Made by a program: the position numbers and the translations under genes
Part shown: one piece after another, positions 1-64,000 of the stretch
Numbering within the stretch: position 1 is the stretch's first letter
Layout: each line of letters opens with the position of its first letter
Source: an uncultured Holophagaceae bacterium
Lineage (GTDB): Bacteria; Acidobacteriota; Holophagae; Holophagales; Holophagaceae
DNA length: 64,000 bases
Assembly: GCA_903913215.1 (NCBI GenBank)
Contig: CAIWKE010000023.1
Span: 1 to 64,000, forward strand
Direction: 5' to 3'
Notes under the pieces: generated by a model
The model's input: the letters and a program-made list of their open reading frames with translations, nothing else
What the model was told of the DNA's origin: nothing
The model's database searches: none

Positions 1-340
<340 letters not shown>

Positions 341-628
341 TTAGCCCACGATCGCCAGGATCTCGTCCTCGCGCACGATGACGTGATCGACGTCGCCGAT
401 CTTCACTTCCGTGCCACTGTACTTGCCGATCAGCACCTTCTGGCCGGGCTTCACGGACATGGGATTGCGGGTGCCGTTCTCATTGATCTTGCCTTCGCCG
501 ACCGCCACCACCTCAGCCTCCATGGGCTTTTCCTTGGCGGAGTCCGGGATGATGATGCCGCCCTTGACGGTTTCGGCAGCTTCGACGCGCTTCAGAACCA
601 CGCGGTCGGAAAGGGGCTGGATGGCCAT
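341..628 (-). CDS. groES: Co-chaperonin GroES
   Basis: This is the 10 kDa co-chaperonin that caps the GroEL ring. The 95-residue length is normal. The sequence shows the family N-terminus (IQPLSDRVVLKRVEAAE), the mobile loop (KGGIIIPDSAKEKP) and the KVLIGKYSGTEVKI segment. The ATG at 628 has GAGG close upstream. It is the first gene of the groES-groEL operon, and the HrcA operator lies 40-66 bases upstream of its start. Confidence 0.98.
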   Translation of the reverse strand: MAIQPLSDRVVLKRVEAAETVKGGIIIPDSAKEKPMEAEVVAVGEGKINENGTRNPMSVKPGQKVLIGKYSGTEVKIGDVDHVIVREDEILAIVG

Positions 629-667
629 GGGACCTCCTCAATCTGGGTTGATGGAAAATTCAGGCTG

Positions 668-694
668 TTAGCACTCACCAACAGCGAGTGCCAA
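668..694 (-). promoter_or_regulatory. CIRCE element (HrcA operator) of groES-groEL
   Basis: The inverted repeat TTAGCACTC, nine bases, GAGTGCCAA matches the CIRCE consensus with one arm mismatch. CIRCE is bound by the heat-shock repressor HrcA. A TTGACG hexamer on the minus strand at 717-722 could be the -35 box; the matching -10 is poor, so the promoter itself is only a suggestion. Confidence 0.93.
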
Positions 695-836
695 GAGTGC
701 CACCCCAGCAGCCCCCCGTCAAGCCTGACGCTCCAAAATGAAGTAAAATTTAAGTCGTTTATCGAAGATTATCTTCCTCAGATCTGAACAACTGGAAAGC
801 CGAATCAGCGAGCCCATTGAGGTGTAGCCTCAATGC

Positions 837-1535
837 ATGGAACAACTCGTCACCCTCCGCGAACTGCAGGCCACCTTGGACTACCTGGCGACCATTCAGA
901 AGGAGTTGTCGAACCTCCCTCCTGATCTGGCCACCTTGGACCTCCGCGTCAAGTCTGCCGAGCGTCAGGTCGCTGAGAAGACCAAGACCCTGGAGACCAC
1001 CAGGGCCTCCCTGGCGGTCAAGGAGCGGGAGTTGATCCAGGCCCAGAAGGACGAGGACAAGGCCCGGGCCGCCCTGAAGGCCACCAACCAGAAGCTGCAG
1101 TACACCGCTGCCATTCGCGAACTGGACGAGAAGGAGCGGCTGCGGGCCGCCGTCCTCCGCCCCCTCAAGACCCTTCAGGCCAGCGCCTTGAACCTGGAAG
1201 CGGTCCTGACCACCCTGGAGACTGAGCGCCAGGCGGCTCAGGCCCAGTTCGACGAACTCTACGCCATCTTCCTCGATGAACATGCCAACCAGGTGGAGGG
1301 CCGGAAGGTCCTCCTGGTCAAGCAGGCCAAGCTGGAGGCCACCATCCCAGCGCCCGAGGTGGCTCGCTTCCACCGCCTCTACGGCGCCCGCCAAGGCCGT
1401 GTGGTGGTTCCAGTCGAGGGGAACGCCTGCACCGGCTGCAACGTGAAGCTGCGTAGTCCGCTGCTGTTCGAACTGCGGGAGGCCAAGACCATCGTCACCT
1501 GTGAGTCCTGCCAGCGGGTCCTCTTCCTGTCGTGA
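837..1535 (+). CDS. Zinc-ribbon, coiled-coil protein (COG1579/DUF164 type)
   Basis: The 232-residue protein has a long charged helical region (about residues 1-165, rich in Glu, Lys, Ala and Gln) that should form an antiparallel coiled coil. A C-terminal C4 zinc ribbon follows, with CTGC and CESC pairs about 25 residues apart. This is the architecture of the COG1579 family, thought to bind nucleic acid or act as an adaptor; its exact role is not settled. The stop overlaps the GTG start of the next gene (GTGA), so the two genes are probably translationally coupled. Confidence 0.85.
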   Translation: MEQLVTLRELQATLDYLATIQKELSNLPPDLATLDLRVKSAERQVAEKTKTLETTRASLAVKERELIQAQKDEDKARAALKATNQKLQYTAAIRELDEKERLRAAVLRPLKTLQASALNLEAVLTTLETERQAAQAQFDELYAIFLDEHANQVEGRKVLLVKQAKLEATIPAPEVARFHRLYGARQGRVVVPVEGNACTGCNVKLRSPLLFELREAKTIVTCESCQRVLFLS

Positions 1536-2197
1536 GCCTCGCGGCCCGCGTTGCCACCCTGCAGGCACGCATTCAGCGGGCCTGCGAGGCCGCGGGTCGC
1601 GATTCCGCCAGCCTGGAACTGCTGCCCGTCTCCAAGCGACAGCCTCTGGCCCTGATTCGCGCCGCTGCGGAACTGGGCTTCCGCCGCTTCGGCGAGAACT
1701 ACGTCCAAGAGGGCGCCGACAAGGCCAACGCCGCGCCGGACCTGGCTTTCCTACTCCTGGGGCCCCTCCAACGCAACAAGGCCAAAGCGGCCCTCCAGCA
1801 CTTCACAGAGCTCCAGAGCCTGGACCGCCCGGATCTGGTCGAACGCCTGCGACGCCTGGCGGTGGAACTCGATGTTGTCCGTCCCGTCTGGATCCAGGTG
1901 GACCTCTGGGACGAGGCCACCAAGCTGGGTGGCTGCTCTGAGACGGACCTCCCCGCCCTGCTCCACGCCCTGGGCGGGGATCCACGCCTGCCCCTGCAGG
2001 GCCTCATGGCCATCCCGCCCCCGGATCAAGTGGGCGCCTTCGCCCAGCTGGCCGGACTGCGCGACCGCCTGCAGCAGGAGCTGGGCCAACCCCTGCGCTT
2101 GAGCATGGGCATGAGCGGCGATCTCGAGGCCGCCATTGCCGCCGGCAGCGACCAGATCCGCATCGGTACGGCCTTCTTTGGTGAGCGGATCTATTGA
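1532..2197 (+). CDS. YggS-type PLP-binding protein (PLP homeostasis)
   Basis: A cytoplasmic alanine-racemase-fold protein that binds pyridoxal phosphate and buffers the vitamin B6 pool. The family marks are visible: the PLP lysine in PVSKRQP (Lys35), the FGENYVQE motif, LGPLQRNK, and the C-terminal LSMGMSGDLEAAI and IRIGTAFFG segments. The length of 221 residues is normal. The start is GTG at 1532, inside the stop of the preceding gene. The MGMSGD motif supports a functional phosphate-binding site. Confidence 0.93.
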   Translation: MSLAARVATLQARIQRACEAAGRDSASLELLPVSKRQPLALIRAAAELGFRRFGENYVQEGADKANAAPDLAFLLLGPLQRNKAKAALQHFTELQSLDRPDLVERLRRLAVELDVVRPVWIQVDLWDEATKLGGCSETDLPALLHALGGDPRLPLQGLMAIPPPDQVGAFAQLAGLRDRLQQELGQPLRLSMGMSGDLEAAIAAGSDQIRIGTAFFGERIY

Positions 2198-2230
2198 AGC
2201 CAGGGCCTGGGACAACCTACCCACGTTAGC

Positions 2231-2259
2231 CTTGGCGTCTTGGCGTCTTGGCGGTGATC
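2231..2259. repeat. Solitary half of the intergenic CTTGG-type repeat
   Basis: Tandem CTTGGCGT units end in GGCGGTGATCA. This matches the right arm of the inverted repeats at 8463-8522 and 45875-45956, but no left arm is seen here. It lies between the YggS and SRPBCC genes. Confidence 0.6.
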
Positions 2260-2287
2260 ATTTCTACTAGCCTCGGAGTTAGCCCAG

Positions 2288-2713
2288 ATGACCACACTCA
2301 AGACCGCCATCACCCCCCTGCCTGTCAGTGCCGACGCGCTCTATGGCTTCCTGTCGGACCTGTCGAAACACCGGGCCTTCCTGGAGCCAGCGGCCCTGAA
2401 CTTCCAGGGCAGCGAGGATTCACACAGCTACGTCATCGAAGTCATGGGCATGAAGATGCCCCAGGAGCTGGTCGTCAAGACCCGCGTCCCCGGCCAGTTG
2501 GTCACCCTCGTGCCCGGGGCCAGGAAGATGTTCGACCACGAGCTGCGGTTCGAGATCGTCGCCGACGGCGAGGGCAGCACCCTGCGCCTGGTGGACGAGG
2601 CCGACATCCCCACCATGATGGCCATGATGGGTGCCGAGAAGCTGCTCCAGGGCCAGCTGGACAGCGCCCTGGCCCACATCCAGGAACTGGCTGCGAGCGG
2701 ATCCATTTCATAA
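2288..2713 (+). CDS. SRPBCC (START-like) superfamily protein
   Basis: A 141-residue cytoplasmic protein without a signal peptide. Its opening (ITPLPVSADALYGFLSDLSKH) and the strand-rich middle followed by a long C-terminal helix match the polyketide-cyclase/SRPBCC lipid-binding fold. The ligand and role cannot be read from sequence. The Met-rich MGMKMP and TMMAMMG stretches are unusual. A GGAG lies upstream of the ATG. It is flanked on both sides by members of the intergenic repeat family and is probably transcribed alone. Confidence 0.7.
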   Translation: MTTLKTAITPLPVSADALYGFLSDLSKHRAFLEPAALNFQGSEDSHSYVIEVMGMKMPQELVVKTRVPGQLVTLVPGARKMFDHELRFEIVADGEGSTLRLVDEADIPTMMAMMGAEKLLQGQLDSALAHIQELAASGSIS

Positions 2714-2805
2714 ACACTCGCTGAGAGCACTGAGGAAACAGAGGGACGCGGAGGAAAGATTCCTTCTCAGCGTCCCTCTGCCTGTTCCTGAACCTCCCCG
2801 AGTGT
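2714..2805. repeat. Long imperfect inverted repeat
   Basis: The outer arms ACACTCG and CGAGTGT enclose AACAGAGGGACGC and GCGTCCCTCTGCCTGTT. The element follows the SRPBCC stop directly and could fold into a long hairpin in RNA. It has the intergenic position and style of the other repeats in this window but a different core sequence. Confidence 0.6.
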
Positions 2806-2900
2806 GGTTGATCATTTATTGAAAGGAACCACCCCCTCGCGGCATGTCCTGGTAGCGGGCCCTAGATTGGCCCATCCTTTCCCCGAAACTCGGAGGTTCC

Positions 2901-4334
2901 ATGCGTTCCCACCTGCTCCTCGCCGCCCTGCCCGCCCTCCTTGTGGCCCAGGAGACCCCCACCACGCTCAAAGACCAGAAGTCCCTGGCGGTGACCATCT
3001 ACAACGAGAACCTGGCCCTGGTGAAAGATCTGCGGGAGGTGAAACTCCCCCGGGGCGAAGCCCGGCTCGCCTTCCAGGAGGTCTCGGCCCAGATCCGCCC
3101 CGAGACGGCCCTGCTGCGGAACCTCACAGCCCCGAAGGACTTCTGGGTGGCGGAACAGAACTTCGACTTCGACCTGCTCACCCCCCAAAAACTTCTGGAG
3201 AAATACGTAGGCCAAAAAGTGAAGGTGGTCCGCAACGTGCCCAATCCCGATAGCGCTGGCGTCCGCGAGGTCCAGGAGGAGGCCAAAGTCCTGGCCACCA
3301 ACGGCGGCACCGTCCTCCAGTTCGCCGACCGCATCGAAACCAGCGCCCCGGGCCGGATCATCTTTCCGGGGGTGCCAGGGAACCTCCGAGCTCGGCCCAC
3401 CCTCGTCATCAGTCTCCACAGCGGCGTGGAAAAGGCCCAACAGGTGGAGTTGAGCTACCTCACTGGAGGCCTCTCCTGGAAGGCGGACTACGTGGCCAAC
3501 CTGGCCCCGGACGAGAAGACCCTGGACCTCAGCGGTTGGGTGACCCTCACCAACCAGAGCGGCGCCGCCTATCCCAACGCCACCCTGCAACTGGTGGCCG
3601 GGGACGTGAACCGAGTCCAGGAGCCTCGGGAACAACCCCAGGTCATGGCCATGGCCATGATGGAGCGCACGGCCAAGGCCGCTCCCCGCATGGCCGAGGA
3701 AAGCCTCTTCGAATACCACCTCTACACCTTGGACCACCCCACCACCCTGGCCGTGAACCAGACCAAGCAGGTAGCCCTGCTCAGCGCCTCCAGCGTGCCC
3801 GTCCGCAAGGAATACCTGCTGCAGGGCCAGGGCTACTACTACTCCGGGAGCTACGGCGAGCTGGGCGAGAAGCAGAAGGTGGGCGTCTTCGTGGAATTCG
3901 ACAACAAGGAATCCAGCCGCCTCGGCATGCCCCTGCCCAAGGGCACCATTCGGGTCTACAAGCGGGACAGCGAGGGCCGCGCCCAGTTCGTGGGCGAGGA
4001 CAGCCTCGACCACACCCCCAAGAACGAGCTGGTGCGCCTGAAGCTGGGCGATGCCTTTGATGTCACTGGCCACCGCAAGCAGACGGACTACAAAAGCCTG
4101 GGCCGCCAGGGCAAGTTCGGCAACGTCCACGAAAGCGCCTTCCAGATCGAGCTGAAGAACGCCAAGAAGGAACCCGTCACGGTGAGCGTCCTCGAGCCCA
4201 TGCCCGGCGACTGGGAGGTTCTCCAGGAGAGCCACCCCCACACCAAGGAAGCCGCCGGCAGCGCCCGGTTCAAGGTCACTGTGCCTGCGGAGGGCAGCAC
4301 GACGCTGACCTACCGCGTACGGGTGAAGTGGTGA
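2901..4334 (+). CDS. Exported DUF4139 domain protein
   Basis: The 477-residue protein starts with a short signal peptide (hydrophobic LLLAALPALLVAQ, cleavage near residue 16). The first domain opens with the NENLALVKDLREV segment typical of DUF4139 proteins. The central part (SYLTGGLSWKADYVANL, then DLSGWVTLTNQSG) and the C-terminal WEVLQESHP and TLTYRVRVKW strands fit the same family. The biochemical role is unknown; a periplasmic or surface location is inferred from the signal. It precedes the Bat-type operon by 38 bases and may be co-transcribed with it. Confidence 0.82.
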   Translation: MRSHLLLAALPALLVAQETPTTLKDQKSLAVTIYNENLALVKDLREVKLPRGEARLAFQEVSAQIRPETALLRNLTAPKDFWVAEQNFDFDLLTPQKLLEKYVGQKVKVVRNVPNPDSAGVREVQEEAKVLATNGGTVLQFADRIETSAPGRIIFPGVPGNLRARPTLVISLHSGVEKAQQVELSYLTGGLSWKADYVANLAPDEKTLDLSGWVTLTNQSGAAYPNATLQLVAGDVNRVQEPREQPQVMAMAMMERTAKAAPRMAEESLFEYHLYTLDHPTTLAVNQTKQVALLSASSVPVRKEYLLQGQGYYYSGSYGELGEKQKVGVFVEFDNKESSRLGMPLPKGTIRVYKRDSEGRAQFVGEDSLDHTPKNELVRLKLGDAFDVTGHRKQTDYKSLGRQGKFGNVHESAFQIELKNAKKEPVTVSVLEPMPGDWEVLQESHPHTKEAAGSARFKVTVPAEGSTTLTYRVRVKW

Positions 4335-4372
4335 GCTAGTCCACAGCCCATCCGCAGGCCATACTGGCCCCC

Positions 4373-5137
4373 ATGCCCCTGCCCGCCCGCTTCCTCGCCC
4401 GGCTGCGCCGGTTGCCGCTCCGCTTGAGGGGGCGGCTGACCGGGGGCACGGAGGGCCTGCATCCTTCCCGGTTCAAGGGCGCGGGGCTGACCTTCGTGGA
4501 GAACCGGCCCTACGTGCCCGGCGACGATCCGCGCTTCATCAACTGGCCCCTCACGGCGCGCACGGGGGAGCCCATACTGAAGCGCTTCGAAAGCAGCCGG
4601 GACTTGGTCCTGTGGCTGGTGGTGGACCCCTCTCCCTCCATGTTCCTGGGCGATCCGGTCTCGCCCCTGCGCTGGGCGCTCGAACTATGCGGTGCGGCCT
4701 TCGCCACCCTGCAGGCCACCGGGGATCGCCTGGGCCTGGTGGTGCCCGGCGATGGCCGCACGCCCGCCCTGCGCATCGCCCCCAAGCGGGGCCGCAGCCA
4801 CGGCCTGCGCATCCTGGAGACCCTGGCTGAGCGCGGCCCCTGCATCCCCACCGAGGCCTCCTGGCGTGAGGCCCTGGGCCACTGGGGTGAGCACGGCAAA
4901 GGGCACCGCCTCTGGCTCTTCAGCAACGGCGCGGGCCTTAAGGGCCTCGCCCCTCTCCTGAAGCCCCTGGCCACCCGCCATCGTCTGGTCTGGTTCCAGC
5001 CCGAGCCCCCCGGCGGCGTCCAGGCCATGACCTGGCCCGACCCTGGCTTTTCCAGCGCCATCGAGCACCAGCGATGGGATCCCCTCCTGGATCCCGTCGC
5101 GAAATTGAACACTTGGCTGCGGGCCGGTGGTGCCTGA
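4373..5137 (+). CDS. DUF58 domain protein of the Bat operon
   Basis: A 254-residue DUF58 (vWA-like) protein, normally found with MoxR ATPases and Bat proteins. The typical motifs are RYVPGDD-like (NRPYVPGDDPRFINWPLTART), the KRFESSRDLVLWLVVDPSPSM segment with a MIDAS-like DPSPS, and an N-terminal basic stretch. No moxR gene is visible upstream, where the family usually has one. The stop TGA overlaps the ATG of the next gene (TGATG), so translation of the block is likely coupled. Confidence 0.88.
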   Translation: MPLPARFLARLRRLPLRLRGRLTGGTEGLHPSRFKGAGLTFVENRPYVPGDDPRFINWPLTARTGEPILKRFESSRDLVLWLVVDPSPSMFLGDPVSPLRWALELCGAAFATLQATGDRLGLVVPGDGRTPALRIAPKRGRSHGLRILETLAERGPCIPTEASWREALGHWGEHGKGHRLWLFSNGAGLKGLAPLLKPLATRHRLVWFQPEPPGGVQAMTWPDPGFSSAIEHQRWDPLLDPVAKLNTWLRAGGA

Positions 5138-5985
5138 TGGGGAAGGTTGGGAGTCCCATTGAAGGGCCGTACCTGCTCAGGTTTCGCAGGCGAAACCTGA
5201 GGGATAAAAAAATCGCACTCGTGGTGGCTGCTTCCAGCTTGGTGGGCTTTGCTGCACCCACCTGGAAGGCTCCGGCCCAGTTAAAGCTGGGGGAACTGCA
5301 TGTGCTGGAGCTGCTGGAGGAGGACGCTGCCAAGGCCGCACCGCCCCGCCCCACGGTGGAGGACAACCTGGGGCCCTTGAAGCTGCGAGCTCTGGAGCCG
5401 CTGCCTGATGGCCGGGGCTGGCGCTTCCAGGTGCAGGCCCTGAGCCCGGGCCTGGCGGTGATCCCAGCCCTGGATCTGGGCACCGGCCAGCGCAGTCCGG
5501 AGCTGCGCCTGCCGGTACTGCGGGAGATCCCCTTCGGCGGGCCCTGGATGGGCTTCGGCGGCGGCAATGACGATCGTCTGCCGTCCCTGCCCTTCCCCTG
5601 GGCCTGGGCCAGCCTGCTGCTCCTGCCGCCCCTGGGGCTCCTGGCCTGGCTGCTCCGGCACTGGCGCCGGGGGGCTTCGGGACGTCATTTGCAGCACGCG
5701 CGTCAGACCTTCATTCAGCACTGGCCCCCCCGGGACCGGGAGCGCGGCACCCTCGATGCCGTTCACGGCCTGGGCCGAGAGCTCCTGGCCGCCCATTTCG
5801 GCGAGGCGGCCCGAGCTTGGGGTCCAGCCGAATTGCATGCGCGGAACCTCGGCGCCTGGGAGCAATGGGTCCGGAGCCTGGACGCGGCCCGGTTCGGCCG
5901 CACGGAGCCTCCCTTCCCGGCCCCAGAGCCTCTCATGGCGAACCTTCAGGCACTGCACATCACCCCGCCGGCAGGCCGACCTTGA
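5137..5985 (+). CDS. Bat-operon membrane protein (BatD-position)
   Basis: A 282-residue protein, not firmly recognised. Starting at 5137 (ATG overlapping the DUF58 stop) leaves an N-terminal basic stretch and hydrophobic segment (KKIALVVAASSLVGFAA). A middle extracytoplasmic part follows, then a transmembrane helix (about residues 150-180, SLPFPWAWASLLLLPPLGLLAWLL), then a cytoplasmic basic tail. Its place between DUF58 and BatA and its membrane layout suggest a shortened BatD-like partner, which is inference. An upstream ATG at 5074 would overlap DUF58 by 64 bases and is less likely. Confidence 0.7.
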   Translation: MGKVGSPIEGPYLLRFRRRNLRDKKIALVVAASSLVGFAAPTWKAPAQLKLGELHVLELLEEDAAKAAPPRPTVEDNLGPLKLRALEPLPDGRGWRFQVQALSPGLAVIPALDLGTGQRSPELRLPVLREIPFGGPWMGFGGGNDDRLPSLPFPWAWASLLLLPPLGLLAWLLRHWRRGASGRHLQHARQTFIQHWPPRDRERGTLDAVHGLGRELLAAHFGEAARAWGPAELHARNLGAWEQWVRSLDAARFGRTEPPFPAPEPLMANLQALHITPPAGRP

Positions 5986-6938
5986 TCGCCCTGCGCCATC
6001 CCCTCCTGTTCCTGGTGGCAGCCCCCGTGCTGCTCTGGGCCTGGCGTGTAGTCTATCGCTGGGGCATCCCTTCATCCCGACCCTCCAGCCGCATGGGTCG
6101 GCTCAGCTCCCACTGGCTGCCGGTGTTCCTGGCCCTGGCCCTGGGCCTGGCCGCGGCGGGCCCAGAGTGGCGCCGCCCCCTGCGCGGTACCGCTCCCGTG
6201 GTGGACTTCGCCGTCGTGCTGGACGGCAGCAGCAGCATGAAGATCCTGGACCGGCCCGATGAGGACCGCTGGCACGCGGCCCGCCGGACTCTGGCGCAGT
6301 TCATCCTCCGCCGCCCCGACGACCGCTTCGCCCTCATCCTGTTCAGCGCCCATCCTGTGACCCTGAGTCCCCTGACCGCAGACCACCTGCGCTTGCTGCG
6401 GATGCTGGCCCGCCTGGACATCGACAGCCGCGATGACGGCACGGCCATCGGTTCCGCCCTCATGACCGCCGTGCGGCGCCTGGAGGACAGCCCTGCCCGC
6501 AGCCGCGTCATTCTGCTCATTACAGACGGCGTGCAGAACCGCGGCCGGGTCACGGCCCTGGAGGCCGCTGAAGAAGCCCGCCGCCAGGGGATCCGCGTCC
6601 ACTGCGTGGGCATCGGCACCAATGGCGAGAGCCTAGTCCCCGTGGAGGGCGGCGGCCTCACCCGCCTCCACGTGGAGGTGGACCACACGACCCTCAAGGA
6701 GGTCGCCCGCCTCACGGGCGGCGAGGCCTTCAGCGCCGAAGATCCCGGTGGGCTCTCCCGCAGCCTGGCCGCCGTGGATCAATTGGAGAAGACCCTCCTG
6801 CCGGTGGACCCACCCACTGAGGGCCAGCCCCTGGCCCAGTGGAGCCTGCTGGCGGCCCTTCTCTTCGCCTTGCCTCTGGCCGTGGACCTCGCCTTCAAGC
6901 GGGGACAGGTTCGGCCTGCCTGGCTGGGGCAGCCATGA
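5982..6938 (+). CDS. BatA-like vWA membrane protein
   Basis: A 318-residue protein with an N-terminal membrane helix (IALRHPLLFLVAAPVLLWAW), a second helix near residue 50, a von Willebrand factor A domain and a C-terminal helix. The MIDAS motif DGSSS sits in FAVVLDGSSSMKIL, with the matching LLITDGVQNRG later. The family acts in membrane complexes linked to stress or envelope functions. The start is TTG at 5982, overlapping the previous stop as TTGA and placing the protein directly at its first membrane segment; the open frame extends upstream but without a better start. Confidence 0.88.
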   Translation: MIALRHPLLFLVAAPVLLWAWRVVYRWGIPSSRPSSRMGRLSSHWLPVFLALALGLAAAGPEWRRPLRGTAPVVDFAVVLDGSSSMKILDRPDEDRWHAARRTLAQFILRRPDDRFALILFSAHPVTLSPLTADHLRLLRMLARLDIDSRDDGTAIGSALMTAVRRLEDSPARSRVILLITDGVQNRGRVTALEAAEEARRQGIRVHCVGIGTNGESLVPVEGGGLTRLHVEVDHTTLKEVARLTGGEAFSAEDPGGLSRSLAAVDQLEKTLLPVDPPTEGQPLAQWSLLAALLFALPLAVDLAFKRGQVRPAWLGQP

Positions 6939-8458
6939 GCCTGCCCTTCACCCACCCCTGGGCGCTGCTGCCCGCCGCCATCCTGGTCCTACTGGTGCTC
7001 GGCTTGGCGCTGCGCGCCCACCTGCGGCCGGGCCTGGGCGTCCAAGTCGTGGGCCAACAGCCTCTCTGGCAGGGGCTGGGACTGGCCCTGGTACTCACAG
7101 GTCTGGGCCTGGGCCTGGCGGAGCCCCGTTGGGGCCTGCCGGAGTTCCCGCGCCTCACGGTGCATGTGGTGCTGGATGCCAGCCGGTCCATGCAGGTGCC
7201 CGATGCAGGCGCTGGGCGCACCCGCTGGGAGGCCGCCGTGGCGGCCCTGGATCGCATCTGGTCCCGACCCGAACCAGGGCTGCGCTGGAGCCTTGACCTG
7301 ATCAGCGGCGATGCCATACCGATCCAACCCCCGGGCGAGGACCGCACCCTCCTGCGAGAGGCCCTGCGCGCCGTGGTGCCCGGCGAGGTGGGCTCCCCGG
7401 GCACGAGCCTGGGCCGAAGCCTGCCCCAGGTGGCGGCCCAGGCGGAAGCGAATGCTCCCGCTGTTCTATTACTCCTCAGTGATGGCGAAGAGACCTGGGA
7501 AGCCCCCGAGGAGGCCCTGCAGCGGGCCGCTGGGATCTTGAAGAAGGCCCGCCTGCCCGTCTGCGTGATGAGCTTCGGCGATGGCCAACCCCATGCCGTG
7601 CCGCCGCGGCCCACCCCGCCGGGGGTCGCCGCGCCAACCAGCGCCGAGCCCGCAGCGAGCAGCGCCCACCCAGACTTCTTGACTCGTCTGGCCGAAGCAA
7701 CCGGCGGCCAGGTCTTCAAGGATGGCGAGGCCGCCGCCATCGGGCTCCAGGCCCTGGCTGCGGGCAGGCTGCCCCTGCCCGCCCGCCGCTCGCTGCAGCC
7801 CTCCCACCCCGAAGTCGGCGCCTGGCTGGCCCTGGCAGGGCTCGCCCTCTGGCTTCTGGGCGCCGGCAAGCCCATGGTCCGCTGGCGGCCCATCCTGCTG
7901 CTCCTCCTGGGGCTCTGCGCCCCCAGCCTGTCGGCCCAGAGCCTAACCCCCTGGGCCCCGCCCAGCGTGAGGGCCTGGCTGGCCCAGCGGGCCATCGAAG
8001 CCGGGGATCTGGCCGGGGCCCGCCGCTGGCGGCCCAGGGACGCGAAGCCGGATCATGCTCTGCTCGCGGCCCTCATCGACCTGCGCACAGGCTTTCCCGA
8101 GGATGCTTTGAAGGTCCTGGCGCCCTTCGTGGGTCAGGGTGCCCCGCGCCCCCTGCCTGCCTGGCGCACCCCGGCCCTGCTCCTGGCGGCTCGGGCCCAG
8201 CGGGAAGCGCTGCGCCCCGAGGAGGCCCGGGCCCTCCTGGAGCGGCTCCTGCTGGAGCAGCCTGGCCAGCGCGAGGCCATCCACGATTTGCAGACCCTGG
8301 TGAAGGACACCACGCCCCCGCCACCACCCAACCCCAAGAAGCCGCCCCCACCGCCCCCGCCCCGCCCCAGCATGGGTGCCCAGCAGGATGAGCTGGAGGG
8401 GATCAAACAGCGCCTACCCAAGCCGCCGCAGTCAGCAGGCGGGGTGAAAGATATTTAA
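6935..8458 (+). CDS. BatB-like vWA protein with BatC-like C-terminal tail
   Basis: The 507-residue protein starts at an ATG overlapping the BatA stop (ATGA). It has two N-terminal membrane helices, a vWA domain with MIDAS DASRS and LLLLSDGEETWE, and a membrane helix near residues 300-320. The C-terminal region after about 335 is helical and repeat-like (ALLAALIDLRTGFPEDAL), as in TPR-containing BatC. It ends in a proline run and QRLPKPPQSAGGVKDI, the kind of end seen on BatC. It therefore appears to join BatB and BatC functions in one chain. Confidence 0.82.
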   Translation: MSLPFTHPWALLPAAILVLLVLGLALRAHLRPGLGVQVVGQQPLWQGLGLALVLTGLGLGLAEPRWGLPEFPRLTVHVVLDASRSMQVPDAGAGRTRWEAAVAALDRIWSRPEPGLRWSLDLISGDAIPIQPPGEDRTLLREALRAVVPGEVGSPGTSLGRSLPQVAAQAEANAPAVLLLLSDGEETWEAPEEALQRAAGILKKARLPVCVMSFGDGQPHAVPPRPTPPGVAAPTSAEPAASSAHPDFLTRLAEATGGQVFKDGEAAAIGLQALAAGRLPLPARRSLQPSHPEVGAWLALAGLALWLLGAGKPMVRWRPILLLLLGLCAPSLSAQSLTPWAPPSVRAWLAQRAIEAGDLAGARRWRPRDAKPDHALLAALIDLRTGFPEDALKVLAPFVGQGAPRPLPAWRTPALLLAARAQREALRPEEARALLERLLLEQPGQREAIHDLQTLVKDTTPPPPPNPKKPPPPPPPRPSMGAQQDELEGIKQRLPKPPQSAGGVKDI

Positions 8459-8462
8459 AAAC

Positions 8463-8522
8463 TCACCACCAAGGCGCCAAGGCACCAAGAACGGATTTCT
8501 CTTCTCGGTGCCTTGGTGGTGA
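8463..8522. repeat. CACCAAGG-type intergenic inverted repeat
   Basis: The left arm TCACCACCAAGGCGCC pairs with the right arm GGTGCCTTGGTGGTGA with one mismatch. The arms are built from degenerate CCAAGGCA units. It sits between the converging batB and thioredoxin-like genes, so it could terminate both. A near copy lies at 45875-45956. Confidence 0.85.
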
Positions 8523-8546
8523 TCAGTTGCTTTTTCTCAGCCCGCG

Positions 8547-8957
8547 CTATCTCTGGTTGTTCAGCCAGCCGGCGAACTCCGCCCCGGTCCTGAAGGCGCC
8601 CACCTGACGGTGCAGTTCCTTGCCGCTGGCGTCGAGGATCACCATGGTGGGAAAGGCGTCCAGGTTGAACTGCTGGGCCAGCTTGGTGCCTTCTGCCACG
8701 GGGGTGCCATCTCGTTTCTGCACCAGCGAGGAGAAGGGCACCACCTTGGCCAGGGCTGCTGCGGCTTCAGGGGTGGGGAAGACGTTCTTCTGGAGGTGCT
8801 GGCAGGGGCCGCACCACTCGGTCCAGAGGTCCATGAAGATGACCTTGTGCTCGGCCTTGGCACGCTTGAGGGCGGTCTGGTAATCGTGCTCCCAGACCAC
8901 GGGGCCCTGGGCCAGCAGGGGAGCGGCCAGGAGGAAGAGGACTGCGAGTGGCTTCAT
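8547..8957 (-). CDS. Exported thioredoxin-fold protein
   Basis: A 136-residue thioredoxin-like protein with a signal peptide (KPLAVLFLLAAPLLAQ). The redox motif WCGPC lies in DLWTEWCGPCQHLQ (Cys about 49 and 52), and the cis-proline is in LDAFPTMVILD. It resembles the thiol-disulfide interchange domain of DsbD and probably acts in the periplasm. A CGGAG ribosome site precedes the ATG. The client protein is not evident from the neighbours. Confidence 0.9.
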   Translation of the reverse strand: MKPLAVLFLLAAPLLAQGPVVWEHDYQTALKRAKAEHKVIFMDLWTEWCGPCQHLQKNVFPTPEAAAALAKVVPFSSLVQKRDGTPVAEGTKLAQQFNLDAFPTMVILDASGKELHRQVGAFRTGAEFAGWLNNQR

Positions 8958-9221
8958 GAGGGCTCCGGGTGGGCGAAGGACGCGTGAGGGATTGGATGGG
9001 TCCAGGCGGGGTTTTGTTCCAATTCCGGGTTTCCAGCTTAGGGAGCCCTTGCGGAATCATCAGCGCATTCTACCGTCATTCCCTTAGGGCCCCTTATGTC
9101 GCCCATGCCTTAAAACGAAAGGATCCTATCGGTCTGGCGACTTAGCGGCTAATCCGGGAAGAGCGCCCTTCGTAATCCCATTCGACCGGCAAGTGCCGAG
9201 CACCTTCCCAGGAGGCCGCCC

Positions 9222-9569
9222 ATGCGCGCCATCATGATCCCGCTGGCCCTGGCGGCCAGCCTCAGTCTCCCCCTGGCTGCGCAGACCGCGCGGTTCATCA
9301 AGGTCGACATCGTGTCCAAGACCATGCACGCCCACGCCAAGCACAAGGGCGTGGATGGCCCCACTGAGGTCCACGTGCGCATGCCCATCAGCCTGGCCAA
9401 GGGCGTCCTGGACATGGCTGGGGACAGCGAAATCAAGGTCAACGGCGAAGCCAGGCATGGTCTGAAGCCAGACCAGCTCCAGAAGCTCCTCTCGGACTCC
9501 AAGCCCGGGGATCTGCTCCTGGAAATCACCACGGACAAGGGCGATCACATCCGCGTCACCGTCGAGTAG
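9222..9569 (+). CDS. Small exported protein of unknown function
   Basis: A 115-residue protein with a clear signal peptide (AIMIPLALAASLSLPLAAQ). The mature part is short and charged, with a His-rich stretch (MHAHAKHKG) and a C-terminal segment SKPGDLLLEITTDKGDHIRVTVE of the kind seen in small beta-sandwich proteins. I do not recognise a family. AGGAGG lies seven bases before the ATG, and a strong terminator follows the stop. Confidence 0.7.
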   Translation: MRAIMIPLALAASLSLPLAAQTARFIKVDIVSKTMHAHAKHKGVDGPTEVHVRMPISLAKGVLDMAGDSEIKVNGEARHGLKPDQLQKLLSDSKPGDLLLEITTDKGDHIRVTVE

Positions 9570-9591
9570 CCGGGAGCCCGTCCGCGCAACC

Positions 9592-9613
9592 AAGCCCCGC
9601 TCCAGCGGGGCTT
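9592..9613 (+). terminator. Rho-independent terminator
   Basis: AAGCCCCGC, loop TCCA, GCGGGGCTT, followed by CTTTG. It lies 22 bases after the stop of the small exported protein gene. Confidence 0.9.
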
Positions 9614-9634
9614 CTTTGTGAAGGCCTCCCTGGA

Positions 9635-10045
9635 TTGATGGATAATCAGGCCATGGAATCCCTGACTGAACTCCGAGTGCGCTACGCCGAGACCGACGCC
9701 ATGGGCATCGTCCACCACGCGACCTACCCGGTCTGGATGGAGGTGGGCCGCAGCGACTTCCTGCGGACGCTGGGCCAGAGCTATGCGGAGTGGGAGGCGC
9801 AGGGTGTCCGCCTGGTCGTGAATGAGATCCGGGTGCGCTTCCGCTCCCCAGCCCTCTACGATGAGCTGATCCAGGTGCGCACCTACCTTCAGGAGGCCGG
9901 CCGTCGGAGGGTCACCTTCGGCTACCGTATCGAGCGCGAAGGGGTCCTCCTGGCCGAGGGCGAGAGCATCCACCTGGTGGCGGGCTCGGACAACCGCGCC
10001 CGGGTGCTGCCCGAGGAACTGCTGGCGCTGATCCGTCAGGAATAG
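9635..10045 (+). CDS. Acyl-CoA thioesterase (YbgC/FadM, 4HBT family)
   Basis: A 136-residue hotdog-fold thioesterase that hydrolyses acyl-CoA thioesters in the cytoplasm. The segment VRYAETDAMGIVHHATYPVW carries the catalytic Asp of the 4-hydroxybenzoyl-CoA thioesterase family and the following HH/Y pattern. The ending RVLPEELLALI is typical. The start could be the ATG at 9635 or the in-frame ATG at 9653; both leave the domain whole. The substrate chain length cannot be deduced. Confidence 0.9.
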   Translation: MMDNQAMESLTELRVRYAETDAMGIVHHATYPVWMEVGRSDFLRTLGQSYAEWEAQGVRLVVNEIRVRFRSPALYDELIQVRTYLQEAGRRRVTFGYRIEREGVLLAEGESIHLVAGSDNRARVLPEELLALIRQE

Positions 10046-10108
10046 GCCCAGGAGCGGCTTTGCCGCGAGTGTCCGCGTTAGTCTGCGCAGTGCAGAACTC
10101 CCGGACGG

Positions 10109-10735
10109 TTACCGGGCGCCCATGCAGTCGGACATGAGGGCCGTGAGGGCGACCATGACCCGCCGCCGGTCCTCGCTGAAGGCGTCTGTCTGGAAGCTCT
10201 GGAAGCTCACCAGCCCCGCCGGCCGGGGGCCCCAGCCCAGGGGCACGCCAAACCAGGTGTGGGGGATGAGGCCCGTGGCCTGCTCCGCCTCGGTCAGAAG
10301 GCTTCCGGCGGCGTGGCCCTCTTCCTGGGTCTTGAAGTAGACGGGGCGGCGCCCCGACAGCACCCGCTCCGAAAGGCCGATCCGGTCTGAGATGCGGCGC
10401 GAAGGGTGGTTCCGGGCCCGCCCACCCTCGTGGTAGAGCACGAACTGGAGCTGGTCCAGCTCCCAATCCGCTACGGCCACATAGAAGCAGGCCAGCCCCA
10501 GGGGCTTGAAGCAGACGTCAAGCAGATCCTGGCCCAGCTCCGCAGTTGCCTTGCCCGGCCGCATGCGCTCCAAGGCACCCAGCAGCAGGTTCCGATCTTC
10601 ATCCAGATGCCTGGCAAGCTCCTCGGCCCCTTCGACCCTGCCCTGGAGCCCTCGGCACTCGGATTCTAAATTCCGGAGCCGCTCCTCCCTTTGCTGGGTG
10701 GAGTCCTCCTGGAATTTCCCGCCGAAGAGACCCAT
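10109..10735 (-). CDS. Coiled-coil protein with GAF-like domain
   Basis: The 208-residue protein has an N-terminal coiled coil (about residues 8-60, REERLRNLESECRGL...) and a C-terminal region resembling a GAF sensor domain. The latter has the pattern GVPLG, GLVSFQS, FSEDRRRVMVALTALMS expected for the last strands and helix. There is no output domain, so it may act as a protein partner in signalling. This assignment rests on pattern only. It is transcribed divergently from cysS. Confidence 0.6.
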   Translation of the reverse strand: MGLFGGKFQEDSTQQREERLRNLESECRGLQGRVEGAEELARHLDEDRNLLLGALERMRPGKATAELGQDLLDVCFKPLGLACFYVAVADWELDQLQFVLYHEGGRARNHPSRRISDRIGLSERVLSGRRPVYFKTQEEGHAAGSLLTEAEQATGLIPHTWFGVPLGWGPRPAGLVSFQSFQTDAFSEDRRRVMVALTALMSDCMGAR

Positions 10736-10786
10736 CTAGGCACCCGGGGCTTTGGTTGAAAGGCGAAAAGATGGTTTCCTAGTTCC

Positions 10787-12238
10787 ATGAACAAGATGCA
10801 TCGGACTCTCTCGCTTTTCAACACTCTGACACGCCGGGTGGAGCCGGTGGTTCCCGTGGAGGAGGGGAAAATTTCCCTCTACACCTGCGGGCCCACCGTC
10901 TACAACTTTGCGCATATCGGAAATCTCCGAACCTTTCTCTTCCAGGACCTACTGAAACGGACCTTTCGTGCCGGTGGTTATGCCGTCACCCACTGCATGA
11001 ACATCACGGATGTCGAGGACAAGATCATCCGTGACTCCCAGGCAGGCCTGCCCGCCGAGGCCACCAACGAGCAGCGCCACGGAGCCATGACCGCCCTCAC
11101 GGAGCGTTTCACGGCGATCTTCCTGGATGACTTGGAGACCCTGCGCATCCAGAAGGCGGAATTCCTGCCCCGGGCCACGGCGTACATCGGGCAGATGATC
11201 CACCTGATTCAGGATCTGGAAGCCAAGGGCCTGGCCTACCCCCGCGAGGGCAGCGTCTACTACCGCATCGCTGGCCTGCCCCAGTATGGCTGTCTGGCCC
11301 ACCTGGACCGCGAAGGCATGCAGGCCGGTGCCTCCGTGGACGCCGACGAGTACGAGCGGGATTCGGTCACAGATTTCGTGCTGTGGAAGGCCGGCAAGCC
11401 AGGAGAGCCCTCCTGGGATAGCCCCTGGGGCCCGGGCCGTCCTGGCTGGCACATCGAGTGCTCGGCCATGGGCATGGAGCTGCTGGGCGAGCGGGTGGAC
11501 ATCCACAGCGGCGGCGTGGATCTGATCTTCCCCCACCACGAGAACGAGATCGCGCAGAGTGAGGGCTGTCTGGGCCACCGCTGGGTGAACCACTGGGTCC
11601 ACGGCGAGTTCCTCATGGTGGAAGGCCAGAAGATGGCCAAGAGCCTGGGGAATTTCTTCACTCTGCGGGACCTCATCGAGAAGGGCGTCGATCCGATCGC
11701 CCTGCGCTACGCCATCCAGAGCAACCACTACCGCAAGGTGCTGAACTTCAGCTTCGAGGGCCTACGGGCCGCGGAGAATTCCCTCAAGCGCATCCGCGCC
11801 TTCCGCAAGCGGATGGAGGGCGAGGGCCAGGGCGGCGGCGGCCCCTGGGCCGAGGCCCTGGTGCCCCTGGTCCGGCTGGAGCAGGCCCGCACAGAGTTCT
11901 GGGCCGCCATGGCCGATGACCTCAACACTCCGGAGGCCCTGGCCGCCCTCTTCACCCTCATCAGCGACCTGAACGCCCAGGATGACCATGTGGCACTCAC
12001 CCGCGACGAGCGGAACGCTGTGCTGGCCTTCCTGGACGAGGCTGATGCCATCTTCGCCGCCTGGCCCCAGGAGGCCGCCAGCCTGGACGCCGAGGTAGAG
12101 GCCTTCATCGAGGCCCGCCGCGCCGCCAAGGCCGCCAAGAACTGGGCCGAGGCCGACCGCGTGCGCGACCAGCTCAAGGCCCTGGGCATCGTCCTGGAGG
12201 ACCGCAAAGACGGTAGCGTGGGCTGGCGCAAGGGCTGA
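10787..12238 (+). CDS. cysS: Cysteinyl-tRNA synthetase
   Basis: A class I aminoacyl-tRNA synthetase that charges tRNA-Cys. The length of 483 residues is normal. The zinc/cysteine-binding YTCGPTVYN, the HIGH-type motif HIGN, and the KMSKS-type motif KMAKS (MVEGQKMAKSLGNFF) are all present, as are the Zn ligands in WHIECSAM and HHENEIAQSE. The C-terminal DALR-type helical domain and the final RVRDQLKALGIVLEDRKDG complete the protein. A second in-frame ATG three codons in is also possible. Confidence 0.98.
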   Translation: MNKMHRTLSLFNTLTRRVEPVVPVEEGKISLYTCGPTVYNFAHIGNLRTFLFQDLLKRTFRAGGYAVTHCMNITDVEDKIIRDSQAGLPAEATNEQRHGAMTALTERFTAIFLDDLETLRIQKAEFLPRATAYIGQMIHLIQDLEAKGLAYPREGSVYYRIAGLPQYGCLAHLDREGMQAGASVDADEYERDSVTDFVLWKAGKPGEPSWDSPWGPGRPGWHIECSAMGMELLGERVDIHSGGVDLIFPHHENEIAQSEGCLGHRWVNHWVHGEFLMVEGQKMAKSLGNFFTLRDLIEKGVDPIALRYAIQSNHYRKVLNFSFEGLRAAENSLKRIRAFRKRMEGEGQGGGGPWAEALVPLVRLEQARTEFWAAMADDLNTPEALAALFTLISDLNAQDDHVALTRDERNAVLAFLDEADAIFAAWPQEAASLDAEVEAFIEARRAAKAAKNWAEADRVRDQLKALGIVLEDRKDGSVGWRKG

Positions 12239-12264
12239 GTCGATCGTCCTGGTTCGGGAAAAGA

Positions 12265-12328
12265 CTCCCACGAGGGAAAAAGCAAAGGACACAAAGGCAG
12301 CGTGTTTGCCTTCGTGTCCTTCGTGGAG
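12265..12328. repeat. Intergenic inverted repeat (AAAGGACAC type)
   Basis: The left side AAAGGACACAAAGGCA pairs with TGCCTTCGTGTCCTTCGTGGAG around a short loop. It lies between cysS and the converging PstS-like gene and belongs in style to the intergenic repeat family. Confidence 0.7.
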
Positions 12329-12352
12329 ATCTTAAATCGACTGCTGGTAGGG

Positions 12353-13351
12353 CTACCGGCTCAGCCGCTTCAGCGCGATGGTGATGAACTCGGGAGGCCC
12401 GGGGAGGAGGCCCGAATCCGCCACAGCGGTCTGGCCTTCCTGGGTCAAGAGGAAGTGGATGATCTCGTTCACGGGGCCCGGCAGGGGGGCGCCGGGGGTG
12501 CGATTCACGTAGGCGTAGTAGAGACGGGGCATGGGGTAGCGGCTGGTGGTGATGTTGTCCTGGTTGGGGAACCGGGCATCCTCGCCATGGAAGGGCACCA
12601 CGGGCAGCACCTTGTTGGCGAAATACCAGGAAGCCATGGTGCCCACGGCGATGCCGGACTGATCGGTCATGACGGCCTCGGCCAGAGCGGAGGCATCATT
12701 GCGGGACTCGATGCCGGGCCGGAACTCGCCCTTCAGCATGGCCTTCTCGGCGAAGGAGGAACGGGTGGCTGTGCCCTCTTCGCGGGTGTAGGCGTTGATG
12801 GGCAGCTTGGACCACTCGCCCTTCAAGCCCAGGTCGCCCCAGACTGCGGCCGCCTGCTTGGCGCCGCCCAGGCGATCCTTGGAATAGATCGCATCCAGCT
12901 GCTCCATGGTGATGGAGGTCATGGGGTTGTTCTTGTTCACGAAGACGATGTTGGAGTCCAGGCAGACCGGGATGCGCATGGGCATGTAGCTGAACTTGGC
13001 TTGGAAGGCCTTGGTCTCTTCCGCCGTGAATTCCCGCCCCGTGATGATGAGCAGGGTGGAGCCGTCCAGCAGGCCCTTGATGGCGTCCTTGGTGAGTTTG
13101 GGACGGTAGATGAGATTCGCCTCCGGGTGGATCCGCTTGAACACGGCGCCCCACTCCTCACCGAGGTCCGAAAGTGATTCGGTGCCGATGAGGTCCAGGG
13201 GGCCCTTCACCTGGATGAGGGGTTCGTACTTCGGGATCGAGGTCGGAACCTTGGCCCGAGGCTGGGCCGACTGGGCCTGGAGCAGGCCGAGGCAGGTCAT
13301 GCCCGAGGCCAGGAGCAGGCTGGACACCAGGCGGGAGCGCAGGAAGGTCAT
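12353..13351 (-). CDS. PstS-like periplasmic substrate-binding protein
   Basis: A 332-residue exported protein (signal LVSSLLLASGMTCLGLLQAQ). It has the PBP-like_2 features of phosphate-binding proteins: an early GTESLSDLGEEW segment, the middle TREEGTATRSSF segment, and AVGTMASWYFA before a C-terminal RPLYYAYVNR-like strand (MPRLYYAYVNRTPG). No pst transporter genes adjoin it, so its ligand is uncertain. AAAGGA precedes the ATG. It diverges from a multiheme cytochrome gene across 315 bases. Confidence 0.82.
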   Translation of the reverse strand: MTFLRSRLVSSLLLASGMTCLGLLQAQSAQPRAKVPTSIPKYEPLIQVKGPLDLIGTESLSDLGEEWGAVFKRIHPEANLIYRPKLTKDAIKGLLDGSTLLIITGREFTAEETKAFQAKFSYMPMRIPVCLDSNIVFVNKNNPMTSITMEQLDAIYSKDRLGGAKQAAAVWGDLGLKGEWSKLPINAYTREEGTATRSSFAEKAMLKGEFRPGIESRNDASALAEAVMTDQSGIAVGTMASWYFANKVLPVVPFHGEDARFPNQDNITTSRYPMPRLYYAYVNRTPGAPLPGPVNEIIHFLLTQEGQTAVADSGLLPGPPEFITIALKRLSR

Positions 13352-13666
13352 GGGAATCCTTTAAGTAAATTCTCGCAGGAAAAAAGTGCGGTCCACGCAG
13401 ACGAGCTGTGCTGGGTGCATTGAGAGGCGGGATGCCGAAATAATAAAAGCCCCGCGGGTCATGATCGTACACCCGTCCTAGGGCCACTCCCCTCCAGGGG
13501 GACTGGAAAAGTGATGGCGATCACGCGGATCTTTCCAAGTGCCAACAATAGTTGCTGCGAGTTCACCACAACCGCCTCCTGCGGCCCCAACCCACAGCAA
13601 GCTGCGGTTAGACTTTTCTACCCACCCGCCACCGCCCCGCCCCTCCAGCGTTGCTCAAGGATCTCC
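13352..13666. other. Divergent intergenic region (no gene)
   Basis: Between the PstS-like gene (minus) and the cytochrome gene (plus). A TGCGGTTAGACT segment at 13603-13614 is a plausible -10 region for the cytochrome gene and recurs before exbD at 59153-59164. A 52-codon open extension upstream of the cytochrome signal peptide looks noncoding. Nothing else is supported. Confidence 0.5.
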
Positions 13667-14014
13667 ATGACCCGCCTGCCCCGCCCTCTGCTGCTCCTGT
13701 GCGGCCTGCTGCTCAGCCTGCCCCTGGCGGCCCAGGGTCACGCCCTGCCTGCTCACCATGCCAAGGCCGGCCTGCATTGCTTCGACTGCCACCAGGAGGA
13801 AAAACCCACCAAAAAGGCGGTGGCCTCGGAATCCTGCATGACCTGCCATGGGGACTACCCGGCCATGAAGGCCTTCACCAAGGATGCCAAGCCTAATCCC
13901 CACGACTCACACCTCGGTGAGATCGCCTGCACCGAGTGTCACCATCAGCACAGCAAGCCCGTGGTGAAGTGCCTGGAGTGCCACGAAGGCAAGTTCAAGT
14001 TCAATATCCGCTAA
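13667..14014 (+). CDS. Periplasmic tetraheme cytochrome c (c3 type)
   Basis: A 115-residue protein with signal peptide (LLLLCGLLLSLPLAAQ) and four CxxCH heme sites: CFDCH (38-42), CMTCH (57-61), CTECH (88-92) and CLECH (102-106), plus extra His (HAxxHHAK, DSHLGE, HHQH) able to be distal ligands. This fits the small tetraheme c3-like cytochromes that move electrons in the periplasm, such as the domain found in flavocytochrome c3. The start at 13667 places the signal peptide first. The 3' end overlaps the convergent GT9 gene by 14 bases. Confidence 0.9.
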   Translation: MTRLPRPLLLLCGLLLSLPLAAQGHALPAHHAKAGLHCFDCHQEEKPTKKAVASESCMTCHGDYPAMKAFTKDAKPNPHDSHLGEIACTECHHQHSKPVVKCLECHEGKFKFNIR

Positions 14015-14984
14015 GCGCCGCGGCGACCCTTTCGGGGCTTAGCTCCTCCAGACACTGGCGCCGCTGGCAGGCCCGCTCCCGGCAGGGGGAACAGCTGATG
14101 CCCGTGCGCAACACTGCTCCGGCACTGGCAGGGAGGCCGGCCACCATAGGATCGCTGGAGCCGAAAAGGGCCAAGACCGGCACCCCCAGCACCACGGCCA
14201 GATGCAGCAGGCCCGTATCCGGGGCGATAACCCGGTCCGCCTGGCGCAGGGTCGATGCCAGCTGCCAGAACCCCAAAGGGGGCAAGGCAGGCACCCCGCT
14301 GGCCTGGGGCAGCCAGTCCCGCAGCTCCTTTTCCTCAGGGCCCAGGGACCAGCGCAGCTCGCAGTGGGACTTCAGCTGGGCAGCCAGACGGAGCCAGTGG
14401 TGGAGGGGCCAGCGCTTGATGGCGCCCCGCCGGGAGGCACCGGGCACCAGGACGATGCGAGGCTGGGCGGACTGCGTCCAGATGGCGCCCGCATCGGGCA
14501 AGGGCAGGTCCTTCAGCACAGGACGAAAGGCCCCCAGCCCCGTCTGCCCGCGGCTGCGCCCGAAGGCCTCGGCGAGGTCCAGGGCCTGGCAGTAGCGGGT
14601 CTTGAGCGCGAAGGGCAGTGGATGAGTCTGCAGGGATCCCGCGAACTCCTTAGTGACCCCATCGCCCCAGCGCTCCGTCAGGCCCGCCAGCCTGGGGATG
14701 AGGGCCGCCTTGAGGATGCCGTGAAAGTCCAGGCTGGCCTCGGCGCCCTGCACCTGGGCTGCCACTCGCCGCAGTTCACCCAGGGCCTGGAGGGGGTTGG
14801 ATAGGCGCTTCCTCCGCACCAGCACAGGTTCCAGCCAGGGCAGGGGCTCCAACAGAAAGGCGTGGCGGTCCTCCACCACAGCCCTGAAGCGGGCCTCCGG
14901 GAAGGCCTCGTGCAGGTTCACCCAGGCGGGCAATACCCGCAGGATGTCGCCGAGCGCCGAGAGCCGAAGGAGAATCAGATCCAT
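14001..14984 (-). CDS. Glycosyltransferase family 9 (LPS heptosyltransferase-like)
   Basis: A 327-residue GT-B fold enzyme. The N-terminal ILLRLSALGDILRVLPAW motif is the family signature. The C-terminal nucleotide-sugar site has VLVPGASRRGAIKRWP and IAPDTGLLHLAVVLGVPVLALFG. The family adds heptose to the LPS inner core at the cytoplasmic face of the inner membrane; the exact donor is unknown. A Cys-rich tail (ISCSPCRERACQRRQCL) is common in this family. It points towards, and overlaps, the cytochrome gene. Confidence 0.9.
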   Translation of the reverse strand: MDLILLRLSALGDILRVLPAWVNLHEAFPEARFRAVVEDRHAFLLEPLPWLEPVLVRRKRLSNPLQALGELRRVAAQVQGAEASLDFHGILKAALIPRLAGLTERWGDGVTKEFAGSLQTHPLPFALKTRYCQALDLAEAFGRSRGQTGLGAFRPVLKDLPLPDAGAIWTQSAQPRIVLVPGASRRGAIKRWPLHHWLRLAAQLKSHCELRWSLGPEEKELRDWLPQASGVPALPPLGFWQLASTLRQADRVIAPDTGLLHLAVVLGVPVLALFGSSDPMVAGLPASAGAVLRTGISCSPCRERACQRRQCLEELSPERVAAALSGY

Positions 14985-15110
14985 TGCCCCATGCTATTCG
15001 CAGACCTCTTAAGCTCACACTTTTCCCTCGGGACTAGCCAATCCGGGGGGTTGCCGGGAGAATGGATCTTTTCCCCTGGGGACCACCCCTTTTCACGCCT
15101 GGTCGAACCG

Positions 15111-15995
15111 ATGCGCACAGCCTCCCTCCTTTCCCTCCTCCTTGCCCCTGTGGCCCTCGTGGCGCAGGCCCCGGCCCCGGCGCTCAGCCTGGGTGAGCGG
15201 GTGAAGGCCGAGCGTCCAGCCATCGACAAGCTGATGGCCGAGTTCAGCTTCGCCGAGGCCCGGAAACGCGCGGAGGCGCTCCTGCCCGCCGCCCGTCCCG
15301 TCTTTGACAAGAAGGACAACAGCACCATGGTTGCGAGTTGCGGCGTCTTCCTGGAGACCGCCGAGGCCTATCGCCTGGCCGTGGAGACCTGTGACTCCGC
15401 CGGGGCCTGGGAAAAGGCCCTCGAATACGCCAAGGTGGCCCAGGGCTTGGCCAAGGAGTGCTACGGGAACATCAAGGAGCCCTTCACCCAGACCGTGGGC
15501 GGCTACAACCAGCTGGAAGCCCGGGCCAAGCAGGTCCTGGCGGAAAATGCGGACCGAATCAAGGAACTGAAAGCCAAGACCACCCTGGACGCCGGCGAGC
15601 GCCAGGAGCTGGACCTGGCCAACAGCGTCGAGAAGGAAGTGCCTGAGAACGCCAAGTGGGCCAAGTTCTTCCAGACATACCTGGACGTGGCCAAGCGCGA
15701 CAGCGCCTCCTACGACCCCCTCGTGAAGGTCATGGAGGACAAGCTCAAGAGCGAAACCGACCAGGTTGCAGCTTATGTGGCCGGCAAGGGCGAGGTCACC
15801 AAGTGGGTGGAGGCCGTGGTTTCCACGCCCGCCTATCTGGAAGCCCAGGGCGACAAGGCCGGTCAGGCCCGCTGGCTCTTCCGCCTGGCCACCCTGGATC
15901 CCGACAGCAAGAAGGTCCAGCACCAGCTCGACATCCTCTTTGGCCGGGCCTCCGCCCCCTCGGCCAAGCCCACCAAGAAGGGAAAGAAGGGCTGA
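15111..15995 (+). CDS. Exported helical protein of unknown function
   Basis: A 294-residue protein with signal peptide (ASLLSLLLAPVALVAQ). The mature part is nearly all helix-forming, rich in Ala, Lys and Glu, with a TPR-like alternation (FAEARKRAEALLPAAR, WEKALEYAKVAQGLAKE) and a basic tail (KPTKKGKKG). I do not recognise a family. The start at 15111 is chosen because the signal peptide begins there; the open frame runs further upstream into noncoding sequence. rnr follows after 28 bases and may be co-transcribed. Confidence 0.7.
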   Translation: MRTASLLSLLLAPVALVAQAPAPALSLGERVKAERPAIDKLMAEFSFAEARKRAEALLPAARPVFDKKDNSTMVASCGVFLETAEAYRLAVETCDSAGAWEKALEYAKVAQGLAKECYGNIKEPFTQTVGGYNQLEARAKQVLAENADRIKELKAKTTLDAGERQELDLANSVEKEVPENAKWAKFFQTYLDVAKRDSASYDPLVKVMEDKLKSETDQVAAYVAGKGEVTKWVEAVVSTPAYLEAQGDKAGQARWLFRLATLDPDSKKVQHQLDILFGRASAPSAKPTKKGKKG

Positions 15996-16023
15996 TCCTG
16001 TCCGGGGCCTGTACCCTGAGGAC

Positions 16024-18315
16024 ATGAGCCGCCGTACCTCCTCCCGTATTCCTGCCCGCGCCCCAGCCCGCACCCCTGACCGGCGGGAAGGCCGTGCCCC
16101 CCAACCAGCCGCCCGCCCCCTGCCCCAGGGACTGCGTCCCTTTGAGTCCTTCGAAGCCACCTTCCTGGGCCACCCCGAGGGAGCCGGAGGCTTCCTGCGC
16201 CTGGTGGGTGTGCCCCGCACGGGCCAGGACCTGCTGGTGGACTGGCGCGACGCTCATGGCGCCATCCACGGCGACCGCGTGGTGGCAGAGCTCTGTGGCG
16301 AAGGCTGGGACGGCCGCCTCAAAGCCCGGGTGCTGGAGGTCAAGGGCCGCGGGGACATCCCCCTGCCCGGCACCCTCCAGAAGCAGCCCTGGGGCTGGCG
16401 CGTGGTGCCCCTGGAGCCCCGCCTGGGCCAGATCATCTCGGTGCCCCCCACGGACCTGGCCGAGGACGGCGAGCTCGTGAGCGTGAAGCTGGACGCAGAT
16501 CCCAATCAGAAGCAGCTGCGCGGCGTGGTGGTGGCCCGCCTGGGCAAAACGACCGACCTCAAGATCGAGAACCGCCTCACGGCCGCCCTCTTCAACCTGC
16601 GCACCACCTTCCCCGACGCGGTGATGACCGAGTTGGCACCCTTCCCCACCAGCATCCCCGAGGCGTGGGTCAAGGGCAGAGATGACGTGCGCCAAACCCT
16701 CACCTGCACCGTGGATCCCCCCACGGCCAAGGACTTCGACGACGCCATCAGCCTGGAGGTGCTGCCCAAGTCCGAGGGCGGCGGCTGGCTCCTGGGCGTC
16801 CACATCGCAGACGTGAGCCACTACGTGGCCGAAGGCGGCCCCCTGGACGAGGAGGCCCGCCTGCGGGGCACCTCCATCTACTTCCCAGACGAGGCCATCC
16901 CCATGATTCCCGAGCGCCTCAGCGGGGACCTCTGCAGCCTGCGCGAGGGGGTGGATCGCCTCACCATGACCGCCTGGCTGACCCTTTCGCCGGACCTGCA
17001 CGTGGTGGAGACCCGCCTCAGCGAGAGCGTCATCCGCAGCGCCAAGCGCCTCACCTATGACGAGGTGAAGGAGGCCTGCCTGGACCTCTCCGCGGCCAAG
17101 CGGGCGGACTTCGGGCCGGAGCTGTGCGCCCTCCTGGACGAGGCCCTGGCCCTATCCAGGCGCCTTACCCAAGCCCGCCTGGGCCGCGGCGCCATGAACC
17201 TGGACACCGAAGAGGCCGAGTACATCTTCGACGCGGAGGGCCGCCCCATCGACGCCCGCCGCTACCCCCGCCACGACGCCCACCGCATGATCGAGGAGTT
17301 CATGCTCATGGCCAACGAGGCCGTGGCCAGCTTCTTCACCCGCAAGAAAATCCCCACCATCTACCGCATTCATGACGAGCCCGATGCCCTGAAACTGGAG
17401 GTCTTCGCGGAGGTGGCCCGCACCTTCGGCCTGCTCAAAGCCAAGGAGGTGCCCACCCCGGAGCACCTCAACGCCATGCTGGACAAGATCCGCGGCGGCC
17501 CCCTGGAGGCCATGATCAACACCCTGCTGCTGCGCAGCCTCAAACGGGCCGAATACAGCGCCGACAACATCGGCCACTCGGGCCTGGCCCTCCAGGACTA
17601 CCTGCACTTCACCAGCCCCATCCGCCGCTACCCGGACCTGCTGGTCCACCGCCTCCTGCGCAGGGTACTGCGCGGCGAGCGCCTGCCCGAGGGGCTGCAC
17701 AGCCAGTTGGCGGTGCTGGCCAAGGGCGCCAGCGACTGCGAGCAGAAGGCCACCGAGGCCGAGCGGGAGAACGACAAGTGGAAGGCCTGCCTCCTCATGA
17801 AGGAGCGCGTCGGCCAGCGCTTCAAGGGCCGCGTGCAGGGCTTCTCCGCCAAGGTGGTGTTCATCACCCTGGACTCGCCCTTCGTGGAGGTGGGGGTGCC
17901 CCTGGCGGCCCTGGGGGGCAACTTCTGGGTTGACGAGCACCGCACCAAGGCCACAGGCCAGCGGGGCACCGCGGTGCTCACCATCGGTGATGCCGTGGAA
18001 GTGGAGATCACGGCCGTGGACGAGAACCTGCGCCGCATCAGCGCCTGGGTGCTGGAAGCCAAGGGCCAGGACGCCCACGGCAAGGCCTTCACCTTTGCCC
18101 CTGTGCTCGCAGCGCCTGCGAAGCTGCAGGAAGGGGACCTCGAAAAGCCCCGTCGCGGCCGCAGCTCCTCCGCAGAACCCAAGGGCCGCCGCGACGCCGC
18201 CCCCAAGGGTCGGCCCCCCAAGAAGGCCCGGGTGGCCACTGGGAAGTCCCGCGAAGCCTCGCCCAGGCCGCCGAAGGGCAGTGTACGCGGCACAGGCAAG
18301 CGGAAGGCCCGGTGA
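16024..18315 (+). CDS. rnr: Ribonuclease R
   Basis: A 763-residue 3'-5' exoribonuclease of the RNB family that degrades structured RNA. After a basic N-terminus it has cold-shock domains (about 40-200), the RNB catalytic domain with DPPTAKDFDDAI (the Asp cluster that binds metal) and VHIADVSHYV, HRMIEEFMLMANEA, YRIHDEPD and the FTSPIRRYPDLLVHR motif, then an S1 domain (about 590-680). The C-terminus is a long Lys/Arg/Pro-rich tail. The ATG at 16024 is preferred over an upstream extension through the previous gene. Confidence 0.96.
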   Translation: MSRRTSSRIPARAPARTPDRREGRAPQPAARPLPQGLRPFESFEATFLGHPEGAGGFLRLVGVPRTGQDLLVDWRDAHGAIHGDRVVAELCGEGWDGRLKARVLEVKGRGDIPLPGTLQKQPWGWRVVPLEPRLGQIISVPPTDLAEDGELVSVKLDADPNQKQLRGVVVARLGKTTDLKIENRLTAALFNLRTTFPDAVMTELAPFPTSIPEAWVKGRDDVRQTLTCTVDPPTAKDFDDAISLEVLPKSEGGGWLLGVHIADVSHYVAEGGPLDEEARLRGTSIYFPDEAIPMIPERLSGDLCSLREGVDRLTMTAWLTLSPDLHVVETRLSESVIRSAKRLTYDEVKEACLDLSAAKRADFGPELCALLDEALALSRRLTQARLGRGAMNLDTEEAEYIFDAEGRPIDARRYPRHDAHRMIEEFMLMANEAVASFFTRKKIPTIYRIHDEPDALKLEVFAEVARTFGLLKAKEVPTPEHLNAMLDKIRGGPLEAMINTLLLRSLKRAEYSADNIGHSGLALQDYLHFTSPIRRYPDLLVHRLLRRVLRGERLPEGLHSQLAVLAKGASDCEQKATEAERENDKWKACLLMKERVGQRFKGRVQGFSAKVVFITLDSPFVEVGVPLAALGGNFWVDEHRTKATGQRGTAVLTIGDAVEVEITAVDENLRRISAWVLEAKGQDAHGKAFTFAPVLAAPAKLQEGDLEKPRRGRSSSAEPKGRRDAAPKGRPPKKARVATGKSREASPRPPKGSVRGTGKRKAR

Positions 18316-18830
18316 TCATCGCCCCGGCGGTGCCCGTGCGCTGCCTGGGCGTGGACCCGGGCTCCCTGGCCTGCGGGTGGGCTGTGGTGGAGCGCTTCGG
18401 TTCCCGCCTCAGCCTGGTCGAGGCGGGGGTGATCCGGAACCCCCGGGGCCAGACCTTCGACCAGCGGGCCCTGCTCATCCACCAGCGCCTATCGGAAGCT
18501 ATCGCCGCCCACCAGCCGGGCTTCATGGCCGTGGAATCCCCCTTCGTGGAGAAAAACGCCGCCACGGCCCTGAAGCTGGGCCAGATCCGTGGTGGCATCC
18601 TGCTCACGGGGGCCCTGCATGGGCTGCCTGTGGGGGACTACAACCCCATGCAGGTGAAGAAGGCCGTCAGCGGCTATGGCTGGGCGGGCAAGGACCAGGT
18701 GGGAAAAATGGTCATGACCCTGCTGAACCTGAAGGAGCCCCTGGCCGCCGATGCGGCCGACGCAGCGGCCGTGGCCATCGGCCACCTGCTGGCCTCCCGG
18801 GGCCTGGGTGCTTTGGCGCCCAAAGCCTAG
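18312..18830 (+). CDS. ruvC: Crossover junction endodeoxyribonuclease RuvC
   Basis: A 172-residue Holliday-junction resolvase. The RNase H-like core shows LGVDPGSLACGWAV (first catalytic Asp), the MAVESPFVEKNAATALKLGQIRGG segment with the second acidic residue, NPMQVKKAVSGYGWAGKDQV, and the final DAADAAAVAIGH with the last Asp pair. The start GTG overlaps the rnr stop (GTGA), indicating coupling. ruvA and ruvB are not in the window. Confidence 0.94.
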   Translation: MIIAPAVPVRCLGVDPGSLACGWAVVERFGSRLSLVEAGVIRNPRGQTFDQRALLIHQRLSEAIAAHQPGFMAVESPFVEKNAATALKLGQIRGGILLTGALHGLPVGDYNPMQVKKAVSGYGWAGKDQVGKMVMTLLNLKEPLAADAADAAAVAIGHLLASRGLGALAPKA

Positions 18831-19055
18831 CTCAGGGCCCTGATCCGAGTCGGGCAATCGTCACAGAGAAGGGCTGGCGCAAGCCCTTTCACAGAGCATG
18901 GACGACCCGGATGTCATGTTTTTCAAGGGGTTTTGGAATTGTCACAAGCGATATGACAAAAATCATCGTAACTCGTGACATTTCTTGTGATGCCCATCAC
19001 TAGCCTAAGTCATCACCTCTGACGATCATCATCTCCAGGAACACACGGAGCCGTC

Positions 19056-19253
19056 ATGAACATGGACACCGCCCGCCAGCACAACCCAGCCTTCTGGACC
19101 ACCGCCGAGCGCCTGCACGAAGTGTTCAATCAGCTGGAGCGCCAGATGGGCGGCTCCCCCCGCGGCCTCGCCGTCCTGCGCCAGGTCCAGGCCCTCGAAG
19201 CCGAGTTGGAAGCCGAGGTCATACACCGCAGCCGGCGCGCCGTGGCCGCCTGA
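19056..19253 (+). CDS. Small helical protein of unknown function
   Basis: A 65-residue protein, mostly helical (RLHEVFNQLERQMGG and VLRQVQALEAELEAEV), with no signal peptide. GGAG precedes the ATG. Its 225-base upstream region is AT-richer than the surroundings and carries TGTCA, nine bases, TGACA (18946-18964), and a TCACAAG/CTTGTGA pair (about 18949 and 18984) that could be operators. A perfect hairpin follows 15 bases after the stop. The isolated, self-contained unit suggests a real small gene; the function is unknown. Confidence 0.6.
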   Translation: MNMDTARQHNPAFWTTAERLHEVFNQLERQMGGSPRGLAVLRQVQALEAELEAEVIHRSRRAVAA

Positions 19254-19268
19254 TCGCCTTTCCGCACA

Positions 19269-19300
19269 CAGAACGGCCCGGCATACGCCGGGCCGTTCTG
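19269..19300 (+). terminator. Perfect 14-bp hairpin after the 65-residue gene
   Basis: CAGAACGGCCCGGC, loop ATAC, GCCGGGCCGTTCTG. There is no strong T run on either strand. A closely similar hairpin ends the C69 peptidase gene at 43982-44011, which supports a terminator role. Confidence 0.75.
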
Positions 19301-19358
19301 CGTAAGGGCTTAATTCCCCATTTGTCTCTTTCCCATACGAAACACGTGGCGTAGTCAG

Positions 19359-19504
19359 GTTTTCGCAATTCCGAACACCCGGCGAAAACAAGCAGCATGG
19401 AAAAGCGAAGACCCCGGGGGAGTTTCCAGGTCCGCGAGCCAAGAGCAAGTGGGAACAACGCTGCGCGTTGCGATACCTGGAGGCGCGCAGCGCGGAACCC
19501 CCGG
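19359..19504. other. Structured intergenic segment (candidate noncoding RNA)
   Basis: This 146-base stretch sits between the hairpins at 19269-19300 and 19514-19533 and contains no credible gene. Two modules are visible. The first is a hairpin, GTTTTCGC (19359-19366) with GCGAAAAC (19382-19389). The second is a nested stem: CCGGGGG (19414-19420) with CCCCCGG (19498-19504), CCAGGT (19426-19431) with ACCTGG (19475-19480), and an apical CAACGC-TGC-GCGTTG (19456-19470). The strand is undecided. It does not match the conserved parts of 6S, SRP, tmRNA or RNase P RNA that I know. Confidence 0.45.
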
Positions 19505-19513
19505 ACAGCAAAA

Positions 19514-19533
19514 GGGCACCCCGCAGGGTGCCC
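19514..19533 (-). terminator. Terminator of the malic enzyme gene
   Basis: Read on the minus strand: GGGCACCC, loop TGCG, GGGTGCCC, followed by TTTTG. It lies about 125 bases downstream of the malic enzyme stop. Confidence 0.8.
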
Positions 19534-19656
19534 AGATGTCTCGGCCTGATCTTGCGTGGGCCGGAAGGGGTGGTAGGTTTGGCCACCCCAGAGTGGGAGG
19601 AGGATACTCATCCCATTCATCAACTTAGGCCAGGATCAGTTGGCCACAATGGGCAA

Positions 19657-21387
19657 TTAGTCTCCCTTCAAGGGGGAGCCCGGACGGTAGGAGGCATACT
19701 TCGGCGCCCACTGGGCCCGGGTCATGGCCTCAGCCATCTGGGTGTCGTTCAGCAGTCGGCCCAGTCCGGCATTGCGGGCTTCGATCCCCACGGCGGTGGC
19801 CACAGCGGCGGAGACCTGCCGGATATCGTTCATTTCCGGCAACAGCAGACCCAGGGCTTCCTGGGCAGGCGTCACGAACGTGCTGATGGCCTTGCTGGCC
19901 GCCAGGAACATGCCGTCCGTGACGCGGGAGGCCTTGCAGACCAGGGAGCCCAGGCCCACGCCCGGGAAGATGTACATGTTGTTGCACTGGGAGGCCTGGA
20001 GGGTCTTGCCGTGCCAGTCCATGGGCGCGAAAGGGCTGCCCGTGGCCACTAGGCCCTTGCCATCCGTGGCCTTCCACACCGCTTCCGGCGAGCACTCACA
20101 CTTGTGCGTCGGGTTGGAGAGGGCCAACACGATGGGGCGCGCTGAGTGCTTGGCCGTCTCCGCCAGGATGGCCTCGCTGAAGAGCCCGGGCTGGGCCGTG
20201 ACGCCGATGAGCACCGTGGGGTGCGCGTTGCGCACCACGTCCTCAAGACCGATGCGATTAGCATCGTCCAGCTTCCAGCCGTCCACACAGGCACGCGCCT
20301 GCGCCAGGGGCAGTTGGGGGCCTTCCAATAGGGGATCACCTTCCAGCAGGAGCCCCTGCATGTCCACGGCGAAGATGCGCTTCCGGGCCTCTTCCTCGCT
20401 GAGCCCCTCTTCCAGCAGCATGGTGCGGATGTTCATGGCGATGCCCGTACCCGCCTGGCCCATGCCCACAATGACGTAGCGCTCATCCTGGAAGCGACTT
20501 TGCTTGATGCGCATGCCGGTCATGAGGGCCGCCAGGGCGGTGGATCCGGTGCCTTGGATGTCGTCGTTGAAGGAGAGGATGCGCTCGCGGTAGCGGTCAA
20601 GGTTCTTGAAGGCTGTCTGCTTGGCGAAGTCCTCCCACTGGAGCAGGGCTCCGGGGAAGTTGCGCTTCACACCCAGGATGAACTTCTCCACCAGCTCCTC
20701 GTACTCGGCGCCGCGCATGCGGGGCCGCCGGATGCCCAGGTAGAGCGGATCGTCCAGCAGGCGCTGGTTGTTGGTGCCCACATCCAGGGTCACCGCCAGG
20801 CAGACCGCCGGGTGCACACCGCCCGCGGCCACGTAGAGGCTCACCTTGCCCACGGGGATGCCCATGCCATCAGAGCCCAGGTCGCCCAGGCCCAGGATGC
20901 GCTCGCCGTCCGTGACCACGATGAGACTCACCTGGGGCTGGGAGAGGCCCTGGAAGATCTGGTCGATGTTCGCGATGTTCTCGGGGGTGATGTAGATGCC
21001 CCGATAGCGCCGCTGGATGTGGCTCAGCTGCATGCAGGCCTGGCCCACGGTGGGCGTGTAGACGATGGGAACCATCTCCTCCAGGTGATCCAGCAGCAGC
21101 CGGTAGAACAGGGGTTCGCTGCGATCCTGGAGGCCTGCCAGGTAGATGTAGCGCTCCAGGTCGTCGTGCTTGCGAAGGTAGGCCTCGTAGACGCGGTGGA
21201 CCTGGGTCTCCAGGCTGCCGAGACCGGGCCGCAGCATGCCGTCCAGGCCCAGGCTCAGGCGCTCCTCTTTCGTAAAGGCCGATCCCTTGTTCAGGTGGGA
21301 ATCATTCAGCAGCTGCCGCCCGCGGACGTAGATCTCGTAGAAATCCTCGCCGGTCAGCGGATCGATTTTGAATCCGAAGGTCTTCAT
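19657..21387 (-). CDS. NAD-dependent malic enzyme
   Basis: A 576-residue cytoplasmic enzyme converting malate to pyruvate and CO2. The length and motifs are those of the large malic enzyme family: MVPIVYTPTVGQACMQLSHI, the catalytic-lysine region IPVGKVSLYVAAGGVHP, the metal-binding NDDIQGTGS, the dinucleotide fold VGMGQAGTGIA, and LALSNPTHKCECSPE. The ATG at 21387 is preferred because AAGGGGGA lies six bases upstream and the family N-terminus starts there; a longer frame to 21540 adds low-complexity residues. Confidence 0.93.
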   Translation of the reverse strand: MKTFGFKIDPLTGEDFYEIYVRGRQLLNDSHLNKGSAFTKEERLSLGLDGMLRPGLGSLETQVHRVYEAYLRKHDDLERYIYLAGLQDRSEPLFYRLLLDHLEEMVPIVYTPTVGQACMQLSHIQRRYRGIYITPENIANIDQIFQGLSQPQVSLIVVTDGERILGLGDLGSDGMGIPVGKVSLYVAAGGVHPAVCLAVTLDVGTNNQRLLDDPLYLGIRRPRMRGAEYEELVEKFILGVKRNFPGALLQWEDFAKQTAFKNLDRYRERILSFNDDIQGTGSTALAALMTGMRIKQSRFQDERYVIVGMGQAGTGIAMNIRTMLLEEGLSEEEARKRIFAVDMQGLLLEGDPLLEGPQLPLAQARACVDGWKLDDANRIGLEDVVRNAHPTVLIGVTAQPGLFSEAILAETAKHSARPIVLALSNPTHKCECSPEAVWKATDGKGLVATGSPFAPMDWHGKTLQASQCNNMYIFPGVGLGSLVCKASRVTDGMFLAASKAISTFVTPAQEALGLLLPEMNDIRQVSAAVATAVGIEARNAGLGRLLNDTQMAEAMTRAQWAPKYASYRPGSPLKGD

Positions 21388-21496
21388 GACATCCCCCTTA
21401 GGCGCATGCTCCGCACGGATCGAGCGCACATCACATTCCTGAACCGATGAAGCCTGAGCTGTGAAACCAGTGTAGCCATCGCCATGAAAAAACGGG

Positions 21497-23515
<2,019 letters not shown>

Positions 23516-23610
23516 TCCAGGGATCGAGTTTAGGCCCCAACTTCCCTTTCACGACAGGGAAATGGCCAGCGACCCCGATACAATGACTCTTTGGTCTTCG
23601 CCGAGGTCCC

Positions 23611-25002
23611 ATGTTCGACAGCCTTACCCAGAAGCTGAGCCAGGCCATGAAGGCCCTCCGGGGCCAGTCCAAGCTGACGGAAGCCAACATCGAGGGCGTG
23701 CTTCGCGAAGTGCGCATGGCCCTGCTGGAGGCGGATGTCCACGTCAGCGTGGCCCGCACCTTCCTGGCGCGGGTGAAGGAGAAGGCCCTGGGCCAGGAGG
23801 TCATGCAGGGCCTCAATCCCACCCAGGCCTTCATTGACATCGTCCATCAGGAACTGGTGGAGATCATGGGCGGCCAGGCCTCCGAGCATCCCATCACCTT
23901 CGGTTCCAAAACGCCCACTGTGGTGATGATGGTGGGCCTCCAGGGCGCGGGCAAGACCACCACCTGTGGCAAGCTGGCCGTCTTCCTGAAGAAGCTGGGC
24001 CGCTCCCCCCTGCTGGTGCCCGCGGACGTCCAACGACCCGCCGCCATCGAGCAGCTGCACGTGGTGGCCCGCGATGCGGGCGTGCCCTCCTTCCGCACCG
24101 AAGAGAAGGATCCTGTGGCCATCTGCGCCGCGGCCGTGGCCGAGGCCCGGCTCAAGGGCTGGGACGTGGTGGTGCTGGATACTGCCGGCCGCCTGCACCT
24201 GGACGAGGGCCTCATGGAGGAACTGGTCCGCATCAAGGCGGCCACCAGTCCCGACGAGATCCTCTTCGTGGCGGACGCCATGACGGGCCAGGACGCGGTG
24301 CGCAGCGCCACTGCCTTTCATGAGAAACTGGGCATCACAGGCGTGGTGCTCACCAAGACCGATGGTGACACTCGGGGCGGCGCGGCGTTCAGCATCAAGC
24401 AGGCCACAGGCCAGCCCCTGAAGTTCGTGGGCGAGGGTGAGAAGCTGGAGGACTTCCAGCGCTTCCACCCGGACCGCATGGCTCAGCGCATCCTGGGCAT
24501 GGGCGACGTGCTGAGCCTCATCGAGCACGCCAAGGACAAGATCGACGAGGCCGAAGTCGAGGGCATGGCCAAGCGCCTGGCCAAGAACCAGTTCACCCTG
24601 GAAGACATGCGCAAGCAGTTCCAGCAGGTACAGAAGCTGGGCTCCATGAACAAGATCCTGGGCATGCTGCCGGGCATGGGCCAGATCAAAGACCAGCTCG
24701 CCAACGCGGCCACGGACAAGCGTATCAAGCACCTGGAGGCCATCATCAGCTCCATGACCCAGGCGGAGCGGGCCAACCACAACCTGTTGGACGCCAAGCG
24801 CAAGCGCCGGGTCGCGGCGGGCTCCGGCCGCCCCGTCAGCGAGATCAACCAGCTGCTCAAGCAATTCGTGGAAACCAAGAAGATGATGGGCCAGATGAAC
24901 GACCCCAAGTTCATGGCCCGCATGCAGCGCATGTCCAAAATGGGCGGCGGCGGGATGCCCGGCCTGGGTGGCATGGGCAAGGGCCCCGGCTTCCCCTTCT
25001 AG
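23611..25002 (+). CDS. ffh: Signal recognition particle GTPase Ffh
   Basis: A 463-residue SRP54-type GTPase that recognises signal peptides of nascent membrane proteins. The N domain (1-90), the GTPase P-loop GLQGAGKTTT, the DTAGRLHLDE and TKTDGDTRGGAA motifs, and the methionine-rich M domain (from about 300, LGSMNKILGMLPGMGQIKDQ) are all visible. It ends in an unusual Gly/Met-rich tail (MGGGGMPGLGGMGKG). rpsP, khpA and rimM follow on the same strand. Confidence 0.98.
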   Translation: MFDSLTQKLSQAMKALRGQSKLTEANIEGVLREVRMALLEADVHVSVARTFLARVKEKALGQEVMQGLNPTQAFIDIVHQELVEIMGGQASEHPITFGSKTPTVVMMVGLQGAGKTTTCGKLAVFLKKLGRSPLLVPADVQRPAAIEQLHVVARDAGVPSFRTEEKDPVAICAAAVAEARLKGWDVVVLDTAGRLHLDEGLMEELVRIKAATSPDEILFVADAMTGQDAVRSATAFHEKLGITGVVLTKTDGDTRGGAAFSIKQATGQPLKFVGEGEKLEDFQRFHPDRMAQRILGMGDVLSLIEHAKDKIDEAEVEGMAKRLAKNQFTLEDMRKQFQQVQKLGSMNKILGMLPGMGQIKDQLANAATDKRIKHLEAIISSMTQAERANHNLLDAKRKRRVAAGSGRPVSEINQLLKQFVETKKMMGQMNDPKFMARMQRMSKMGGGGMPGLGGMGKGPGFPF

Positions 25003-25032
25003 TCCCCTTTCCAGCCCCACCCGAATTTGCCC

Positions 25033-25061
25033 TTGGGAAGCGGCGCCTTCCGCGCTACACT
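25033..25061 (+). promoter_or_regulatory. Predicted sigma-70 promoter of rpsP
   Basis: TTGGGA, 17 bases, TACACT, ending 19 bases before the rpsP ATG. The spacing and -10 match are good. It overlaps the space just after the ffh stop. Confidence 0.6.
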
Positions 25062-25080
25062 TCCCTGTTCAGGAGTGTCC

Positions 25081-25323
25081 ATGCTGTCGATCCGTCTAGC
25101 TCGCAATGGTGCCAAGAAGCGCCCTTTCTACCACATCGTCGTGTCTGAGAACGACCGCATTCCCACGGGCCAGGCCATTGAAGTGCTGGGTTTCGTGAAT
25201 CCCATCGCCGGCTCCGGCGAAGCGGTCCGCATCGATGTGGAGAAGGCCAAGGCCTGGATCCTGAAGGGCGCCCAGCCCTCCAAGACCGTGCTCGACCTGT
25301 TCAAGAAAAACCAGGTCCTTTAG
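25081..25323 (+). CDS. rpsP: 30S ribosomal protein S16
   Basis: An 80-residue small-subunit protein needed for 30S assembly. The start MLSIRLARNGAKKRPFYHIVV and the later VEVLGFVNP-like (IEVLGFVNPIAG) and AWILKGAQPSKTV segments are characteristic. AGGAG lies six bases before the ATG at 25081. A strong hairpin follows the stop before khpA. Confidence 0.98.
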   Translation: MLSIRLARNGAKKRPFYHIVVSENDRIPTGQAIEVLGFVNPIAGSGEAVRIDVEKAKAWILKGAQPSKTVLDLFKKNQVL

Positions 25324-25337
25324 CCCGTTTCCGATTC

Positions 25338-25367
25338 AAGAAAGCCGGGCTCAGGTCCGGCTTTCTT
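25338..25367 (+). terminator. Terminator or attenuator between rpsP and khpA
   Basis: AAGAAAGCCGG and CCGGCTTTCTT form an 11-bp stem around an eight-base loop, followed by TGTTCT. Because khpA starts 20 bases later on the same strand, it probably lowers rather than ends transcription into khpA-rimM. Confidence 0.7.
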
Positions 25368-25386
25368 TGTTCTCTGCGGAGATGCC

Positions 25387-25635
25387 ATGAACCTCGAAGC
25401 CTTCCTGCGAGATGTGCTGACCCCGCTCCTGGACCACCCGGAGGCTCTTCGGATTGAAGAATCCGGCGAAGGTCGCCGACGTCAGGTGCTGATCTACGCA
25501 GATCCCCAGGATCGGGGCCGCATCATCGGCAAGCACGGGCGCATGATCTCGGCGCTGCGCACCCTCGTGAAGACCGCCGGCGAGAAGGCCGGCCTCTCTG
25601 TCGATCTGGAGCTCTTCGACGGCGACGAGGCCTAG
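25387..25635 (+). CDS. khpA: KH-domain RNA-binding protein KhpA
   Basis: An 82-residue single KH-domain protein of the KhpA/YlqC type, which binds RNA with KhpB in the cytoplasm. The GxxG loop is present in RIIGKHGRMISALRTLV. The position between rpsP and rimM is the conserved one for this family. A GGAGAT ribosome site precedes the ATG. Confidence 0.93.
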   Translation: MNLEAFLRDVLTPLLDHPEALRIEESGEGRRRQVLIYADPQDRGRIIGKHGRMISALRTLVKTAGEKAGLSVDLELFDGDEA

Positions 25636-25639
25636 TCCG

Positions 25640-26191
25640 GTGTTGTTGGCCGGCCACCTCGCGAAGATCCAGGGTCTCAAGGGCGAGTTCCTGTTCCACT
25701 CCGTCATGGATGAGCCCGAGCGCCTTGAGGGCATGCAGGGCCTTTTCCTGGCTCCGCCTCAGATGGACCTCGAGTTCGGCACCCCTGCGCCCCCGGCCCG
25801 TCCCGTCAGCCTGCGGCTCTTCCGCTGGCACCAAGAGCGTCCCTGCCTGGCCTTCGCGGACGTACCCGACCGCACAGCATCGGAGCCCCTCAAGGGGTGG
25901 GCGCTGTGGATGCCCGAGGCCGAAGCCACCCTCAGCGAAGGCGAGACGTTTCGCCACCAGTGGATCGGCTGCGACGTCTTCGTCGCGGACCACAAGGTGG
26001 GCGAGGTGCTGCGCTTGGATCCAGGCCCCGCGGGCTACGACATGGTGATCATGCGCGACCTGCGCCCCGGTCGCACCGGCCAGCGCGACATCCCCTACAT
26101 CAAGGCCTGGTGGACCCTGGACCTGCCCAATCGCCGCCTGGACCTGGATCCTCCTGCGGGCCTGCTGGATGTGAACCAGGTCGGCGACTGA
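25640..26191 (+). CDS. rimM: Ribosome maturation factor RimM
   Basis: A 183-residue 30S assembly factor. An N-terminal barrel starts AGHLAKIQGLKGEFLFHSV, and a PRC-barrel-like C-terminal domain has IGCDVFVADHKVGEVLRLD and IPYIKAWWTLDLPNRRLDLDPPAGLLDV. The latter closely follows the family ending. The start is GTG at 25640, four bases after the khpA stop. The usual next genes, trmD and rplS, are absent here. Confidence 0.92.
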   Translation: MLLAGHLAKIQGLKGEFLFHSVMDEPERLEGMQGLFLAPPQMDLEFGTPAPPARPVSLRLFRWHQERPCLAFADVPDRTASEPLKGWALWMPEAEATLSEGETFRHQWIGCDVFVADHKVGEVLRLDPGPAGYDMVIMRDLRPGRTGQRDIPYIKAWWTLDLPNRRLDLDPPAGLLDVNQVGD

Positions 26192-26196
26192 ACCTC

Positions 26197-26685
26197 ATGG
26201 GCAGCCGCTTTGAACGCTTCAAACAGACCTTGGGCATGCGCCTCTTTGGTTGGCTGAAGATCCCCCTGCTGGCCTCGGTGCGACCCAGTGTGGTCGAACT
26301 CTCCGAGACCCGCTGCGTGGTCCGCATCCCGCTCCGGCGTTGGAGTAAAAACCACCTGGGCTCCATGTATTTTGGGGCCTTGGCCATCGGCGCCGACTGC
26401 GCCGGGGGGCTCCTGGCCATGGATCAGATCAAGCGCAGTGGCGGCGGCGTCTCGCTGGTGTTCAAGGCCTTCCAGGCCGCCTTCCTGAAGCGCCCGGAAT
26501 CCGATGTCTATTTCATCTGCGAAGAGGGCACCGCCATCCGAGACCAGGTGGCCCGCAGCCTGGCTTCCGAGGAGCGCATCACCGAGCCCATGCACATCCA
26601 GGCCGCTGTGAAGCTGGCCGATGGCAGCTTCGAGCCCGTAGCCGAGTTCACCCTGGAGCTCAGCCTCAAGCGGACGGGGAAATAG
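26197..26685 (+). CDS. DUF4442 hotdog-fold protein
   Basis: A 162-residue protein matching the DUF4442 thioesterase-like family: RPSVVELSETRCVVRIPLRRWSKNHLGSMYFGALAIGADCAGG has the typical hotdog helix and N-H-L-G-S motif. Activity on acyl-CoA is inferred only. It begins five bases after rimM and is probably co-transcribed, taking the place normally held by trmD. Confidence 0.8.
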   Translation: MGSRFERFKQTLGMRLFGWLKIPLLASVRPSVVELSETRCVVRIPLRRWSKNHLGSMYFGALAIGADCAGGLLAMDQIKRSGGGVSLVFKAFQAAFLKRPESDVYFICEEGTAIRDQVARSLASEERITEPMHIQAAVKLADGSFEPVAEFTLELSLKRTGK

Positions 26686-26797
26686 GTTCCTGCTTCGGGA
26701 CCGGTTCCTACATGTTCTTGCATCTCGCGGCTTGTCCTCGCAGATCGGCCCAGGGCTTGGCATTCTGGACGGTGACTCACAGCCCCCCGGGAGCCCC

Positions 26798-29494
26798 ATG
26801 CGATTCGGACCCACGGCCCTGCCCCTCACCTTGATGGCCACAGCGGCCCTGGCGGGTCCGGCCATCCAGAGCCCCAGCGCCCCCTGGAAGACCTTCCACA
26901 CCGCCCACTACCGAATCCACTTCCCCGCCACCGGCGGATTCGAGGACTTCGCCCGGGAGGTAGCCCAGCGCATCGAAGGCATGCACAGCCTCATGGAGCC
27001 CTGGGTGGGCCACGCCTACAAGGGCCCCACGGACGTGCTGGTGCTGGACCCCGTGGCCGCTGCCAATGGCATGACCTTCAGTTACCTGGACCGGCCCCAC
27101 CTCATCTTGTGGCGAACGCCGCCCGACAGCGAGTGGGAGATCGCTCATGGACGGGACTGGGTAGAGGAGTTGGTGCCCCACGAGCTCGTCCACCTGCACC
27201 ACCTCACCTTGCCCAACCGCAAACCCAGCCTGTACCAGCGGCTCCAGTTCGGCCCCCGGGCCAGCGCCGTGGCCGATAAGAGTCCCGGCTGGGTGAAAGA
27301 GGGCTACGCCACGCTGCTGGAGGGCCGGATCACCGGCATGGGCCGCCCCCACAGCGCCTACCGCGCCATGGTGCTGCGTCTGATGGCTCGGGAGGGCCGT
27401 CTGCCTGTCTACAAGGAGTTGGACAAGGGTCAGGGGCGCTACCTGGTCAGCTCCGCCTTCCTGGGGTGGCTGGAGCAGCAGCACGTGGCCAAGGAGAAGG
27501 CCCTGCCTCTGCTCTGGCAGCGCCTCTCCAGCCCCCGGTACAAGACCTTCGCTGAAGGCTTCCGGGCCACCTTCGGCCAGGGGCCGGAGACGGCCTATGC
27601 CCGCTTCCGCGCGGAGCTGAGCCACGATGCCCTGGAGGTGGAGCGCCGCGTCGCGCAGGTCGGCCTGCGCGAGGGCGAGCTGTGGGGCTTCGTGCCGAAG
27701 GGAGTCCAGGACTTGAGCCTGAGCCCGGATGGGACCAGACTCCTGGGCCGCGTGCTGGATGCCAAGACTGGTGGCCTCTGCCTCTGGGATCTCCAGGCTC
27801 CCCTCGCCGATGTGAAGGCCAAGGCCAAGGAGGCCAAGCGTGACCCGGAGTTGCCTGAGGAAAGTGCCAATCTGCTACCCGAGCGTGAGGTCAAGCACCG
27901 GCTGGGAACCTTGCAAGACCAACTGCCCGCTCGTCCCCGCTGGTCCGCTGAAGGTATCCGCTACTGGCTGCGAGAGTCTGACGCCGAGGGCGTGTTGCAC
28001 CGGGTGGAACGCACCTGGACGCCCACCAAGGCCACGGGTGCACCCACCATCGAGCCCCTCGTGCCCACCTGGGAGGGACGCCAGTGGATCGTGAGGGCGG
28101 CAGGGAAGAACCTGGCCCTGCCCTTCGAGCCCATGGGCCCCCTGACCTGGGATGTGGCCCGGAAGCGCCTATTCGCCACACGAGACGTGCAGGGCGTGCC
28201 CAACCTCGTGCAGTGGACCTTCGATCCCGCGGCAGCGTCGCCCTTCAGCGCTGAGCAGGTCCTCACCCGCAGCGCCACCGGGGCCCTTTATCCAGCTCCC
28301 ACACCGGACGGCAAGAGCCTCTACTTCATGGTGCCGCGCCTCCAGGGTGCGGAGATCCGCCGCCTCGACCTGGGTACGGCATCTCCGCTCCTGGCCTGGA
28401 CCGAGGATCCCAAGCCCTTCGCCCCGGGCACCGTGCGGCCCCCGGCGGATGAGCCTGGCCTCCTGCCCGGGCCCGTAGAGGCACCCCCCTCCCAGCCCTA
28501 CGCCATTGCGGACAGCCACCAGTTCTCACCCCGCGCAGGCTTCGTGACCAGCCCCTCCGGCACCGCCTATCAGGCGGGTGTTGGGGGCCGGGACATCCTG
28601 CCCCGCCTTGACTGGGCCCTAATGGGCTCCTACGGATACTTTGGGGAGGAGGGCGAAGGCCCCCGTGGCTTCCATGCCGGACTGGCCTGGCGGGGCTGGG
28701 CCTGGACCACCCGCGCCCAGGTCTTTTCGGACTACATGCGGCCCTCGAGGCAGCGCTGGGAGCAAGTCCAGGGCTGGGATCAGGAGCGCCGTGGCTTCAA
28801 CCTGGGCCTGGAGCGCCAGTGGTGGGACCTGGGCGACGGATTGAAAGTGCAGGGCGCCTTCGCCGGGGAGCGTATCGAGACCCTGGGTCGCTCCGACACG
28901 GCCACACGCAGCCTGCTGTGGGGAAAGGTCAATCAGTCGGCCCACCGGGAAAGCCACGGCTGGAGCCTGGGCGCGGGCTACGAAGCTCAAGCCGCTGCAG
29001 GCCGCACTGAAAGCCAGAGCTGGAATCTGGACCGCGCCAGCTTCTCCCTGGAGGGTGCCTATCGCTTGGCGGGCCTGGGCCTCAGCGGCGAGCTGGGCCA
29101 CCTGGGCGGCTCTCCCACCCGGCAAGACCGCTTCCAATTGGGTGGCCAGGACCAGGGCCTCGTACCCAGCTCCCTGAACGTCAATGCCGTCTTCCAGCCC
29201 GCCCTGCCCCTGCACCTGGCCACCGGCGACCGCTTCGCCCGTTGGCGGGCGGAGAGCCTCGGTTTCTACGTGGAGGGCCTCTCGCTCTGGGACCAGGGCA
29301 TGTCCCGCCCCGCCTTCCTGCGCGTGGCGGGCTGGGAGGCCAAGTCGGATAGTCGGGATGAGCGGCCCTGGCTGAGCGATATCGTGCGCCGCGTCCTCGG
29401 CGCAACAGAGATCCGGTTGGGTGTCCACAAGGCCCTGGACGGACCCATGCGGAACAAGACCGTCTTCACCCTCGCCCTGCTGGCACGGTACTGA
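26798..29494 (+). CDS. Exported zinc metalloprotease with beta-propeller and barrel-like C-terminus
   Basis: An 898-residue protein with a signal peptide (ALPLTLMATAALAGP). The N-terminal domain is a gluzincin-type (peptidase MA-like) protease: HELVH at 128-132 and WVKEGYA with Glu168 as third zinc ligand. Residues ~310-600 contain TolB-like propeller blades (LSLSPDGTRLLGRVLD, TPDGKSLYFMVPRLQG). From about 620 the sequence alternates Trp/Tyr-rich strands and ends VFTLALLARY, as in outer-membrane barrels. A surface-anchored protease is inferred. ATG 26798 is chosen because the signal peptide begins there. Confidence 0.8.
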   Translation: MRFGPTALPLTLMATAALAGPAIQSPSAPWKTFHTAHYRIHFPATGGFEDFAREVAQRIEGMHSLMEPWVGHAYKGPTDVLVLDPVAAANGMTFSYLDRPHLILWRTPPDSEWEIAHGRDWVEELVPHELVHLHHLTLPNRKPSLYQRLQFGPRASAVADKSPGWVKEGYATLLEGRITGMGRPHSAYRAMVLRLMAREGRLPVYKELDKGQGRYLVSSAFLGWLEQQHVAKEKALPLLWQRLSSPRYKTFAEGFRATFGQGPETAYARFRAELSHDALEVERRVAQVGLREGELWGFVPKGVQDLSLSPDGTRLLGRVLDAKTGGLCLWDLQAPLADVKAKAKEAKRDPELPEESANLLPEREVKHRLGTLQDQLPARPRWSAEGIRYWLRESDAEGVLHRVERTWTPTKATGAPTIEPLVPTWEGRQWIVRAAGKNLALPFEPMGPLTWDVARKRLFATRDVQGVPNLVQWTFDPAAASPFSAEQVLTRSATGALYPAPTPDGKSLYFMVPRLQGAEIRRLDLGTASPLLAWTEDPKPFAPGTVRPPADEPGLLPGPVEAPPSQPYAIADSHQFSPRAGFVTSPSGTAYQAGVGGRDILPRLDWALMGSYGYFGEEGEGPRGFHAGLAWRGWAWTTRAQVFSDYMRPSRQRWEQVQGWDQERRGFNLGLERQWWDLGDGLKVQGAFAGERIETLGRSDTATRSLLWGKVNQSAHRESHGWSLGAGYEAQAAAGRTESQSWNLDRASFSLEGAYRLAGLGLSGELGHLGGSPTRQDRFQLGGQDQGLVPSSLNVNAVFQPALPLHLATGDRFARWRAESLGFYVEGLSLWDQGMSRPAFLRVAGWEAKSDSRDERPWLSDIVRRVLGATEIRLGVHKALDGPMRNKTVFTLALLARY

Positions 29495-29638
29495 CCGCAA
29501 GAAGAACTGGAACCGCGAAGGAACACAAAAAGTGGGCTGGGTTCTCCGCGCTTTTCGTCCGGCTCAGCGCGACATCCTGACCTCGCGTTTCGGTGGCAGC
29601 CCAGGAGCGCTGAGCTTCAGCCGCCTCGTGGTAGAACC

Positions 29639-30247
29639 TCACCCCATCCGCACCGTCTGCACGAATTTCTGGATGCCCGCGAGCAGCATCTCGATGGCCA
29701 TGGCGGTGAGCACGAGACCCATGAGCCGCTCGAAGGCCATGGTCACCTGCTCGCCCAGGAAGTCCGCGATCTTCTCGGCAAAACTGAGCACCAGGGCCGA
29801 AATGGCCATGGCCACGGAAAGGGCGCCCAGCCACTCGCCCAGGCGGTGGGGCTCCCGGCTCACCAGGAGCAGCACCGTGGCGATGGCTGATGGACCCGCG
29901 ATGAAGGGCACCGCCAGGGGCACCAGGAAGGGCTCGCCGTGAAGGCGGTGCTGGCTGGCGCCATCTGGATGGGGAAAGACCATCTTGAGCGCAATGAGGA
30001 AGAGGATCACGCCCCCGGCGATGCCCAGGGAGGTGTCTGTCAGGTGCATAAGGCGCAGGACCTTCTGGCCGAAGAGGGCGAAGAAGACCAGGATGCCGAA
30101 GGCGAAGAGCACTTCCCGAAAGATGATGCGCTGGCGCCGGGCTGGATCCACCTGCCGCAACAGCCCCAGGAAGGCGGGGATGTTGCCCAGGGGATCCGTG
30201 ACCAGCACCAGCAGGATGACCGCTGAAACGAAGGAAGAGGGATCCAA
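29639..30247 (-). CDS. MarC-family integral membrane protein
   Basis: A 202-residue inner-membrane protein with six predicted helices. The first helix carries LLVLVTDPLGNIPAFL, and the second half has the related VPLAVPFIAGPSAIATVLLL, the internal repeat typical of the MarC/UPF0056 family. The function in vivo is unknown; the old link to multiple antibiotic resistance is not supported for this family. The start lies seven bases after the sppA stop, so the two form an operon. Confidence 0.93.
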   Translation of the reverse strand: MDPSSFVSAVILLVLVTDPLGNIPAFLGLLRQVDPARRQRIIFREVLFAFGILVFFALFGQKVLRLMHLTDTSLGIAGGVILFLIALKMVFPHPDGASQHRLHGEPFLVPLAVPFIAGPSAIATVLLLVSREPHRLGEWLGALSVAMAISALVLSFAEKIADFLGEQVTMAFERLMGLVLTAMAIEMLLAGIQKFVQTVRMG

Positions 30248-30254
30248 GCCGGGG

Positions 30255-32030
30255 CTACTTCAGCTCGAGGTCGAAGGGCAGGCGGGTGTAGATGCCCTTG
30301 GGATCATTGAGGGCCGAGAGCCGCTCCAATTGCAGGTGGAAGCTGTCCGCGAGGGCTTCCACGGGGCCGGCCTTGGTGAGGCGCCGGGACTTGTCCTTGC
30401 CCAGGCTCTTCAGCAGTTCCTTGAAGGCGTCAGGCTCCTTGTCCGGGCCGGCCACGTAGAAGTCGTTCTCCACCTTGGCCATCTTGGCTGCGTGCTTCAG
30501 GGCCGCTTCCAGGCCCCCCAGCTCATCCACCAGGCCCAGCTTCACGGCCTCCTGCCCGGACCAGACGCGACCCTGGGCGATCTCGTGGACCGCGTCCTTC
30601 TTCAGCTTGCGGCTGTCCGCGACCTTGGTGAGGAACTGGTCGTAGATGTGGTCCACCAGGCCCTGAATTCGGGCCAGCTCCAGGTCCGTCTTGGGTCGGG
30701 TGAGGGTCATGGGGTTGGCGAGCTTGGCGGTCTGGATGCTGTCCCAGGTGATGCCGTGCTCGTTGGCCAGCTTCTTGACATTGGGCAGCAGGCCGAAGAC
30801 GCCAATGGAACCCGTGATGGTGGTGGGCTCCGCGAAGATGCGGTCGCCATAGGTGCTGATCCAGTAGCCGCCTGAGGCAGCCAGGTGGCCCATGGAGATC
30901 ACAACGGGCTTCACCTTCTTGGTGAGGACGACTTCGCGCTGGATGAGCTCCGAGGCGGAGGCGCTGCCACCGGGGCTGTTCACGCGCAGCACCACGGCCT
31001 TGACCCGGTCGTCCAGGCGCAACTGGCGCAACTCACGGCTGAGCCGCTCGCCGCCCACTTGGGCGCCCTTGCCCTCGCCGTCCACGATCTCACCTTCGGC
31101 CACCACCACGGCAATGCGGGCCTTGCCCGTCCTGCCACCGCCAGGGATGCCCGCGTAGGTGGCCAGGCTGATCTGGGGGAAATCCTTGTCCTTGGCCTGC
31201 TTGCCACCCAGTTTCTTGAGCTCAGTCAGCACTTCGTCATAGGGCGCCACCCGATCCACCAGGCCCAGGCTCTTGGCCTCGTCTGCATCCACGAGGCCCT
31301 TCTCGTCGGCGATGGTCTGCAGGTCGGCCGGGGTCTTCTTGCGATCCTTGGCGACGGTGTCCTTCCATTCGCCCCAGATATCTTCCAGGAGCTTCTGGAT
31401 CTGCTCCCGGTTGGCGTCACTCATGCGGTCAAGGATGAAGGGCTCCACGGCGCTCTTGTACTTGCCGACGCGGGTGACCTGCACCTCGATGCCGTACTTC
31501 TTGAAGGCTTCGCCGAAGAACATGGGCTCGCTGGCCAGACCGTTCACTTCCATGTTGCCGAAGGGGTTGATGAACAAGGTGCTGGCGCCTGCGGTCAGGT
31601 AGAGGTCCCGCTTGGTCCAGCCCATGTTGTAGGCCAGTACAGGCTTTTTAGCCTTGAAGCGCTGGATGGCTTCCCGCAGTTCCCGCAGCTGGGCCGGACC
31701 AGCGCCCTGGAGGTTGCCCGTGAGATAGAGGCCCGTGATGTGGCTGTCCGCGGCGGCGCGGTCCAAGGTCTCGATGACCGTGGGCAGGCTTTGACTATGG
31801 CTGCCCCCCCCGCCCATGACCTCGCTGATGGCCTCGCTGGGCTCGGGGTCCCTCTCAGCATCCATCAGGTTGGTGCCGAGGTCGAAGACCAGCACAGCCT
31901 TGCTGGGCACTGTCGGCTTCCCCGAAGAACCAAGGGCGGCCACAAAGCCGATGAAAAGAACAAAGGCGAGACCACCGGCCACGATCAGGGCCAGCAGCGA
32001 CGCGAAGAAACTCTTAAAGAAAGCCTTCAT
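30255..32030 (-). CDS. sppA: Signal peptide peptidase SppA (67 kDa type)
   Basis: A 591-residue membrane-anchored Ser-Lys protease that clears cleaved signal peptides. It has one N-terminal membrane helix (LLALIVAGGLAFVLFIGFV) and the duplicated fold of the long form. The general base is Lys192 in VGKYKSAVEP, and the nucleophile is Ser386 in HLAASGGYW, preceded by RVNSPGGSASASE. It precedes marC and follows an FMN reductase gene on the same strand with short gaps. Confidence 0.96.
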   Translation of the reverse strand: MKAFFKSFFASLLALIVAGGLAFVLFIGFVAALGSSGKPTVPSKAVLVFDLGTNLMDAERDPEPSEAISEVMGGGGSHSQSLPTVIETLDRAAADSHITGLYLTGNLQGAGPAQLRELREAIQRFKAKKPVLAYNMGWTKRDLYLTAGASTLFINPFGNMEVNGLASEPMFFGEAFKKYGIEVQVTRVGKYKSAVEPFILDRMSDANREQIQKLLEDIWGEWKDTVAKDRKKTPADLQTIADEKGLVDADEAKSLGLVDRVAPYDEVLTELKKLGGKQAKDKDFPQISLATYAGIPGGGRTGKARIAVVVAEGEIVDGEGKGAQVGGERLSRELRQLRLDDRVKAVVLRVNSPGGSASASELIQREVVLTKKVKPVVISMGHLAASGGYWISTYGDRIFAEPTTITGSIGVFGLLPNVKKLANEHGITWDSIQTAKLANPMTLTRPKTDLELARIQGLVDHIYDQFLTKVADSRKLKKDAVHEIAQGRVWSGQEAVKLGLVDELGGLEAALKHAAKMAKVENDFYVAGPDKEPDAFKELLKSLGKDKSRRLTKAGPVEALADSFHLQLERLSALNDPKGIYTRLPFDLELK

Positions 32031-32080
32031 GGCAGCTCCAGAAACACGCCTTCAGGATCGCACAGTCCCAGCGCAGACGC

Positions 32081-32620
32081 TCAGCGCAGACGTGCCGCCA
32101 GAGCGAGGAAGGCATCAAGGTTGCGACCCAGGTTGGCAGCGGTACGGGCCTCGGTTGGAGCTCCCTTTTCATCCAATTGCTGATCCGCGTGAGGAACTGT
32201 CAGCCCCTCCGGGGCCACGATGGCTCCCATGTTGGCCAGGGTGACCCGCCAGGCCCCGAGGCCCCGGGCACCACCGAAGGCCCCAGGACTGGCGGCGCAG
32301 AGCAGGACCGGCAGCCCCGACCAGGGACTGGGTCTCATGGTGCTGAGCCAGTCCACCGCGTTTTTCAGGTGCCCGGGGATCCCCGCGTTGTATTCGGGCG
32401 ACACGATCACCAACCCCTGGGCCGCGCCCAGGGCGGCATGCAGGGCCACCAGTTCGGCCGATGGGGCCAGGCCGTCCTCGAAGAGGGGGAAGCGGAGCTG
32501 GGCTCCCGAATAACCAGTGGTCTCGTGACCCCGGAGGGCCAGCTCAGAAGCCAGGTGGCCCAGGAGCCGACCGTTGAAGGAACCCGCTCTCAGACTGCCG
32601 CCCATCAGCACCAACCGCAT
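32081..32620 (-). CDS. NAD(P)H-dependent FMN reductase family protein
   Basis: A 179-residue flavodoxin-like protein. The FMN phosphate loop is GGSLRAGSFNGRL, and the second flavin segment is IVSPEYNAGIPGHLKNAVDWLS, both hallmarks of the family. It probably reduces flavin or quinone in the cytoplasm; the acceptor is unknown. The ATG at 32620 has GGAG five bases upstream, better than the ATG at 32641. It diverges from the bacilliredoxin gene. Confidence 0.88.
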   Translation of the reverse strand: MRLVLMGGSLRAGSFNGRLLGHLASELALRGHETTGYSGAQLRFPLFEDGLAPSAELVALHAALGAAQGLVIVSPEYNAGIPGHLKNAVDWLSTMRPSPWSGLPVLLCAASPGAFGGARGLGAWRVTLANMGAIVAPEGLTVPHADQQLDEKGAPTEARTAANLGRNLDAFLALAARLR

Positions 32621-32651
32621 GGAATCTCCGAAGGCTGTCATCACCTGGATT

Positions 32652-32679
32652 AATCTTGACTTATTTGGTATGGTTTTAC
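32652..32679 (+). promoter_or_regulatory. Operator/promoter-like motif before bacilliredoxin
   Basis: AATCTTGAC, two bases, ATTTGGTA, three bases, TTTTAC. Nearly the same motif precedes the Nfu gene at 51389-51415. TGGTATGGT could act as an extended -10, and the centre resembles Rrf2/IscR-type sites (TTGACNNATTT). It lies 17 bases before the TTG start codon. Confidence 0.5.
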
Positions 32680-32695
32680 ATCCCTGGAGGATGTC

Positions 32696-33124
32696 TTGTC
32701 GAATTATCCCGAAGAAATGGTCGCCCCCATGCGTGAAGAGCTCGTCCGGGTGGGCTTCGAGCAGCTGCTGAGCCCGGCCCAGGTGGACGCGGCGCTCCAG
32801 CGTCCAGGCCGCACCCTGCTGCTGGTCAACAGTGTCTGCGGCTGCGCTGCCGCAGGGGCCCGACCCGGCGTGAACCAGGCCCTGGGATCCCTGGGCCTGA
32901 AGTTCGACCACCTAGTGACGGTCTTCGCCGGCATGGAGTCCGCCGCCACGGCCCAGGCCCGCGAGTACTTTGAGGGCGCCCAGCCCACCAGCCCCCAGGC
33001 CGCCCTTTTCAAGGACGGGCAGCTGGTCCACCTCATGCAGCGCCAGGATTTCCTGGGTCGCAGCCCCGAAGAGATCGCCGCCGCCCTGGCTCAGGGCTAT
33101 CACAAGGCGCTGGCGGTCGGCTGA
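32696..33124 (+). CDS. Bacilliredoxin (BrxA/BrxB family)
   Basis: A 142-residue thioredoxin-fold protein that removes bacillithiol or similar thiols from proteins. The family N-terminus MSNYPEEMVAPMREELVRVG and the CGC redox motif (Cys48, Cys50, in NSVCGCAAAGARPG) are clear. The start is TTG at 32696, five bases after GGAGG; an out-of-frame ATG lies just before it. The preceding motif is shared with the Nfu gene, hinting at joint control with Fe-S metabolism. Confidence 0.93.
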   Translation: MSNYPEEMVAPMREELVRVGFEQLLSPAQVDAALQRPGRTLLLVNSVCGCAAAGARPGVNQALGSLGLKFDHLVTVFAGMESAATAQAREYFEGAQPTSPQAALFKDGQLVHLMQRQDFLGRSPEEIAAALAQGYHKALAVG

Positions 33125-33227
33125 TTTAGAAAAGGCCGATGCGGCGTCGGGCCAGACGAAGCTGTGGGGTTTTGTAAGCCTTTCCTGTGGAGCGCCCTGC
33201 TAGGTTTGGGGATTCCTTGGATCACCC

Positions 33228-34598
33228 ATGCACCAGCTTGCCTGCCTGCTTTCAGCCCTCTCTTTGGTGGCCCAGGTGCCACCCACACCGGCGCCGGCCT
33301 CGGCCTCGGCGTTTGTCGAGGAGCTGGAGCCTTCCACCCTGGCCCTGCCCATCCGCGTGAACCTGGACGCCCTGCTCAAGCAGGTGGAGGCCCAGGCGCC
33401 CCTGTCACCCCCCAACGTGGAGACCTGGGCTGAGATCAAGGGCAAGCCCCGCACCTACTTCCGCTTCAACCTCATCCGCGAGCCCCTCTCCCTGCGGGTG
33501 AAGGACTCCCAGGTCTCCCTCAGGGTGGTCGCCAACTTCGGCATGGACGTGGGGCTGCGGACCCTCGGCAACCACTACACGGTCATGGGCTCCTGCGGTC
33601 GCAGCCCGGAGCCCCCCCGAAGGGTGCTGCTGGACTTCGGCACGGGCCTCAACATCCTGCCCAACTGGGGCGTGGAGCTGCAGAAGCCCACGTTCGAGGT
33701 GCTGCCGCTCAATACCTGCCAGGTGACCTTCCTGGGCTTCGATATCACGGACCAGGTCGTGGCGGGCATGAAGGACAACCTGGCCTCGGCCGCCGATCAG
33801 CTCAGCCGCCTGGTGCGCGAAGGGGCCCTGGCTCGCCAGAAGGCCAAGGAGGCCTGGGATCTCTTCAGCCAGCCAATCGAGCTGCGGAAGGACCTCTACC
33901 TTGTCTTCCAGCCCCGCAAGGTGCGCATCGCCCCCCTGGTCACCCAGGGCCGCACCCTGCTCATCACCCCGGAGATTGAGGCCGAGCCCCGCCTGGTGCT
34001 GGGCGAAAAGCCCCAGGTGGCCGCCCGCCCCCTACCGGACCTGGAGGTGAACGCCAGCCCCAAGCCCGGCTTCCGGCTCCGGGTGGAGGCGGATCTCTCC
34101 TATGTCCACGCCAGCCAGCAGCTCGTGGCGGAGGTAGTGGGGAAGGTCTTTGACACGGACAAGGGCAAGTTCGAGGTGACCTCGGCCCGGGTCTGGGGAG
34201 ACCAGGACAAGGCCTTCCTGGAGATCGGCCTCAAGGGCCGGGTCACCGGCAAGGTCGTGCTGTCCGGCAGGCCCCTCTCGGACCCCGCCACCAATTCCCT
34301 GCGCCTGGCGGAGCTGGATTTTGTCCTGGACAGCCAGGGCCTCCTCGCCCGCATGGGGGACTGGCTCTTCCACAACAGCCTCAAGAAGATGGTCACGGAA
34401 AAAGCCCACTTCCTCATGGACCAGCAGTTTCAGGGTCTGCGGGAAGCGGTGCAGGCGGGCCTCAACCGGGAACTGGCCCCCAACCTCCGGCTCAGCGGCA
34501 ACCTCAAGACCTTCAAGGTGGCCGCGGTGACCACAGGTGCACAGGCTTTCCGGTCCCAGGCCTACCTGGAGGGCGAGCTTCAGGTGGACATGAAGTAG
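33228..34598 (+). CDS. Exported DUF4403 family protein
   Basis: A 456-residue protein with signal peptide (QLACLLSALSLVAQ). It shows the DUF4403 layout: STLALPIRVNLDALLKQVE near the start, a central barrel-forming region, and the repeated amphipathic segments of a lipid-binding (tubular, BPI-like) fold ending LSGNLKTFKVAAVTTG and a final strand (YLEGELQVDMK). The function is unknown; envelope lipid transport is a guess. The next gene starts 19 bases downstream. Confidence 0.8.
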   Translation: MHQLACLLSALSLVAQVPPTPAPASASAFVEELEPSTLALPIRVNLDALLKQVEAQAPLSPPNVETWAEIKGKPRTYFRFNLIREPLSLRVKDSQVSLRVVANFGMDVGLRTLGNHYTVMGSCGRSPEPPRRVLLDFGTGLNILPNWGVELQKPTFEVLPLNTCQVTFLGFDITDQVVAGMKDNLASAADQLSRLVREGALARQKAKEAWDLFSQPIELRKDLYLVFQPRKVRIAPLVTQGRTLLITPEIEAEPRLVLGEKPQVAARPLPDLEVNASPKPGFRLRVEADLSYVHASQQLVAEVVGKVFDTDKGKFEVTSARVWGDQDKAFLEIGLKGRVTGKVVLSGRPLSDPATNSLRLAELDFVLDSQGLLARMGDWLFHNSLKKMVTEKAHFLMDQQFQGLREAVQAGLNRELAPNLRLSGNLKTFKVAAVTTGAQAFRSQAYLEGELQVDMK

Positions 34599-34617
34599 GC
34601 TGGAGGCGGAGACCCCC

Positions 34618-35736
34618 ATGCCGAAACCCCTCTCCCACTTCAGGATCGTGGACCTGTCCTGCGTGCTCGCGGGCCCCTTCTCGACCCAGCTCCTGGCGGA
34701 TTTCGGGGCCGAGGTGCAGAAGTTGGAGCCCCCCGGAGGCGACCCCACCCGGGGCTGGGGGCCCCCCTTCGAGGATCGCGAGGACGGCCAGAGTGCCTAT
34801 TTCCGCTGCGCCAACCGGGGCAAGACCACGCAGCCCGTGGACCTGCACACCGAGGAAGGCCGGACCCTGCTCTTCGACTTGCTCAAGGACGCGGACGTGC
34901 TGGTGGAGAACTTCCGCTCGGACTCCGCAGATCGCCTGGGTCTGGGCTGGAAGCGGCTTCACGCCAAGTTCCCCAAGCTGATCCTGGCTTCGATCCGTGG
35001 TTTCGCCTCGGACGTCAGTGCTTCCCGTCGGGCGGGCTACGACTTCATCATCCAGGCCGAGAGCGGCTGGATGGCCGTTACCGGCGAGCCAGAGGGGCAC
35101 CCCATGAAGGTGGGCGTGGCCCTGGTGGACGTACTGGCTGGCCTCTATTGCGCCAACGGCATCCAGGCCGCCCTGCTGCACCGGGAGCGCACCGGGGAGG
35201 CCCTCCACATCGAAGTACCGCTCATGGAGGCGGCCCTGGCAGGCCTGGTGAACGTCGCCGCCGGCGCCCTCATGACCGGCGAGGCCCCCCAGCGCTGGGG
35301 CAACGCCCATCCCCAGATCGTGCCCTACCAGTCCTTCCCCTGCACCGACGGGAACGTGGCCATCGGCGTGGGCAGTGACCGGCAGTTCGAGGTGCTGGCC
35401 ATGTGGCTGGGCCTGGACCTGGACACCAAGCCCGAGTGGCGCAAGAACCGCGGACGGGTGCAGGACCGGGACGCCGTGGTGGCCCTCATCGAGGCCCGCA
35501 CCCGCACCCGCACCGTGGCCGAGGTTCTGAAGGTCTGCGAGGCCAACGCGATCCCCGCCAGTCCCGTGCGCAGCGTAGACGAAGTGCTCTTCCGCAAGAG
35601 CGGGGAACTCCACAACCTGCTCCAGCCCCTCTTCGACTCCGACACCAACACCATGGTGCCCACCCTGGCCACGCCCGTCCTGCTGAACGGCGAGCGGGCC
35701 TGCGCCGCCCTGCCGCCGCCCCGCTGGAACCCGTGA
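34618..35736 (+). CDS. CaiB/BaiF family III CoA-transferase
   Basis: A 372-residue enzyme that moves CoA between carboxylic acids. Family marks are VLAGPFSTQLLADFGAEVQKLEPPGGD at the N-terminus, NRGKTTQPVDLHTEEGR, VLVENFRSDSADRLGL and the AGYDFIIQAESG segment with the catalytic Asp. The substrate is not evident from the neighbours. The stop overlaps the GTG start of the following DciA-like gene (GTGA). Confidence 0.93.
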   Translation: MPKPLSHFRIVDLSCVLAGPFSTQLLADFGAEVQKLEPPGGDPTRGWGPPFEDREDGQSAYFRCANRGKTTQPVDLHTEEGRTLLFDLLKDADVLVENFRSDSADRLGLGWKRLHAKFPKLILASIRGFASDVSASRRAGYDFIIQAESGWMAVTGEPEGHPMKVGVALVDVLAGLYCANGIQAALLHRERTGEALHIEVPLMEAALAGLVNVAAGALMTGEAPQRWGNAHPQIVPYQSFPCTDGNVAIGVGSDRQFEVLAMWLGLDLDTKPEWRKNRGRVQDRDAVVALIEARTRTRTVAEVLKVCEANAIPASPVRSVDEVLFRKSGELHNLLQPLFDSDTNTMVPTLATPVLLNGERACAALPPPRWNP

Positions 35737-36128
35737 GACGCGCACCCCGCCTGGTGGCCCTTGGGGCCCGCCTGCCCAACCAGAAGGCCGAGGCCCGCCT
35801 GCGCCAGGCCTGGCACTTCGTGGTGGGCCCCGCCTTGGCCGATCGCACCCGGCTCCTGCGCGTGGAGCGGAACACCCTCGTCATGGGCTGCTGGGAGCTG
35901 TCCCAGATTGCCACCCTGCGAGAAGCCACCGCTGCCGTGTGGCCCCAGGTGCGGGACCGCATCCAGCGCGCCCTGGGCCTGAGTCTCATGGGCCTCCAGG
36001 TGGTGCCCTGCGATCCACCTCCAGCAGTCCCCGAGCCCACCCAGGATCCCGACCCCCTGCGCCGGGCCATGCGCCTCCTGGAAGCCCGCCACCGCGAGCG
36101 CGTCCGCCTCGGCCTCGAGCCCGAATAG
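35733..36128 (+). CDS. DUF721/DciA-like protein
   Basis: A 131-residue protein. The segment LRQAWHFVVGPALADRTRLLRVERNTLVMGCWELSQIATL follows the DUF721 pattern (Trp, VGP, basic strand, then a short helix), the family that includes the DnaB helicase loader-like DciA. Similarity is moderate, so the role in replication is uncertain. GTG at 35733 overlaps the previous stop; the frame is open upstream but antisense-like in composition. The C-terminal half is Pro-rich, then basic. Confidence 0.7.
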   Translation: MRRAPRLVALGARLPNQKAEARLRQAWHFVVGPALADRTRLLRVERNTLVMGCWELSQIATLREATAAVWPQVRDRIQRALGLSLMGLQVVPCDPPPAVPEPTQDPDPLRRAMRLLEARHRERVRLGLEPE

Positions 36129-36134
36129 CCTCAC

Positions 36135-36163
36135 TGGACGACTCGGGCCGTTTCCAGTAGAGT
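36135..36163 (+). promoter_or_regulatory. Predicted promoter of tRNA-Pro
   Basis: TGGACG, 17 bases, TAGAGT, ending 12 bases before the tRNA 5' end. The spacing is ideal and the hexamer matches are moderate. Confidence 0.55.
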
Positions 36164-36173
36164 CAAGGCTTCG

Positions 36174-36251
<78 letters not shown>

Positions 36252-36258
36252 AAAAAAA

Positions 36259-36281
36259 GGGTGCCGCGGCACCCTTTTTTT
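36259..36281 (+). terminator. Terminator of tRNA-Pro
   Basis: GGGTGCCG and CGGCACCC pair with no spare loop bases, followed by seven T and preceded by eight A, so it can work on both strands. It is the centre of the larger palindrome formed with the inverted tRNA fragment. Confidence 0.92.
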
Positions 36282-36307
36282 CGGGGCGAGAGGATTCGAA
36301 CCTCCGA
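36282..36307 (-). repeat. Inverted copy of the tRNA-Pro 3' end
   Basis: These 26 bases are the exact reverse complement of 36222-36247 (T arm plus 3' acceptor strand of tRNA-Pro). With the terminator between them they form a large palindrome. No 5' half of a tRNA is attached, so it is a fragment, not a gene. Confidence 0.93.
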
Positions 36308-36318
36308 GTGGGATCGCC

Positions 36319-36383
36319 CGAGGCGCGACCGGCGATTGGCGCAGCCAAGCGCAGTTCGAATCCCGCCCGAGTGCGTCGGCACC
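36319..36383 (+). repeat. tRNA-like direct repeat, copy 1
   Basis: A 65-base unit containing TTGGCGCAGCCAAGCGCAG joined to TTCGAATCCCGCC. The first part resembles a tRNA D arm and the second a T arm, with no anticodon arm between. Hand alignment with copy 2 shows 11 mismatches. It is not a functional tRNA. Confidence 0.7.
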
Positions 36384-36443
36384 CACGACGGAGAACGCCC
36401 CAACCCCCAAGTGGGCTTGCGGAGGCGTGACTAGATGTCGCGC

Positions 36444-36508
36444 CGAAGCGGGACCAGCGATCGGCGCAGCCAAGCACAGCTCGAATCCCGCCCAGTTGAG
36501 TCGGCGCC
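36444..36508 (+). repeat. tRNA-like direct repeat, copy 2
   Basis: The second 65-base unit, 125 bases after copy 1, with CGGCGCAGCCAAGCACAG and CTCGAATCCCGCC. The remaining sequence from 36384 to 36443 and from 36509 to 36644 shows no gene; a TACAAT at 36604-36609 may be a -10 box for cutA. Confidence 0.7.
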
Positions 36509-36644
36509 AAACTGAGCACAGCCCACCGTGGTCAGACCACGAATCCGCTCCAACAATCTGGCGCCCCAGTGTTTCGTGATCCGTAACCTCCCCTCCATCA
36601 AGCTACAATGGCCAGTTCCGCCCGCCGGGCGGGGAGCCTTGCTG

Positions 36645-36971
36645 ATGAGCGATGTCTGCACCGTCATGACCACCTGTGGCAGCGAGGAAACCGCGCTGAC
36701 CATCGCGGCGGCCCTCGTGGATCAGGCCTATGCTGCCTGCGTGAACATCGTGCCCAGCATCAAAAGCTATTACTACTTCAAGGGCGAGACCCACCTCGAC
36801 GAGGAGGTCATGCTGATCATCAAGACCACGCGGGAGATGTTCCCCCAGGTGGCCGAGGTCATCACGGACCTGCACACCTACGAGGTGCCCGAAATTCTCA
36901 TGTTCCCAGTCGAATCCAGCTCTGAGCCCTTCCTTCAATGGATCCGCGAGAGCGTGAACCGGCTGGCCTGA
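36645..36971 (+). CDS. cutA: Divalent-cation tolerance protein CutA
   Basis: A 108-residue ferredoxin-like trimeric protein named for copper tolerance, though its true role is unsettled. The family pattern is clear: AAALVDQAYAACVNIVPSIKSYYYFKGE, EEVMLIIKTTREMFPQV and HTYEVPEILMFPVESSSEPFLQWI. The ATG at 36645 is chosen over a long upstream extension that runs through the tRNA-like repeats. glpX follows after 30 bases. Confidence 0.94.
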   Translation: MSDVCTVMTTCGSEETALTIAAALVDQAYAACVNIVPSIKSYYYFKGETHLDEEVMLIIKTTREMFPQVAEVITDLHTYEVPEILMFPVESSSEPFLQWIRESVNRLA

Positions 36972-37001
36972 CTTCACCGCAAGCAACACCGGGAGCACTC
37001 C

Positions 37002-37982
37002 ATGGAACAGACCCTGTCCCTCGAATTCCTTAGGGTGGTTGAGCAGGCGGCCATCGCCTGCGCCACGTCCATCGGCCACGGCCGCCGGAAGCACAGCGAC
37101 AAGCTGGCTGTGGAAGCCATGCGCAAGGCCATGGAAACGGTCCGCATGGACGGCACCATCGTCATCGGCGAGGGGGAGCGGGACGAGGCCCCCATGCTCT
37201 ACATCGGCGAGAAAGTGGGCATGGGCGTGGATCTGGATGGGGAGAACCCCACGGTCGAGATCGCGGTGGACCCGCTCGAAGGCACGAACCTCTGCGCCAC
37301 CGGCGCGGCCAACGCCATCGCCGTCCTGGCGGCCACGGGCAAGGGCGGGCTGCTCCACGCCCCCGACCTCTACATGGAGAAGCTCGTGGTGGGCCCCTCT
37401 GCCAAGGGCAAGGTGAGCCTGGACGCCCCCGTCCACGAGACCCTTGAGATCATTGCCAAGTCCCTCAACCGTCTGGTCTCCGAAATCACCGTGAGCGTCC
37501 TGGACCGCGAGCGCCATGCGCAGCTCATCGCTGATATCCGCAAGGCCGGGGCCCGCATCCAGCTCATCGGCGACGGCGACCTCAGCGCCGCCATCAGCGC
37601 CGCTGTGAGCGGCACGGGCATCCACGCGGTCATGGGCACGGGCGGCGCTCCCGAGGGCGTCCTCTCCGCCGCCGCACTGAAGTGCCTCAACGGCGAAATC
37701 CAGGGCCGCCTCAAGGTGGACACCAACACCGCCAGCCGTGAAAAGGCCGAGGCCATGGGCGTAGATTTCGGACGCATCTACTTCACGGACGACCTCTGCC
37801 CCGGCAATGAGATCGTCTTCGCCGCCTGCGGCGTCACCCCCGGCAACCTGCTGGGCGGCGTGCGCCACTTCGGCCACGGCGTACGCACCTCCAGCCTGAT
37901 CCTCACCTACCAGAGCCGTCAGGTCCGCTTCATCGACACCGTCCACATCAAGGACGGCGAAAGCGTCACCGTCCGCTTCTAG
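37002..37982 (+). CDS. glpX: Class II fructose-1,6-bisphosphatase
   Basis: A 326-residue GlpX-type phosphatase of gluconeogenesis, hydrolysing fructose 1,6-bisphosphate with a metal ion. Visible motifs are [19 protein letters not shown], the metal site [34 protein letters not shown], and [18 protein letters not shown]. The length is normal. GGGAG lies upstream of the ATG. Confidence 0.97.
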
Positions 37983-38144
37983 CCAGGCTGTGCCGGCCTC
38001 CTTCCAAGCCCGCGTCCTCCAGTGGGGGTTCAAGGTGTGCCCCCAGATCGGAACTGGACTGCGCGGTCTGTGGAGCCGACTTTCCAGGCCGTACGAAATC
38101 ACAGCATCCTGATAGGCTTTATCCCTCAACTTACGAGGTTATCC

Positions 38145-40181
38145 ATGGCATCCCCCCTTCGCGCCTCCCTCGGCCTCTGCCTGGGCCTCGCCGCCCTCAG
38201 CCTGGTGGCCCAGACCCAGCCGGGCTACAAGCCCGGCATCGACCCCGCGAACATGGACCTTTCCGTAAAGCCCTGTGAGGACTTCTACGCCTATGCGAAT
38301 GGCGGCTGGCTCAAATCCCACGCCCTGCCCGCGGATAAGGCCATCTTCGGAGCCATGGACGAGCTGCGGGACCGGAACCGCGCGATCCTGGCGAAAATCT
38401 TGACTGAGACCAGCGCCAAGACCACCTGGGCCAAGAGCAGCATCCAGCAGAAGGTGGGCGACTTCTACGCCTCCGGCATGGACGAGGCCGCCATCGAGAA
38501 GCGGGGCCTGGCGCCGCTGAAGCCCATCCTGGCAACTATCGAAGGTCTGAAGGATGGGAAACAGCTCCCCGCCCTGCTGGCCAAGCTCCACAACCAGGGC
38601 GTGAGTGGCGGCTTCGGCTTCTCCGTGCAGCAGGACGCCAAGGTCTCCACCGAGTATCTGGGCTCCCTGCGCCAGGGCGGCACGGGCCTGCCGGACCGGG
38701 ACTACTACCTGAAGGACGATGCCCGCAGCCAGAACATCCGCGCCAAGTACGTGCTTCACGTGGCCAAGATGCTGGAACTGGCCGGGGACACCCGGGGCCT
38801 GGCCCTGGCCCGCGCCAGGGTGGTGCTAGACCTGGAGACCCGCCTGGCCCAGGCCCAGTGGGCCCGCGTGGAGCTGCGCGATCCCCAGAAGACTTACAAC
38901 AAGCGCAGCCTGACCCAGCTGGCCACCGAGGCCCCCGGCTTCGACTGGGCGGGCTACTTCAAGGCCCGGGGCGTGAACCAGAAGGACCTGAACGTGGGCC
39001 AGCCCTCCTTCGCCCAGGCCTTCGCCAAGCTGGCCTCGGACGTGCCCGCCCCCCAGTGGCGCACCTACCTGCGCTGGCACGCCATCAGCGCCGCCGCCAA
39101 CCAGCTGCCCAAGGCCTTTGGTGAGGAGGCTTTCGCCTTCCACGGCAAAGTGCTCAGCGGAACCCCCGAGCGGGAACCCCGCGCCAAGCGCATCGAGGCC
39201 GCCACAGACCAGTCCCTGGGGGAAGCCCTGGGCCAGCTCTACGTGAAGGTCGCCTTCCCGCCCGAAGCCAAGGCCAAGGTGCTGGAGATGATCGAGAACC
39301 TCCGTGGTGCCCTGCGCGAGCGCATCACGGGTCTGGACTGGATGGGCGCCGAGACCAAGCAGCAGGCCCTCACCAAGCTGAACGCCTTCGGGGTGAAGAT
39401 CGGCTACCCCGACAAGTGGAAGACCTACGGCTTCGACGTGAAACGGGACGATTACTACGGCAACGTGCGCCGGGCCGCCGCCTTCCGCATCCAGGAGAAC
39501 CTGGCCAAGCTCGGCAAGCCCATCGATCGCACGGAGTGGGGCATGACCCCGCCCACCGTGAACGCCTATTACAGCCCCACCATGAACGAGATCGTCTTCC
39601 CCGCAGGCATCCTCCAGCCGCCCATGTTCGATGCGAAGGCCGACGACGCCGTGAACTATGGCTCCCTGGGCTTTGTCATCGGCCACGAACTAACCCACGG
39701 CTTCGATGACAGCGGGAGCCAGTACGACGCCCAGGGCAACCTCAAGAACTGGTGGACCGACGCCGACAAGCAGGCCTACAAGGCCCGCACGGACCTGGTG
39801 GTGAAGCAGTACGATGCCTACGAGCCCATCAAGGGCGAGCACGTGAATGGGAAGCTGACCCTGGGCGAGAACATCGCCGACATCGGCGGCCTCAAGATCG
39901 CCTTCGCCGCCTACCAGAACAGCCTCAAAGGCAAGCCCGTCCCGGCGCCCATCGATGGGTTCACGGGGCCCCAGCGCTTCTTCCTGGGCACCGCCGCCGT
40001 GTGGCGCAACCACATCCGCGAGGCGGCTCTTTCACTGCGCCTGAAGACCGATCCCCACAGCCCCGGCCGGGAGCGCGTCATCGGCCCCATCTCCAACCAG
40101 CCGGAGTTCTACGAGGCCTTCGGCTGCACAGATGGCCAGGCCATGAAGCGGGACATCAAGGTACGGCCAGCCATTTGGTAG
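38145..40181 (+). CDS. M13 (neprilysin-type) metallopeptidase, copy 1
   Basis: A 678-residue exported zinc endopeptidase that cuts oligopeptides. It has a signal peptide (LGLCLGLAALSLVAQ), the N-terminal M13 segment CEDFYAYANGGWL, VNAYYSPTMNEIVFPAGILQPP, the zinc motif HELTH (514-518) in GHELTHGFDDSG, and the third ligand Glu575 in ENIADIGGL. It ends with a C-terminal Trp (PAIW), as is common in the family. ATG 38145 follows GAGG. The next gene is a paralogue. Confidence 0.97.
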   Translation: MASPLRASLGLCLGLAALSLVAQTQPGYKPGIDPANMDLSVKPCEDFYAYANGGWLKSHALPADKAIFGAMDELRDRNRAILAKILTETSAKTTWAKSSIQQKVGDFYASGMDEAAIEKRGLAPLKPILATIEGLKDGKQLPALLAKLHNQGVSGGFGFSVQQDAKVSTEYLGSLRQGGTGLPDRDYYLKDDARSQNIRAKYVLHVAKMLELAGDTRGLALARARVVLDLETRLAQAQWARVELRDPQKTYNKRSLTQLATEAPGFDWAGYFKARGVNQKDLNVGQPSFAQAFAKLASDVPAPQWRTYLRWHAISAAANQLPKAFGEEAFAFHGKVLSGTPEREPRAKRIEAATDQSLGEALGQLYVKVAFPPEAKAKVLEMIENLRGALRERITGLDWMGAETKQQALTKLNAFGVKIGYPDKWKTYGFDVKRDDYYGNVRRAAAFRIQENLAKLGKPIDRTEWGMTPPTVNAYYSPTMNEIVFPAGILQPPMFDAKADDAVNYGSLGFVIGHELTHGFDDSGSQYDAQGNLKNWWTDADKQAYKARTDLVVKQYDAYEPIKGEHVNGKLTLGENIADIGGLKIAFAAYQNSLKGKPVPAPIDGFTGPQRFFLGTAAVWRNHIREAALSLRLKTDPHSPGRERVIGPISNQPEFYEAFGCTDGQAMKRDIKVRPAIW

Positions 40182-40190
40182 TGGAATCTG

Positions 40191-40215
40191 CTCGGGGAGG
40201 CTGCGCCTCCCCGAG
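40191..40215 (+). terminator. Hairpin between the M13 peptidase genes
   Basis: CTCGGGGAGGC, loop TGC, GCCTCCCCGAG, an 11-bp perfect stem followed by TTAAAT. It may reduce read-through or protect the upstream mRNA. Confidence 0.7.
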
Positions 40216-40234
40216 TTAAATAAAGGACGCTGGC

Positions 40235-42250
40235 ATGAGAACTTGCACAACCTTGCTTGCACTGACGCTGTTAGGAACCCTGGGGGCCGAAGAGCCGAAA
40301 CCTCGACCGATCCTGGGCGTGGACCCGGCCTACATCCAGACCAGCACCTCCCCCTGCCGGGACTTCTACGGCTATGCCAACGGCGCCTTCGACAAGGTGC
40401 CCATTCCTGGCGAATATGCGGGCTATGGGGTGAACCAGGAAATCGATGAGCGCAATGAGGCGATCCTCAAGGGCATCCTTGAAGGCGCCATGCGCAGCAG
40501 CGGCCCCAAGGGTAGCCTCGCCCAACGGGTGGGGGACTTCTACGCCTCCGGCATGGACGAGGCCCTCATCGAAAAGGAGGGACTGAAGCCCCTCGCCCCT
40601 CTGTTCACCGCTATCCAGGCCCTCCGTACTCCGCGGGAGGTCGTGACTGAGCTGGGGCACCTGCAAGTCCTGGGGGTCCGGGCGGGCTTCCGCTTCTCCA
40701 TCCAGGTGGATGACAAGGACAGCTCCGCCATGATCGCCAGCTTCGGCCAGGGTGGTCTCGGTCTCCCGGAGCGGGACTACTACTTCCGCCCGGGTCCTGA
40801 GGCCGAGGCCATCCGCCAGGCCTATCAGCAGCACCTGGAGCGTATGTTCATCCTGGCGGGCGAAGAAGCCAAGGCCGCCAAGGCTGCCGCCACCGCAGTC
40901 CTGCGCCTGGAGACCAAACTGGCCCAGGCCTCCAAGACCCTGGTGGACCTGCGGGACCCTCAGGCCAACTACCACAAGGTGGCCCGAAAGGACCTGAGCG
41001 CCCTGGCCCCCGGCCTGGAGTGGGAGACCTTCTTTTCGGCGGTGGGCTTCCCCGCAACTGAGGCCCAGGTGCTGGTGGGTCAGCCTGAATTCTTCAAGGA
41101 TCTGGCGGGCCTGCTGGGTTCGGAGCCCATGGAGACCTGGCGCACCTACCTGCGCTGGCAGGTGCTGCGGAGTGGGGCTTCCTTCCTGGGCTCAGCGTTC
41201 GTGAACGAGAATTTCGCCTTCTACGGCAGGACCCTTTCCGGGACCACCGAGCTGCGCCCGCGCTGGAAGCGGGTGCTGCGCGCCGCGGACTTCAGCCTCG
41301 GCGAGGATCTGGGTCAGCTCTACGTCAAGACTGCCTTCAGTCCCGCAGCCAAGGCCCGGGCCCTGGAGATGGTGCGCTTCCACCTGGAGGCCATGCGGGC
41401 GCGTATCCTGGCCGCCGACTGGATGGTGGCCGCCACCAAGACCCAGGCCCTGAAGAAGCTGGACACCATGCACACCAAGGTGGGCTACCCGGACCGCTGG
41501 CGGGACTACAGCGGTCTCGAGCTCTCCCGCCGCGCCTTCGTGCTGAACGTCCAGGCAGCCCAGGCCTTCGACTTCCGCCGCGACCTGGCCAAGCTGGGCA
41601 AGCCCGTGGACCGCAACGAGTGGCAGATGACGCCCCAGACCAACAACGCCTACTACGAGCCCACCCTCAACGAGATGTGCTTCCCCGCCGGCATCCTGCA
41701 ACCCCCCTTCTTCGACGAGAAGGCCGACGACGCCTCCAACTATGGCGCCCTGGCCTCCACCATCGGTCACGAGCTGACCCATGGCTTCGACGACCAGGGC
41801 CGCCAGTACGACTGGCAGGGCAACCTAAAGGACTGGTGGACCGCTGATGATGCCAAGCGCTTCGAAGCCCGAGCCGACCACATCGTGAAGCAGTACGAAG
41901 CCTTTGAGGTTCTCCCCGGCCTCCACATCAACGGCAAGCAGACCTTGGGCGAGAACATCGCCGATATCGGCGGACTGCGGGTCTCCTACGAAGCCTTCAA
42001 GCTAGCCACCAAGGGTCAGAAGCCGAAGGCCGTGGACGGACGCAGTCCCGATCAGCGCTTCTTCATCGCGTTCGCCCAGGGCTGGCGCACCAACCAGCGC
42101 CCGGAAGCCATCCGTCTGGGCGTCACCACGGACGTCCACTCCCCCATCCGCTGGCGGGTACTGGGCCCTGTGGCGGACTTCCCGGAATTCCGCAAGGCCT
42201 TCGGCTGCGAGGCCACGCCCACGACTCAGGCACCCACAGCCATCTGGTAA
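40235..42250 (+). CDS. M13 (neprilysin-type) metallopeptidase, copy 2
   Basis: A 671-residue paralogue of the preceding peptidase, with its own short signal peptide (CTTLLALTLLGTLGA). It retains CRDFYGYANGAF, NNAYYEPTLNEMCFPAGILQPP, HELTH (512-516) and Glu573 in ENIADIGGL, and ends TAIW. The two copies differ clearly in the N-terminal domain, so the duplication is old and the substrate range may differ. AAGGA lies before the ATG. Confidence 0.97.
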   Translation: MRTCTTLLALTLLGTLGAEEPKPRPILGVDPAYIQTSTSPCRDFYGYANGAFDKVPIPGEYAGYGVNQEIDERNEAILKGILEGAMRSSGPKGSLAQRVGDFYASGMDEALIEKEGLKPLAPLFTAIQALRTPREVVTELGHLQVLGVRAGFRFSIQVDDKDSSAMIASFGQGGLGLPERDYYFRPGPEAEAIRQAYQQHLERMFILAGEEAKAAKAAATAVLRLETKLAQASKTLVDLRDPQANYHKVARKDLSALAPGLEWETFFSAVGFPATEAQVLVGQPEFFKDLAGLLGSEPMETWRTYLRWQVLRSGASFLGSAFVNENFAFYGRTLSGTTELRPRWKRVLRAADFSLGEDLGQLYVKTAFSPAAKARALEMVRFHLEAMRARILAADWMVAATKTQALKKLDTMHTKVGYPDRWRDYSGLELSRRAFVLNVQAAQAFDFRRDLAKLGKPVDRNEWQMTPQTNNAYYEPTLNEMCFPAGILQPPFFDEKADDASNYGALASTIGHELTHGFDDQGRQYDWQGNLKDWWTADDAKRFEARADHIVKQYEAFEVLPGLHINGKQTLGENIADIGGLRVSYEAFKLATKGQKPKAVDGRSPDQRFFIAFAQGWRTNQRPEAIRLGVTTDVHSPIRWRVLGPVADFPEFRKAFGCEATPTTQAPTAIW

Positions 42251-42296
42251 TCGGCTCAGAAGGCTTCGCCTTCCTGGGTTATTGAAAGGATTTGGA

Positions 42297-43952
42297 ATGA
42301 TGATTCGATCGACTTTGCGGGTTCTGATCGCGGGGTTCATGGCGGCAGGGAGTGGGCTCCAGGCCTGCACCAACCTGCTCGTCACCAAGGGCGCGAGCAA
42401 GGACGGCTCCACGATGATCACCTATGCCGCGGACAGCCACACGCTGTACGGGGAGCTCTACTTCAAGCGCGGGGGACCGCACCTGCCCGGGGAGCAGCGG
42501 GACATCCGGGAGTGGGATAGCGGGAACACTTTCGACACCGGGAAGTTCCTAGGCACCATCCCCGAGGCGCCCACCACGTACACCCGCGTGGGCAACATGA
42601 ACGAGCACCAGGTGGTCATCGCCGAGACCACCTTCGGCGGCCTCAAGGAGCTGCAGGTCCCCAGCGGCCTCATCGACTATGGCAGCCTCATCTACATCGG
42701 CCTGGAGCGCGCCAAGACCGCCCGGGAAGCCATCGAGGTCATGACCAGTCTGGTGGAAGCCTACGGCTACGCCTCCGAAGGCGAGAGCTTCAGCATCGCG
42801 GATCCCAACGAAGTCTGGATCCTTGAGATGATCGGCAAGGGCAAGGGTCAGAAGGGCGCCCTGTGGGTGGCCTACAAGCTGCCAGATGGCTCCATCAGCG
42901 CCCATGCCAACCAGGCCCGCATCCGCCAGTTCCCCCTGAACGATCCCAAGACCGCCCTCTACAGCAAGGACGTCATCGGTTTCGCCCGGCAGAAGGGCCT
43001 CTTCAAGGGCGAGGACAAGGACTTCAGCTTCGCCGACACCTACGCGCCCCTGACCTTCGGGTCGCTGCGCGGCTGCGAGGCTCGGGTCTGGAGCCTCTTC
43101 CACCGCGCCGCCCCCAGCCTGAACCTCTCCATGGACTACGTGAAGGCCGTGAAGGGCGCGAAGCCCATGCCCCTCTTCGTGAAGCCCGACAAGAAGCTGG
43201 GCGTGCGGGACGCCATGGAGCTCATGCGCGACCACTTCGAGGGTACCGACTTCGAGATGACCAAGGACGTCGGCGCAGGCCCCTATAAGCTGCCCTACCG
43301 CTGGCGCCCCATGGGCTTCAAGATCGACGGCCAGGACTACATCCATGAGCGGGCCATCAGCACCCAGCAGACGGGCTTCTCCTTCGTGAGCCAGAGCCGC
43401 GGCTGGATGCCCGACCCCGTGGGGGGCGTGCTCTGGTTCGGCGTGGATGATACCTACACCACGGTCTACGTGCCCATCAGCTGCGGCGTCAAGGAGGCCC
43501 CCAAGGCCTTCGCCATTGGAACGGGCAACTTCGCCGAGTTCAACTGGGACAGCGCCTTCTGGACCTTCAACTTCGTGTCGAACTACACCTACACCCGCTG
43601 GAGCGACATGATCGTGGACGTGCAGAAGGTCCAGCGCGAGTACGAAGGCCGCTACTTCGCGGACCAGGCCGACGTGGACCGCACCGCCCTGGACCTCTAC
43701 AAGCAGAATCCCGCCCTGGCCCGGGAGTACCTCACCCGCTACGCCGGCCAGGAAACCGAGAAGCTCATGACCCGCTGGAAGAAGCTGGGCGAGTTCCTCA
43801 TCTGGAAGTACCTGGATGGCAATGTCCGGAACGAGAGGGGCGAGGTCACCCACCCCAAGGCCCCCGAGGACTGGCTCCGCTGCATCGTCAAGGACCACGG
43901 GGATGTGATCAAGGTGAAGAAGGTGGAGGGGTTGGCCCCCGACGAAGACTAG
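42297..43952 (+). CDS. C69-family dipeptidase
   Basis: A 551-residue Ntn-hydrolase of the U34/C69 family that cleaves dipeptides. The new N-terminus would be the Cys in GLQACTNLLVTKGASKDGS, exposed after removal of the signal-like leader; further family segments are EHQVVIAETTFGG, ADPNEVWILEMIG and ISAHANQARI. AAAGGA lies about seven bases before the ATG at 42297 (a second ATG follows at once). It sits with two M13 peptidases, an M1 aminopeptidase and an OPT transporter. Confidence 0.92.
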   Translation: MMIRSTLRVLIAGFMAAGSGLQACTNLLVTKGASKDGSTMITYAADSHTLYGELYFKRGGPHLPGEQRDIREWDSGNTFDTGKFLGTIPEAPTTYTRVGNMNEHQVVIAETTFGGLKELQVPSGLIDYGSLIYIGLERAKTAREAIEVMTSLVEAYGYASEGESFSIADPNEVWILEMIGKGKGQKGALWVAYKLPDGSISAHANQARIRQFPLNDPKTALYSKDVIGFARQKGLFKGEDKDFSFADTYAPLTFGSLRGCEARVWSLFHRAAPSLNLSMDYVKAVKGAKPMPLFVKPDKKLGVRDAMELMRDHFEGTDFEMTKDVGAGPYKLPYRWRPMGFKIDGQDYIHERAISTQQTGFSFVSQSRGWMPDPVGGVLWFGVDDTYTTVYVPISCGVKEAPKAFAIGTGNFAEFNWDSAFWTFNFVSNYTYTRWSDMIVDVQKVQREYEGRYFADQADVDRTALDLYKQNPALAREYLTRYAGQETEKLMTRWKKLGEFLIWKYLDGNVRNERGEVTHPKAPEDWLRCIVKDHGDVIKVKKVEGLAPDED

Positions 43953-43981
43953 TCCCAGCTGGACAGCTGCGCTTCCCAGGT

Positions 43982-44011
43982 AGAACGGCCCCGTACGCGG
44001 GGCCGTTCTTT
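43982..44011 (+). terminator. Rho-independent terminator
   Basis: AGAACGGCCCC and GGGGCCGTTCT around GTACGC, followed by TTTAT. It lies 30 bases after the dipeptidase stop. Confidence 0.92.
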
Positions 44012-44092
44012 ATCACTTTGTCAGTTTCTACCTCAGGCCATGCGCAGCGTGGCCTGAGCCTGTGGGATCATCATGGGTCCCCCGAGGTCCCA

Positions 44093-45871
44093 ATGTACCG
44101 CCCCGATCCCCACTCCTACTACGATTCCAGCCAGGCCAAGGCCCGTCGTCTGCGGCTGAAGCTGGATGTGGACTTCGCCGCCAAGCGCATTGATGGCGAG
44201 GTAGTTCTGGAATTCGGCGGAGACCTGAAGGGCCCCCTGGACCTGGACACCAAGGGGCTGGAGATCATCTCTGTGCAGGTGCCTGGCCATGGCCCCATCG
44301 CCTGGGAGCTGGGCGAGCCGGACGCCATCCTTGGCCAGCGCCTGCGCCTGGACGCGCCCGCGGGGGCGGAGGAAGTTAGCATCCGGTACCGCACCTCCCC
44401 CGAGGCCATGGCACTGCAGTGGCTGGAGCCAGAGCAGACCGAGGGCAAGGTGGCCCCCTACCTCTTCAGCCAGTGCCAGCAGATCCACGCCCGCACTATG
44501 GTGCCCTGCCAGGACACGCCCAATGTGCGCGTGGCCTACCAGGCCGAAGTCACCGTGCCCGAGGGCCTTACGGCCGTGATGTCCGCAGGTCCCAGCGGCG
44601 ACGAGGCCAAGGGCGACGGCCGCCACACCTTCCGCTTCAGCATGCCCCAGCCCATCCCCTCGTATCTGCTGGCCCTGGCCGTGGGGCGCCTCGAATCCCG
44701 CGATCTCAGTCCCCGGGCCCGGGTCTGGGCGGAGCCCGAAACCGTGGCCGCAGCAGCCTGGGAGTTCGCGGGCGTGGAGGACATGATCGTCAAGGCCGAG
44801 GGGCTCTTCGGGCCCTACCCCTGGGAGCGCTACGACATGCTCGTGCTGCCCCCCTCCTTCCCCTATGGCGGCATGGAGAACCCGCGCATGACCTTCCTCA
44901 CGCCGACCCTGGTGGCGGGGGACCGCAGCCTGGTCGACGTGGTGGCCCACGAGCTGGCCCACAGCTGGACCGGCAACCTGGTCACCAATGCCAGCATGGA
45001 GCACTTCTGGCTGAACGAGGGCTTCACAGTCTGGGCTGAGCGCCGCATTCTGCGCATCCTGCACGGCGACGACGCCGCCGCCCTGGGCTGGGCCATGGGC
45101 CAGAAAGCCCTGGAGGACAGCCTCGCCCGCTTCAAGAACGAGCCCCATCTCACGGTGCTGCGCCTGCACCTGGAGGGCATCGATCCCGATGACGCCTTCT
45201 CTAGCATCCCCTACGAAAAGGGGGCGCGTCTGGTGGCGGCCCTGGAGCGCGAGGTCGGCGAGGACCGCTTCCTGCGCTTCATCCGCGAGTACATGGACGC
45301 CTTCCGCTTCACCTCCATCACCACCGAGCAGTGGTGCGCCTTCGTGGACGCGAAGCTGCCCGGTGCCCTTCAGGCCGTGAACGCCAAGGCCTACCTGGAC
45401 ATGCCAGGCCTGCCGGCGACCTCCCCGGAGTTCCGCAGCGTGCAGCTGGACACCCTCAGTGTCCTGGCCGAGAGCTGGGCGGAGGGCGGGCGCCCCAGCG
45501 CCTTCCAGATCAGCTCCTGGAAGGCCCCGGAGCTGCAGGTATACCTCCAGAAACTGCCCCGCCTGCTGAGCCAGGCCGACTGCGCCTGGTTGGATGAGCA
45601 CTTCCAGCTCATGGGCCGTGGCAACTACGAGATCTTGGTGGAGTGGCTGACCCTGGCCGCCGCCGCCGACTACGAGCCCGCCTTCCCCCGCATCCGCGAA
45701 GTGCTGCTGCGGGTGGGCCGCATGAAGTACCTGCGCCCCCTCTACGGCGCCCTGGGCCAGTCCCCGCGGACCCGCGCCCTGGCCCGGGAGATCTTCGCCG
45801 CCGCCAGCCCCGGCTACCACGGCCTGTCGCGGCGCGTCGTGGCCTCCGTGCTTGAGTCCTACCCAGCCTAA
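44093..45871 (+). CDS. M1-family aminopeptidase (LTA4H-like)
   Basis: A 592-residue zinc aminopeptidase. The substrate-anchoring GGMEN motif is at 259-263, and the zinc motif HELAHSWTGN starts at His286 with the later Glu in FWLNEGFTVWAE. The C-terminal helical domain matches the leukotriene A4 hydrolase subgroup. It has no signal peptide, so it probably acts on imported peptides in the cytoplasm. GAGG precedes the ATG at 44093; the longer frame upstream is unlikely. Confidence 0.95.
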   Translation: MYRPDPHSYYDSSQAKARRLRLKLDVDFAAKRIDGEVVLEFGGDLKGPLDLDTKGLEIISVQVPGHGPIAWELGEPDAILGQRLRLDAPAGAEEVSIRYRTSPEAMALQWLEPEQTEGKVAPYLFSQCQQIHARTMVPCQDTPNVRVAYQAEVTVPEGLTAVMSAGPSGDEAKGDGRHTFRFSMPQPIPSYLLALAVGRLESRDLSPRARVWAEPETVAAAAWEFAGVEDMIVKAEGLFGPYPWERYDMLVLPPSFPYGGMENPRMTFLTPTLVAGDRSLVDVVAHELAHSWTGNLVTNASMEHFWLNEGFTVWAERRILRILHGDDAAALGWAMGQKALEDSLARFKNEPHLTVLRLHLEGIDPDDAFSSIPYEKGARLVAALEREVGEDRFLRFIREYMDAFRFTSITTEQWCAFVDAKLPGALQAVNAKAYLDMPGLPATSPEFRSVQLDTLSVLAESWAEGGRPSAFQISSWKAPELQVYLQKLPRLLSQADCAWLDEHFQLMGRGNYEILVEWLTLAAAADYEPAFPRIREVLLRVGRMKYLRPLYGALGQSPRTRALAREIFAAASPGYHGLSRRVVASVLESYPA

Positions 45872-45874
45872 AAC

Positions 45875-45956
45875 TCACCACCAAGACACCAAGGCACCAA
45901 GACCAACCCAACATCCTTCCCAGGCATTTCTTGGTGTCTTAGTGCCTTGGTGGTGA
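45875..45956. repeat. CACCAAGG-type intergenic inverted repeat
   Basis: The left arm TCACCACCAAGACACCAAGG pairs with a right arm ending CCTTGGTGGTGA, about 30 bases each with few mismatches. It lies between the aminopeptidase and OPT transporter genes and matches the element at 8463-8522. Confidence 0.88.
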
Positions 45957-45984
45957 TCCGTTGTCGTTAGCACCAGGAGTTGCC

Positions 45985-48036
45985 ATGTCCCACGAGAGTG
46001 AAGCCCCGGAGATCAAGGGTCTGCCCTTGAATGCGCGCAGGCCCCTGGAGCCCGGCGAAAGCTACGTGCCCCTGGTGCCCCAGGACGGCATGCCGGAGAC
46101 CACCACCCGGGCCATCGTCATGGGCCTCATCTTCTGCGCCATCTTCAGCATGGCCGCGGCCTACCTGGCGCTGAAGCTGGGCCAGGGCATCGAGGCGGCC
46201 ATCCCCATCGCCATTCTGGCCGTGGGGCTTTCACGTTTCTTCCCCCGCAAGAACACCATTCTGGAAAACGTCATCATCCAGAGCATCGGCGCCAACAGCA
46301 GCCATGTGGTGAGCGGCGCGGCCTTCACCATCCCCGCCCTCTACGTCCTAGCCAACACCCCCGGCAGCGGTGTGCCCAACCCCACCCTCTGGCAGGTCTG
46401 CCTGGTGAGCTTCCTGGGCGGCTGCATCGGCATCCTGTTCCTCTTGCCCCTGCGCCACCACTTCATGGTGGAGAACCACGGCATTTTCCCCTGGCCCGAG
46501 GCCACGGCCACGGCCGAAATCCTCGTGACCGGCGAGAAGGCTGGCAACCAGGCCCGGGAGCTGGCCGTTGCCGCGGGCATCGGCGCCCTCTACGACGCCC
46601 TCACCAGCGTTTTCCGCGTCATGGGTGAGAACCTCACGCTGAAGAGCATGTGGATCGGCACCGCCCTGCGCGAGCGCTTCTTCGCCTTCAACTTCCTGAA
46701 CAACGCCGCCACCCTGGGCATCGGCTACATCATCGGCCTCAAATACTCCGCCGTCATGGCGGCGGGCTCCATCTTCAGCATGTTCGTGCTGGTGCCCCTC
46801 TTCCACGCCATCGGCCAGCACGTGCCCTTGATCATCGCGCCGGGCACCAAGCTCATCGCTGACATGAACCCCGAGCAGGTCTTCTTCTCCTACATCCGCA
46901 TCATCGGCGTGGGCGCCATCGCGGGCGCGGGCGTCATGGGCGTCATGGCCTCCATGCCCAACATGATCCGGTCCATCATCAGCAACATGAAGGCCCTGCT
47001 GGCAGGTGAGAAGACCGACACGACGACTCTCGTCCCACGCACCGAGCGCACCATCCCCGGCGGCATGATCGCCACGGGCCTGGTGGCCTGCGCCGTCGGC
47101 ACCCTGGCCTTCCTGAGCTTTGGCGTGGGCATCCAGCACGCCTTCATCCCCGCCCTGGTGGCCACCCTCGTCATCATGGTCATCGCCTTCTTCTTCGCCC
47201 CCGTGGCGGCCCGCGCTATTGCCACCATCGGCACCAACCCCATCAGCGGCATGACCATGCTCACCCTGGTGATCACGGGTGGCCTCATGCTGAAGCTGCA
47301 CTTCACGGGCGGCTACGGCATGTTCCTCACCATGATGGTGGGTGGCATTGTCTGCACGGCCCTGGCAGCTTCCGGCGCCTTCAGCACGGACCTCAAGATC
47401 GGCCACTGGATCGGCGCCACCCCCGCCCGCCAGATTGCCTGGAAGTTCGTGGGCACCTTCGTGGCAGCCCTCTTCACGGGCCTGGCCATGTGGCTGCTGG
47501 CCAACCAGAAGCTGCCGGACGGCGCCTACGCCATTGGCACCAACGCCCTGCCCGCGCCCCAGGCCAGCGCCATGAAGGCCATCCTCGAAGGCATCTTCGG
47601 GACCGTCTCCATGCCCCTGCGCTGGTACGCCTTCGGCCTGGGCGTCATGCTCTCTCTGGTGCTGCGCATGGTGGAACTGCCCGCCCTGGGCTTCGCCCTC
47701 GGCATGTACCTGCCCATCGAGCTGAACACGCCCCTCTTCCTGGGCGGCCTCATGGCCCACTGGGTGAACCGTCCCAAGGCTGGCACCAGCGAGGCAGACG
47801 CCAAGGCCCGCGAGAACCGCGGTGTCCTCATCGCCAGCGGCCTCATGGCCGGTGGCGCCATCATGGGCGTCATCGCCTCGGCCATCAAAGCCAAGGACGC
47901 CTGGCGCGATGGCTTCCCTGTCCTCAGCGAGGCCCAGGCCTCCGGCGCCCTGGGCGAGTGGATCGGCCTGATTGCCCTCGTGGCTCTCTGCGTCTACGTC
48001 GTGGGTTACAGTCGGCAGGCGAAGGGGGAGGCCTAG
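45985..48036 (+). CDS. OPT-family oligopeptide transporter
   Basis: A 683-residue inner-membrane protein with about 14-16 hydrophobic helices. The early GLIFCAIFSMAAAYLALKLGQGIEAAIPIAIL and the later IGANSSHVVSGAAFTIPALY and HHFMVENHGIFPWPEATATAEILV segments are typical of the prokaryotic OPT group. Peptide import is the likely role, supported by the adjoining peptidase genes. ATG 45985 follows AGGAG. Confidence 0.95.
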   Translation: MSHESEAPEIKGLPLNARRPLEPGESYVPLVPQDGMPETTTRAIVMGLIFCAIFSMAAAYLALKLGQGIEAAIPIAILAVGLSRFFPRKNTILENVIIQSIGANSSHVVSGAAFTIPALYVLANTPGSGVPNPTLWQVCLVSFLGGCIGILFLLPLRHHFMVENHGIFPWPEATATAEILVTGEKAGNQARELAVAAGIGALYDALTSVFRVMGENLTLKSMWIGTALRERFFAFNFLNNAATLGIGYIIGLKYSAVMAAGSIFSMFVLVPLFHAIGQHVPLIIAPGTKLIADMNPEQVFFSYIRIIGVGAIAGAGVMGVMASMPNMIRSIISNMKALLAGEKTDTTTLVPRTERTIPGGMIATGLVACAVGTLAFLSFGVGIQHAFIPALVATLVIMVIAFFFAPVAARAIATIGTNPISGMTMLTLVITGGLMLKLHFTGGYGMFLTMMVGGIVCTALAASGAFSTDLKIGHWIGATPARQIAWKFVGTFVAALFTGLAMWLLANQKLPDGAYAIGTNALPAPQASAMKAILEGIFGTVSMPLRWYAFGLGVMLSLVLRMVELPALGFALGMYLPIELNTPLFLGGLMAHWVNRPKAGTSEADAKARENRGVLIASGLMAGGAIMGVIASAIKAKDAWRDGFPVLSEAQASGALGEWIGLIALVALCVYVVGYSRQAKGEA

Positions 48037-48053
48037 CTACCCGAGCTAGCTCC

Positions 48054-48084
48054 AGCTCAGAATCGGCTTTGCCGATTCTGAGCT
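48054..48084. terminator. Perfect hairpin after the OPT gene
   Basis: AGCTCAGAATCGGC, loop TTT, GCCGATTCTGAGCT, a 14-bp perfect stem followed by CAAAAAG. It lies between converging genes and lacks a T run on the plus strand. Confidence 0.65.
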
Positions 48085-48156
48085 CAAAAAGCTGGTCACC
48101 GGATCAACCAATCCCCCACCTCATCGGTATGAATTGGTGAGTGAGGAACGGTGAGA

Positions 48157-48933
48157 TTAGGCCTTCAGGCAGGCAAGCAACTCAGGCTGAACGCCCCTGG
48201 TCCCGGTTACGAGATTCCCGCTCTGGGACCAGCCCTGGTCGCCTTCCCAGTCTGTGATGACGCCCCCGGCCTCCTGCACCAGGAGGGCGCCGGCGGCGAG
48301 GTCCCAGATTTTCAGACCCAGCTCGAAGTAGCCGTCATAGATGCCGCAGGCCACGTGCGAGAGGTCCAGGGCGGCACTGCCGGCGCGGCGGATGCCCTTG
48401 GCCCGGGGGAAGACGCGGCCCAGGGCGGCGTTGAACATCGGCCAGCGGTCTTCCAACTGGTAGGCGAAGCCCGTGGCCAGGAAGGCCCCGTCCAGGCCGG
48501 GCTGCCGGGAGACCCGCATGGGCTGGCCGTTCCAGGTGGCACCCTGGCCTCGCGCCGCCAAGAAGCAATCGCCGCGCAGGGGATCCAATACGCAGCCCAC
48601 CACCGGCCCTGATCCGTCCCATAGGGCTACGCTCACGCACCAGTGGGGGAAGCCCTGGACGAAGTTGAGCGTGCCATCCAGAGGGTCCACAATCCAGCGG
48701 CACTCAACATTTCCAAACGCCCCACCTTCTTCGCCAAGGAACCCATAGTCGGGGAAGTGCCGCGCCAGCTCTGCACGGATGGCGGCTTCAGCGCTGCGAT
48801 CCGCCACACTCACGAAATCATTTTTGGTCTTCTCGGTGATGAGCGCCGGATCCAGCTTGCGGAAGTAAGTGAGCAGCACCTCGGCCCCGGCCTGAGCACC
48901 GGCCACGGCGGCATCGCGTTGAGCATCGAACAT
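48157..48933 (-). CDS. Inositol monophosphatase family protein
   Basis: A 258-residue Mg-dependent sugar phosphatase of the SuhB/IMPase family. The metal sites are clear: FLGEEGG, the signature WIVDPLDGTLNFVQGFP, and the C-terminal LKIWDLAAGALLVQEAGG. The actual substrate may be inositol phosphate or a related phosphoester. The ATG at 48933 (MFDAQRDAAV) is preferred to one 12 codons earlier because the helix of the family begins there. Confidence 0.94.
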   Translation of the reverse strand: MFDAQRDAAVAGAQAGAEVLLTYFRKLDPALITEKTKNDFVSVADRSAEAAIRAELARHFPDYGFLGEEGGAFGNVECRWIVDPLDGTLNFVQGFPHWCVSVALWDGSGPVVGCVLDPLRGDCFLAARGQGATWNGQPMRVSRQPGLDGAFLATGFAYQLEDRWPMFNAALGRVFPRAKGIRRAGSAALDLSHVACGIYDGYFELGLKIWDLAAGALLVQEAGGVITDWEGDQGWSQSGNLVTGTRGVQPELLACLKA

Positions 48934-49079
48934 GGGCACCGTCCTCAAAGCATTGTCGCATCTGAGCATCCGCGAAAGGCGCGAAAGCAGCCGAGGCCGA
49001 GAGGGCAGTTAGACCACAAAGAAAGGACGGTTCCACGCGAAAGCGCGTGATGCGAAGTGATAACCACAAAGATAGAAAT

Positions 49080-49143
49080 AGCCACAAAGAACACAAAGTC
49101 GATGCAAGGCTTTGCCTTTGTGCTCTTTGTGTTCTTTGTGGCT
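49080..49143. repeat. CACAAAG-type intergenic inverted repeat
   Basis: Perfect 19-base arms, AGCCACAAAGAACACAAAG and its complement, surround an inner CAAGGC-TTT-GCCTTG hairpin. More CACAAAG and CGCGAAAG units lie on both sides (48970-49215). The 280-base gap between the IMPase and SDR genes holds nothing else. Confidence 0.88.
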
Positions 49144-49213
49144 GAATAATTTTCTCTGTGATGAAATCCCAAACGTCAGCAGCGAACCCGCAGATTGTTC
49201 GCGCCTTTCGCGG

Positions 49214-50659
49214 TTAATCCTTTGTGGTTTCCGCCCTTCGCTTGAGTGTCCGGACCATGCCGGGGAAGACGAACCAGTGGAACGGCAGGACGGTGTACCA
49301 ATAGATCAATCCCAGCAGGCCGTGGGGCTCGAAGAAGGCGGTCTGCTCCAGACGGGAGCCCTCCCCCTCTGGCCGCACGGTGAACTGCAGCCAGGCGCGG
49401 CCATCCAGCTTCATCTCTGAGCGCAGGCGCAGGAGCCGGTCCTGCTCCAGGGCCTCCACCCGCCAAAAATCCACGGGATCGCCCACACGCAGCTCCCGTG
49501 GGTGGCGTCGCCGCCGTCGCATGCCCATGCCGCCCAGGGCGCGGTCCATCCAGCCCCGCATCTGCCATAGGAAGTTGCCTGCGGGCCAGCCGTTCTCGCC
49601 GCCCAGGGCGCAGAAGGCCTGGAAGACAGCCTCAGGACGGGCCTTCACATGGCGGGAGTGGCGCTCCAGCAGCATGCCCTCATGGGAGCCCAGGGCCATG
49701 CCCTCAGGTTCTCCGGCCAGACTGGAGGCCCAGGTGGTTTCCACAGCGTCCTCGTCCAGGCGCTCCAGGGCCAGCTTCAGGGCCTCTCGATAGGGCATGG
49801 GCCGCACCCGGAAGGTTTCCAGTGCCCGGAAATCCTGCACCACCACCTCGGTCCGCATGCCTTCCATGAGCGGCCCCGCCAGGGCGATGGGAATGGGCGT
49901 CAGCAGGTCCACCCAGAGCACGGACAGGATGGGCAGGGGCACGTTCATGGGAATAATCACGCGGCGTAGGCCCCGCGCTTCGGCGTAGCCCAGCATCATG
50001 CGGCGGTAGTCCAGCACATCGGCGCCACCGATCTCATAGATGCCCGAAACATCTGGATGCTCCTGGGCCTCTACCAGGTAGGCCAGCACATCCCGCACGC
50101 CGATGGGCTGGCAGCGGGTGTTCACCCAGCGGGGCGTGATCATGAAGGGCAGACGCTCGGTCAGGTGGCGGATCATCTCGAAGCTGGCACTGCCACTGCC
50201 CACGATGACCGCAGCCCGGAACTCCAACACCGGCACACCGGCGCTGCCCAGGGCCGTGCCCACCTCCTGGCGGCTGGCCAGGTGGTCGCTGTGGAGCCTG
50301 TCGGCATCCCCCAGGCCACCCAGGTAGGTGATGCGGCGCACCCCCGCTCGGGCGCAGGCCTCGGCGAAGATGGTGGCCTGGCGCAGGTCCCGGCCCCGGA
50401 AGTCGGCCTGATCCTCCCCCATGGCGTGCACCAGGTAGTAGGCCTGGGCCACGCCCTCCAGGGCCGCGGCCAGGCTGGCCTCATCGGACACGTCGCCTTT
50501 CACCAGTTCCACCCCAGGCCAGGGGCGACCCGCCAGGCGGTCGGGATTCCGGGACAGGCAGCGCACGCGATGTCCCGCCGCCAGCAGGCGTGGCACCAGC
50601 CTGCCGCCGATGTAGCCCGTGGCGCCGGTCACCAGGATGAGAGGCCTACCTGAATCCAT
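49214..50659 (-). CDS. SDR-like NAD(P)-binding protein with DUF2867 domain
   Basis: A 481-residue fusion. The N-terminal Rossmann domain has LVTGATGYIGGRLVPRLL and the atypical-SDR segments YYLVHAMG and VRRITYLGGLGD. The C-terminal part (from about 320) with NGWPAGNFLWQMRGWMDRALGG, VGDPVDFWRVEAL and the final WYTVLPFHWFVFPGM is DUF2867, a START-like domain. The function is unknown. A TTG at 50692 overlapping the upstream stop (TTGA) is an alternative start. Confidence 0.9.
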   Translation of the reverse strand: MDSGRPLILVTGATGYIGGRLVPRLLAAGHRVRCLSRNPDRLAGRPWPGVELVKGDVSDEASLAAALEGVAQAYYLVHAMGEDQADFRGRDLRQATIFAEACARAGVRRITYLGGLGDADRLHSDHLASRQEVGTALGSAGVPVLEFRAAVIVGSGSASFEMIRHLTERLPFMITPRWVNTRCQPIGVRDVLAYLVEAQEHPDVSGIYEIGGADVLDYRRMMLGYAEARGLRRVIIPMNVPLPILSVLWVDLLTPIPIALAGPLMEGMRTEVVVQDFRALETFRVRPMPYREALKLALERLDEDAVETTWASSLAGEPEGMALGSHEGMLLERHSRHVKARPEAVFQAFCALGGENGWPAGNFLWQMRGWMDRALGGMGMRRRRRHPRELRVGDPVDFWRVEALEQDRLLRLRSEMKLDGRAWLQFTVRPEGEGSRLEQTAFFEPHGLLGLIYWYTVLPFHWFVFPGMVRTLKRRAETTKD

Positions 50660-50688
50660 GCGGGAGGCCCCTGAGGGGCTCGGGGCGC

Positions 50689-51357
50689 TCAAGCTGGCAC
50701 CAGGTCTGCAAACACGAAGCCATCCCGCTCGACCACCTCACCTCGCTGGAAGGCGAGAGGTTGCCTGAACATGGGGCCAGCCCAGGCGAAGGTGTGGAAC
50801 TCGCCCCGCTCCCCGCAGGGGTCCACATCCGGCGCCAATTCCGCCAGTAACGCCGCATCGAAATCTCGTCCTGCGAAAGCCGCGGGCAGCACCTTGGGAT
50901 CCACGCAGACCAGGGTGGCCCGCAGGCCCGCAGCCACCATGTCCCGGGCCAGGCCCGCGGTATCCGGGTTCCAGATGGGAAAGAGGGGGCGGAGCCCCGT
51001 TCCCGCGAGCTTCTGGATGCGATAGTCCCGCACGTCCTCCAGGAAGAGGTCCCCGAAGGCCATGGCCTCGATGCCCTGGGCCCTGGCCTCGTTGCAGACG
51101 GCGGCCATGCGCCCCTCGTAAGCCTCGTTGGTACAGGGCCAGGGCAGCGGCACCTTCCAGAGGGGGAGTCCCACAGCCTCGGCCTGGGCCTCCAGGAGGA
51201 CCTCCCGAACCCCGTGCATGGCCACCCGATCGAAGGCCTCGTTGGTGGTGGTGAGCAGACCCACCACCTCTACATCCGGGCTCTGGCGAAGCACATACAG
51301 CGCCCAGGCGGCGTCCTTGCCGCTGGACCAACTCAGCAGGGCCTTGATTCGGGTCAT
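50689..51357 (-). CDS. Dph6-like ATP pyrophosphatase (diphthine-ammonia ligase family)
   Basis: A 222-residue adenine nucleotide alpha-hydrolase. The PP-loop is LLSWSSGKDAAWAL, and the family segments VGLLTTTNEAFDRVAMHG, EAMAFGDLFLEDVRDYR and CGERGEFHTFAWAGPMF are present. Eukaryotic Dph6 makes diphthamide, which bacteria lack, so the bacterial substrate is unknown. It lies upstream of the SDR gene on the same strand and diverges from the Nfu gene. Confidence 0.9.
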   Translation of the reverse strand: MTRIKALLSWSSGKDAAWALYVLRQSPDVEVVGLLTTTNEAFDRVAMHGVREVLLEAQAEAVGLPLWKVPLPWPCTNEAYEGRMAAVCNEARAQGIEAMAFGDLFLEDVRDYRIQKLAGTGLRPLFPIWNPDTAGLARDMVAAGLRATLVCVDPKVLPAAFAGRDFDAALLAELAPDVDPCGERGEFHTFAWAGPMFRQPLAFQRGEVVERDGFVFADLVPA

Positions 51358-51388
51358 GGGGGCTCCATTCCCAAGTATGAACCTCGCA

Positions 51389-51415
51389 AATCTTGACGAA
51401 TTTGGTAAACTTTAC
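51389..51415 (+). promoter_or_regulatory. Operator/promoter-like motif before the Nfu gene
   Basis: AATCTTGAC, two bases, ATTTGGTA, three bases, TTTAC, ending 12 bases before the ATG. It shares 22 of about 27 positions with the motif at 32652-32679. TGGTAAACT could be an extended -10. Confidence 0.5.
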
Positions 51416-51427
51416 TTGGAGCCGTCC

Positions 51428-51970
51428 ATGCCCAAGGTTATCAACATCGAACCCACCCCCAATCCCGATGCCCTCAAGTTCCTGGTGCATCCAGCCCTGC
51501 TCAAGGCCGGATCCAGGTCCTTCAAGGACTTCGGCGCCGCCGTGGGAGATCCCCTGGGTTCCTGCCTCTTCGGCCTGGGGCGCATCACATCCGTGTTCTA
51601 CATGGACCGCTTTGTGACCGTGAACAAGGACCCAGCGGCGGAGTGGAGCGACCTCATCGACCCCATTTGCGAGGCCATCGAGGACCTGCGCCTGCCGGAA
51701 AACGAGTCCGGTGACGAGGCCAAGGCGCTCAGCGGCGAGGCGGACGCCACCCTGGAGCAGATCAACCAGATCCTGGACTCCCGTATCCGACCCGGCCTGG
51801 CCGGGGATGGCGGCGGCCTGGAGGTCATCTCCTTCGATGGCCAGACCCTCCAGATCAGCTATCACGGCGCCTGCGGCTCCTGCCCCTCCTCCACCAGTGG
51901 CACCCTCAACTACATTGAGGGCCTTCTACAGGCCGAGGTTAGCCCCAGCATCCGGGTCGTAAGCTGGTAG
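51428..51970 (+). CDS. Nfu-type Fe-S scaffold protein (NifU family)
   Basis: A 180-residue protein. The N-terminal Nfu_N domain (EPTPNPDALKFLVHPALL, then GDPLGSCLFGLGRITSVFYMDRFVTV) is joined to a NifU C-terminal domain with the cluster-binding CxxC in YHGACGSCPSSTSGTL. It carries and delivers Fe-S clusters in the cytoplasm. The ATG at 51428 sits close after the shared motif, which fits control by an Fe-S sensor. Confidence 0.93.
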   Translation: MPKVINIEPTPNPDALKFLVHPALLKAGSRSFKDFGAAVGDPLGSCLFGLGRITSVFYMDRFVTVNKDPAAEWSDLIDPICEAIEDLRLPENESGDEAKALSGEADATLEQINQILDSRIRPGLAGDGGGLEVISFDGQTLQISYHGACGSCPSSTSGTLNYIEGLLQAEVSPSIRVVSW

Positions 51971-52044
51971 CGACGGAACCCACCCTTTGCAAGGCCAAGA
52001 ATCCCAGCCAAGCTGTTACCCAGAGTCAAGGCAAGGAGAGCGGA

Positions 52045-53040
52045 GTGGTGAGGGGCAAGGCGGTTGAGCGGAGCGCCGGTGAATCCGTTCACCTGACCGC
52101 GCTTTCGGACCTACTCGAGGTAAGCCACGCGGATCCGGTGCGGCTTTTCGAGCACGGCCTGGCCCTGCTGGTGCAGGTGCTTGGCGTGGACCGGGCCCTC
52201 CTCACCCGTGTGACGGGGCTGGGTTTCGAGGTCTTCTGGTGGGCCGTGGGCCCCGGGGCCAGCATGGAAGGGATCTTCGCCGCTCCCGAGAAGGGCTTCT
52301 GCCCCTTTGTGATCGCCAACCCGGATCGCCCCCTCGTCATCGAGGACGCCGCTGCGGACCCCAACTGGCGGCAGAGTCCCGCCTACCTGGAGCTGGGCAT
52401 CCGCGCCTATGCGGGCGTGGCACTCAAGACCGAGGACAAGGCCGTGGGCTCCCTCTGCGTCCAGCACCATGCCTCTCGCGCCTTCAGCCCAGCCGAGTTC
52501 GCTTTCATCAGGACCATGGGCCACCTCATGGCCCGCACGATGGCAACGGAAAACCTAAAGGAGGAGCTCAGGGCCTCTCTCGAGGCCCTGGAACTCAGCA
52601 GCACCGTCCTCGAAGACAGCGCCCTGCAGAGCGTCCGCACGGGCCTGCCCAACCGCCGCTTCCTGGACATCTGGCTACGCTCTGCCCTGTTCACGGCCCG
52701 CCGACGCAACGAGCCCATGGCCCTGGCTCTCTGGACCAAGCCGCTGGCGCCCGGCACCAAGGGCGGCCTGGACTTGATCAACTCCCGGCTGCGGGGGCAG
52801 GACTTGCTGGTGGAACTATCCAAGGACCAGTACCTCCTGCTCATGCCCAACACGACCGAGCCCGGTGCCATTCTGCTGCTGGAGCGGCTCAGGGATCAGC
52901 TGGGCCAGCGACCCATCGGCGCCACGGTGTGGCTGGCAGACGGGAAGGACATGACCATGAAGTCTGCTTTGCGGCGCGTCGGCAAAGCCTTTACCGAGGC
53001 CAATCGGGAGGGATCTGACCTCGTGTGGATCCACGGCTGA
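52045..53040 (+). CDS. GAF protein with degenerate GGDEF-like domain
   Basis: A 331-residue cytoplasmic protein. Residues ~20-165 form a GAF domain (FCPFVIANPDRPLVIEDAAADPNW, YAGVALKTEDKAVGSLCV). After a helical linker, residues ~190-325 follow the diguanylate-cyclase fold, starting with TGLPNRRFLD, but the GGDEF site reads SKDQY. It is therefore unlikely to make cyclic di-GMP and may be a receptor or adaptor. The start is GTG at 52045 (a second GTG follows), with AGGAG upstream. Confidence 0.75.
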   Translation: MVRGKAVERSAGESVHLTALSDLLEVSHADPVRLFEHGLALLVQVLGVDRALLTRVTGLGFEVFWWAVGPGASMEGIFAAPEKGFCPFVIANPDRPLVIEDAAADPNWRQSPAYLELGIRAYAGVALKTEDKAVGSLCVQHHASRAFSPAEFAFIRTMGHLMARTMATENLKEELRASLEALELSSTVLEDSALQSVRTGLPNRRFLDIWLRSALFTARRRNEPMALALWTKPLAPGTKGGLDLINSRLRGQDLLVELSKDQYLLLMPNTTEPGAILLLERLRDQLGQRPIGATVWLADGKDMTMKSALRRVGKAFTEANREGSDLVWIHG

Positions 53041-53100
53041 TGCGGGTCCGCCGAGCCCTCCCCTGGTCCAGGCCACGCGTCCATGGGATGATTCAGAACG

Positions 53101-55203
53101 ATGGCAGCACCAGACTTGGAGCTGGTCTTGTGGAGGTGGATGTTGAACACTCCAACCCTGGTGAACGCAGCCCTGAGTGCCCTGGAAGGCAAGAGCGGAC
53201 CCAGCCGCGAGGAGCTTTGTCAGTGGTATGAGCTGATGCACCTGGGCCGCATCCTGGATGACAAGGCCCCCAACTACCTCAAGCAGGCCATTGGCTGGTC
53301 CTACCATGCGCCCTGTGCGGGCCATGATGGCATCCAGCTCGCCGCAGGCCTGGCCTTCCGGCCCGGCCGGGACTACCTCTTCCCCTATTACCGCGACCTG
53401 CTCACCTGCCTCGCGGCGGGCATCACCCCCGAGGAACTGCTGCTGAACGGCATTTCCAAGGCCACAGACGTGGCCGGGGCTGGCCGCCACATGAGCAACC
53501 ACTTCGGAAAACCCTCCATCGGCATCCAGAACGTCTCCAGCCTCACGGGCAATCACACCCAGCATGCCGTGGGCCTGGCCCGGGCCGTGAAGACCTACCA
53601 GCGGGACCACATCGTGTTCTGCAGCCAGGGCGAGTCCTCCCTTTCCGAGGGCTACTGCTTCGAGAGCATCAACGGCGCGGACCGCGAGAAACTGCCCGTG
53701 GTCTTCATCGTCCAGGACAACGGCTACGGCATTTCCGTGCCCAAGCGGGACCAGAGCGCAAACTCAGACATCTGCGACAACTTCAGTGGTTTTCCCAACC
53801 TCTGCATCATCAAGTGCGATGGCCTGGACCTGCTCGACTCCATGCGCGCCATGGAGGAGGCCCTGGCCTACGTGCGGACTGGCCGGGGCCCCGCCATGGT
53901 CTACGCCCACTGCGTTCGCATCGGCAGCCACTCCAACTCCGACCGCCACGAGCTGTACCGGGACGATGCCGAGCGGGCCGCGGCCAAGGCCAAAGATCCC
54001 CTGCCCAAGTTCCGGGCCTACTGCCTGGAGAACGGCCTCAGCGCCGACGAACTGGCGGCCATCGAGACTGACAACCAGGCCCGCTACCTGGCAGCACACG
54101 AAAAGGCCATGGCCGCACCGAATCCAGACCCCGCCAGCATCTACGATTTCATCATCCCCGAGGCCTGGGTCTCGGAGCAGTTTCCCGACGGTACCCACGA
54201 GGCCAGGGGCGAAACCAAGAGCGTCATCGCGGCCCTGAACCAGACCCTCAAGGAGGAGTTCCGGCTCAACCCCGACACCTACATCTGGGGCCAGGACATG
54301 GCCAACAAGGAAAAGGGCGGCATCTTCAATGTGTCCAAGGGACTCCAGCAGGAGTTCGGTGAAGCGCGGGTTTTCAACGCCCCCATTGCCGAGGACTTCA
54401 TCGTGGGCACGGCCAATGGGTTCTCCCGGCTCAACGACAAGATTCGCGTCGTGGTGGAGGGCGCCGAGTTCGCCGACTACATCTGGCCCGCCGCCGAGCA
54501 GATCGTGGAGACCAGCCATGACTACTGGCGCAGCAACGGCCAGTTCTCCCCCAACATCACCATCCGCATCGCCTCAGGCGGCTACATCGGCGGCGGCCTC
54601 TACCACTCGCAAAACGTGGAGGGCTGGCTCACCACCCTGCCTGGCATCCGCGTGGTGGTGCCCGCCTTCGCGGATGACGCCGCGGGCCTGCTGCGCACGG
54701 CCATCCGCAGCCGGGGCACCACCCTCTACCTGGAACCGAAGTTCCTCTACAACTCCAAGCTGGCCCACGCCGTGGTCCCACCGGATTTCGCCGTGCCCTT
54801 CGGCAAGGCCCGGGTCCGGCGCGCCGGTACGGACCTCACCATCCTCGCCTACGGCACGCCGGTCCACTTTGCCCTGGAAGCCGCGGCCAAGCTGGAAAAG
54901 GAAGGCCACTCCGTGGAGGTGGTGGACCTGCGCAGCCTCAGCCCTCTGGACACCGAGGCCATCGCCCGTTCCGTGAAAAAAACCCACCGGCTGCTCATCG
55001 CCCACGAGGACAAGGTCTTCGGCGGCTTCGGTGGCGAACTGGCCGCCATCGCCGCCTCCGAGTGCTTCCCCTGGTTGGACGCCCCCGTGGAACGCGTGGG
55101 TTCCGAGTTCACCCCCGTGGGCTTCAACCGCATCCTTGAACGCGCCACCCTGCCCAACACCGCCAAGGTCTACGAAGCGGCGCTCAAGGTGCTGTCGTTC
55201 TGA
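53101..55203 (+). CDS. Fused 2-oxoacid dehydrogenase E1 (alpha plus beta)
   Basis: A 700-residue thiamine-diphosphate enzyme joining both E1 subunits. The alpha half (about 1-350) has HMSNHFGKPSIGIQNVSSLTG and the ThDP site FCSQGESSLSEGYCFE...VFIVQDNGYGIS. The beta half (about 375-700) has DTYIWGQDM, NAPIAEDFIVGTANGFSRL, FADYIWPAAEQIVETS and HRLLIAHEDKVFGGFG. It decarboxylates pyruvate or branched-chain 2-oxoacids for lipoyl transfer. No E2 or E3 gene is adjacent, so the substrate is open. Confidence 0.93.
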   Translation: MAAPDLELVLWRWMLNTPTLVNAALSALEGKSGPSREELCQWYELMHLGRILDDKAPNYLKQAIGWSYHAPCAGHDGIQLAAGLAFRPGRDYLFPYYRDLLTCLAAGITPEELLLNGISKATDVAGAGRHMSNHFGKPSIGIQNVSSLTGNHTQHAVGLARAVKTYQRDHIVFCSQGESSLSEGYCFESINGADREKLPVVFIVQDNGYGISVPKRDQSANSDICDNFSGFPNLCIIKCDGLDLLDSMRAMEEALAYVRTGRGPAMVYAHCVRIGSHSNSDRHELYRDDAERAAAKAKDPLPKFRAYCLENGLSADELAAIETDNQARYLAAHEKAMAAPNPDPASIYDFIIPEAWVSEQFPDGTHEARGETKSVIAALNQTLKEEFRLNPDTYIWGQDMANKEKGGIFNVSKGLQQEFGEARVFNAPIAEDFIVGTANGFSRLNDKIRVVVEGAEFADYIWPAAEQIVETSHDYWRSNGQFSPNITIRIASGGYIGGGLYHSQNVEGWLTTLPGIRVVVPAFADDAAGLLRTAIRSRGTTLYLEPKFLYNSKLAHAVVPPDFAVPFGKARVRRAGTDLTILAYGTPVHFALEAAAKLEKEGHSVEVVDLRSLSPLDTEAIARSVKKTHRLLIAHEDKVFGGFGGELAAIAASECFPWLDAPVERVGSEFTPVGFNRILERATLPNTAKVYEAALKVLSF

Positions 55204-55337
55204 ACCGCAGAAGAGCAACCGCGAAATACTCGAAAGCCCTTCGGGCACGCTAAAGTAGCAAACCAATCACATTGCACCGCCTCTTTTTTCGCGCTCTTTT
55301 CGCGCCTTTAGCGGTTTCAGTGCGCCTTTCGCGGTTC
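55202..55337. repeat. CGCGAAAG-type intergenic repeat region
   Basis: GAACCGC at 55202 pairs with GCGGTTC at 55331-55337. Between them are AACCGCGAAA on the left and TTTTTTCGCG, TTTTCGCGCC and GCCTTTCGCGG units on the right, an imperfect member of the family. Confidence 0.65.
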
Positions 55338-55354
55338 CTCTTTTCGGAGTCCCC

Positions 55355-56209
55355 ATGCAGTTCGGTTCCTGGGATGTGCAGATCGTAAGCGGAGGCGGCT
55401 TCAGCCTGGACGGTGGGGCCATGTTCGGCACCGTGCCCAAGGTCGTCTGGAGCAAGATCTATCCCGCCGATGCAGAGAACCTCATCGCCATGACCACCAA
55501 CTGCCTGCTGGTGCGCGGCGAAGTCGAGGGCAAGCAGCACGTCATCCTCGTGGACAACGGCAATGGCGATAAGGAGAGCGATGACTTCATGGCCCGCTTC
55601 AAGTGCGAGGGCCGGGGTGTGCTGGACGCCAACCTGCTGAAGCACGGCGTTCGGCCCGAGGACATCACCCTCTGCATCCTCAGCCACCTCCACTTCGACC
55701 ACGCGGGTGGCAGCACGCGCCTTGATCCCAGCGGCCAACTGGTGCCCAGCTTCCCCAAGGCCCGCTACGTGGTGCAGGCCCGGGATCTCGAGGATGCCAA
55801 GGCGCCCCACCTCCGCGTGAAGGCCAGCTACCTGCCCCAGAACTGGGAGCCCCTGGAAGCGGCCGGACTCCTCGACACCGTGGAGGGCGCTCTGGAGCTG
55901 CTGCCGGGAATCTCCGTACGCCTGGCCCCCGGCCACATCGAGGGCCTGCAGAACATCGTGATCGAGGGCGGCGGCCGAAAGCTGATCTACCTCGCGGACC
56001 TCATCCCCACGGCCCGCCACATCCAGCCCGCCTGGTGCATGGGCTACGACCTGGACGTGGTCAGCTGTGTCAACGAGCGCCAGAAGGTCTTGGGCGAGGT
56101 GGCGGGCACGGACACGGTCTGCGTTTTCGAGCACGACCCCCAGATTCCCGCAGGCACCGTGAGCCGGGATCCCAAGGGCCGCTACGTGGTGGCACCCGTC
56201 CTGGTCTAG
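55355..56209 (+). CDS. MBL-fold metallo-hydrolase
   Basis: A 284-residue metallo-beta-lactamase-fold protein. The first metal motif is SHLHFDHAGG, followed by the His in LAPGHIEG, the Asp in IYLADLIPTARH and the last His in VFEHDP. Such enzymes hydrolyse esters, lactones or thioesters; the substrate is not evident. It has no signal peptide. A CGGAG ribosome site is near the ATG at 55355. Confidence 0.93.
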   Translation: MQFGSWDVQIVSGGGFSLDGGAMFGTVPKVVWSKIYPADAENLIAMTTNCLLVRGEVEGKQHVILVDNGNGDKESDDFMARFKCEGRGVLDANLLKHGVRPEDITLCILSHLHFDHAGGSTRLDPSGQLVPSFPKARYVVQARDLEDAKAPHLRVKASYLPQNWEPLEAAGLLDTVEGALELLPGISVRLAPGHIEGLQNIVIEGGGRKLIYLADLIPTARHIQPAWCMGYDLDVVSCVNERQKVLGEVAGTDTVCVFEHDPQIPAGTVSRDPKGRYVVAPVLV

Positions 56210-56370
56210 TGTCTGTTTTCAGACAGGGCCCTATGCTCCGGACCCATCTGCCCCTGTTTGAAATTGCCGTAAATTTCTTAGCTTCGGCAAATTCCGCCCC
56301 TTGACGGGTCGGCAGGGAGCCTTGAGGCTCGGCTGTTTCATCATTCCTGCGCTGCGCAGGTATCCTTAGC

Positions 56371-57204
56371 GTGCAATTCGAGTCTTGCAAGTTGAAGGCG
56401 CCAGTTCCAGACTCCATTCCGGGTTTGGGACTGGCGATTTTTCATGTTTTCCGGGCACAGCGGCCCATCAAAGCACATGACTTCCACCCACCGACCACCC
56501 GTTCCTCCCTGCGCCTCCAGGAGCTCAGCGACACCAAGAGCCAGGTCATCGACCTGGCGGCCCAGGACCTCCAGGGCCCGCTCACCAGCTTCCTGCTCTA
56601 TTGCGACATGCTGGCGGAGTCACCGCAGACCCCCCAGGTGGCTAAACAAGTGGGGGCCATCCGCGCCCTGGGCACCAGGATGGGGGAGCGGATCAAGGAA
56701 CTCCTGGATGTGCATGCCATTGAAGCGGGCCAGATCGAAGCGCCCCAGATCGTGACCATGGACCTGTGTTTCGCCGTCGAGCAGGCCCTGCCCAGGGCCG
56801 CCACTGAAGCCAGTGAGAAGGGCGTCGCGCTGGCCTTCCCCTATCCCGTCTCCCTGGAGGTACAGGCAGCCCCTGCGCAGGTGGGCCGGGCCCTGGACCA
56901 GCTGCTCAGCCATGCCTTGAAGTGCTCCCCGCCAGGTGCGGTGGTGACCATCCTCCTGGCGGATGACAACGACCAGGGCCGCATCCTGGTACAGGACCAG
57001 GGGCCCGGCCTCACGGAGGAGGCCAGGGGAGCCGCCTTTGGCCAATTCACCCGCCTGAGCGCCCACCCCACGGAGGGCGGGACCTCCATGGGCTTGGACC
57101 TTTCCCAGGTCAAGCGCCTGATCGAGGGCATGGGTGGCAAAGTGGGTGTGGAAGGTGTCCCCGGCCATGGGGCCACGTTCTGGGTGGCCCTGCCGAGGAA
57201 CTGA
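56371..57204 (+). CDS. Histidine-kinase-like ATPase lacking the phosphoacceptor histidine
   Basis: A 277-residue protein with HisKA-like and HATPase_c domains. In the dimerisation helix the expected His is Gln65 (AAQDLQGPLTSFLLYCDML). The ATPase half keeps DQGPGLTEEA, FGQFTRLS and GGTSMGLDLSQVKRLIEGMGG, but the N box reads LLSHALKCSPP. It may bind ATP without autophosphorylating. There is no sensor domain. The start is uncertain: GTG at 56371 lacks a good ribosome site, and the first 40 residues look atypical. Confidence 0.72.
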   Translation: MQFESCKLKAPVPDSIPGLGLAIFHVFRAQRPIKAHDFHPPTTRSSLRLQELSDTKSQVIDLAAQDLQGPLTSFLLYCDMLAESPQTPQVAKQVGAIRALGTRMGERIKELLDVHAIEAGQIEAPQIVTMDLCFAVEQALPRAATEASEKGVALAFPYPVSLEVQAAPAQVGRALDQLLSHALKCSPPGAVVTILLADDNDQGRILVQDQGPGLTEEARGAAFGQFTRLSAHPTEGGTSMGLDLSQVKRLIEGMGGKVGVEGVPGHGATFWVALPRN

Positions 57205-57209
57205 GCGCC

Positions 57210-57524
57210 TCAGGCCTCTTTTAGGTAGTCCCGGAACCGCTCCATGGCCTCCATCATGCGCGGAAAGCCCGCTGTGGGCGCGATGAGCAGGAGTGCGTGC
57301 TCAATCTCATCCGGGGTGCAGCCCGCCTCCCGTGCCTTGATCATGTGAGTGAGTTGGGCCTTCGCGACGCCCACCGTAGCGGACACGGCCACCTTCACGA
57401 GCCAGCGGGTCTTCTCGTCCAGGGGCCCACCCTGGTCATGCACCGCCTTGCCAAAGCGGGCGTAGGCCTCGTAGATCTCCGGGTGTTTTTCGATCAGAGC
57501 ATCAAGGTTCTGCCTTGGCTTCAT
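57210..57524 (-). CDS. Carboxymuconolactone decarboxylase (AhpD-like) family protein
   Basis: A 104-residue all-helical protein. KTRWLVKVAVSATVGVAKAQLTHMIKAREAGCTPDEIEHALLLIAPTAGFPRMM follows the CMD family, but the CxxC of peroxide-reducing AhpD is absent. The reaction is therefore unknown. AGGAGG lies six bases before the ATG at 57524. It converges with the kinase-like gene, and the two stops lie only a few bases apart. Confidence 0.88.
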   Translation of the reverse strand: MKPRQNLDALIEKHPEIYEAYARFGKAVHDQGGPLDEKTRWLVKVAVSATVGVAKAQLTHMIKAREAGCTPDEIEHALLLIAPTAGFPRMMEAMERFRDYLKEA

Positions 57525-57631
57525 GGAAACCTCCTGAAACGCAAGAAACATAGCCCCCATCGGGGGGGATGTGGAAGGTTAACTTTTCCGAAGGTAAGAA
57601 ACCCAGTTGGCCCGCATATCCAAAATGCCCA

Positions 57632-58903
57632 TTATGCGTGTGGAGAGGTACTTTCAGCGTTTGATAAAACCACATCGATTTGAACCAATGCACCTTCTGG
57701 TAAAACAGACACACCAACTGTTCTACGTGCGGGAATACCGCCTGGGAAGTAGGTTGTATAAACTTCGTCTACAGCATCGATATCTGAGATATTTTTAAGG
57801 AAAATATTTACTTTAACTACATCCGCCAGAACATGGTCAATGCTTTCCACAATTGCCTTGATATTTTTTAAGCACTGTCCCGTTTGCTCTTTTGCACCAC
57901 CAGTCACTATCACACCCGTCATTGGGTCTACAGGTAGTTGAGCTGAAAGATGATTGTAATGAGAAAAAGCCACAGTTTGTGTCGATAGATTATTTTTAGG
58001 TGCATTTTTTGTATTTTTTAGTTTCATGACGAGTTTATGCCGGTCTTCAACAACCTGTGGGGGTGTACCATCTCCATGTGACACAACCGCTTCAATTTGT
58101 ACCAAAGCATCCATAGGTAAAGCTGAAACCGGGACGATGGTCCGTGCAGGGACGTAGCCTACAGCCCTAGCGATAGCCGAGTCAGGGAAAAAGGTTGCAT
58201 AAACTTCATTTACAAGTTCAATATCCAAAATATTTTTAATGAAAATATTAACCTTAACAATATCGTCAATAGGTACGTCGATGCTTTCTAAAATTGCCTT
58301 GATATTTTTTAAGCACTGTCCAGTCTGCTCTTTTACACCACCAGCCACCAACCGACCAGAACCTGGGTCGATAGGTAATTGTGCGGAAATATTATTGTAA
58401 TGCGAAAAAGCTACAGTTTGTGTAGATAGAGAACTTATTGGTGCATTTGCTGTGTTATTTGTAAGCTTTATAAGGTCACCAGCCTGGGGTGCGTTTGGAA
58501 TGGTACCTTCACCATGTGATACAAGTGCTTCAATTAGAACCAATGCATCCATGGGCAAAGCGGCGACGGCGACCGTTGTTCGCGTCGGCACATAAGTTGG
58601 AAAGAACGATTTATAAACTTCATTAACCGTGTCAACATCCTTTATATTCTTAACGAACACAGTTATTCTAACAATGTCACTCATAACATGGTCGATGCTA
58701 TGTAAAATTGCCTTTATATTATTAAAGCACTGTTCAGCCTGCTCTCTCACACCTCCAGTCACCACTTTGCCAGATTTCGGATCGATAGGTAATTGAGCTG
58801 AAAGGTTGTTATAGTGAGAAAAAGCTACCGTTTGTGAGTATGGACCGATGCCAATCGGAGCATTTTTTGTGTTTCTTGCCAATACTGCGTTATAGCCACT
58901 CAT
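57632..58903 (-). CDS. Triple RidA-domain protein
   Basis: A 423-residue protein made of three RidA (YjgF/YER057c) domains, about 1-135, 145-280 and 290-423. Each repeats TQTVAFSHYN or SQTVAFSHYN, SAQLPIDP-like and GQCLKNIKAI-like segments. The substrate Arg is kept in all (Arg108, 254, 393); the active Glu is Glu125 and Glu271 but Asp410 in the third; the GPYSQ tyrosine occurs only in the first. RidA hydrolyses reactive enamines and imines as a homotrimer. The gene is AT-rich, unlike its neighbours, so probably acquired. AAGGGGA precedes the ATG. Confidence 0.93.
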   Translation of the reverse strand: MSGYNAVLARNTKNAPIGIGPYSQTVAFSHYNNLSAQLPIDPKSGKVVTGGVREQAEQCFNNIKAILHSIDHVMSDIVRITVFVKNIKDVDTVNEVYKSFFPTYVPTRTTVAVAALPMDALVLIEALVSHGEGTIPNAPQAGDLIKLTNNTANAPISSLSTQTVAFSHYNNISAQLPIDPGSGRLVAGGVKEQTGQCLKNIKAILESIDVPIDDIVKVNIFIKNILDIELVNEVYATFFPDSAIARAVGYVPARTIVPVSALPMDALVQIEAVVSHGDGTPPQVVEDRHKLVMKLKNTKNAPKNNLSTQTVAFSHYNHLSAQLPVDPMTGVIVTGGAKEQTGQCLKNIKAIVESIDHVLADVVKVNIFLKNISDIDAVDEVYTTYFPGGIPARRTVGVSVLPEGALVQIDVVLSNAESTSPHA

Positions 58904-59057
58904 GACAACATTCCCCTTTTAATCAGAAGTTATTTAGGTAGGAACAATAAAGAACCAAAGCGCTGAACGGTAGGAGGGACAAAGTGAGTCGAATTGCCTC
59001 TGGTTGGCCGAATGTCGGGGCACCCCCTGAATAATTATGGTTAACAGAATGAACAAA

Positions 59058-59082
59058 AAATTTTTGTCGCAGACAAAAATTT
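59058..59082. other. AT-rich perfect inverted repeat
   Basis: AAATTTTTGTC, loop GCA, GACAAAAATTT. It lies in the AT-rich 280-base gap between the RidA gene and exbD. It may be an operator or terminator, or a remnant of a mobile element end. No gene is seen in the gap. Confidence 0.6.
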
Positions 59083-59187
59083 ATCATATCCATTGTGATT
59101 AGCAAGTCCAACTTTGCATTCGGCGCGGGCCACAGCAACCCCGCTATCCCCTTGCGGTTAGACTAGAGCCCTCAGCCCAGGAGCCCC

Positions 59188-59625
59188 ATGGCCTTCACTC
59201 CAGGATCTCGACGCGGCGCCATGGCGGACATCAACATGACCCCGCTCATCGACGTGATGCTGGTGCTGCTCATCATCTTCATGATCGCCGCCCCCATGAT
59301 GACCACGGGGGTGGACGTGAAGCTGCCCGAGAGCCGCACGGGGCGGAATCTGGAGAGCGAAGCCATCACCGTTTCCGTGACCTTTGATGGGCGGCTCCAG
59401 CTGGACCAGGCCTACATGGCCCTGCCAGTCCTGGCCAACCAGCTCAAGGCCAAGGCCCAGACGGGTGGCAAGCGCCCGGTGCTCGTGCGGGCGGATCACA
59501 ACGTGCCCTATGGCCGCGTCATCCAAGTGGTGGACGCCATCCGGGAGGCGGGCTTCACCCAAGTGGGCTTCGTCACTGCCGCCGCCCCGGCCGCCCCTCC
59601 CATTCCATCGACTGAGCAGCCATGA
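59188..59625 (+). CDS. ExbD/TolR-family transport protein
   Basis: A 145-residue inner-membrane protein that couples proton flow to TonB or TolA. It shows the family N-terminus (MADINMTPLIDVMLVLLIIFMIAAPMM) with the critical membrane Asp, and a periplasmic domain (KRPVLVRADHNVPYGRVIQVVDAIREAG). AGGAG precedes the ATG. The usual upstream exbB/tolQ gene is absent. The stop overlaps the tonB start (ATGA). Confidence 0.94.
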   Translation: MAFTPGSRRGAMADINMTPLIDVMLVLLIIFMIAAPMMTTGVDVKLPESRTGRNLESEAITVSVTFDGRLQLDQAYMALPVLANQLKAKAQTGGKRPVLVRADHNVPYGRVIQVVDAIREAGFTQVGFVTAAAPAAPPIPSTEQP

Positions 59626-60437
59626 GCCAGGATCTCCAGGCCTACCTCCGCAGCCGCAGCCACTTGGGCGAGCTGAACTGGAGCCGGGGTCTGGCCCTGA
59701 GCCTGGGCCTGCACCTGGCCATCGGCGTGGCGTTCTTCTGGCCCCGGGGCGGGCCCGGGCAGACCCCCGAGGATGTGAAGGTCACCTGGGTGAACCTCCC
59801 TGCGGCCATGGCCGGTGCCTCCGGCGGCTCGGAGGCCATGGAGGTGGGCAAGAACGGCGAGCGCCTGCGGCGGGTGGAGGACGTGGCCCCGGTGCGGGAA
59901 ACCGCGCCCTCGGCCACGGCCCCGGATCCCTTCGCCCTGAAGACCACCAAGGCCGCCGCCAAGGGGGATAACAAGGACGCCGCCAGCCAGGGCACGGGCA
60001 CCACCTCGGCCAAGGGCAAGACCGCGGCCCCCAATCCCGTGGCGGGAGCCGTTGGCACCGGCAACGGCGCCGCCTTCGGTGCCGGCAGCGGCATCCCAGG
60101 CCTGAATCCCACCTCCGGCGTGCAGGGCGGCGTGGGCCTGGTGGGGGGCGTGGATGGCAACTTCCCCTTCGTGTGGTACCTGCAGCAGGTGCAGAGTCGC
60201 ATCACCACCAACTGGAACCGGGTCTCAAGCACCCAGGGCCGGGTGCAGATCTACTTCCGCATCGCCCGGGACGGCAGCGTGGACCGGGTGCGGGTCGAGA
60301 TCCCCAGCGGCAACGCCGCCATGGACGAAAGCGCCCGCATGGCCGTGCTGCGCTCGGCCCCGCTTCAGCACCTGCCCGACGGCTATGAGGGACAATACCT
60401 GGGCGTGCGGTTCTGGTTCACATATCTTGGTAATTAA
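59622..60437 (+). CDS. TonB/TolA-family protein
   Basis: A 271-residue protein with one N-terminal membrane helix (GLALSLGLHLAIGVAFFW). A long periplasmic linker rich in Ala, Gly, Lys and Pro follows (about 60-175). The C-terminal TonB domain has WYLQQVQSRITTNWNR, GRVQIYFRIARDGSVDRVRVE and DESARMAVLRSAPLQHLP. It transmits energy to outer-membrane receptors or supports the Tol system. It is coupled to exbD by ATGA and ends at a strong terminator. Confidence 0.92.
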   Translation: MSQDLQAYLRSRSHLGELNWSRGLALSLGLHLAIGVAFFWPRGGPGQTPEDVKVTWVNLPAAMAGASGGSEAMEVGKNGERLRRVEDVAPVRETAPSATAPDPFALKTTKAAAKGDNKDAASQGTGTTSAKGKTAAPNPVAGAVGTGNGAAFGAGSGIPGLNPTSGVQGGVGLVGGVDGNFPFVWYLQQVQSRITTNWNRVSSTQGRVQIYFRIARDGSVDRVRVEIPSGNAAMDESARMAVLRSAPLQHLPDGYEGQYLGVRFWFTYLGN

Positions 60438-60464
60438 TAAGTCTATTATTTTCAACACCGCGTA

Positions 60465-60508
60465 GAGGCAAAATGGGGTGAGGCGGCCCTATTTTGCCTC
60501 ACTTTTTT
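60465..60508 (+). terminator. Rho-independent terminator of exbD-tonB
   Basis: GAGGCAAAAT and ATTTTGCCTC form a 10-bp stem, with inner GGG/CCC pairing, followed by ACTTTTTTG. It marks the boundary between the GC-rich pair and the AT-rich integrase gene. Confidence 0.93.
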
Positions 60509-60600
60509 GCCCCTCGTTTGCCTTGAAACCCTTTGGCCACGGGCCTATGCTGGCTCATGGCTCAGGTAAAACCTGGGTAAATCAGAAAACAGAGGAACCA

Positions 60601-61941
60601 GTGGCCAAGACCATACTGGAAACCCAGAAAAACAGACTTTCCTTAGCTACTGGAAAGATCCACACAGAGAAGCTTCTCTCCGGCTCTCACCTTCTTTACA
60701 GAAGGCCAGACGTAGAAAAAGGGAAAGACAAGCTTCCCGGAGCCTGGACAGTCAGGCTCACAAATCCAGAAACTGGAAAGCAAAAGAAGAAAACCATTGG
60801 GACAGCAGATGATTTCATGTCTGCTGATGGCCTATTGATTCTGAACTATGAACAAGCAAGAGCTAAGGCAGAGCTACAGTTAAAGGAATTGGCTAAAGAA
60901 TTTGAAGAAGAAATTACGGGAAGAAGTCTTATTTCTTCAAAAGACTACACCGTTAAAGATGCGGTAGAAGATTACTTAGATTATCTAAAAAGGAATGGAA
61001 GTAAGAGCTATAAGAATAGGTTTTTAAAAATTAATGCCCATATCATCCCACACTTAGGGAATATTCGGGTAGCAAGACTATCTAAAGACAAAATAGATAC
61101 TTGGAAACAAACCATTGTAGAGAAACCCAGAAGAGTTCAATACAGAACCACAGGCAACAAAGTATTAGTAAGGGAAGTTAATATAGATTTTGAATCCCTC
61201 TCTGACGATGAGAAGAGAAAAAGAAGAGGGACCGCCAATGATTTGATGGAGATACTAAGAGCAGCATTAAAACTTGCTATTGATACGGGAAAGTCAGAAC
61301 CTCCAGGAAGAGGAGGATGGAACAAGGCAGAACTATTTAAAGGAACCCGGGTAGCAAAAATTATGTTCCTAACAGTAGAGGAGCAGAAGAGGCTCATAGA
61401 AGGCTGTACTATTCCTGAATTCAAATATCTAGTTATAGCTGCATTAATGACAGGTGGGCGATACTCTGAATTAGCCAATCTAACCGTAAAGGATTTCAAT
61501 AAAGCGAATGGAACTATCCACTTTGGTCCATTTGGTAAGGTTATGGGTAAACAGAGACATGTTTATCTCTCTGAAGAAGGAATACAATTTTTTGAAGAAA
61601 TGGTAAGAGATAAAGGAAGCAATGATTTAATCTTTATAAGAAGGCTCAGCAGATTCCAACCATCATCCACGAAGAGATCTCTATCTGAAAAATGGTTAGA
61701 AGGTGATCACATCTACTATATGAAATTAGCTTGTAAGATCGCTGAAATTAAAAATTTTACATTTCATGGGTTGAGACATACATATGCCTCGATACTAGTA
61801 AACAAAGGTGTTCCGTTAGCTTATGTTGCTAACCACCTTGGGCATAGCAATATAACTTTGGTCCAAACTACATATGGTCACTTAGCGCCTTCTGAAATGG
61901 CCAATACAATCAGGAAGAGTCTGCCAAGGATTCTTTCCTGA
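60601..61941 (+). CDS. Tyrosine recombinase (phage-type integrase)
   Basis: A 446-residue site-specific recombinase. The catalytic residues are visible: Arg287 (TGGRYSELANL), His389 and Arg392 (FHGLRHTYAS), His415 (HLGHSN) and the nucleophile Tyr425 (TTYGHL). A SAM-like core-binding domain covers about 115-225. Codon use is AT-rich and Lys-rich, unlike the surrounding GC-rich genes, which indicates transfer. GTG 60601 is preferred because GAGG lies five bases upstream; an ATG at 60547 is also in frame. Confidence 0.93.
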   Translation: MAKTILETQKNRLSLATGKIHTEKLLSGSHLLYRRPDVEKGKDKLPGAWTVRLTNPETGKQKKKTIGTADDFMSADGLLILNYEQARAKAELQLKELAKEFEEEITGRSLISSKDYTVKDAVEDYLDYLKRNGSKSYKNRFLKINAHIIPHLGNIRVARLSKDKIDTWKQTIVEKPRRVQYRTTGNKVLVREVNIDFESLSDDEKRKRRGTANDLMEILRAALKLAIDTGKSEPPGRGGWNKAELFKGTRVAKIMFLTVEEQKRLIEGCTIPEFKYLVIAALMTGGRYSELANLTVKDFNKANGTIHFGPFGKVMGKQRHVYLSEEGIQFFEEMVRDKGSNDLIFIRRLSRFQPSSTKRSLSEKWLEGDHIYYMKLACKIAEIKNFTFHGLRHTYASILVNKGVPLAYVANHLGHSNITLVQTTYGHLAPSEMANTIRKSLPRILS

Positions 61942-61974
61942 CTCTTCAATAGATAGAATAGATTTCAGATCAAT

Positions 61975-62958
61975 CTATTGCTCGGGTTCTTGGCTTATGG
62001 TCGGGAACTCACCTGCCAGTGGTCTTATTGAGTGTGGATTCCCCCAATAATCTTTGAACGACCATTGGAAATCCGCTTCGTACCCGCAATACAAAATCCC
62101 GCTCAAAGCTGCGTTAACGGATCCAAAGAAGGTTCCATCTGATAGTGCAACCGCACCAAAAATTGGCGCCATGGTCTGCACATCAAATGAAGGGACAATA
62201 GCCACCACCAGAGGGAGGTTTTCGTCGCTGAGGACCGCTGCGTATCTTTCTGCCTTTTGGGAGATCCTGTTCAGCACTCGACCAATATCCTCATTGTCGG
62301 CATTTGAGATTTGCACAGGCAGAAAGACATGCCCAGGGCAGTCATCTGGGTTTGGTGCGACTTGGACCTCGAACCTGCACTTTCCCATCTGAAAGCTGCG
62401 CTTGATGGTGGGGTCAACCAAGTATTGCCGCACTCCTTCCATCCAAGTATGGACGCATGTTGCAATCTGTTCTCGCAGTTCAGGAGTTGAATCTTCGGCC
62501 TGCTCGAAGTCGCCAATTGTGAGCCAGAGTCGAGCGATTGGCCCAGCCTCAAGTCTGCGTTTCAAGTCGATGGTTGCAGATTCTCTTCGGGCAATTCGTT
62601 CATTAGCCTCTAGGCTGGCCACCTCAATGATGAAAAGCGGTCCTGAGTCATCCTCAATCATCCAATCCGGGGTCTTCCCTCCAATTTCTGGCTCATAGAC
62701 AACCCGATATCCAGAATTTTTCAAGAGGGATCCCACTGCCAATTCATTGTAGAACAAACAAAACCGTTGAATGTCGGAGCCTCCGAGAAATCCACTCAAC
62801 CTACGATGTTGTTTTTGTCGATCCATCATGAAGAGCCAAGATTGGATTTGATCGCGAAGCACTTCGCCCCTTGGGTTCGCCAACCACAAAGCGAGTGGTG
62901 AACCTGGGTTTAGCCCTTGAAGAAACCTCTGCCACTCACTCAATGGCGCGAGTTCCAT
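61975..62958 (-). CDS. Unknown protein with PD-(D/E)xK nuclease-like motif
   Basis: A 327-residue protein I do not recognise. Residues ~68-120 resemble a restriction-endonuclease-like core: FYNELAVGSLLKNSGYRVVYEPEIG, then KTPDWMI (Asp98), then LFIIEVASLEAN (Glu112), but the usual Lys is Ala114. The C-terminal half has no clear motif. It ends close to the integrase stop on the opposite strand and has a lower GC content than the core genome, so it is probably cargo of a mobile region. Confidence 0.6.
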   Translation of the reverse strand: MELAPLSEWQRFLQGLNPGSPLALWLANPRGEVLRDQIQSWLFMMDRQKQHRRLSGFLGGSDIQRFCLFYNELAVGSLLKNSGYRVVYEPEIGGKTPDWMIEDDSGPLFIIEVASLEANERIARRESATIDLKRRLEAGPIARLWLTIGDFEQAEDSTPELREQIATCVHTWMEGVRQYLVDPTIKRSFQMGKCRFEVQVAPNPDDCPGHVFLPVQISNADNEDIGRVLNRISQKAERYAAVLSDENLPLVVAIVPSFDVQTMAPIFGAVALSDGTFFGSVNAALSGILYCGYEADFQWSFKDYWGNPHSIRPLAGEFPTISQEPEQ

Positions 62959-63043
62959 GGATTACATTTCAGCGAAAGGCAGACAAGAATCAACTCCATG
63001 ACGCCCCGATCTACATTGATCCTTCGTGGTCTCAACCTGAACC

Positions 63044-63814
63044 CTAGTTGGATGTCTGGATAGAGGTCAGGGCTCCTTGGTTAAAGTGAAGGTAATTCCC
63101 TCGCGGATAGATCCACTGCTCGTAATTGACATTCTCCCGAATATCTCTGATCACTCTCATCGGCTTCCCCCAACTGCTCGCAAGGACTTGCTCCTTGGTC
63201 ATTCCAATACGCACTGGGCCTCTTTTCGCTCGTTCAGATGCAGCCTTCTTGGCCTGAGCCTTGCGCGCGGCTTCTGCTTTTTGAGCCGCTTCCATAGCCA
63301 TCCTGTTCTGCTCTGCTTCTATTGCTTCTAACTCCGCTCTACGTGCTGCGAACCCTGCGGGATCTTGGGAATAGAATCGTTCAGCCTGCAATCTTCCCTG
63401 GGAACTGCTTTGAATTCTTTCGATTTCCAGGTCAGAAAGATTCATCTCAAGCCTAAAGGCCTTGAGAAAAGCAGTAGAGCCGTCATCAAACCGAACGTGA
63501 TAGCTATCGATATGCGTTCCCCGTTTATGCTCTCCAATGATTGTGAGTCCAACGGCTTCGCTGGGGTACAAGAGGGTCTCTACTCGCTGGTCCTTGTATG
63601 AAGTGGACTTTGCGAATCCAATACGAAGAATTGGCTTCCTTCCAATATCTGGAACAAACCAAAACTTCATACCAACAGCGATTTTCTTTGACTGGACCTT
63701 TGCACCTGTCTCGAAAATGGGCCTTTCGTTCTGAGCAAAAATGACAGTGCCTGAACTCAAACTGAGTAAAAGACTCATTAGGCTTGTTCCGAATCTGTTC
63801 ACAGGCCGCTCCAA
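63044..63814 (-). CDS. Exported protein with BamE/SmpA-like C-terminus
   Basis: A 256-residue protein with a signal peptide (SLMSLLLSLSSGTVIFAQ). The central part is a charged Ala/Lys/Glu coiled coil (about 155-200). The C-terminal end GPVRIGMTKEQVLASSWGKP...NYEQWIYPRGNYLHFNQGAL follows the SmpA/OmlA (BamE-like) pattern. The middle DSYHVRFDDGSTAFLKAFRLE is a short beta motif. The role is unknown; accessory context. Confidence 0.7.
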   Translation of the reverse strand: MERPVNRFGTSLMSLLLSLSSGTVIFAQNERPIFETGAKVQSKKIAVGMKFWFVPDIGRKPILRIGFAKSTSYKDQRVETLLYPSEAVGLTIIGEHKRGTHIDSYHVRFDDGSTAFLKAFRLEMNLSDLEIERIQSSSQGRLQAERFYSQDPAGFAARRAELEAIEAEQNRMAMEAAQKAEAARKAQAKKAASERAKRGPVRIGMTKEQVLASSWGKPMRVIRDIRENVNYEQWIYPRGNYLHFNQGALTSIQTSN

Positions 63815-63897
63815 GAAGTTTCGACCAAAGCCAACTCAATCATCGCGAATCAAGTGTAGAGTATTTGCAATCCACCAACCAAAGCCATGGGCTCATT

Positions 63898-64000
63898 TCA
63901 CGAAGAGGCTGGAACCCACCTGTAAAGCGTCGGAATCGAAACCCCGAGGGATTTCGCGACCTCTTTTGGTGTGGTACCGGAGGCGAGGAGGCGTTTGGCT
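63898..64000 (-). CDS. C-terminal end of a resolvase/invertase-type recombinase (partial)
   Basis: Only the last 34 codons are in the window. They read AKRLLASGTTPKEVAKSLGV then SIPTLYRWVPASS and a TGA stop at 63898-63900. This is the Hin-type helix-turn-helix that ends serine recombinases such as Tn3 resolvases; a transposase HTH is the alternative. The rest lies beyond the window. Confidence 0.75.
   Translation of the reverse strand, partial: AKRLLASGTTPKEVAKSLGVSIPTLYRWVPASS

Follow-up and report, generated by a model that had tools for sequence, protein, structure and literature searches.

A mosaic interspersed repeat of Geothrix and its nearest relatives that carries a covarying three-helix core

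The intergenic segment at positions 19359-19510 (+ strand) of the window, a 64,000-nt stretch of DNA from an uncultured Holophagaceae bacterium, belongs, we are highly confident, to a family of mosaic repeats interspersed in the genomes of Geothrix and its nearest relatives. This copy is of what we call the S type, and the explanation that in our judgement best and probably correctly accounts for the observations as a whole is a MITE-/REP-like S-type repeat that was spread in trans and whose core is kept for the fold of a single strand. Taken separately, spread in trans is the reading towards which we lean, and a role of the core at the level of RNA is a possibility that we put forward tentatively. 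The genome of the window copy (3.9 Mb, 95% complete) carries ruvC (PF02075, Pfam) to the left of the element, followed by a 65-codon ORF at 19056-19253 (+) for which no Pfam match was found, and to the right a malic-enzyme gene (PF00390/PF03949, Pfam); the ruvC side and the malic-enzyme gene lie on opposite strands, so the element sits between convergent genes.

The initial annotation had noted two stem modules between hairpins at 19269-19300 and 19514-19533. Both hairpins are present, and the modules could be delineated between them as hairpin A (19359-19412) and the core (about 19413-19503). Hairpin A, assigned to 19359-19411 of the S-type repeat and reaching 19412 in the fold, is a variable stem that is long and irregular in the window copy, and in about 14 further copies that we folded another well-paired stem occupies its position (by eye). 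The conserved three-helix core (19412-19498, + strand) is about 87 nt in size with a three-way junction, and is defined by covariation and by covariance model R1, which gives the window copy 92.1 bits, a score to be read with the window copy itself among the 25 BLAST-found copies from which R1 was built. Its mapped pairs form helix 1 (19424-19431/19475-19482), helix 2 (19432-19439/19445-19452), with an inner 2x2 that is GA/AA in the window copy and GA/GA in most relatives, and helix 3 (19455-19461/19465-19471), where 19455/19471 is an A-C mismatch in the window copy. A shell helix closes the module: its 5' arm GGGGG (19416-19420) pairs with CCCCC at 19498-19502 in the alignment consensus, and the same GGGGG/CCCCC closes the second stem module when 19359-19510 is folded. 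The 3' arm of the shell belongs to a conserved tail motif, GAGGCGCGCAGCGCGGAACCCCCGGACA (19483-19510), which elsewhere in the same genome also occurs without a core.

The whole 19301-19540 interval (240 nt) folds better than shuffled sequences, with z -2.59. For 19359-19510 (152 nt) the + strand reaches z -3.46, with 1 of 200 shuffles equally good, and the minus strand z -2.23, with 7 of 200. The structure is real, and its decisive support is covariation in relatives. Compensatory base changes, which the initial annotation had proposed to look for, were found in two sets of copies. To the pattern-derived set, 75 of 80 listed loci and the window copy together contribute 90 aligned copies, of which 86 are distinct; five loci (L099, L104, L112, L144 and L171) were left out for giving no match at E <= 0.001. 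In this set 95.9% of cells pair as against 83.8% after shuffling, double changes occur at 16 of 26 pairs and in 251 cells versus 77.6 in shuffles, and none of 500 shuffles reaches any of the five measures; when the partner was shifted by 1-3 columns as a slid control, pairing fell to 30-50%. It should be noted that the search pattern fixes many bases and thereby imposes the invariant columns of the 90-copy set, so that only the pattern-free pairs and the BLAST-found set are unbiased there, and that copies within one genome and at orthologous sites are not independent. For the three core helices of the 25 BLAST-found copies, pairing is 96.2%, with 45 double-change cells versus 15.3.

The substitutions also indicate which strand is folded. 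GU pairs outnumber AC mismatches by 44:4 in the pattern-derived set, by 27:5 in the BLAST-found set and, when only the nine pairs with neither side fixed by the search pattern are counted, by 39:3, and from this excess of G-U wobbles we conclude that the + strand is the strand whose fold is kept. The inner 2x2 of helix 2 reads GA/GA in 14 of the 25 copies and GC/GC in four, the other seven being AA/GC (three), GA/AA (the window copy), CA/AU, AA/GA and GC/GA. Both GA/GA and GC/GC are able to stack on the + (core-sense) strand; the GA/GA of that strand would read TC/TC on the other.

Matches to the family come from a narrow part of the phylum. A BLAST-type search with 19359-19510 in 41 genomes, 25 of which belong to the genus Geothrix including the window's own, gave matches in 24, all within the genus (24/25) and mostly via 19412-19510. 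At E <= 0.001, R1 finds the core in all 47 Geothrix genomes, with 1-20 matches per genome and three in the window's own. At the same threshold, a draw of 297 genomes across the phylum yields 23 with the core, every one a member of the same family (Holophagaceae) and together covering 3 of 167 genera; four of the 27 genomes of that family in the draw, each from another genus, are without a core match. The exact core pattern occurs in 84 stretches of an 84,980-species collection, and among the 80 matches listed of these 84 all are titled Geothrix, Holophagaceae or 'Acidobacteria bacterium'. The cultured strain G. fermentans DSM 14018 is among the carriers of the core (L130, L133 and L162). A phage origin was rejected, as a search for exact matches to the core pattern found none among viral contigs. 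The S tail motif, allowing <=3 mismatches, occurs 20 times in the window's own genome versus 0 for a reversed control, and 3-33 times in each of the 11 genomes searched, where reversed controls gave 0-2; eight of the other 19 places in the own genome were aligned with the window copy, and each of them proved to be a core-less short form. No such family is named in the titles and opening abstract lines of published work on Geothrix/Holophagae repeats, RNAs or transposable elements.

The initial annotation had seen in the element no motifs of the common RNA families that it checked by eye. Scanned with Rfam at gathering score, the whole window gave a single match, a tRNA at 36175-36248, and the element was unmatched. 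A permissive scan of 19000-19700 returned seven matches, none of which reached its gathering score; sX6 (E 0.0041), the highest-ranking of them, lies to the left of the element at 19192-19311, and the one that overlaps the element is CRISPR-DR29, on the minus strand and at E 0.52. On ten carrier loci of relatives, Rfam up to E 0.1 matched RNase P only (L047). A known Rfam RNA was thus rejected, there being no match to the element over threshold in the window or at the ten relatives' loci.

Strong covariation, preference for one strand and the missing Rfam match would all suit a new RNA specific to this locus, either a discrete small RNA or a cis-regulatory one, but comparison of the same site between species makes this very unlikely. 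In an alignment at the malic-enzyme side, for which 20 rows were chosen from 30 loci, the core form is found at the site of the window copy in two rows (the window copy and G013), a short or palindrome form in five (G017, G045, G006, G014 and G005, the last with two tandem copies), and no evident S element, by eye, in 13, among them L196, which aligns poorly there. With core form, core-less form and none distributed across the rows, the site is polymorphic between species in both presence and module, and a fixed single-copy orthologue in all relatives was not seen among these 20 same-site rows. Also speaking against an RNA of this locus are the dispersal of the core, with 1-20 matches per genome and three in this one, the differing gene neighbours at eight loci examined, and the failure to find a sigma-70-like promoter in 19200-19720. 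Of the noncoding RNA envisaged in the initial annotation, a conserved one-strand fold without an Rfam match therefore stands, and a locus-specific ncRNA gene does not, since the repeat is dispersed and 18 of the 20 same-site rows lack the core form. A structure scan of a single genome would misread such a repeat as a locus-specific ncRNA.

The mosaic nature of the family is evident from its modules and its carriers. In S-type copies a hairpin that varies in sequence is followed by GCGGGGGTCCGGGGG, then by a module and lastly by GCGCGCAGCGCGGAACCCCCGGACA. The place of the module can be taken by the three-helix core, as in the window copy, by a TAGATCC palindrome or by a short link; no terminal inverted repeats or clear target duplication could be defined for this type. 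The core is common to at least three carrier types with different ends, S, L and T. L-type elements have CTAG at their ends and measure 297 and 231 bp in the two copies that show both CTAGs (L039, L044); one left end is CGAG (L040), and several copies lie at contig ends in G004 and G008. T-type elements are bounded by MITE-like 19-bp inverted ends, GAGTGCCTAACAAAACCCC and its complement, and are 361-407 bp long in the 11 aligned copies with both ends found. They hold the core on both strands and can contain two inverted cores (L132, L141, L150, and L169 by pattern), and in all five T copies of 270 bp that were fetched no core was seen by eye. Allowing <=2 mismatches, T ends are present in 15 of 17 genomes searched, with none in the window's own. 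For 16 T copies both ends could be located, and in 7 of them the two flanking triplets agree, always with the form TNA. As a separate observation, 11 of these 16 (L221-L225, L079-L083, L085, L089, L091-L093 and L096; 270 to 407 bp) have a stop triplet as their left flank.

DDE insertion sequences with TNA target duplication are known from the IS1031/ISL2-like groups of IS5, which the T-type inverted ends and TNA flanks presumably resemble. The 19-bp inverted ends and mostly TNA flanks of the T carriers recall MITEs of DDE elements; unlike these, the family has no autonomous partner that we could find, its S type is without such ends and the window's own genome is without T ends. In 17 genomes, inverted T ends (<=2 mismatches) pair over about 50-410 bp, several ends having no partner, and none pairs at insertion-sequence length. 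An autonomous insertion sequence with T ends was rejected on this basis.

S copies often stand in a fixed register to the stop codon of the neighbouring gene. Of 25 S copies, 17 have an intact tail by pattern, seven were set aside as lacking one and one (L025) was unparsed. In 12 of the 17, an opposite-strand stop triplet ends 5 nt (11 copies) or 6 nt (one copy) before TCCGGGG, against a background of 6.9%; since L011, L012, L015 and L019 apparently share an orthologous site and L009 and L016 share a second, 9/13 is the fairer count. L009 and L016 are the window-site copies, and both are negative for the register. Among the seven set aside, L033 was misparsed, and by eye the register is absent from it.

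Gene context was read at eight loci, between which the neighbouring genes differ. By Pfam, the gene running toward the tail belongs to the FUR family in L175, is secDF in L115 and is a response regulator in L119. In L176, likewise by Pfam, the copy lies between the genes for ribosomal proteins L24 and L5, with L24 running toward the tail and L5 beyond the element. An 86-codon ORF, which we read as L27, runs toward the tail in L165, and an 89-codon ORF, read as S15, does so in L156, with tandem units between. The adjoining gene in L163 is RNase P RNA, whose 3' end is 33 nt from the core, and in L110 the gene context is cut off by the end of the locus. At seven of these eight loci the strand that carries the core runs antisense to the gene next to it. 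An apparent exception to this rule is L233, a copy in the window's own genome in which the core, judged by eye, comes after a + strand stop; the T carriers, with the core on both strands, also speak against it. Of note, by Rfam and core matches the core lies near the RNase P RNA 3' end in two species (760-1125 and 1217-1304 in L047; 5255-5343 and 5376-5741 in L163).

Many copies lie directly behind stop codons, and on the minus strand TTT-rich sequence often comes after hairpin A (by eye); both would be compatible with a terminator of transcription in two directions or with a REP-like stabiliser of mRNA 3' ends. However, GU is tolerated on the strand opposite the adjoining gene and not on its mRNA strand, the copy in L176 separates the L24 gene from the L5 gene, a place where strong termination would do harm, and the window copy has no terminator-like site on its + strand, so that we consider this reading rather unlikely. 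The long bidirectional termination zone suggested in the initial annotation suits the flanking hairpins better than the element, whose minus strand offers one weak 5-pair terminator-like site and whose + strand offers none.

A fold that is strand-specific and tolerates wobble and tandem GA pairs, in S copies that are antisense to the adjoining gene in seven of eight loci, could also be a single-stranded DNA signal that is recognised in folded form by an HUH (Y1) transposase or some other ssDNA enzyme. We think this unlikely, since no more than 5 of 47 Geothrix genomes gave a match to the Y1_Tnp (RAYT-type) transposase, the window's own (95% complete) giving none, and since the T-type ends resemble those of a DDE element. 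A REPIN/RAYT system was rejected on the same counts of Y1 transposases in the own genome and the genus.

Integron attC sites have a strand and stop-codon placement like that of the Geothrix element. Of 47 Geothrix genomes 29, though not the window's own, have an integron integrase that scores above the cut-off, compared with none of 14 controls, and T ends contain GCCTAAC/GTTAGGC. Nevertheless, neither RYYYAAC nor GTTRRRY occurs on either strand of 19301-19540 and no core match was found at three integrase loci, so that an attC recombination site, contradicted for the window copy, was rejected and retains next to no credence. G044 carries a chromosomal integron (L237, G044:C1:573000-591000) with an integrase (TIGR02249) at about 8572-9516 and 14 attC-like repeats of ~142 nt at 97-7643. 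In an alignment of seven of these repeats, GTTAGG can be seen together with GCCTAAC or a form that differs from it by one base. The array differs in sequence from the element and has no core match, and the integrase locus has no T ends, all of which speaks against an attC identity.

HEARO / IscB omega RNA is a structured RNA carried on a mobile element, and in this respect it is similar to the Geothrix core; the difference is that the ten carrier loci match only RNase P in Rfam (E 0.1). RRXRR (IscB) was found in 0 of 47 genomes, but control genomes were equally silent and the count is not evidence of absence. A closer likeness is offered by the pneumococcal BOX, RUP and SPRITE elements, composite intergenic repeats with swappable modules and strong predicted RNA structure for which mobilisation in trans has been proposed (PMC3049150). 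The Geothrix repeats are likewise composite, intergenic and endowed with exchangeable modules and a strong predicted RNA structure, and the exchange of modules within a dispersed repeat that marks BOX was found here, both as a swap at the same site and in the core, palindrome and short forms. Unlike BOX, RUP and SPRITE, the Geothrix core is common to types with different ends, its covariation was tested and its copies have a stop-codon register; no sequence relation is claimed. REP, BIME and REPIN sequences and GTAG/CGTC-tagged palindromes are dispersed, extragenic and often paired or tandem (PMC3733652). The Geothrix repeats share with REP, BIME and REPIN the character of dispersed extragenic palindromes, often in pairs or tandem, and differ from them in a core of ~87 nt with a three-way junction and in an own genome without a Y1 transposase. 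The most fitting classification is that of a new family of mosaic interspersed repeats that behaves in the manner of BOX, REP or MITE elements; we claim membership for it in neither REP nor MITE.

How such a family might have arisen can be sketched from these comparisons. The S shell, consisting of hairpin A and GCGGGGGTCCGGGGG ... GCGCGCAGCGCGGAACCCCCGGACA, receives different modules, and the elements, being presumably non-autonomous, would have been spread by transposases acting in trans. Copies that landed exactly behind a stop codon may have survived because the gene stays intact. The core might then be kept because it is folded as one single strand, which is the weakest step of the scheme. 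That the fold is preserved on one strand suggests that this strand functions in single-stranded form, and RNA is favoured since the same fold recurs in elements with different ends and so is unlikely to be only a transposition end; the core would most likely fold as RNA in read-through or antisense transcripts of 3' regions, where it would serve as a compact structure at gene ends. A bolder proposal, which we regard as doubtful, is that the core defines a hitherto unrecognised class of structured RNA that travels as a passenger in several unrelated mobile repeats and acts in transcripts antisense to gene 3' ends, with transposition distributing a ready-made regulatory RNA. Apart from this, the family represents a lineage-wide, covariation-supported structured repeat without an Rfam match from a little-studied phylum, and one folded module that recurs in at least three element types with differing ends, is conserved on one strand and often lies right behind stop codons provides a clear test case for whether small mobile repeats are purely selfish or carry working RNA parts.

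The two flanking hairpins lie outside the repeat. The left one, AGAACGGCCCGGC-ATAC-GCCGGGCCGTTCT with one closing pair (19269-19300, +), is downstream of the ORF at 19056-19253; its orthologues in L184, L185, L197 and L201 run into T-rich tails (by eye), and several orthologues look like intrinsic terminators. The right one (19514-19533, minus strand) emerged from a terminator scan as a terminator-like hairpin closing a conserved block beside the malic-enzyme gene (19534-19655, minus strand), and is explained as the end of this block, which an alignment of 16 rows and a fold set apart from the repeat. Over ~100 nt the block is far more conserved in the 16 rows than its surroundings, and in many rows it is preceded by TTGAG...TAGCCT-like boxes (by eye). 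It had no Rfam match in three relatives, and 2 of 32 predicted pairs of its fold show double changes, few because the sequence hardly varies; we regard it as a candidate small RNA or 3' UTR. Elsewhere in the window, a 3-mismatch match at 10085-10105 marks a possible decayed second S tail motif (10060-10110, + strand).
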